A DNA stretch of 33,840 bases from Azoarcus taiwanensis (GTDB lineage Bacteria; Pseudomonadota; Gammaproteobacteria; Burkholderiales; Rhodocyclaceae): assembly GCF_012910885.1 (NCBI RefSeq), contig NZ_WTVM01000031.1:1-33840 (forward strand). Direction: 5' to 3'. Made by a program: the position numbers and the translations under genes. Below the pieces are notes generated by a model, which did no database searches, was not told the origin of the DNA, and was given only the letters and a program-made list of their open reading frames with translations. Shown here piece by piece: positions 1 through 33,840 of the stretch. How positions within the stretch are numbered: the stretch's first letter is position 1; the number at the start of each line of letters is the position of its first letter.

Positions 1-63
1 GTTCGTGGGCTCCTCATAAACACCGGCGTTGGCAACGCCGGTGTTGATGAGGAGCGCACGAAC
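1..63. repeat. 63-bp near-perfect palindrome at the window edge
   Basis: Bases 1-30 and the reverse complement of 34-63 match at 28 of 30 positions, with a 3-nt centre (31-33, ggc). It lies inside argJ codons that should be conserved and non-palindromic. The right arm (34-63) encodes plausible ArgJ residues ([10 protein letters not shown]). The left arm (1-30) does not, so the left arm looks like a fold-back copy. Most likely a contig-end assembly or chimera artefact; a true cruciform is the less likely alternative. Confidence 0.85.
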
Positions 64-279
64 ATGCCGATCCTTCAGATGGTCGCGGCAGACATGCACC
101 GGTGCGGCGCAGAAGCGGTTCCGTGTGAAAACGCCGGCGACTCGGCTACCCTCGTCCAGTTCGATCAGGGTCAGATCGCGACGATTCGCCTTACGAATGC
201 CTGCTTCCGCCACGCCAAGCTGAACACCGGGCACCGGCATGAGTTCGCTCGCGGCGGGGGTCGAGTAGTTCACAGGCAT
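1..279 (-). CDS. argJ: ArgJ, ornithine/glutamate N-acetyltransferase, 5' part only
   Basis: N-terminal 93 codons of the ArgJ family, which moves the acetyl group from N-acetylornithine to glutamate in arginine synthesis and in bifunctional forms also uses acetyl-CoA. The ATG at 279 opens MPVNYSTP, followed by [43 protein letters not shown] and ALLINTG, all in the order expected for the ArgJ N-terminus. A GGAG lies about 8 nt before the ATG. The catalytic Thr of the KGSGM(I)xPxMATM-type self-cleavage site is beyond the window. The family normally reads NTGNANAGTG near residue 80; here it reads NTGVANAGV and then runs into residues that do not fit, because the DNA becomes a reverse complement of itself. 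The last about 12 codons are therefore doubtful. Gene identity is secure; secA-argJ adjacency is common in betaproteobacteria. Confidence 0.9.
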
Positions 280-320
280 GGTCAGACTCCGTATCGAATG
301 AGTAGTCGGTATGAAACGGC

Positions 321-350
321 ATTTTATCCCGCAACACCGCAGGCAGTCAG
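321..350 (-). promoter_or_regulatory. Candidate sigma70 promoter of argJ
   Basis: On the minus strand a CTGACT -35 (345-350) is separated by 18 nt from a TAAAAT -10 (321-326). The predicted start is near 314, giving a leader of about 35 nt before the argJ ATG. It lies downstream of the secA terminator, so argJ probably has its own transcription. Sequence inference only. Confidence 0.5.
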
Positions 351-393
351 GGATATCCGACGAGCTCGCTTGTGGCGCCGGCAGATCGGGCAC

Positions 394-423
394 CCAAAAG
401 AAAACGACCCCGCAGGGCCGCTT
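394..423 (-). terminator. Intrinsic terminator after secA
   Basis: Twenty-four bases past the secA stop, the minus strand forms a 9-bp stem (AAGCGGCCC with GGGTCGTTT, two G-U pairs, 4-nt loop; 402-423). The T-rich run TCTTTT follows directly (394-401 region). This is the standard layout of a Rho-independent terminator and separates secA from argJ. Confidence 0.7.
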
Positions 424-446
424 CCGGGACGTGGGCCGAGCTCAGC

Positions 447-3170
<2,724 letters not shown>

Positions 3171-3203
3171 GGATGTGTTTGGCTTCGATTCGGCAAATGC
3201 GCA

Positions 3204-3212
3204 ATTTTAGCA
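3204..3212 (-). promoter_or_regulatory. Extended -10 element of secA
   Basis: The minus strand carries TGCTAAAAT, an extended -10 (TGnTAAAAT), 34-42 nt before the secA ATG. I see no good -35 at the right distance, which fits extended -10 promoters. The same nine bases occur before lpxC. Inferred from sequence. Confidence 0.45.
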
Positions 3213-3273
3213 CGCCGAACCGACGCCCCCATTATCCACATGCGCGAACCCGGTCGCGGCGGGGCAGGCAAGG

Positions 3274-3279
3274 TATCAT
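3274..3279 (+). promoter_or_regulatory. Candidate -10 element of dciA
   Basis: TATCAT (5 of 6 to consensus) lies 36-41 nt before the dciA ATG in the secA/dciA divergent region (3171-3314). A clear -35 was not found, so this is tentative. Confidence 0.3.
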
Positions 3280-3314
3280 CGCTGGTCAGAAATCCGCGCC
3301 GGACGGACCGCTCC

Positions 3315-3767
3315 ATGACACACCCCCTGCACGACTATCTCGGAAGTGGCGACGCACTGGGTCGCCTGCGGGAACATAGCAGGCGATTGCGTGGGCTGCA
3401 GGTGCTGCTCGAGCGACTGCTGCCGGCAAAGCTCGCACAGGCCTGTCCGGTGGCGAATCTCAAGGACGGAACGCTGGTCCTGCTGGCCCGCAACGGGAGC
3501 ATCGCGGCACGCATGCGTCAGTTGCTCCCCACCCTTCAGAGGCAACTGGGCGAACAGGGAACGCTGGTATCGCGCATCGAGGTCCGGGTGCGGCCAACGG
3601 TGGAAGCGCCACCACCGCCGCCCCGCGCGCCCCGCAGCATTGGCCGTGCGGGCCGCGAAAGCCTGGTGGAGCTGGAGCACAGCCTGCCCGAGGATTCGGA
3701 GCTTCGCCGGGCATTGAGCCGACTCGTTGCCCGTGCCCGTGACGCCGACGATGTCGGAGACGAATAG
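3315..3767 (+). CDS. dciA: DciA/DUF721-family protein, replicative helicase loader-type
   Basis: A 150-residue protein of the DUF721 (DciA) family. In bacteria lacking DnaC/DnaI, DciA interacts with the DnaB helicase to allow its loading at origins. The first about 100 residues show the family pattern: a short helical start (MTHPLHDYLGS), then LEXLLPAKLAQACPVANLKDGTLVLLARNGSIAARMRQ with an alternating strand-helix layout, then a strand SRIEVRVRP. This is followed by a proline-rich linker (APPPPPRAP) and a helical tail (LEHSLPEDSELRRALSRLVARA). It diverges from secA and converges on the small membrane gene downstream, as in other betaproteobacteria. The start at 3315 is the first ATG giving the family N-terminus; upstream in-frame codons overlap secA. 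Family call is confident; the helicase role is by homology. Confidence 0.85.
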   Translation: MTHPLHDYLGSGDALGRLREHSRRLRGLQVLLERLLPAKLAQACPVANLKDGTLVLLARNGSIAARMRQLLPTLQRQLGEQGTLVSRIEVRVRPTVEAPPPPPRAPRSIGRAGRESLVELEHSLPEDSELRRALSRLVARARDADDVGDE

Positions 3768-3789
3768 TGGTCTGGCGCCCGACAGGCTG

Positions 3790-3966
3790 CTAGAGCACTC
3801 TCTCGATCGCGAAGAGCAGGAACAGAATCAGCAGGATGGCCACGCCAGCCTGGAGCAGAATCCAGGCCCAGCGCCGGTATTTCGGGTCACCGGTCAGCAT
3901 CCAGGCGACCAGCGAACCGCCGATTCCCAGAAGTGCAAGCAGAGCGAAGATGCGGACGAAAATCAT
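3790..3966 (-). CDS. Small two-segment membrane protein downstream of lpxC
   Basis: A 58-residue open frame (MIFVRIFALLALLGIG...LLFAIERVL) starting 7 nt after the lpxC stop on the same strand. Two hydrophobic stretches are plain: residues about 3-23 and about 36-55. They are joined by a short loop, TGDPKYRRWA, rich in charged and aromatic residues. No signal-peptidase site or lipobox is seen. Close spacing suggests co-transcription with lpxC. Its 3' end faces dciA, 22 bp away. Similar small membrane ORFs occur next to lpxC/dciA in related genomes as far as I recall, but I know no assigned function. Codon use resembles the neighbours and the hydrophobic pattern is unlikely by chance. Confidence 0.7.
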   Translation of the reverse strand: MIFVRIFALLALLGIGGSLVAWMLTGDPKYRRWAWILLQAGVAILLILFLLFAIERVL

Positions 3967-3973
3967 CGTCTTG

Positions 3974-4891
3974 TCAGGCCGCCGCGGCGAGTTGGCGTTG
4001 CACGGACGCGGGGGCGCAGGCCGCCTCCGCGAAACTGACGAGTTCCCAGGCGCTTTTGTCCTCGAGCAATGCGCGCAACACCATGTTGTTCATCGCATGA
4101 CCGGCCTTGTGGGCCGTGTAGGCGCCGAGAATCGGCCGGCCACAAAGATAGAGGTCGCCGATGGCGTCGAGAACCTTGTGTTTTACGAACTCGTCGCCAT
4201 AGCGAAGTCCGTCGGCGTTGAGAACCCGGTACTCGTCCATCACGATCGCGTTGCCAAGGCTTCCGCCTAGCGCCAGCCCGTTGGCCTGCATGAACTCGAC
4301 GTCCTGCATGAAGCCGAAGGTGCGCGCCCGTGAGATGTCGCGCTCGTAGGATTCGCTCGCGAAGTCGACGGTAACCGTATTCGCGGTGCCATCGATCGCC
4401 GGGTGGTTGAACACGATGGAAAAGGTAAGGCGAAAGCCGTCATATGGCTCGAGTCGCACCCACTTGTCGTCTTCCCGCACCTCAACCGGCTTGAGGACGC
4501 GGATGAAACGCTTGGGCAGCGCCTGGTCTTCGAGCCCCGCGGATCGCAGCAGGAAGACGAACGGCCCGGAGCTGCCGTCGAGGATAGGAATCTCGGGCGC
4601 GTCGACGTCGACGTGCAGATTGTCGATACCCAGTCCCGCGAGCGCCGACATCAGATGCTCCACGGTCCCAACCTTGGCGCCGGAGGCTGCCTGCAGCCCG
4701 GAACACATTCTGGTGTCGCAAACCGAGTAGGGATCCGCAGGCAAAGACACCACCGGATCGAGATCGACACGGTGAAACACGACGCCGGTATCGGGCTCCG
4801 CCGGGCGCAGCGTCATGCGAACCCGGCGCCCGCCGTGCAGCCCCACGCCGGTCGCGCTCACGGCTGCCTTGATGGTGCGCTGTTTGATCAT
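3974..4891 (-). CDS. lpxC: LpxC, UDP-3-O-acyl-GlcNAc deacetylase
   Basis: Zinc deacetylase for the committed step of lipid A synthesis, removing acetate from UDP-3-O-acyl-GlcNAc in the cytosol. From MIKQRTIK the protein is 305 residues, the same as E. coli, and key residues fall on the same numbers: Glu78 and zinc ligand His79 in TVEHLMSA, His238 and Asp242 in [11 protein letters not shown], and catalytic His265 in [11 protein letters not shown] longer reading from an ATG at 4906 adds MKKDS. I prefer 4891 because the candidate -10 at 4914-4919 would put the transcript start at the upstream ATG, and AAGAAAGA then serves as ribosome site. LpxC is often controlled by FtsH proteolysis through its C-terminus, which here ends in QRQLAAAA, an alanine-rich tail compatible with that. 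A hairpin separates it from ftsZ. Confidence 0.97.
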
Positions 4892-4913
4892 CGAGTCTTT
4901 CTTCATGGACGGA

Positions 4914-4922
4914 ATTTTAGCA
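4914..4922 (-). promoter_or_regulatory. Extended -10 element of lpxC
   Basis: TGCTAAAAT on the minus strand, identical to the element before secA. The predicted transcript start is about 4907, just upstream of the 4906 ATG, leaving about 16 nt of leader for the 4891 start. Together with the hairpin at 4991-5034 it suggests lpxC is transcribed independently of the division cluster. Confidence 0.45.
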
Positions 4923-4990
4923 TGCAGGTTTCGCCGGCCCGGATAATCAACCGCTTAGCGTGACGCTATCGCCCAGCACCAAAGCGCGAA

Positions 4991-5034
4991 GGGCGCCCGA
5001 CACGGACCGGAGGCGTGGTCCATGCCGGGCGCCC
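4991..5034 (-). terminator. Strong hairpin after ftsZ, terminator-like
   Basis: Two 18-nt arms (4991-5008 and 5017-5034) are complementary at 16 positions around an 8-nt loop, 22 nt past the ftsZ stop. The flanking sequence is not T-rich (TTCGCGCTTT on the minus strand), so it may be a weak intrinsic terminator or a 3'-end-stabilising hairpin marking the end of the division transcript. Confidence 0.6.
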
Positions 5035-5055
5035 CTCTGGGCGAATCAGCTCGAC

Positions 5056-6192
5056 TCAGTCGGCCTGCTTGCGCAGAAACGCCGGGATATCGTAGGTGCC
5101 CATACCATTGGCGCTCATCGCCTCGACCGTGGTGCGACGGCCGCTGCGGATGACTGCCGGGATATCGAAATCCGCCACCTGGCCACCCATCGAAGGACCG
5201 TAGGTGCCGGTGCCGGCGACAACCTGCATCACCGGCTGGCGCGCGACCTGCGGGGTGCCGAGACCGGTGGCGACGACTGTGACCCGGATGCGGTCTTCCA
5301 TCGACTCCTCGAACACCGTGCCGTACTTGACGAAGGCTTCAGGGGCGGCAAAGGCCTGCACGGTCTTCACTGCGTCGCGCACCTCCGACATCTTCAGCGA
5401 GCGGCTGGCCGTGATGTTGATCAGCACGCAGCGCGCACCGGACAGTTCGGTTCCTTCGAGCAGCGGGCTGACCGCCGCCTGCTCGGCCGCAATGCGTGCG
5501 CGGTCGACACCGGAGGCCTCCGCGGAGCCCATCATCGCACGCCCCATCTCGCCCATGGCAGTGCGCACGTCCTGGAAGTCTACGTTGACCAGACCCGGCA
5601 CATTGATGATCTCGGCGATGCCGCCCACGGCATTCTTCAGCACGTTGTCTGCCGAGCGGAAGCAATCCTCGAAGCCGGCGTCGTCACCGAAGACCTCGAG
5701 CAGCTTGTCGTTTAGCACGATGATCAGCGAGTCGACATGGCTGGACAGATCCTCGATGCCGCTCTCCGCCACGCGAAGGCGGTTTTCGAAGTCGAAGGGC
5801 TTGGTGACCACGCCTACCGTCAGCACGCCCATCTCCTTGGCGATCTCGGCCACCACCGGTGCAGCGCCAGTGCCGGTGCCGCCACCCATGCCGCCGGTGA
5901 TGAAGCACATGTGGGCACCCTCGAGTGCGGCCGCGATCGCCTCGCGCGAATCCTGCGCCGCAGCCCGGCCAGCTTCCGGTTTTGAGCCGGCACCGAGCCC
6001 GGTGCCACCGAGCTGAACCTTGTGCTGCGCCAGGCAACGGCGCAGCGCCTGGGCATCCGTGTTGGCAACGACGAATTCAACGCCCTGCACACCCTCGCGG
6101 ATCATGTGATCCACGGCGTTGCCGCCGGCACCCCCGACGCCGATGACCTTGATGATGGTCCCGGTCTGCTCTTTCTCGACGATCTCAAACAT
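5056..6192 (-). CDS. ftsZ: FtsZ, tubulin-like division GTPase
   Basis: Polymerising GTPase that forms the Z ring. 378 residues. The glycine-rich GGAGGNAV (20-27) and tubulin signature GGMGGGTGTGAAP (100-112) bind GTP. The T7 loop NVDFQDV (203-209) carries the catalytic aspartates Asp205 and Asp208. The C-terminal peptide TYDIPAFLRKQAD (366-378) is the docking site for FtsA and other partners. The linker is short and holds DFDIPAVIRSGR (341-352), which resembles the C-terminal peptide. It starts with a strong AGGAGG (6200-6205) 7-8 nt before the ATG. It is the last gene of the cluster and the only one separated from its upstream neighbour, which suggests extra expression from its own leader. 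Confidence 0.98.
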   Translation of the reverse strand: MFEIVEKEQTGTIIKVIGVGGAGGNAVDHMIREGVQGVEFVVANTDAQALRRCLAQHKVQLGGTGLGAGSKPEAGRAAAQDSREAIAAALEGAHMCFITGGMGGGTGTGAAPVVAEIAKEMGVLTVGVVTKPFDFENRLRVAESGIEDLSSHVDSLIIVLNDKLLEVFGDDAGFEDCFRSADNVLKNAVGGIAEIINVPGLVNVDFQDVRTAMGEMGRAMMGSAEASGVDRARIAAEQAAVSPLLEGTELSGARCVLINITASRSLKMSEVRDAVKTVQAFAAPEAFVKYGTVFEESMEDRIRVTVVATGLGTPQVARQPVMQVVAGTGTYGPSMGGQVADFDIPAVIRSGRRTTVEAMSANGMGTYDIPAFLRKQAD

Positions 6193-6331
6193 TTGCCTGC
6201 CTCCTGAAAAACAACCTAACTACGCACCAACATCGCCCCGCCCGATATCTAGTATTGATTCGCAAGTCTACAACTAAATAACGGGTGGATACAGACGTTA
6301 TCCAAAATTCTCAAAACCTTTCGTCATGCGT
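6193..6331 (-). promoter_or_regulatory. AT-rich ftsZ leader, likely promoter region
   Basis: The 139 bp between ftsA and ftsZ are the only real gap in the cluster and are visibly AT-richer than the flanks. They hold several weak promoter-like pairs, for example TTGTAG with TAGATA at 16-nt spacing and TTGAGA with TATCCA at 17 nt. They also hold a small inverted repeat, GGATA/TATCC (6287-6303), and the strong ribosome site at 6200-6205. FtsZ is needed in excess over FtsA, so an internal promoter here is expected, but no element is a good consensus match. Confidence 0.45.
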
Positions 6332-7561
6332 TCAAAAGTTGCGCTCGAACCATGACTTCATCCTGCCGAAGACCTGACGCAGGTTGCGGGTTTCACGGGC
6401 CATGATCCCGCGTCGCCGCTGCGCCTGCCCTTCCAGCACCAAGCCCATCGCGGCCGAGTAATAGGGCTGGCAGACCACGTCCGCCAGGGCGCCGTCGTAT
6501 TGCGGCGAGCCGACCCTTACCGGCATATGAAACACTTCCTCACCAAGCTCGACCATGCCGTGCATCACCGACGACCCGCCGGTCAGGACGATGCCGGACG
6601 AGAGCAACTCCTCATAACCACTGCGACGCAGTTCCGCCTGGACGAGCTCGAACAGCTCGGACACACGTGGCTCGATGACATCCGCCAGACGCTGGCGAGA
6701 CAAAGTGCGCGGCGGCCTGTCGCCGACGCCGGCGACTTCGATCATTTCCTCCGGATCGGCGAGCACGTGCATTGCCACGCCATGACGAATCTTGAGCTCC
6801 TCGGCTTCCGACGTCGGGGTGCGCAGCGCCATTGCGATGTCATTGGTAATCTGGTCGCCAGCCACCGGCAGCACCGCGGTGTGACGAATCGCGCCCTGGG
6901 TGAACACCGCGATGTCGGCGGTGCCGCCACCGATGTCGACCAGGCACACGCCGAGTTCCTTCTCGTCCTCGGTGAGCACTGCGTAGCTGGACGCCAGGGG
7001 CTGCAGGATCAGATCCATCACCTCGAGCCCGCAACGCCGCACGCACTTGACCACGTTCTGGGCCGCCGACACCGCACCGGTGACGATATGCACCTTGACC
7101 TCGAGCTTGACCCCGCTCATGCCGATCGGCTCTCGCACACCGCCCTGACCGTCGATGATGAATTCCTGGGTAAGGATGTGCAGGATCTGCTGTTCGGCAG
7201 GTATCGGCATCGCCCGCGCGACCTCGATCACCCGCTCGACATCCAGCGGCGAGACTTCCTTGTCCTTGATCGCGACCATGCCGTTGGAGTTGAAACTCTT
7301 GATGTGACTACCCGCGATGCCGGTATAGACATCGCGGATCTTGCAGTCGGCCATCAGCTCGGCCTCCTGGATCACCCGCGAGATCGCGTCCACGGTCGCC
7401 TCGATGTTGACCACGACGCCGCGCTTCAGACCGCTCATCGGGTGGGTGCCGAGGCCAACCACGTTGAGCCTGCCATCCGGCCGATTCTCGGCGACAAGGC
7501 AAGTCACCTTGGACGTGCCGATGTCGAGTCCGACGATGAGGTCTTTGTATTCCTTGCTCAT
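6332..7561 (-). CDS. ftsA: FtsA, actin-like divisome protein
   Basis: Membrane tether and regulator of FtsZ. 409 residues from ATG 7561, which overlaps the ftsQ stop by 4 bp (ATGA). The actin/Hsp70 fold is clear: phosphate-1 loop IVGLDIGTSKVT (9-20), phosphate-2 LVDIGGGTADIAVF, and adenosine loop SGIVLTGGSSVMHGM. The family-specific SHIKSFNSNGMVAI segment belongs to the 1C subdomain. The C-terminal RQVFGRMKSWFERNF is a good amphipathic membrane-targeting helix. The frame stays open for 77 more codons upstream, but those overlap ftsQ and do not resemble FtsA. AAAGG lies about 8 nt before the ATG. Translation is probably coupled to ftsQ. Confidence 0.97.
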   Translation of the reverse strand: MSKEYKDLIVGLDIGTSKVTCLVAENRPDGRLNVVGLGTHPMSGLKRGVVVNIEATVDAISRVIQEAELMADCKIRDVYTGIAGSHIKSFNSNGMVAIKDKEVSPLDVERVIEVARAMPIPAEQQILHILTQEFIIDGQGGVREPIGMSGVKLEVKVHIVTGAVSAAQNVVKCVRRCGLEVMDLILQPLASSYAVLTEDEKELGVCLVDIGGGTADIAVFTQGAIRHTAVLPVAGDQITNDIAMALRTPTSEAEELKIRHGVAMHVLADPEEMIEVAGVGDRPPRTLSRQRLADVIEPRVSELFELVQAELRRSGYEELLSSGIVLTGGSSVMHGMVELGEEVFHMPVRVGSPQYDGALADVVCQPYYSAAMGLVLEGQAQRRRGIMARETRNLRQVFGRMKSWFERNF

Positions 7562-8403
7562 TGCATGCCTTTCATTGGCTGGTCCTGTCCTGCGGGGGTC
7601 AGGGCGAAACCGGTGCGATAGCGCAAGTCCGCCATCGCGATATCGACGCCGATCTGGGCCGCTGCCTGAGGCCAGGTGCGCACGAAGCGCTCCAGGCGTT
7701 GGCCGACCGGCGCGTTGGACTGCTCCCGCCCGAGCAGGAGCACCATGCCGTCGTCGAGTTGGATCTTCCATGCCTCGCGCGGCGACAACCACAAACCGAC
7801 GGGTTTTCGCCCGAGAGGCGAGAGCACTTCCGTGTATTCACGATACCGCGCCAGCAGAAAGGCAGCAGAGCCCGGGGGGCCGGCGAAGTCCGGCATGTCG
7901 GCATTGCTCGCGGCAACGAATACTTCGCCCTGGCGATTGACGAGGTGGATCTCATCGGTTTCGGCCACCGTCCAGTAGGCCACCGGCTGATGCTCCTCGA
8001 GACGCAGTTCGATGGCGTCGGGCCAGCGTCGTCGAACCTCGGCACGGCGCACCCAGGGCAGCTTCTCGAAAGAGGTTCGCACCCCCTCCAGCTCGACAGT
8101 GAAGAAGTTGCCGGTGATAGAAGAACGGGCTGCGTACTCGATCTGCGCCACTGTGACCTGCGCCGGCGGCGTCAGGACGACCACTTCGCGCACGGTAAAG
8201 AAGGGGCGCGCGAGAAACCAGATCGCGAGCGCGTACAGCGCGGCGAGCAGCACAAAGAGCATCAACAGGTCGGACACCAGGTCGAGCAAGGCTGGCCGGT
8301 CCCACAGACCGGCCGTCTCGCGACCACGCGCACGTGCGCTCGCGAACGAAACCGCGCGGCGCAGGGCGTATCCGGGAGGCCTGTCATCCACCAAGGCGTG
8401 CAT
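7558..8403 (-). CDS. ftsQ: FtsQ, divisome membrane protein
   Basis: Single-pass protein that links cytoplasmic and periplasmic divisome parts with FtsL/FtsB. A cytoplasmic tail is followed by a transmembrane helix at about 42-64 ([18 protein letters not shown]). A POTRA domain starts at [13 protein letters not shown] and contains the family pattern [19 protein letters not shown] and [18 protein letters not shown]. The FtsQ/DivIB domain follows to the end. 281 residues (E. coli 276). The ATG at 8403 overlaps ddl by 20 bp, but a GGAGG abuts that ATG directly. In-frame TTG (8394) and GTG (8391) would be better spaced starts, so the first 3-4 residues are uncertain. Confidence 0.93.
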
Positions 8404-9301
8404 CCTCCAGAATTTTCAGGCACAAGGCCTCGAAATCGAGTCCCGCAACCCGCGCCGCCATCGGCACCAGCGAGTGACTGGTCATGCCCGGCGCGGTATT
8501 CAACTCAAGCAGATAGGCCTTGCCATCCTGAGTCAACATCAGGTCGGCCCGCCCCCAGCCACGGCACCCCAGCACCTTGGCGCTGCGCAGCGCGAGATCG
8601 CGCAGTCCAAGCTCCTGGTCCTCGGAAAGGCCGCTTGGACAGTGATAGACCGTATCGTCGCTGAAGTACTTGTTCTGGTAATCGTAATTGCCACCGGGCG
8701 CCTCGATCCGGATCAGCGGCAAGGCCTGGTCGCCCAGAAACGGTGCGGTCAGCTCCGCACCTGTGATGAACTCTTCCGCGATGACCAGGTTGTCGAACCG
8801 CGACGCCAGTTCCCACGCAGCCTGCAAGTCCTCCGCGCGCGTGACCTTGGTCGCCCCCATGCTGGAGCCCTCGTGTACCGGTTTCACGAAGATCGGCAGG
8901 CCCAGCTCCGCTGCGACCGCTGCCCAGTCGGTGTCCTGCTCGAGCAGCGCATAACGCGGAGTCGGCAATCCGCACGCGGCCCAAATCATCTTGGTACGCC
9001 ACTTGTCCATCGCGATTGCCGAAGCCATCACGCCGCTGCCGGTATAGGGGACGCCGAGCATTTCGAGCATGCCCTGAACCGTGCCGTCCTCCCCACCACG
9101 TCCGTGCAACACGATAAAGGCACGCCCGAAGCCCTCTCGCTTCAGCTCGCACAAGTCGCGCTCGGCGGGGTCGAAGGCGTGCGCATCCACGCCCGCATGA
9201 CGCAAGGCACCTAGCACGGCCTCGCCCGACATCAGCGACACCTCACGCTCGGCGGAAGACCCACCCATCAGCACCGCGACCTTTCCGAAATCCCTGCTCA
9301 C
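8384..9301 (-). CDS. ddl: Ddl, D-alanine--D-alanine ligase
   Basis: ATP-grasp ligase making the D-Ala-D-Ala dipeptide for MurF. 305 residues, as for E. coli DdlB. Visible are [15 protein letters not shown] (12-26, with the catalytic Glu), [30 protein letters not shown], the HEGSSMG loop (143-149), and YDYQNKYF (206-213). Its Lys-Tyr pair favours D-Ala over D-lactate in the second site, so the product should be vancomycin-sensitive D-Ala-D-Ala. The C-terminal [17 protein letters not shown] closes the ATP-grasp metal site. The start is GTG, overlapping the murC stop by 4 bp (GTGA). Confidence 0.97.
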
Positions 9302-10713
9302 AACGACCCCTCGTTATTTGCCAGCCGACCAGGAATCGCCCCGATCGATCCGGCACCCATGGTGATCACCACATCGCCATCCTGCGCAGCCGCGAGAATC
9401 GCCGCCGGCATCTCGTCGATATCCTCGATAAACATCGGTTCGACCTTGCCGGCCACACGCAGCGCGCGAGCCAGCGAACGCCCGTCGGCGGCCACCACTG
9501 GCTGCTCACCGGCGGCATAGACTTCCGACAACAGCAGCGCATCGACCGTGGACAAGACCTTCACGAAATCCTCGAAGCAGTCGCGGGTGCGCGAATACCG
9601 ATGCGGCTGGAAGGCGAGCACCAAGCGACGTCCGGGAAAGGCCCCTCGCGCAGCCTCGATGGTGGCCGCCATTTCCACCGGGTGGTGGCCGTAATCGTCC
9701 ACCAACGTGAAGCTGCCACGGACGACGCCATCCTCGCCGGTGAGCGGGACCTCTCCGTAGCGCTGGAAACGACGCCCCACTCCCTTGAAGTCGGCAAGCG
9801 CCTTGATGATCGCCTCGTCCGCCACCTGCACCTCGGTCGCAACCGCGATCGCGGCAAGCGCGTTGAGCACGTTATGCATGCCTGGCAGATTGAGTCGGAT
9901 CGGCAGTCGGGACGTCGTGCCGTTGACTCGCACCGCATCAAATACCATCGCACCGTCCTCGGCGCACACATTCTCTGCGCGGATATTCGCCGTCGCCGAA
10001 AGGCCAAAGCGCACGATCTGCTTGGACACCAACGGCATGATCGAACGCACGTGCGGATCGTCTTCGCACAACACTGCCACGCCATAGAACGGGAGATGCT
10101 GCAGGAAATCCACAAAGGCCTGCTTGAGACGCGCGAAATCGTGCCCGTAGGTGTCCATGTGATCGGCGTCGATGTTGGTCACCACCGAGATCACCGGATT
10201 GAGCAACAGGAAGGACGCGTCCGACTCGTCGGCTTCGGCAACCAGGAACTCGCCCTTGCCAAGGCGTGCGTTGGCCCCTGCCGCGTTCAGCTTGCCGCCG
10301 ATGACGAAGGTCGGATCCATACCGCCCTCTGCGAGAATGCTGGTGACCAGCGAAGTCGTCGTGGTCTTGCCATGCGTTCCGGCGATCGCGATGCCCTGCT
10401 TGAGCCGCATGAGTTCAGCCAGCATCTGCGCTCTTGGCACCACTGGAATCTGCCGGGCGCGCGCAGCGATGACTTCCGGGTTGTCAGGACGCACTGCGGT
10501 CGAGGTCACCACTGCATCGGCATTGGCGACGTTCTCTGACGCGTGCCCAATAACGACGCTCGCACCGAGCGAACGAAGCCGGCGCACCGCCACGCTTTCG
10601 GACAGGTCGGAGCCGCTGATCGCGAAACCCAGGTTAACCAGCACCTCGGCAATGCCGCTCATGCCGGCACCACCGATGCCGACGAAATGAATGCGTTTGA
10701 CCTTGTGTTTCAT
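9298..10713 (-). CDS. murC: MurC, UDP-MurNAc--L-alanine ligase
   Basis: Adds L-Ala to UDP-MurNAc, the first amino acid of the stem peptide. 471 residues. The N-terminal Rossmann motif [16 protein letters not shown] binds the UDP-sugar. The P-loop AGTHGKTTT lies at 111-119. The central domain has [14 protein letters not shown] and TNIDADHMD; the C-terminal ligase domain has [10 protein letters not shown] and FQPHRYSRT, all MurC hallmarks. It overlaps murG by 4 bp upstream and ddl by 4 bp downstream. mpl at 26803-28140 is its recycling paralogue, with a different N-terminal signature (GVCGTFMGG). Confidence 0.98.
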
Positions 10714-11780
10714 GCTTGCACGCCTCCGGCCAGATTCTCACAGACCTCGGCAACCGTCAGTGCCGCCTCCGCGCGGGCGAGTTTGCGCGCGCGCTGCGCC
10801 ATCGCCGTCAGCGCCGATCGATCCAGCGTGGCTAGCAGGTCGGCCAGGCGAGCGGGGTCGAGCTCGGTTTGTGGAATCAGCATGGCTGCGCCCTGCTCCG
10901 ACAGGAACCGGGCGTTCACGGTCTGGTGATCATCGACTGCATGGGGAAACGGCACCAGGATGCTCGCCACGCCCACCGCCGCCAGTTCCGCTACCGTGAG
11001 TGCGCCGGAACGGCAAATGACCAGATCGGCCTGGGCGTAACGCGCAGCCATGTCCTCGATGAAGGGGAGCAACTCGCCGTCCACGCCGGCTTTTGCGTAG
11101 GCCGCACGCAAAGCGTCTATCTGCTTTGCGCCCGCCTGATGGGTGACCACCGGGCGATGCGCTTCGGGCATTCGTGCCAACGCCGCAGGTACCACCTCGT
11201 TCAACGCCGTGGCACCGAGACTTCCCCCGACGACCAGCAACCGAAGCGGTCCGCTCCGCTCGGCGTACCTGAGCTCTGGTGCCGCCACCGCCGCGATCTC
11301 TGCTCGTACCGGATTGCCTACCCACCGCGCCTTGGGCAACGCATCGGGGAACCCGGTCAGGACGCGGTCGGCAACACCAGCCAATACCTTGTTGGCCAGG
11401 CCGGCAATCGCATTTTGCTCGTGTAACACGAGCGGTCGCCCCAACAACGCCGCCATCATGCCACCGGGGAAGGTCACGTAACCGCCCATCCCCAGCACCA
11501 CGTCCGGACGAATCCGGCGCAGCGCACCCAGCGCCTGCCAGAAGCCGCGCAGCAGATTCAGCGGCAGCATGAGCTTGCGCAGCAAGCCCTTGCCACGCAA
11601 CGCACCGAAACGAATCCAGGCGGTTTCATACCCGCGCTCGGGCACCAGCCGACCCTCCATTCCGTCGGCGTTGCCCATCCAGACGATGCGCCAGCCTCGT
11701 TCGCGCAGCGCTTCCGCGACCGCGATCCCCGGGAAGATGTGGCCACCCGTACCACCCGCCATGACGAGGAGAGTCTTCAT
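10710..11780 (-). CDS. murG: MurG, lipid II-forming GlcNAc transferase
   Basis: Membrane-associated glycosyltransferase that converts lipid I to lipid II using UDP-GlcNAc. 356 residues (E. coli 355) from ATG 11780. G-loop 1 [12 protein letters not shown] is at 7-18, G-loop 2 is [13 protein letters not shown], and the UDP-GlcNAc site is [11 protein letters not shown] with [15 protein letters not shown] hydrophobic patch near [11 protein letters not shown] fits membrane contact. Upstream in-frame codons add 13 residues inside ftsW and are not MurG-like; GGGGAGGG precedes the chosen ATG. Its ATG shares one base with the ftsW stop (TGATG). Confidence 0.97.
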
Positions 11781-13012
11781 CACGCTCGCCCTCCCCTGCG
11801 GATCTGGCGGTTCTCCCAATCAACCCGGAGCAGGATCGCCAGCGCCAGGCAGTTGGCCACCAGGGCCGAACCACCAAAGCTCATCAACGGCAAGGTGAGG
11901 CCTTTGGTCGGCAGCAGGCCCATGTTCACACCCATGTTGATGAAAGACTGCACACCGAACCACAGCCCGACACCCATCGCGACCAGACCCGAGAAGTAGC
12001 GCTCGAAATTGATCGCGTCGCGTCCGATGGAGAAAGCGCGATGCACGAGGATCGCGAAAAGAACGATGATGCTGACCACGCCTACGAAGCCGAGCTCCTC
12101 CGCGATCACTGCGAGCAGGAAGTCGGTATGGGCTTCTGGGAGGTAGAAGAGTTTCTCGACGCTACCACCAAGCCCTACGCCGAACCACTCACCGCGACCG
12201 AAGGCGATCAGCGAGTGCGACAACTGGTATCCGCGACCGAAGGGGTCTTGCCAGGGGTCAAGAAATCCGAGCATGCGCTCCAGGCGATAGGGCGAGATCA
12301 TGATCAGCGCGACGAACCCGAAAACCGCGAGGGTCGCGAGAACTGCGAACACACGCAGATTGATCCCGCCAAGAAACAGCACGCCAAAGGCGATCACACT
12401 GATGACGACGAAGGCGCCGAAGTCGGGCTGCATCAACAGCAGGAAGCCGGCAGACAGGATGACACCTGCCATTGGCAGCACGCCACGCCGAAAACTGCCC
12501 ATGTCCGGAAGCTTGCGCACTGTGTAGTCGGCGGCATACAGCACCGCGAACACCTTCATCAGCTCGGAGGGCTGGAGCGTGACGGGGCCGAGTGGGATCC
12601 AGCGTTGGGCCCCGTTCACCTCCCGTCCGACGCCCGGGATCAGCACCAGCACAAGCAGAGCAATGCCGAGAAGGAACAGCCAGGGCGCGAACTGCTGCCA
12701 CTGCCGCATCGTGAACTGGAACGCAAGCAGTCCGCCGGCCACCCCGACGCCGAGAAACAAAGCCTGACGCGCGAGAAAATAATGTGACTGAAAACCGGTG
12801 AAACGGCTGCCCTCGGCGATCGCGATCGATGCGGAGTACACCATCACCATGCCGATGAGCAGCAACGCGATGGCCGACCACATCAACAACGGGTCGAGCT
12901 CGCGTGTGATCTGAGCCGGATTCATCAAGCGATTGACGACCCGGCTGGTTTCGGCGCGGGTATCCTTTGGGCGCTGTGCGAACAGAGAGGCGAACGGGGC
13001 GGTCAACTTCAT
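11780..13012 (-). CDS. ftsW: FtsW, SEDS septal glycan polymerase
   Basis: Polytopic SEDS protein that polymerises lipid II at the septum with FtsI. 410 residues, with about ten hydrophobic helices beginning at [19 protein letters not shown]. The conserved periplasmic loop [13 protein letters not shown]...[18 protein letters not shown] holds the signature and a family-essential Asp. The family C-terminal motif is [24 protein letters not shown]. The cytoplasmic N-terminus is about 45 residues. It overlaps murD by 4 bp and murG by 1 bp. Neighbouring ftsI encodes its transpeptidase partner. Confidence 0.97.
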
Positions 13013-14406
13013 GCCGGACTCACCTCCGCAAGCTGCAGCACCGCGTCAACGAACTGGCGGCCGCGATCCGCGTAGTTGCGAAACATATCGAGACTGGCGC
13101 AGGCGGGTGACAGCAACACCGCATCGCCTGGCTGTGCCAGTCTGTCAGCCTCGCACACCGCGAGTTGCAGGGTTTCGCTCCGACAGACCGGCAAACCGAG
13201 CCCGGCCAGGGCATCGGCGATTCGCGGCGCGTCACGACCGATGAGTACCACCGCGCGGCCATGACGACTGAGCGGTTCGCGCAAAGGCGCAAAATCCTGC
13301 CCTTTGCCGTCGCCGCCCGCAATCAAAACTGCGGCACTATCCAAGCCTTCGAGGGCTGCGACAGTGGCGCCGACGTTGGTTCCCTTGGAGTCGTTGTAAA
13401 AGCACACCCCGTCACGCCGGCGCGCGACCAGTTCCATCCGGTGCGGCAGCCCGGTGAAGCGTGCCAGCGCTTCGAGCATCGGCACGACCGGACGACCAAT
13501 CGCACTGCCCAGCGCGAGTGCGGCGAGCGCGTTCATCGCATTGTGGCGGCCCGCGAGTTTCATCAGGCTGGAATCGAGCAGCGTCTGCTGACCTCGCGTG
13601 AGCCAGGTCACGCCGGCGTCAACCTGCAGTCCGAAGTCGTTGTCACCGCTCGGGCAGTCGGCGCCAAACCAGATCGCGTCACGACCCGCGACATGCATGC
13701 CGGCGACGAGAAGATCGTTGCGGTTGAGGACCTGGACACCGTTTCCGGCAAAGATGCGGGCCTTGATTCGCGCGTAGTTCGCCATATCGCCGTGCCGGTC
13801 GAGATGGTCGTCACTCAGGTTGAGAACCGTCGCTGCATCCGGCTCCAGCCCCTCCATGCTCTCGAGTTGGAAGCTGGAGAGCTCCAGCACCCAACACTCC
13901 GGCAGGGCGCGGTCCTCTTCGATGCGCTCGAGCAGCACATCCAGCGCGGCCGGACTGATGTTGCCGGCTGCGACCGTATCGAGCCCGGTCGCCGCGATCA
14001 GTGCCGCGGTCAGTGCGGTGGTCGTGGTCTTGCCGTTGGTCCCTGTGATCGCTACCACCTTCGTGGCTTGGCGCGCGTTGAGGGCCTCGAGCGCGTCCGC
14101 GAACAAGCCCATCTCGCCTACCACCGCGACACCACGCTCGCGGGCCGACCTGAGCAAGGGGGCATTGAAGTCAAGACCAGGGCTGACCGCGACGAGCGCA
14201 ACGCCCTCGAGGAGACCGATGGCGAACTCGCCGAGCACCACTTCGGCCTCGGGCAGGCGGGTGCGCAACACGTCGAGCGCCGGCGGCGACGTGCGGCTGT
14301 CGGCGACACGCAGCCGGGCACCGGCGTGCGCGCACCAACGCGCCATGGCCAGGCCGGATTGACCCAGTCCAAGCACCAGCACGAGGGTTCCGGTGAGCTT
14401 GTTCAT
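13009..14406 (-). CDS. murD: MurD, UDP-MurNAc-L-Ala--D-glutamate ligase
   Basis: Cytosolic ligase adding D-Glu to UDP-MurNAc-L-Ala. 465 residues. It has N-terminal [27 protein letters not shown]-loop [11 protein letters not shown] (120-130), [21 protein letters not shown], and the C-terminal [11 protein letters not shown] and [10 protein letters not shown] motifs typical of MurD. It overlaps mraY and ftsW by 4 bp each. No unusual feature. Confidence 0.98.
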
Positions 14407-15491
14407 CTGAGCTTGAGGGTGGACAGCCCGAACAGGACGAGCATGATAGTGATGATCCAGAAGCGGACAACCACCTGGGTTTCCTTCCAGCCACCGAGTT
14501 CATAGTGATGATGCAACGGCGCCATGCGGAAGATGCGCTTGCCGCCGGTCGCGCGGAAATAGAGCACCTGGGCCATCACCGAGAGGGTCTCGGCGACGAA
14601 CAGACCGCCCATGATGAAGAGAACGATCTCCTGGCGGACCACCACGGCGATGATGCCGAGCGCCGCGCCCAGTGCGAGCGCGCCGACGTCGCCCATGAAG
14701 ACTTCCGCCGGGTAGACGTTAAACCACAGGAAACCGAGACCGGCACCACAGATGGCGCCGCAGAATACCGCCAGTTCCCCGGCGCCCGCGATGTAGGGCA
14801 CCCCGAGATAGTTCGCGAAGCCAGCGTGCCCCGCGACATAGGCGAAGATCGCGAGCGCGCCGGCAACCATGACCGTGGGCATGATCGCCAGGCCGTCGAG
14901 ACCGTCGGTGAGGTTCACCGCGTGGCTTGTGCCGTTGATGACGAAATAGGTCAGAGCGACGAAACCGGCCAGCCCGAGTGGAATCGCCACTTCCTTGAAG
15001 AAGGGCACGATGAGTTCGGTCTGCGCCGGCTCGGTAGCGGTGAGCCCCAGGAACAAGGCGGCCGCGAGCGCGATCAGCGAGGTCCACAGATACTTCCAGC
15101 GGCTGGGCAAGCCCTTGGGATCGCGATGGACGACCTTACGCCAGTCGTCCACCCAGCCAACCGCGCCGAAGCCCAGGGTAACCAGCAGCGTCGCCCAGAC
15201 ATAGTGGTTGCGCAGATCGCCCCAGAGCAGCACCGTTGAGCCAATGGCGATCAGGATCAGAGCGCCACCCATGGTGGGTGTACCCGCCTTGGTGAGATGA
15301 GACTTGGGGCCGTCGTCACGCACCGCCTGTCCGATCTTCTTCGTCGTCAGCCAGCGGATCACCGCTGGGCCGAAGATGAACGAGATGACCAGCGCGGTCA
15401 TCGCCGCGAGGACGGTGCGCAACGTGATGTAGCCGAAGACGTTGAACGCGCGGATGTCCTGACCAAGCCAGAGCGCCAGTTCAAGAAGCAT
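14403..15491 (-). CDS. mraY: MraY, phospho-MurNAc-pentapeptide transferase
   Basis: Integral membrane enzyme that moves phospho-MurNAc-pentapeptide onto undecaprenyl phosphate, giving lipid I. From ATG 15491 it has 362 residues (E. coli 360) and opens [20 protein letters not shown], as in relatives. Motifs: [20 protein letters not shown] (58-76), the GWVDDWRK aspartates (115-116), [10 protein letters not shown] (193-202) and the [11 protein letters not shown] histidine cluster. About ten transmembrane helices. An in-frame ATG at 15521 would add ten residues inside murF; AGGGGG 5 nt before 15491 supports the shorter form. It overlaps murF by 11 bp. Confidence 0.97.
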
Positions 15492-16893
15492 GGGAACCCC
15501 CTGTGTTCGAAGGGGCGTCATTGTGCACCGCAGAAAGGGCAGCGACCACTCTTTCCATGCGCATGAATCGCGACCCCTTCACCAGCACCACGGTGTCCTC
15601 ATCCAGTTGCGGACGGACCGCTTTGATCAGGGCGTCCACCGTGCGGAAGTGATGCCCCCCGTCACCGAAGTTTCGTGCCGCGACTGCACTCATGTCACCG
15701 AGCGCGAAGAGTGCATCCACACCCTTACTCTTCGCATAGCCGCCGATCTCGTCGTGCAGTTGTGCGCTGGAGCGGCCGATCTCGCCCATGTCACCCAGCA
15801 CCAGAATCTTGCGCCCAGCCGTCGAGGCAAGCACATCGATGGCCGCGCGGACCGAATCAGGGTTGGCGTTATAGCTGTCATCGACCAGCGTGCAGCCTTC
15901 AACCCCCGGTCCGTACTGCAGCCGCCCCCTCGTCCCCGAGAAGCCGCGCAGCCCAGCAATCACTGCGTCGATCGAAGCCCCCGCAGCGATGCAGGCTGCG
16001 GTTGCGGCGAGTGCGTTGCGCGCATTGTGTTCCCCGGGCACGTTGAGCTCGAGCTCAATATCACCTCCCGGCGTCTTAACGTTGATCAGCGAACCTAGCC
16101 CGTGGGCAGTGTAACGACCGCAGACATCGGCCGGCGAGGATAGACCGAATGTCACCTGCCTTCGTCCAGCGTTGAGCTGACGCCAATAGTCGGCGTGAGG
16201 ATCATCGGCGTTGATGATGGCGACACCATCGGCCCCCAAGCCGGCATAGATGCAGCCTTTCTCTCGGGCGATTTCTGCAATGCTGCCGACGCCTTGCAGA
16301 TGAGCGCGCTGGGCATTGGTGACGACCGCCACAGTGGGGCAGGCAAGGCCGGTCAGGTAAGCAATCTCGCCCGGCCGGTTCATGCCCATCTCGATCACCG
16401 CCGCCCGATGCCCGGCGTTCAGGCCAAGCAAGGTCAGAGGCAGACCGATGTCGTTGTTGAAGTTACCGCTGGTGGCCAGCACAGCGTCCTCGACCACACC
16501 TTCCAGACGATGTTGGGCGCGCATGATGGCTGCGCACATCTCCTTGACTGTAGTCTTCCCGTTGCTGCCGGTCACGCCGATCAACGGCAGGGTGAACCCG
16601 CCTCGCCAGTGCGCGGCGAGCGCCCCAAGGCCGGCCCGAGTATCGGCGACGACAAGCAGCGGAATCGGGCAGGCCGGTGCGCTCGACGCCCAGGTCGAAT
16701 CGACCATCGCCGCTGCCGCGCCCTCGTTCGCAGCTGCAATGACGAAATCGTGACCGTCGAAATTCTCGCCGCGCAGGGCGACGAACAAAGCTTGTCGCGG
16801 CAGGTGCCGGCTGTCGGTACCGACCGACTCGAAAACCGCATCGCCAACGGTGCGACCTCCAATAGCGGCTGCGGCCAGGTTCAGCGTCATCAT
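15481..16893 (-). CDS. murF: MurF, D-Ala-D-Ala adding ligase
   Basis: Adds D-Ala-D-Ala to UDP-MurNAc-tripeptide, completing the soluble precursor. 470 residues. It has [23 protein letters not shown]-loop [14 protein letters not shown] (106-119), [39 protein letters not shown] and LGDMGEIG, all MurF-specific. Two ATG codons are in tandem at the start; the first overlaps the murE stop by 4 bp. It uses the Ddl product made further down the same cluster. Confidence 0.98.
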
Positions 16894-18398
16894 GCGGCGC
16901 TTCCTCTCACGCTGGACCAGAGGCGCAGGGCAGCAGCGGCATGTTCCGCATCCGAGAAAGGCACGCGCCGCCCCAGCACTTCCTGGTAGGTTTCATGTCC
17001 CTTGCCGGCAAGCACGACGACATCGTCGGCATCGGCATCGGCGATCGCACGGGCGATGGCATCCGCGCGGTCGATGATCGCGTCGGCATCACGCCCCGCT
17101 CCCGCCCGCACTGCCTCAATGATGGCGAGCGGATCTTCGCTGCGCGGGTTGTCGCTGGTAACCACAACCCGGTCGGCACGCTGCCGTACGACCTCGCCCA
17201 TCAGCGGCCGTTTCCCGGGATCCCGGTCACCGCCGCAACCGAATACGCAAACCAGAGCGCCGCCTCGGGAGGACGCAGTCTCCCGGCAAGTCTCGAGGAG
17301 TTTCGCCAAGGCGTCCGGTGAGTGGGCGTAGTCGACAACGACCAAAGGCTCGCCCACACCTCCGAACAACTGCATCCGCCCGAGCGGTGGCTCGAGACGT
17401 GAGGCTGCAGCCAACGCTTCCTCGAAGGCCACGCCGCGCGCAAGCAGCACACCAACCACCGCCAGAAGATTGTGTGCGTTGAACCGACCGACGACCCGGG
17501 CACGCAGATCCCCTTCCATGCCGCGCCAATGCACGAGCAAATGCATGCCGAACGCGGAAGAGGGAATCTGACGTGCGGAAAGGGTCTCACCACCCAGCCG
17601 TTGACCCGTTTCGGGATCCTGCAGCATGCAGGCGGTCACCTCGACACCTGCACGTCGGGCGCGGTCCACAAGCTCGAGGCCAAAGGGATCGTCTGCATTG
17701 ATGACCGCATACCGGAGCCCGGGGAAGTCGAACAGACGCGCCTTGGCAGCGGCATAGGCGTCCATATCACCATGGTAATCAAGGTGGTCACGGCTCAAGT
17801 TGGTGAACACCGCGGCATCAAAAGCGACACCGTTGACGCGCCCCTGTTCAAGGCCGATGGAAGACACCTCCATCGCAACCCCGCGCGCGCCTTCATCGGC
17901 GAATCGACGCAGGCTTCTGTGCAGTGCCAGCACGTCCGGCGTCGTGTTCACCGTCTCGAAGACTTCGCCCGGATAGCCGGAACCGAGCGTTCCAATGACA
18001 CCACAACGCTCGCCAAGCAAGCCGGATGCGGCTGCGATCCATTGGCTTACGGTAGTCTTGCCGTTTGTCCCGGTGACGCCGGTCATCCACAGCGACTCCG
18101 AAGGCTTGTCGTAGAGTGCATGCGCGACAAAACCAGCCAGGTCGCGCAAACCAGTCACGCCGATCGCCGGCACGCCAGCGGCGCGAAGCTCAAAACCATC
18201 GCCGTTCTCATACAGCACAGCCGTGGCGCCGCGTGCAATCGCAGCTTCGACATACTTTCGTCCGTCAGAAGCGAAACCCGGCCACGCCGCGAACACGTCG
18301 CCGCTGCCGATGGTGCGCGAATCACAGCTGATGCCGGCGGCGACCACGCCACGCGCACGCAGGGTTTCGATGAGTTCCAGCGCAAGTCGGGCGCTCAT
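16890..18398 (-). CDS. murE: MurE, UDP-MurNAc-L-Ala-D-Glu--meso-DAP ligase
   Basis: Adds the third stem residue. 502 residues. P-loop [10 protein letters not shown] is at 107-116. The carbamylated lysine is in AAAKARLF (Lys219), with TNLSRDHLDYHGDM before it, and VVDYAHSPDAL and FGCGGDRDPGKRPLM after it. The DNPR motif at 416-419 in TSDNPRSEDPL is diagnostic for meso-diaminopimelate rather than lysine, so the wall is the usual Gram-negative A1-gamma type. This agrees with Mpl in the same window. 4-bp overlaps with ftsI and murF. Confidence 0.98.
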   Translation of the reverse strand: MSARLALELIETLRARGVVAAGISCDSRTIGSGDVFAAWPGFASDGRKYVEAAIARGATAVLYENGDGFELRAAGVPAIGVTGLRDLAGFVAHALYDKPSESLWMTGVTGTNGKTTVSQWIAAASGLLGERCGVIGTLGSGYPGEVFETVNTTPDVLALHRSLRRFADEGARGVAMEVSSIGLEQGRVNGVAFDAAVFTNLSRDHLDYHGDMDAYAAAKARLFDFPGLRYAVINADDPFGLELVDRARRAGVEVTACMLQDPETGQRLGGETLSARQIPSSAFGMHLLVHWRGMEGDLRARVVGRFNAHNLLAVVGVLLARGVAFEEALAAASRLEPPLGRMQLFGGVGEPLVVVDYAHSPDALAKLLETCRETASSRGGALVCVFGCGGDRDPGKRPLMGEVVRQRADRVVVTSDNPRSEDPLAIIEAVRAGAGRDADAIIDRADAIARAIADADADDVVVLAGKGHETYQEVLGRRVPFSDAEHAAAALRLWSSVRGSAA

Positions 18399-20155
18399 AG
18401 GTTCCCCCTCACCACAACCGGCTTGGCACCACCCTGGCCCGCAAAATGCAACGGCGCGAGCGGGGCATCCGGCGCGACCCCCAGGGTGCGCAATGCTCCT
18501 TCTGTGATTCGCGCGAACACGGGCGCAGCGACCGCACCGCCGAAGTGCTGTCCGGCACTGGGCTCGTCAATCATTACCGCAATGATCAGACGCGGGTTGG
18601 AAACCGGGGCAAAGCCAACGAAGGACGAGATGTACTTGTCCGTATATTGCCCGCCCGCGAGCTTGTGCGCGGTTCCGGTCTTGCCGGCAACCCGATAGCC
18701 CGCGACACGTGCGCGGCCGCCTGTGCCATCGGGCCCGGTGGCCTCTTCGAGCATTTCGCGCAGAGCCTGCGCGCTCTCCGGCGAGAATACCCGGCGCAGG
18801 GGCTGGGGCGGTGCGTCGAGCCGTGTCAGCGACAGGGGCAACAATTCGCCGTCGCGGGTGAACACGGTGTAAGCCCGCGCCATGTGCATCAAGGTGCTCG
18901 ACAGACCGTAGCCATAGGACATCGTTGCCTGTTCGATGGGGCGCCAGCTACGTGCCGGGCGCAGCCGGCCCCCCGCCTCACCCGGGAATCCCAGGCTCAG
19001 AGGCGTGCCGATGCCGAGCGCGTCGAACATCCGCCACATCTCTTCCGGCTCGAACTGCATTGCCATCTTCACAGTACCGACGTTGGACGAGGTTTTGACC
19101 ACGCTGGCAACGGTCATTGGTCCTCGCGGACGACGGACATCCGAGATCGTCGCCCGGCCCATGGTCATCCGTCCATTGCCGACGTCGATCAAGGTGTCGG
19201 CACGCACCTTGCCGTGGTCCAGCGCCAGCGCGGCGATGAAGGGTTTCATCATCGAGCCCGGCTCAAAGACGTCTGTGAGGGCACGATTGCGCAGTTGCGC
19301 GCCGCTGAGGTTGTTGCGGTTGTTCGGATTGAAGGTCGGCGCATTGACGAGCGCCAGAATCTCGCCGGTACGCGCGTCCAGCACAACGACGCTACCCGCG
19401 TAGGCCTTGTGCTTCTCAACAGCCTCGCGCAAGGCCGAGTAGGCGAGGAACTGAATCTTCTTGTCGATGGACAGCACCAGATCCTGGCCATCCTGCGGCA
19501 AGCGGATCGACTCGACATCCTCGATGATCTGCCCGCGGCGGTCGCGGATCACCCTACGAGAACCCGGGCGTCCCTTCAACTCCTGATCGAAGGCGAGTTC
19601 GACACCTTCCTGGCCCCGGTCGTCGACGCTCGTGAAACCGAGTACATGCGCGGTGACATCTCCACCCGGATAGTAACGACGATACTCTTGCTGCTGATGA
19701 ATGCCCGGCAGCCTGAGGTCCGCAATCTGACGCGCCAGCTCAGGTGGCACCTGGCGCCGAAGGAACACGAAATCGCGTTCGCTGGTGAGTCTCGCGTTCA
19801 GGGTCTGCACATCGGTTTCGAGCAGAGCGGCGAGCTGCCGGGTGTCCGCGGGTGACAGCATGGCATCGGAGGGGATCGCCCAGATCGAACGCACCGGCGT
19901 ACTGACCGCCAGAACGTCTCCATTGCGGTCCGCGATGCGGCCACGAGTGGCCGGCACCGGTATTACTCGCGAATAGCGGGACTCGCCCTGCGCTTGCAGG
20001 AACTCATTGTTGAAACCCTGAAGATAGGCCGCTCGCCCGGCCAAAGCGAGTGAACCGGCAAGCAGGCACAGCAGAATGACGCGCGGCCGCCATGCCGGCA
20101 GACCCTGCTCAAGCAAGGGGTTGTGATTGAAGGTTACTGGCCGCTGGCTCTTCAC
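18395..20155 (-). CDS. ftsI: FtsI (PBP3), septal peptidoglycan transpeptidase
   Basis: Class B penicillin-binding protein that cross-links septal murein. 586 residues. A short cytoplasmic tail precedes one transmembrane helix at about 25-45. The pedestal domain starts at RYSRVIPVPATRGRIADRNG. The transpeptidase motifs are SMMK (nucleophile Ser301), SSN (356-358) and KTGT (492-495). It partners with FtsW and follows ftsL, with which it overlaps by 4 bp; it also overlaps murE by 4 bp. The start at 20155 gives the expected N-terminus. Confidence 0.98.
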   Translation of the reverse strand: MKSQRPVTFNHNPLLEQGLPAWRPRVILLCLLAGSLALAGRAAYLQGFNNEFLQAQGESRYSRVIPVPATRGRIADRNGDVLAVSTPVRSIWAIPSDAMLSPADTRQLAALLETDVQTLNARLTSERDFVFLRRQVPPELARQIADLRLPGIHQQQEYRRYYPGGDVTAHVLGFTSVDDRGQEGVELAFDQELKGRPGSRRVIRDRRGQIIEDVESIRLPQDGQDLVLSIDKKIQFLAYSALREAVEKHKAYAGSVVVLDARTGEILALVNAPTFNPNNRNNLSGAQLRNRALTDVFEPGSMMKPFIAALALDHGKVRADTLIDVGNGRMTMGRATISDVRRPRGPMTVASVVKTSSNVGTVKMAMQFEPEEMWRMFDALGIGTPLSLGFPGEAGGRLRPARSWRPIEQATMSYGYGLSSTLMHMARAYTVFTRDGELLPLSLTRLDAPPQPLRRVFSPESAQALREMLEEATGPDGTGGRARVAGYRVAGKTGTAHKLAGGQYTDKYISSFVGFAPVSNPRLIIAVMIDEPSAGQHFGGAVAAPVFARITEGALRTLGVAPDAPLAPLHFAGQGGAKPVVVRGNL

Positions 20156-20418
20156 CTTCCATCCTCCACGACGATGATGCTCCCGGAAACCGGCTCGCGC
20201 AGCCCAAGACGCTCACGGGCAGCGGCCTCGACTCGCGACAGCGCCGCCCAGGTGCTCTGCTCGAGCTGCAGCTGCCCCCATTCGATTTCGAGCTGATGGG
20301 CGCGCGCCTGTTCGCGCTCGTACTCGGTGTGGAGTTTGCGCGCCTGATGCTGCGCGGCGACGACGCCCAGCGCGCTCGCCACTGCGACCGACACGAGGAA
20401 GGCGTCGACACGGATCAC
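20152..20418 (-). CDS. ftsL: FtsL, divisome bitopic membrane protein
   Basis: A small structural divisome protein forming the FtsQLB complex. 88 residues. A transmembrane helix lies at about 5-22 ([18 protein letters not shown]). A charged periplasmic coiled-coil follows ([22 protein letters not shown] region) and then the family-typical [18 protein letters not shown] ending. Position between rsmH and ftsI with 4-bp overlaps on both sides makes the call secure despite low sequence conservation. Confidence 0.93.
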
Positions 20419-21350
20419 GCCGCCTCCCCGACACGCTCGGCAATGCGCAACACCGCGCTGCGCGCACGCGGATTGGCGCGCACCTCTGCCTCTCCCGGTC
20501 GGACCGCCTTGTTCACAAGTCGCAGCCGCGGCCGCGGCAGGTCTGCCGCACGCAGCGGAAGCCGGGCAGGCAACTGTGGCGGCCGCGACTGGTCACGCAT
20601 GAAACGCTTGACGATGCGGTCCTCGAGGGAATGAAAACTGATCACGACCAGGCGCCCCCCGGCGTTGAGCCGATCCACGCCAGCAGGAAGGACTAGCGAC
20701 AACTCCTCGAGTTCCTGATTGATGAAAATCCGTAGAGCCTGAAAGCTGCGCGTCGCCGGATGCTGCCCCGGCTCGCGTGTACGGACCGCTTTTTCCACGA
20801 TAGCGGCAAGTTGTCCAGTGGTTGCAACAACCCCCCCTGTCCGAGCAGCTGCAATCGCCTTTGCAATCGCATGAGCAAACCGTTCTTCCCCATATTCCCG
20901 AAGGACCTCCGTAATATCGGCCACGGATGCATCCGCCAGCCATTCCGCGACCGTTTGCCCACGCGTCGTGTCCATTCGCATGTCCAGCGGCGCATCAAAA
21001 CGAAAACTCATGCCTCGCTCGGCCTCATCGAGCTGCGGCGAGGAAACGCCGAGATCGAGCAACAGACCGTCGATACCTTCCACTCCCAAGCGCGTCAGCG
21101 CCGGGTCCAGCTCGCTGAACGGCTCATGCACGAGAGTCAGCCGTGCGTCACCAATCGCCCGCCCCGCCTCGATCGCTCGTGGATCGCGGTCAAAGGCCAC
21201 GAGCCTACCCGCAGAGCCAAGCGCTGCCAGAATCGCGCGGCTGTGCCCGCCCCGACCAAACGTGCCATCGACGTACACACCGTCCGGCTTGATCGCCAGC
21301 GCCTCGACCGCTTCCGCGAGCAGGACGCTGGTATGGCCCGCTCCGCTCAT
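20415..21350 (-). CDS. rsmH: RsmH, 16S rRNA m4C1402 methyltransferase
   Basis: SAM-dependent methyltransferase for N4 of C1402 in 16S rRNA; RsmI in this same window adds the 2'-O-methyl to the same nucleotide. 311 residues from ATG 21350 (E. coli 313), opening [18 protein letters not shown]. Motif I is [15 protein letters not shown] (27-41). [18 protein letters not shown] and [16 protein letters not shown] are family hallmarks. The frame remains open upstream into mraZ for 49 codons, but the ATGA overlap with the mraZ stop fixes the start. Confidence 0.97.
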
Positions 21351-21790
21351 AGTGCGAGGCTCTCGAACCCTGCGGGCAAAGCATCGATATCCAGTTCGAG
21401 CATGGCAGCCTGCTGAGCCTGCCACCCCGCGTCCGACCACAGTTCGAAGTGCGAGCCCTGGCCAACCAACCACAGTTGTTTGTCGAGCCCGGCCCATTGA
21501 CGTAGCGACGGTGCGACCAGCACCCGTCCAGCAGAATCGAGCTCTTCGGTTTGGGCAAAACCCAAAAACAGGCGCTTGATCGTCGCGGTGCGTTGATCAA
21601 GCCCGGGCATCGACGAAATCGTCTTGCTGAGCGGCTCCCAGGCAAGCTGCGGATAAACGAGCAGGCACCGGTGAGGGTGCGCCGTAATGACCAACGGGGC
21701 ACCATCCGGCACAAGCGCGTCGCGATGCCGAGTCGGGATCGCAATGCGACCCTTGGCATCGAGGCTGAGCGCAGTGGCACCCTGGAACAT
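21347..21790 (-). CDS. mraZ: MraZ, transcriptional regulator of the dcw cluster
   Basis: DNA-binding protein of the AbrB-like double swapped-hairpin type that represses its own promoter in E. coli. 147 residues. Two repeats each carry the DxxxR motif: [15 protein letters not shown] near residue 10-25 and [15 protein letters not shown] in the second half. It is the first gene of the division cluster. AGGGGGG (21794-21800) serves as ribosome site. Likely autoregulated through the 10-bp-phased GTGG repeats at 21830-21864, which lie at and just after the promoter. Confidence 0.97.
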
Positions 21791-21829
21791 TGACCCCCCT
21801 GATCCTTATTCGGTGGCGCACCTCGCAAT

Positions 21830-21864
21830 GACACCACCACCCACTTTTGTCTACTTATCTCCAC
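21830..21864 (-). promoter_or_regulatory. MraZ-box operator array
   Basis: Read on the minus strand, four 5-mers start exactly every 10 bp: GTGGA (21860-21864), GTAGA (21850-21854), GTGGG (21840-21844) and GTGTC (21830-21834). MraZ is known to bind short TGGG-type direct repeats separated by 5 bp. The first repeat overlaps the -10 hexamer, so bound MraZ would block polymerase. The second and fourth copies are degenerate. Confidence 0.75.
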
Positions 21865-21891
21865 TCTAGAGCAAAGGCAATTCACGGTCAA
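21863..21891 (-). promoter_or_regulatory. Main dcw promoter upstream of mraZ
   Basis: TTGACC (21886-21891, 5 of 6) and TAGAGT (21863-21868, 4 of 6) are separated by exactly 17 nt on the minus strand, the best sigma70-type pair in the window. The predicted start is about 21856, giving a leader of about 65 nt that contains three of the four MraZ-box repeats. Confidence 0.75.
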
Positions 21892-21913
21892 GCCAGGGGA
21901 ATCAGCTTTTTCG

Positions 21914-21924
21914 TTGTGACACAA
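21914..21924. other. TTGTG-A-CACAA palindrome upstream of the mraZ promoter
   Basis: A perfect 5-bp inverted repeat around a single A, centred about 31 bp upstream of the -35 hexamer. The stretch 21892-22036 between the mraZ promoter and the rnpB 3' region holds no gene I can support. This palindrome could be an activator or repressor site, or chance. Confidence 0.3.
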
Positions 21925-22036
21925 TGACTTACCCTTGACGCAGAAACACTCGGAATTCCTGCAAAATCAAAGACAACAGGCGATTACACGCGCACCAACA
22001 CCACGCCTGAACGCAGGATTCGAGAAAACAGTGGGG

Positions 22037-22074
22037 AAAAGTGGAATGCGAGCCGAAACCAACGGCTGAATCGC
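22037..22074 (-). terminator. Possible weak terminator of rnpB
   Basis: About 14 nt beyond the mature rnpB 3' end, the minus strand can form AGCCG/CGGCT with a 7-nt loop, extended by GCG/CGC across a 4-nt bulge (22048-22074). ATTCCACTTTT follows. The short stem and interrupted T run make this a modest candidate. Confidence 0.4.
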
Positions 22075-22087
22075 AGGAGAGGAAGAG

Positions 22088-22460
22088 GAAGTTCGCCGAT
22101 AAGCCGGGTTCTGTCGCGCACCGACGCGGACGCGTCGACGCGGGGCAATCATTCATCTGGGCGTCATGTCACCACGACGCTCAAGCGGCCTACCCGGGAG
22201 CGACGCGAGCCACGCCAATGCTCCCCTATTTGGCCTTGCCCCGGATGGGGTTTGCCGTGCCGGTCCTGTTACCAGTCCCGCGGTGAGCTCTTACCTCACC
22301 CTTTCACCCTTGCCCGATCATCGCTGATCGTCGGCGGTCTGCTCTCTGTTGCACTTTCCGTCGCCTCACGGCGCCCGGCCGTTAGCCGGCATCCTGCTCT
22401 GCGGGGCCCGGACTTTCCTCCACGCACGACGAGGTGCGCAGCGATTGCCTGGCGAACTTC
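22088..22460 (-). ncRNA. rnpB: RNase P RNA, type A
   Basis: Catalytic RNA that matures tRNA 5' ends, working with RnpA. On the minus strand the 5' end GAAGTTCGCC (22451-22460) pairs perfectly over 10 bp with the 3' end GGCGAACTTC (22088-22097), forming helix P1. In order inside are the universal GAGGAAAGTCCGGGC (about 22406-22421), the GGGTGAAAGGGTG and GGTAAGAGCTCACCGC core (about 22280-22310), GCAAACCCCATCCGGGG, and the 3' CR-V region ACAGAACCCGGCTTATCGG. The length is 373 nt, usual for type A. A TATAAT at 22469-22474 puts transcription start at the 5' end. Location next to mraZ and the rsmI group fits betaproteobacteria. Confidence 0.96.
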
Positions 22461-22468
22461 CAGCTCAC

Positions 22469-22474
22469 ATTATA
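22469..22474 (-). promoter_or_regulatory. -10 element of rnpB
   Basis: Perfect TATAAT on the minus strand, 8 nt before the first base of helix P1, so the transcript 5' end equals the mature RNase P RNA 5' end. No convincing -35 at 16-18 nt. Confidence 0.65.
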
Positions 22475-22501
22475 CGCGACAAGCGGGTCGGACTCCCGAT
22501 A

Positions 22502-22921
22502 TCAGGGCGTACGCTCGAATACCGGTTCACCATCGCGGAGGCGAAAGGCACCGATCCGTTCGCCCGGTGGCTCGCCGGTGGGGTTGTTCCAGTCCTGCAC
22601 AAGGCACTGCTCAGTGCTCGCAAGATACCAGCGGGCACCCTGCCTCAACGCCCACATTCGATAGCCGGCGTCGAAGACCTCGATCTCGGTCAACACCTTG
22701 CCATCCGGGTGGATACGAACCTTTCGCTGGCAGTTGGGCAGTCTGGAAGCGATGACGTACTGATCCACCTCCGACGTCCAGAAATACGGCTGCTCGCGGA
22801 CCAGGATAAGTGCATGCTGGCTGGTGTCGACGGTATAGGCGGTCGCGCTGTTCTCGCAGCCGACGAGCAGCAGCGCCGTCACAGCGAGCGCGAGCAGTGG
22901 CGCTGTCTGCCTCTTCTTCAT
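22502..22921 (-). CDS. Small predicted lipoprotein, function unknown
   Basis: 139 residues. It begins with a lipoprotein signal peptide: MKKRQTAP, a hydrophobic run [13 protein letters not shown], and the lipobox LLVGC with Cys22. The mature part has no repeat or membrane segment. It looks like a compact beta-rich domain with patterns such as [36 protein letters not shown] and [15 protein letters not shown], and two further cysteines (in PNCQRK and EQCLVQ) that could form a disulfide. Its ATG overlaps the pyrC stop by 4 bp, so the two are co-translated, though a link to pyrimidine synthesis is not implied. It ends just before the rnpB promoter. I do not recognise a named family. Confidence 0.8.
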
Positions 22922-23967
22922 GCGACCGCCCTTGCAAGCAGACGCCAGGCCACCTGCTCGCCGGCGCGCAGAGGCACCAGCGGATCGTCCGCCAGATAAT
23001 CGTAGGCGCACGGAACGTTCCAGGCCTGCCGCTCGAGCGTAATCCGCTCCTGATTGGGTGGCAGGCGGTAGAAGGCCGGACCATTCAGACTGGCAAAGGC
23101 CTCCAGCTTGTCGAGCGCCCCCGCGGCCTCGAACACTTCGGCGTAGAGCTCGATACCGGCGTGCGCGGTATAGCAGCCAGCGCAACCGCAGGCGGCTTCC
23201 TTGGCGCCGCGCGAATGGGGCGCTGAGTCGGTGCCGAGGAAAAACTTCGCATCCCCCGAGGTGGCGGCCTTGACCAGCGCCCTGCGATGGGATTCGCGCT
23301 TGAGGACAGGCAGGCAGTAGTGATGCGGTCGAATGCCGCCGGCGAAAATCGCGTTGCGATTGAGCAGCAGATGATGTGCGGTGATCGTCGCAGCCACGTT
23401 GGGCCCGCTGGCGCGAACGAAGTCGACTGCAGCCGACGTGGTGATGTGCTCGAAGACCACGCGCAGATCCGTAAAACGCCGTACCAACGGCGCCAGAACC
23501 TGTTCGATGAAGACATGCTCGCGGTCGAAGACGTCTACGTCGCCATGGGTCACCTCACCATGGACGCAAAGCACCAGGCCTCGCGCCTGCATGCGCTCGA
23601 GCACCCCATATATGCGCTCGATCGCGGTCACGCCTGCATCCGAATTCGTCGTCGCGCCGGCCGGATAGAGTTTCGCCGCATGTACGACACCGCTGTCGAT
23701 CGCCCGATCAATCTCCTCTGGCGGCATGTTGTCGGTCAGATACAGCGTCATCAACGGATCAAAGGACAGCCCGGAGGGCACGGCTGCGAGAATGCGCTCG
23801 CGGTAGGCCACTGCCTGTGCCGCGGTCGTCACCGGTGGCCGCAGGTTGGGCATGATGATCGCGCGCCCGAAGCGCTCGGCCGTGTGCGGCACGACGGCGG
23901 CAAGCGCCTCGCGGTCTCGTACATGAAGATGCCAGTCGTCCGGCTTGATGAGGGTGATCGATTGCAT
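22918..23967 (-). CDS. pyrC: PyrC, dihydroorotase (class II)
   Basis: Zinc amidohydrolase closing N-carbamoyl-aspartate to dihydroorotate in pyrimidine synthesis. 349 residues from ATG 23967. Metal ligands and catalytic groups stand where expected: HLH (His13, His15) in DDWHLHVRD, carbamylated Lys99 in [11 protein letters not shown], His136 in CVHGEV, His174 in FEHITTSAA, and Asp247 in LGTDSAPH. Substrate-binding RPPVTT follows MPNL. A GTG at 23976 adds three residues (MSL); neither start has a strong ribosome site, and I prefer the ATG. A perfect -10 lies 28 nt upstream. Confidence 0.95.
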
Positions 23968-23994
23968 GAGCGACACTCTGACGTTTATCTTGCA

Positions 23995-24000
23995 ATTATA
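23995..24000 (-). promoter_or_regulatory. -10 element of pyrC
   Basis: Perfect TATAAT on the minus strand between rsmI and pyrC. Start predicted near 23988, leaving a leader of about 20 nt. The -35 is poor (ATGACC at 19 nt). Confidence 0.55.
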
Positions 24001-24021
24001 GGCACGGGAGCATGATCGGGG

Positions 24022-24879
24022 TCATCCGTTCAGCTCAAGCGCCCGCGCATACAGGGCATTCTTCGAATCGCCGGTGATTCGGGCCGCAAGCTTCACCGCC
24101 GACTTGAGCGGGAGCTCTTCGAGAAGCAGTTGAAGCACCTTCTCGCTCGCAGGCGACAAGCCCTCGCGGGGCGGTGGCGGCGACACCACCAGCACGAACT
24201 CGCCTCGCGCCCGGTTGGCATCCTCGGCCAGCCACGACGACGCTTGCGCCAGCGGCAGACGCACCACCTGCTCGAACACCTTGGTGAGCTCCCGGGCGAT
24301 CAGGATTTCCCGCTCCCCTCCAAGCGTCGCGGCGATGTCCGCCAGGCTGGCGTCGATCCGGTGCGGAGACTCGTAGAACACCAGCGGTACCGTTTGCGCG
24401 GCCAGTGCTTCTAGCGCCACCCGGCGTGCAGCCGACTTGGGCGGCAGAAAGCCCGCAAAGTGAAAACCGGGCTCGACGAAACCCGAAACCGATAATGCCG
24501 CAATCGCCGCGCAAGGGCCCGGTACCGGCACCACCGGATGCCCGGCCGCGCGAACCCGCGCAACGATGCGTGCCCCCGGGTCGGAAATCCCCGGCGTGCC
24601 GGCGTCGGTGATCAGCGCGACATGCCGGCCGTCCTCGAGCATGCGCAGCACACTCTCGGCTGCAGCCTGCTCATTGTGCTCATGGACAGCAACGAGTCTG
24701 GTCCGGATGTTGTATGCGTCAAGCAGGCGCTGGCTGTGACGGGTGTCCTCGGCCGCAACGACGTCTACCGCAGCCAGGATGTCGAGCGCACGCATGCCGA
24801 TGTCACGCAGATTTCCCAGCGGCGTGGCGACCACATAGAATGACGTCGTACTGGACAGAACGGATCGATCGATACTCAT
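24022..24879 (-). CDS. rsmI: RsmI, 16S rRNA 2'-O-methyltransferase (C1402)
   Basis: SAM-dependent tetrapyrrole-methylase-fold enzyme that 2'-O-methylates C1402 of 16S rRNA, complementing RsmH. 285 residues (E. coli 286). Motifs: FYVVATPLGNLRDIGMRALD near the start, AAEDTRHSQRLL, ALITDAGTPGISDPGARIV, VPVPGPCAAIAALSVSG and FYESPHRI. The C-terminal extension PLKSAVKLAARITGDSKNALY is the usual RsmI HTH-like tail. The ATG at 24879 overlaps the divergent yraN ATG in the sequence CATG. Longer in-frame starts reach into yraN and are not RsmI-like. Confidence 0.95.
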   Translation of the reverse strand: MSIDRSVLSSTTSFYVVATPLGNLRDIGMRALDILAAVDVVAAEDTRHSQRLLDAYNIRTRLVAVHEHNEQAAAESVLRMLEDGRHVALITDAGTPGISDPGARIVARVRAAGHPVVPVPGPCAAIAALSVSGFVEPGFHFAGFLPPKSAARRVALEALAAQTVPLVFYESPHRIDASLADIAATLGGEREILIARELTKVFEQVVRLPLAQASSWLAEDANRARGEFVLVVSPPPPREGLSPASEKVLQLLLEELPLKSAVKLAARITGDSKNALYARALELNG

Positions 24880-25294
24880 GCGCAAGGCCGCCAAGACTGA
24901 AGGACAGGATGGGATTGTCGTTCGCCGGCACACTCCGGCGCAAGTTCGAGGCAACGCGGCTGAATCGCTCGCAGAAGCTTTTCTCCAAGCGAGGGGGTGT
25001 CGCACCCTCGCGCGCCAGTTCCGATGCAAGGCCGGGGAGATTGACCTGATCTGTCTCGCCGGGCAGACGCTGATCTTTGTCGAGGTCAGGATGAGAGGCA
25101 GCGCACGTTTCGGTACCGCCGCGGAAAGCATCACGATCAGCAAACGTCAGCGCATCGTGCGCGCGGCGCAGTGGTGGCTGGCCGGGCCGGGCCGTCAACA
25201 CGCGCAGCGCAGCTGCCGCTTCGACGTGGTCGCAATTGACGGGTCACAGCATGACGCGATGCAATGGTTGCCAGGCGCCTTCGATGCCAGCTGA
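24878..25294 (+). CDS. yraN: YraN/UPF0102 family predicted nuclease
   Basis: 138-residue member of UPF0102, a small restriction-endonuclease-fold family of unproven function. Core motifs are RGNAAESLAEAFLQARG, then CKAGEIDLICLAGQTLIFVEVR, where Glu, Asp and the E-x-V-R/K triad correspond to the PD-(D/E)xK site, followed by SKRQRIVRAAQWWLA and CRFDVVAID. The only in-frame start before the conserved core is ATG 24878, so it shares two bases with the rsmI start on the other strand. Family position beside rsmI and a SIS/BON pair matches the E. coli yraL-yraM-yraN-diaA-dolP order, with yraM (lpoA) missing here. Confidence 0.9.
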   Translation: MRKAAKTEGQDGIVVRRHTPAQVRGNAAESLAEAFLQARGCRTLARQFRCKAGEIDLICLAGQTLIFVEVRMRGSARFGTAAESITISKRQRIVRAAQWWLAGPGRQHAQRSCRFDVVAIDGSQHDAMQWLPGAFDAS

Positions 25295-25435
25295 CATCGC
25301 TCTGGAACGTAAATTGATGTAAGCAATGATCCTTTCGCACAATCGATGCCGGCATACTTGGGGCATCGGATGGCCACATTCCGCCTGAGGCCACGGTATA
25401 TGGCCCGTGCTAGACTTCGCAGCCACTTCCACTAA

Positions 25436-26676
<1,241 letters not shown>

Positions 26677-26802
26677 CCGGGAGAAGCTCGGGCCAATCGG
26701 TACAGCTCGGGCGCCCTCACAGGCACGCCTGCGCTTTGACTGGCCCGGGCTGCCCGGCGTTTCTTCCCGCACAGCACGATTCCACGCGTTGGTGCGGGCA
26801 GA

Positions 26803-28140
26803 TCACCCAAGCGCGTCGAGCAGCTTCTGGTGGACGCCGCCAAACCCGCCATTGCTCATCACCAGCACGTGGTCGCCCGCTTGCGCCTCCGCGACAACCG
26901 TCCGCACCAACGGCTCGAGGGTGTCGAATACCGACGCCCGCGCGCCCAGTGACGACAGCGCCTGTTCGGCGCTCCACCCCAGCTTGTCCGCAAAGCAGAT
27001 CACACGATCGGCGCCGGCGAGACTTTCGGCAAGACGGTCGCGCATCACGCCAAGTTTCATGGTGTTCGAGCGAGGTTCGAGCACTACGATGATGCGCCCC
27101 TCGGGCGCGCTGCGACGCAACCCTTCGATGGTCAGTGCGAAGGCGGTCGGATGGTGGGCGAAATCGTCGTAGACCGTCACCCCGCGCACCACGCCACGCA
27201 CTTCCATGCGTCGCTTCACGCCGCGGAACGCAGCCAGCGCCTCGAGCGCAAGCAGGGGTGGCACTCCTGCATGGCGTGCGGCTGCAATCGCAGCCAGGGC
27301 ATTGAGACAGTTGTGTTCACCTGGCAGCACCAAGGCAAACTCGCCAAGCACCTCACCGGCAAGCCGACACAGCGCACGACTGCGGTCTCCAGCGAGAGAC
27401 CAGCCATCCGGATCATCGAACCACTCCAACTCGGACCAGCATCCGAGCTCGAGCACGCGTCCAATCGCATCGGCACGCCGGTTCGCGACGATTCGGCCGC
27501 TGCGCGGTACGGTACGCACCAGATGGTGGAACTGTGTCTCGATTGCTGCGAGGTCGGCGAAGATATCCGCGTGATCGAACTCGAGATTGTTGAGAATCAG
27601 TGTGCGGGGACGATAGTGGACGAACTTGGAGCGCTTGTCGCAGAAGGCGGTGTCGTACTCGTCGGCTTCGATGACGAAGAAGGGCGAATCGGTGAGTCGC
27701 GCCGACAGCCCGAAGTTGGCGGGAACGCCGCCGACGAGAAAACCCGGCTTGAGGCCGGCGTACTCGAGAATCCACGCCAGCATCGAGGTGGTCGTAGTCT
27801 TGCCGTGGGTGCCCGCCACTGCCAGCACCCAGCGCGACCCAAGCACCTGCTCCGATAGCCACTGAGGTCCGGAAACATAGGGCAAGCCACGGTCGAGAAT
27901 CTCCTCGAGCAGCGGATTGCCGCGCGAGATCGCATTCCCGACGACGAACAGGTCGGGGGCAAGATCTACTTGCGAAGCGTCGTAGCCGTCGATGAGCCCA
28001 ATGCCCTCGGCCTCAAGCTGAGTGCTCATCGGAGGATAGACGTTGGCATCACAGCCGGTTACCCGGTGTCCGGCCGCTCGCGCGATCAGCGCAATGCCGC
28101 CCATGAAGGTGCCGCAGACGCCGAGAATATGGATGTGCAT
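26803..28140 (-). CDS. mpl: Mpl, murein tripeptide recycling ligase
   Basis: Joins recycled L-Ala-gamma-D-Glu-meso-DAP to UDP-MurNAc, returning murein fragments to lipid II synthesis. 445 residues from ATG 28140. The Mpl-specific N-terminus MHIHILGVCGTFMGG is followed by DANVYPPMST, P-loop [10 protein letters not shown] (110-119), EADEYDTAFCDKRSKFVHY, LEFDHADIF and VYDDFAHHPTAFALT. GGAGG lies 4 nt before the ATG; the TTG one codon upstream is less likely. It converges with dolP across 126 bp (26677-26802), which contain GC-rich inverted repeats but no clear terminator, and diverges from the next gene. Confidence 0.96.
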   Translation of the reverse strand: MHIHILGVCGTFMGGIALIARAAGHRVTGCDANVYPPMSTQLEAEGIGLIDGYDASQVDLAPDLFVVGNAISRGNPLLEEILDRGLPYVSGPQWLSEQVLGSRWVLAVAGTHGKTTTTSMLAWILEYAGLKPGFLVGGVPANFGLSARLTDSPFFVIEADEYDTAFCDKRSKFVHYRPRTLILNNLEFDHADIFADLAAIETQFHHLVRTVPRSGRIVANRRADAIGRVLELGCWSELEWFDDPDGWSLAGDRSRALCRLAGEVLGEFALVLPGEHNCLNALAAIAAARHAGVPPLLALEALAAFRGVKRRMEVRGVVRGVTVYDDFAHHPTAFALTIEGLRRSAPEGRIIVVLEPRSNTMKLGVMRDRLAESLAGADRVICFADKLGWSAEQALSSLGARASVFDTLEPLVRTVVAEAQAGDHVLVMSNGGFGGVHQKLLDALG

Positions 28141-28166
28141 CAAACCTCCGCGTGTAACGCGCCGTG

Positions 28167-28172
28167 TACAAT
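28167..28172 (+). promoter_or_regulatory. Candidate -10 for the nucleotidyltransferase-like gene
   Basis: TACAAT (5 of 6) in the 60-bp divergent gap between mpl and the gene at 28201. Start predicted near 28180, about 20 nt before that ATG. No good -35. Confidence 0.4.
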
Positions 28173-28200
28173 GGGCGGCATTCTACATCGGCCCGAGCAC

Positions 28201-28803
28201 ATGACTTCCCGAGCCAACGCTGCCAGAGCCGGAACCCTCCGGCGCGAGATCGCCGCCCTCGCCGCCCGCATGATTGCGGAGGACGGTATTGCCGATTTCG
28301 GGTTCGCCAAACGCAAGGCCGCACGCCAACTCGGCGTGAGCCTGTCCGAGGCTTTGCCCAACAATGCGGAGATCGAGGCGGAACTGCGAACCTGGCAGTC
28401 ACTCTACCAGGACGAAGAGCAGGCAGAACGACTGCGAGAGATGCGCACCGTCGCCATCGAGGTCATGACCATGCTCGAACCCTTTCGCCCCTACCTCACC
28501 GGCGGCGCGCTCGACGGCACCGCCGGGCGATACTCCGAGGTGGACATCGAGCTTTATCCCGAGAGCACGAAGGAAGTCGAGATCTTTTTCCTCAATCGCG
28601 ATATGGCCTATGAACACCGCGAACCACGACGCCCGGCACCCCATGCACCCGAGGCGATCTTGTGCTTCGACTGGAATGATGTGCCAATACGACTGTCCAT
28701 TTACGAAGGGCGCGCAGAGCGCATCGCTCGCAAGGGATGCGATCGCGCCCGCGTGGCGACCGTCAAGGCCCTGCTGCGTGAGAACGAGACAACAAACGAG
28801 TAA
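28201..28803 (+). CDS. Unknown protein with nucleotidyltransferase-like motif
   Basis: 200 residues, no named family recognised. The N-terminal about 90 residues look all-helical and charged (LRREIAALAARMIAEDG, KRKAARQLGVS, DEEQAERLREMRTVAIEVM). Then YLTGGALDGTAGRYSEVDIELYP (98-120) fits the nucleotidyltransferase-fold pattern hGG-x12-DxE, with Gly101-Gly102 and Asp115/Glu117. Further strands are EVEIFFLNRD, ILCFDWNDVPIRLSIYE. A third acidic residue of the fold is not obvious. The first in-frame ATG after the predicted transcript start is 28201; an ATG at 28171 would add ten residues. It is divergent from mpl and runs 6 bp before the tlpA-like gene, so the two are probably co-transcribed. Fold assignment is inference from one motif. 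Confidence 0.75.
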   Translation: MTSRANAARAGTLRREIAALAARMIAEDGIADFGFAKRKAARQLGVSLSEALPNNAEIEAELRTWQSLYQDEEQAERLREMRTVAIEVMTMLEPFRPYLTGGALDGTAGRYSEVDIELYPESTKEVEIFFLNRDMAYEHREPRRPAPHAPEAILCFDWNDVPIRLSIYEGRAERIARKGCDRARVATVKALLRENETTNE

Positions 28804-28809
28804 GTACAC

Positions 28810-29358
28810 ATGAAGCGAAGTTTTTCGTATCTTCTGATCGCGATCGCCGCCGTCGCCGCCACGTTTGCAGGCTATTACACCAGTACGGCATTGCGCGGAG
28901 ACGCCCCCACCGCGGCCGGTCTTCCACCAGAGGCCGCGGAAACACTGCTCGCAATCACGCTGCCCGATGTTGATGGTCAGCTGCACACGCTCGCCGACTG
29001 GCGCGGCCAGATACTGGTCGTCAATTTCTGGGCGACCTGGTGCCCACCTTGCATCAAGGAAATTCCGGAGTTCTCCGCGGTATCACGACGTCACGCCGAG
29101 AACCCGGTGCAATTCGTCGGCATCAGCATAGACACCGCGGACAACGTTCGTGAATTCAACGAGCGCTTTGATGTGCCCTATCCGTTGCTCATCGGCACCA
29201 GTCAGACGCTTGGCCTGGCGAGCGAGGTGGGCAACACTGCCCGTGCCCTGCCTTTCACGGTCATCATCGACATGAATGGGCAGATTGCCAGTGTCACGCT
29301 CGGCACCTTGAATGAAGAGCAACTCGAGGGCAAAATCCGCTCGCTGCTTCCTTCCTGA
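28810..29358 (+). CDS. TlpA/ResA-like membrane-anchored thioredoxin
   Basis: 182 residues. An uncleaved-looking N-terminal signal anchor ([18 protein letters not shown], 5-22) is followed by a periplasmic thioredoxin fold of the TlpA/AhpC-TSA type. It has [31 protein letters not shown] with redox site WCPPC at 77-81, [14 protein letters not shown], and the cis-proline in ALPFTVIID. The predicted role is thiol-disulfide exchange in the periplasm, for example keeping cytochrome c or copper-site cysteines reduced; the exact partner cannot be told. It starts 6 bp after the preceding stop. Confidence 0.9.
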
Positions 29359-29391
29359 AGCAAATCCGCTTACACCACAACACTGGACAAT

Positions 29392-29420
29392 TTGCAGCCA
29401 ATTGCGTCAAACTTGCAGCC
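29392..29420 (+). repeat. TTGCAGCC direct repeat before aroQ
   Basis: Two exact copies of TTGCAGCC (29392-29399 and 29413-29420) are 21 bp apart, two helical turns, in the 62-bp gap before aroQ. The second touches the ATG. A weak promoter-like pair, TGGACA with TCAAAC at 17 nt, overlaps them. Could be an operator or chance. Confidence 0.35.
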
Positions 29421-29915
29421 ATGAAGCGCTCAAAAAGCAACAAGTCCAGCAGTTCGACACCTCTGCCCACAGCTCGCATTTTGGTTCTGCACGGACCGAA
29501 CCTCAATTTGCTGGGGACGCGCGAGCCCGAGATTTACGGCAGGACCACACTCGCAGACGTCCATTCCGCGATGGAGGCACGAGGTCATGCCGATGGCGTG
29601 CAAGTGGAGTCCTTCCAGAGCAATCACGAGGGGCAACTCATCGACCGGGTGCAGGCCGCGGCGGCGGAAGGCGTCGACTTCATCATCATCAACCCGGCCG
29701 CATACACGCACACCAGCGTCGCCTTGCGCGATGCGCTGGCTGCAGTGGCGATCCCGTTCATCGAGGTGCATCTGTCCAATGTGCACGCGCGGGAGGGCTT
29801 CCGGCATCACTCCTATTTTTCGGATCGCGCCGTGGGCGTGATCTGCGGCCTGGGCGCATACGGCTACATGGCCGCGCTCGAATACGCCCTGACCCGACTG
29901 CGGGAAATGGGCTGA
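29421..29915 (+). CDS. aroQ: AroQ, type II 3-dehydroquinate dehydratase
   Basis: Dehydrates 3-dehydroquinate to 3-dehydroshikimate in the shikimate pathway; the type II enzyme is a dodecamer. 164 residues. It has [21 protein letters not shown] with the catalytic Tyr39 and nearby Arg34, [29 protein letters not shown] (Asn91), and [19 protein letters not shown] with catalytic His117 and Arg124/128. The first 18 residues ([18 protein letters not shown]) are polar and extra relative to the usual start at ILVLHGPN; no better start is seen. It heads the aroQ-accB-accC-prmA group. Confidence 0.95.
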
Positions 29916-29967
29916 CCCCACTATCCACTTGGGCTGCACCCGACCGCCGCCCTGTCCGGAGAACAAG

Positions 29968-30420
29968 ATGGATTTGCGCAAGCTGAAGAAACTGATCGAC
30001 CTCGTCCAGGAGTCCGGTATTTCCGAGCTGGAAGTCACCGAGGGGGAGGAGAAGGTTCGTATCGCCAAATTTCCCGCCGCGGGCGCGATAATGAGCGCGC
30101 CGGCGCCCGTGCCTCAGCCAGCGCCGATCGCCATCGCCGCGAACAACCCCGGCGCAGCAGCACCCGCGGACAAAGATGTCCCCGAGGGCCATGTCGTACG
30201 CTCACCGATGGTCGGCACGTTCTACCGTGCGGCGTCACCGGGAGCCAAGGCGTTTGCCGACGTCGGACAGAAGGTCGCCGTCGGCGAGCGCCTGTGCATC
30301 ATCGAAGCGATGAAACTCATGAACGAAATCGAGTCGGATGTGGAAGGCGTAGTCAAGGCCGTGCTGGTCGAGAACGGCCAGCCGGTCGAGTATGGTCAAC
30401 CGCTGTTCGTCATCGGCTGA
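29968..30420 (+). CDS. accB: AccB, biotin carboxyl carrier protein
   Basis: Carries the biotin of acetyl-CoA carboxylase. 150 residues. The N-terminal [23 protein letters not shown] segment is followed by a proline/alanine-rich flexible linker (about 40-70) and the biotinyl domain with [10 protein letters not shown] (biotinylated Lys116) and [20 protein letters not shown] lies upstream of ATG 29968; an in-frame TTG at 29929 would add 13 residues that do not fit. It lies 7 bp before accC, and AccB is made in stoichiometric excess in E. coli. Confidence 0.97.
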
Positions 30421-30427
30421 TCGCGCC

Positions 30428-31789
30428 ATGTTCGACAAGATCCTCATTGCCAACCGGGGCGAGATCGCGCTGCGCGTGCTGCGTGCCTGCCGCGAACTCG
30501 GCATCCGTACGGTCGCGGTTCATTCGGTCGCGGACACCGAAGCAAAGTACGTCAAGCTCGCCGACGAGTCGGTCTGCATCGGCCCAGCAGCCTCGGCCCA
30601 GAGCTATCTCAACGTGCCCGCTCTCATCGCCGCCGCAGAGGTGACCGACGCAGAAGCCATTCATCCGGGCTATGGCTTTCTCTCGGAGAACGCGGATTTC
30701 GCTGAACGCGTCGAGCAGTCAGGCTTCGTCTTCATCGGCCCCAGGCCGGAGACGATTCGGCTGATGGGCGACAAGGTCAGCGCCAAGGATGCGATGAAAG
30801 CTGCCGGCGTGCCATGCGTGCCCGGATCTGAAGGTGCCTTGCCCGAGGACCCGAAAGAGATCGTGCGGCTCGCGCGCGAGATCGGCTATCCGGTCATCGT
30901 CAAGGCGGCCGGCGGCGGCGGCGGACGCGGGATGCGCGTCGTACACACCGAGGCGGCATTGTCCAACGCGGTCGCCACGACGCAGTCCGAAGCGCTTGCC
31001 GCCTTTGGCAACCCGACGCTGTACATGGAGAAGTATCTCGAGAATCCGCGTCACATCGAGATCCAGGTGCTTGCCGACGAACATGGCAATGCGATTCATC
31101 TTGGCGAGCGCGACTGCTCTATGCAACGCCGGCACCAGAAAGTCATCGAGGAAGCGCCTGCCCCGGGCCTTGACCGCAAGACCATCGATGCCATCGGCCA
31201 GCGCTGCGCAGAGGCCTGCCAACGCATCGGCTACCGCGGCGCCGGCACCTTCGAGTTCCTCTACGAGAACGGCGAATTCTTCTTCATCGAGATGAACACC
31301 CGCGTCCAGGTGGAACACCCGGTGACGGAACTCATCACTGGTGTCGACATCGTTCAGGCCCAGATTCGCATCGCCGCCGGAGAGGCCCTGTGGCTGTCGC
31401 AGCGTGACATCGAGTTTCGTGGGCACGCTGTGGAATGTCGCATCAACGCCGAGGACCCGTTCAAGTTCACACCCTCGCCCGGCCGAATCACGAACTGGCA
31501 CGTCCCCGGCGGCCCCGGCGTTCGGGTCGACTCCCATGTCTACAATGGGTACACCGTCCCGCCTTATTACGACTCCATGATCGGCAAGCTCATCGCCTAC
31601 GGCGACACCCGCGAGCAGGCAATCCGGCGGATGCACATAGCCCTGTCGGAAATGGCCGTGGAAGGCATCAAGACCAATGTGGCCCTGCACCAGGAACTGA
31701 TGCTCGATGGTCGCTTCATGGAAGGCGGCACCAGCATTCACTACCTCGAACACCGACTTGCAGAGCACCACGCAGTCCATCAGGAGTAG
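30428..31789 (+). CDS. accC: AccC, biotin carboxylase
   Basis: ATP-grasp enzyme that carboxylates AccB-biotin from bicarbonate and ATP, the first half of malonyl-CoA synthesis. 453 residues (E. coli 449). It has [32 protein letters not shown], the ATP-binding [12 protein letters not shown] loop (159-170), [31 protein letters not shown] and [17 protein letters not shown] 30428 gives the exact family N-terminus. Confidence 0.98.
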
Positions 31790-31791
31790 TT

Positions 31792-32703
31792 ATGTGGACG
31801 TCGGTCACCCTGCAGGCTGATGCGGATCGGGCAGAACGCCTGTCCGACGCGCTGATGGAGTGCGGCGCACTGTCGGTCGCGATCGAGGACGCGGACGCCG
31901 GCACCGAAGCCGAAACGCCGCAGTTCGGCGAGCCAGGGCACGACCCTGTGGGTCTGTGGGCCCACAGCCGGGTCATCGCGCTGTTCGACGAATCTGTGGA
32001 GCTGATCGAAACACTCGCGACCGCGGCCGCGATGGCGGGTTTCAGCGCGGTGCCGCAGTTTACGACCCAGGCTGTGGCTGAACAGAACTGGGTCCAGCTT
32101 ACGCAGAGCCAGTTCGATCCGATCCGGATCACGGGCCGCCTGTGGATTGTTCCATCCTGGCACGAATCACCCGATCCGGATGCGATCAATATCCAGCTGG
32201 ACCCAGGAATGGCGTTTGGTACCGGTTCACACCCTACGACCCGTCTGTGTCTGGAGTGGCTCTGCGACAACGTGCAGGCCGGTCAGTCGGTACTCGATTA
32301 CGGCTGTGGCTCGGGCATCCTGGGCATCGCAGCCGCCAAACTCGGCGCCGGCAGAGTGCTCGGCGTGGATATCGACGACAAGGCGCTCGAGGCAGCAGTC
32401 TTCAACATCGAGCAGAACAAGGTGGCGATGAAGTTGCAATCCTCGAGCATTGCGCTGGACGCCACCTTCGAGATCGTCGTCGCCAATATCCTCACGAACC
32501 CCTTGTGCATCCTGGCGCCAGCGCTCAGCGCACGGGTTGCGCGAGGCGGGAAGATCATTCTCTCCGGAGTGCTCGAAACCCAGGCTGCTCAAGTCATCGA
32601 CACCTATGCGCCGTTCATCACGCTGCGAATTGGGGCGGTGCTGGACGGATGGGTTAGGCTCGAAGGGGAGCATTCTTCGGGCGGGCCTTCGCGACCATGC
32701 TGA
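31792..32703 (+). CDS. prmA: PrmA, ribosomal protein L11 methyltransferase
   Basis: Trimethylates ribosomal protein L11. 303 residues (E. coli 293). The N-terminal L11-recognition domain (WTSVTLQADADRAERLSDAL) is linked to a SAM domain with DPGMAFGTGSHPTT (137-150), VLDYGCGSGILGIAAAKLG (167-185) and VVANILTNPL. GGAG sits 8 nt before ATG 31792, two bases after the accC stop. The last residues (EGEHSSGGPSRPC) extend past the usual end because the stop lies 7 bp inside the next gene. Confidence 0.96.
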   Translation: MWTSVTLQADADRAERLSDALMECGALSVAIEDADAGTEAETPQFGEPGHDPVGLWAHSRVIALFDESVELIETLATAAAMAGFSAVPQFTTQAVAEQNWVQLTQSQFDPIRITGRLWIVPSWHESPDPDAINIQLDPGMAFGTGSHPTTRLCLEWLCDNVQAGQSVLDYGCGSGILGIAAAKLGAGRVLGVDIDDKALEAAVFNIEQNKVAMKLQSSSIALDATFEIVVANILTNPLCILAPALSARVARGGKIILSGVLETQAAQVIDTYAPFITLRIGAVLDGWVRLEGEHSSGGPSRPC

Positions 32704-33840
32704 TTGTCCGCTGCCCCGCCTGCCAGACAACGTTTCGCGCCAAACCGGAACACCTTGGTGCTCGTGCGGGGCGGGTTCGCTGCGGAAGCTGCTTCACACC
32801 ATTCAACGCACTTGAGAACCTGATCGACTCAACCCCTGCAGATACGACCTCCGAGGAAAAGCCATCCTCTACCGACGTGCCGACGCAGATCCCGACAGAG
32901 GCGGTGAGCGAGGCAGCAGAGAAGGCAGAAGACGAAGCGCGCAACACCGAAGCACACGCAACTCCAATAATCGAGCTCTCCTCCAGCGATCTCGATGAAC
33001 GGCTCGCGCTTGCACTCTCGCCATCGAACGAAATCGATCTCGGCCCTGGCAAAGACGTCCGAAAGCCGGACTACAGGGATGATCTCGATCTCCACGAAGC
33101 GCTCACCGAGCCACCCGACATCACACCCGACGATACCGTCACCGGCGAACGACGTGCCCACCCTGTCTCACCAGTCCCTGCAGATCGCGGGTCGGACACA
33201 CACGGGGCGCTGCGCTGGTCTCCCGTGAGCAACCCCGGTATTGGCACCCCGACACCGTTGTCGAAGGCGATGTGGCCAACCCTGGTCGCTCAACCGCCCG
33301 AACCCGAGACGATTCAGCCCGGCGTATTTGCCCCCAGTGAAGTATTCCCCGGCGACAACCGAGCCGACGAAGACTCATCGCATACCCCTTCCGCCGAACC
33401 GGACAGCCCCCCAGCCACCGGGATCGCAATCGATCCGGACGATCGTCGGTGGCGACGCGTTGCCGACGAGCGCCGCGAACCCGCCTTTACCCCGAACACC
33501 ACCTCGATGCTCGGCACCGGCATCGAGTACAACCCCGACTTCACGCACTACACGAGGGGAGAGTCACGTGGCAGGGTCTGGCTGTGGGCGCTGATGGTCG
33601 GAGTATTGCTGGGCTCGCTTGCGGTGCAGTCGGCCTACGTGTTCAGGGTCGAACTCGCACGGGACTGGCCACAGCTGCGCCCGATATTTGTCGATCTCTG
33701 CAACCGACTTGCCTGCGACATGCCTTTGCCACGTAACGTGCAGGCGATCAACGTGACGGCCTCCAACCTCGAGTCAGACCCGGACGCGCCGACGAGTTTC
33801 GTTCTCCACGCCCGCCTGCGCAACGAGGCAAGCTACCTCC
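32697..33840 (+). CDS. Zinc-ribbon, DUF3426-type membrane protein, 3' end cut
   Basis: Open from ATG 32697 to the window end, 381 codons visible. An N-terminal MJ0042-type zinc ribbon has CPAC (Cys6, Cys9) and CGSC (Cys29, Cys32). About 240 residues of acidic, proline/serine/threonine-rich, probably disordered linker follow (many E and D, few hydrophobics). Next are one transmembrane helix (WLWALMVGVLLGSLAVQSAYVF, about 300-321) and the start of a C-terminal periplasmic domain (LRPIFVDLCNRLACDMPLPR, then INVTASNLESDP). This order is that of the DUF3426 family, often found after prmA in betaproteobacteria. Function unknown. It overlaps prmA by 7 bp, implying coupled translation. Confidence 0.85.
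   Translation, partial: MLIVRCPACQTTFRAKPEHLGARAGRVRCGSCFTPFNALENLIDSTPADTTSEEKPSSTDVPTQIPTEAVSEAAEKAEDEARNTEAHATPIIELSSSDLDERLALALSPSNEIDLGPGKDVRKPDYRDDLDLHEALTEPPDITPDDTVTGERRAHPVSPVPADRGSDTHGALRWSPVSNPGIGTPTPLSKAMWPTLVAQPPEPETIQPGVFAPSEVFPGDNRADEDSSHTPSAEPDSPPATGIAIDPDDRRWRRVADERREPAFTPNTTSMLGTGIEYNPDFTHYTRGESRGRVWLWALMVGVLLGSLAVQSAYVFRVELARDWPQLRPIFVDLCNRLACDMPLPRNVQAINVTASNLESDPDAPTSFVLHARLRNEASYL

Follow-up and report, generated by a model that had tools for sequence, protein, structure and literature searches.

The gene at positions 28201-28803 of the window (the whole stretch of DNA analysed, 33,840 nucleotides) is genuine, and belongs to a family which is common in its class and not peculiar to the Azoarcus taiwanensis genome. 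The C-terminal domain of the product, called here P0001, keeps a predicted nucleotidyltransferase (NTase) fold in which catalytic acids have decayed; fold and decay are well supported. Together with the cell-wall genes that usually adjoin the gene, in many Beta- and Gammaproteobacteria, they point to a so far unstudied regulator and not to a new enzyme. The explanation that we propose, a cytosolic two-domain pseudo-NTase regulator linked to peptidoglycan synthesis, has, taken whole, somewhat less than an even chance of being right. Ligand binding, regulation and a cytosolic place are parts of it that we infer, as is the peptidoglycan role, which is read from the neighbouring genes only. The features discussed are the following.

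28201..28803, strand +: pseudo-nucleotidyltransferase-like gene encoding P0001 (200 aa; open reading frame and translation)
26803..28140, strand -: mpl, the divergent neighbour (Mur ligase domains in Pfam)
28810..29358, strand +: tlpA-like thioredoxin gene, next downstream of the P0001 gene (Redoxin/AhpC-TSA in Pfam)
29421..31789, strand +: aroQ, accB and accC, downstream of tlpA (dehydroquinase II, biotinyl and biotin carboxylase domains in Pfam)
28231..28392, strand +: TetR_N-like helix-turn-helix region, residues 11-64 (hhalign probability 75%; predicted helices)
28489..28776, strand +: putative nucleotidyltransferase-like domain, residues ~97-192, approximate limits (AlphaFold model, PDB fold comparison, profile alignment of residues 82-123)
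28501..28545, strand +: GG-x10-E-x-D, a decayed GSX10DXD motif, residues 101-115 (G101 and G106 invariant in the family)
28690..28692, strand +: R164, at the third-acid position of NTases (position deduced from alignment and from the order of strands in the model, not from a structure)

The gene and its family

The start of P0001 was set to the corresponding Met at which its relatives begin. It lies about 60 bp from the start of mpl, which runs in the opposite direction, and 6 bp separate the end of the gene from the tlpA-like gene. Open reading frames and the Pfam domains of both neighbours confirm the divergence from mpl and the adjacency to the tlpA-like gene, which an earlier note on the same DNA had described. 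Among Mur ligases, the product of 26803..28140 is presumed from its sequence to be Mpl. A simple consensus scan of 28000-29450 revealed no sigma-70-like promoter; the single terminator-like site in the interval falls within tlpA, and is at the level of shuffled sequences.

Positions 447-21497 of the window hold, by eye, a cluster of genes for division and the cell wall (secA, lpxC, ftsZ, ftsA, ftsQ, ddl, murC, murG, ftsW, murD, mraY, murF, murE, ftsI, rsmH), which ends about 5 kb from mpl and the P0001 gene. An open reading frame at 22502-23185 overlaps the end of a pyrC-like gene and features, by eye, an internal lipoprotein-like start; it has no Pfam match at E <= 0.001.

Members of the P0001 family were found in 39 of 41 related genomes, the window genome included, with one match per genome. 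Within Gammaproteobacteria as GTDB defines the class, which takes in Burkholderiales, 176 of 369 genomes have a match. When 398 genomes of the phylum, whose class make-up is not given, were searched with a profile, all 38 matches fell in Gammaproteobacteria (GTDB). A scan of named genomes yielded 56 loci; most carry titles with Azoarcus, Thauera, Aromatoleum, Zoogloea or Rhodocyclaceae. Alignment A1 includes 54 of these 56 loci (two identical proteins were left out), and A2 includes 48 of the 54 (six near-copies left out). For family counts, 207 loci were reduced to 176 unique sequences. Alignment A3 is made by 98 diverse members, proteins shorter than 170 aa or >62% identical to a kept member having been dropped.

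P0001 alone has no significant match in Pfam (best E 0.37, DUF7273), none in NCBIfam, and a best E of 0.51 against PDB chain sequences; the A1 and A3 alignments reach 0.34 and 0.59, respectively, against PDB sequences. Pfam searches over 55 A1 members returned weak single-member matches, and nothing more. Among the Pfam and NCBIfam families listed for the 98 diverse members, only NTase-type models recur meaningfully. In the open-licence literature, within the terms searched, no title or abstract start names the family, which is widespread in the class and, to that extent, undescribed. An origin from plasmids or phages was also considered, and rejected: 72,556 plasmid records contain no match to P0001, and 50,697 phage records none to its relative L088, each search made with that one query.

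A predicted fold with decayed acids

The AlphaFold model of P0001, built from 55 aligned sequences (mean pLDDT 83.6, pTM 0.62), has a predicted pol-beta NTase fold over about residues 73-182. Compared by Foldseek with the PDB, the model has no match at E <= 0.001 (best 9.4e-3), and the top ranks are terminal nucleotidyltransferases, CCA-adding enzymes, poly(A) polymerases and SpoT. The 50 rows listed by VIA-align range from Z 8.1 to 7.2, mostly over residues 70-189; the best (Z 8.1, rmsd 2.8, 91 residues) spans residues 73-169. Values of Z near or under 8 are at the level that the aligner calls commonplace, yet the fold is accepted because the listed rows agree on one superfamily, to which we take them to belong from their recognised titles (three are titled only 'bacterial protein').

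Profiles point the same way. Aligned by hhalign with 21 NTP_transf_2 proteins of related genomes, the C-terminal family profile scores 31.2 (66%), and 60 column shuffles of the same comparison score at most 17.8. Samples in the profile comparisons were 36/36 TetR, 21/25 LysR, 10/10 GntR and 21/30 NTP_transf_2 loci; the nine NTP_transf_2 loci omitted include eight in open frames of ~860-1000 aa. One member, L088, exceeds the Pfam NTP_transf_2 cut-off (21.9 bits, cut-off 21), and 11 of the 98 diverse members touch this model at E <= 1. DUF4269 (PF14091) gives the best E of the NTase-type Pfam families (3.5e-5, residues 76-159 of L204); L204 stays under its curated cut-off (24.6 of 28.9 bits), and P0001 is unmatched. 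The NTase-like core that the earlier note had proposed is borne out by model, PDB ranking and profile score, and we hold the predicted fold of the C-terminal domain to be very probable.

The string GG-x12-D-x-E, which the same note had read as the catalytic motif, is present at residues 101-117 (28501-28551). In the profile alignment, S112-E113-V114-D115 falls opposite the Ser-Asp-x-Asp of NTP_transf_2 proteins. According to the available part of PMC7641770, the MntA motif is GSX10DXD, and D39, D41 and D71 hold two metal ions. The catalytic pair is therefore 113/115 rather than 115/117, and the register first suggested was two residues off.

Neither D115 nor E117 is conserved. Of 59 representatives, 18 have E at position 115, 8 have D, 8 N, 6 H and the remainder others; at position 117, 28 have H, 9 Q, 8 E and 8 D, again with others; ranked by conservation in the 176 unique members, the two positions are 143rd and 102nd of 183. 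Decay of the acids holds under either register. Acidic residues are found at 113 in 117 of the 176 unique members, at 115 in 87 and at 164 in 67, and at all three positions in 3 (L088, L102, L204). The full triad occurs in 3 of 98 representatives chosen by identity alone (under 62% identity), where 8.1 would be expected if the columns varied independently. D-x-D is found at 113/115 in 5 of the 176 members, and the commonest pair is E-x-E (43/176). Where active NTases feature a Dx[DE] pair and a third acid, the window encodes E113, D115 and R164. In contrast to the acids, G101 and G106 are kept in all 176 members. The hG[GS] loop is found in the window as GG, its second position being G or S in 71/176 members and mostly A or P in the others.

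With the full triad in 3/176 members, most of the family, P0001 included, looks catalytically dead. A glycine loop kept and acids lost is the pattern of a pseudo-enzyme, although a few members may, judging from their residues, be active; P0001 itself is probably inactive. Of the two options left by the earlier note, a new enzyme is not supported, because the acids it named are not conserved and the true triad is complete in so few members; the other, a degenerate regulatory nucleotidyltransferase, is supported.

It is quite unlikely that P0001 is an active NTase in which a Glu-x-Asp/Glu pair, together with a near-invariant acid at position 121 or with His117, replaces the classical acids. Position 121 is acidic in 170/176 members, 117 is His in 81/176, P0001 has both E113 and D115, and the frequent acid at 113 and the three complete triads would also fit such an enzyme. 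Position 121, however, lies after the strand and, to our knowledge, at no known metal site; acids at 113, 115 and 164 coincide less often than independence gives, and P0001 carries R164. Moreover, in the available part of PMC7641770, changing DXD to EXE (both Asp to Glu) abolishes target modification by MntA.

Loss of the acids could also denote a decaying gene without function, and in-frame stop codons interrupt two of the 39 matches in related genomes (G016, G020). The other 37 matches are open, and residues A36, A40, P53, G101 and G106 are invariant across the 98 diverse members, which makes this reading extremely improbable.

Among the closest known systems is the minimal nucleotidyltransferase MntA (NTP_transf_2, PF01909; type VII toxin-antitoxin), which shares with P0001 the predicted fold, the glycine loop and the register of the motif; 7 of the 98 members touch the NCBIfam model MntA_antitoxin (best E 3.6e-4). 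In contrast to MntA, P0001 and 171/176 members of the family lack DXD, the family carries an N-terminal HTH-like domain of its own, and its genes adjoin mpl and tlpA, or mrcA, rather than a HEPN toxin. Membership of a HEPN toxin-antitoxin system was rejected, since DXD is missing and the neighbours are, by Pfam, a Mur ligase and a thioredoxin-like protein. NTase folds which are catalytically dead or unproven are found in animals, as in MiD51. The available parts of the sources describe two more, MAB21L1 (PMC4897736) and OASL, with incomplete catalytic residues or no transfer shown. All three are eukaryotic and carry other extra domains, and the likeness is one of principle, not of membership.

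The N-terminal half

According to the earlier note, the N-terminal half matches nothing. This holds for Pfam, which reports TetR_N neither in P0001 nor in 55 close members, nor among the 25 families listed, of 47, for the 98 diverse members. By hhalign it is answered in part, residues 11-64 aligning over 52 columns with 36 TetR_N domains (PF00440; probability 75%, score 27.1). Controls with the same N-terminal profile score 16.3 (LysR), 11.7 (GntR) and at most 14.2 (60 shuffles); TetR and LysR profiles, set against each other, score 22.8. An earlier comparison with 10 TetR sequences gave 48% and a score of 24.4, against 15.3 for 30 shuffles and 12.0 for the reversed profile. Searched by itself, the N-terminal model has no fold match at E <= 0.001 (the best by Foldseek has E 0.9), and the best VIA row (Z 6.0) is a secretion pilotin. 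A TetR chain, 3dpj, comes fourth in the VIA list, where its Z of 5.0 does not rise above the noise; the TetR reading rests on the two profile comparisons.

The region differs from TetR proteins in some respects. Residues 44-54, where the recognition helix is expected, are modelled as a loop by AlphaFold, positions 46-51 are poorly conserved in the 59 representatives, and P53 and N55 are conserved; K37, K39 and N55 are nearly invariant in the 98 members. The C-terminal domain is NTase-like, and the helical ligand and dimer domain of TetR proteins is missing. DNA binding is possible, therefore, but not indicated. P0001 does not pass as an active NTase, as an MntA protein or as a full TetR protein. 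No whole-protein Pfam or NCBIfam model describes the pairing of a TetR-like with a pseudo-NTase domain.

P0001 could be a transcription factor, whose TetR-like domain binds operator DNA and whose NTase-like domain only senses a ligand; its targets would be the operon in which it lies (mrcA or tlpA-aroQ-accBC) or the promoter of the divergent mpl gene. The profile match is in line with this explanation, as is the short distance that separates the gene from the divergent mpl (median 83 bp, 91 loci). The loop in place of a recognition helix, the poor conservation of positions 46-51, the location of the gene after mrcA in the mrcA setting, and the outcome of the promoter scan speak against it, and we consider it unlikely.

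Gene neighbours and the proposed role

The neighbourhood survey points mainly to mrcA. Sixty genomes were picked by hand, among the matches listed, for family spread and long flanks, and are not a random sample. Of the set of genes tested, the closest one upstream is mrcA, in the same orientation, in 54/60, mpl in 2, neither in 4; one of the latter loci (L160) is cut by a contig end. Gaps between mrcA and the family gene, with starts picked by script, have a median of 15 bp, measuring <=50 bp in 41/54 genomes and <=100 bp in 50/54. Downstream genes vary: gltA (16 genomes), maeB (14), priA (12), hemE (5), rpmE (3), tlpA (2), argS (1), none or other (7), the names being presumed from the sequences. 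Operon counts are limited to loci L136-L195, because L077-L135 partly repeat the same genomes.

In one Burkholderiales clade, which includes the window, the gene has moved instead to a place beside mpl and ahead of tlpA-aroQ-accBC. In loci L001-L075, many of which are close kin, mpl is divergent in 75/75 and tlpA is next downstream, on the same strand, in 72/75; the gap between the gene and tlpA has a median of -4 bp (90 loci). On a quick tree of the 98 members, in which 43/95 inner branches are unsupported, mrcA and mpl settings are separated by one change; the mpl clade has a support of 89, and one row in it, L129, has another neighbour. In the window genome mrcA still adjoins pilM, with no gene of the P0001 family there; its product has Transgly, Transpeptidase and PCB_OB domains in Pfam, and we take it to be PBP1a.

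The gene pilM was found in 51/60 of the wide loci, usually on the far side of mrcA. Dependence on type IV pili is not favoured, as G146 and G153 keep the mrcA pair while their PilM matches are weak.

Other settings were noted. At L196:7075-8064 (G634:C1) a GT51 transglycosylase stretch (PF00912, E 1.5e-35), presumably MtgA-like, precedes the gene, and is a third peptidoglycan-gene neighbour. At L076:425-5592, in a betaproteobacterial MAG, genes for a histidine kinase and a sigma-54-type response regulator are followed by the family gene, which faces an ALAD (hemB) gene on the opposite strand.

Several observations argue against a tight link to the cell wall. In G108 and G239, of one genus (L207, L206), the gene is the immediate neighbour of pilM, no PBP1a gene occupies the usual site, and a search for PBP1a found no close match, the best being weak (E 3.5e-45 and 9.1e-45). 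PBP1a-like genes are present in G324, G276, G055, G174 and G179 but reside away from the family gene; the upstream side of the G174 locus ends at a contig end. A distance of 2.8 kb separates mpl from the family gene in G723 and G750, and a gene for an AMP-binding enzyme is interposed in G723. The tightest partner in the Burkholderiales clade is tlpA, not mpl, and since cell-wall genes already abound around mpl, proximity to mpl could be due to chance.

A further exception is the distant member L204 (L204:7029-7637), which is last in a run of Band_7, RtcB, RTC, RlaP and HD genes (Pfam). With DxD and third acid intact, it may be an active form engaged in RNA repair.

The run at L204 and its complete triad, as the many RNA-tailing enzymes among the fold neighbours, would suit a family function related to RNA, the cell-wall neighbours reflecting inherited synteny only. 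L204 sits on a long branch, however, its five genes have no match in any of the 71 other wide loci that were searched, and the pairing with mrcA survives many changes of the downstream gene; such a function is improbable.

In the regulator that we propose, the C-terminal domain would retain a pol-beta NTase fold together with its glycine loop, G101-x4-G106-T-A, which in active relatives holds the phosphates of the nucleotide; at least one metal-binding acid has been lost in nearly all members. With fold and loop kept and an acid lost, the domain should bind a nucleotide, a nucleotide-linked ligand or a partner protein without transfer. The N-terminal domain may descend from a TetR-type helix-turn-helix, and would relay the signal to DNA or to a partner protein. 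From mrcA, upstream in most of the surveyed genomes outside the clade, and mpl, beside the gene within it, we infer an adjustment of peptidoglycan synthesis; a UDP-linked precursor could be an example of the input sensed by proteins of the P0001 type.

PBP1a is a main peptidoglycan synthase, and its known regulators, such as LpoA, work from the periplasm or the outer membrane. A more specific proposal, which we regard as rather unlikely, is that P0001 is a cytosolic partner of PBP1a, in which a decayed NTase and a TetR-derived domain read a nucleotide-linked peptidoglycan precursor and set the output of PBP1a or Mpl. If this were true, the supply of cell-wall units would control the polymerase from inside the cell. 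A conserved and probably cytosolic gene, paired with mrcA across many families of the class, would invite us to ask if the supply of precursors is directly sensed, and its putative ligand-binding fold can be put to the test. Even without a link to the cell wall, the pairing of a TetR-like with a pseudo-NTase domain merits a family name.
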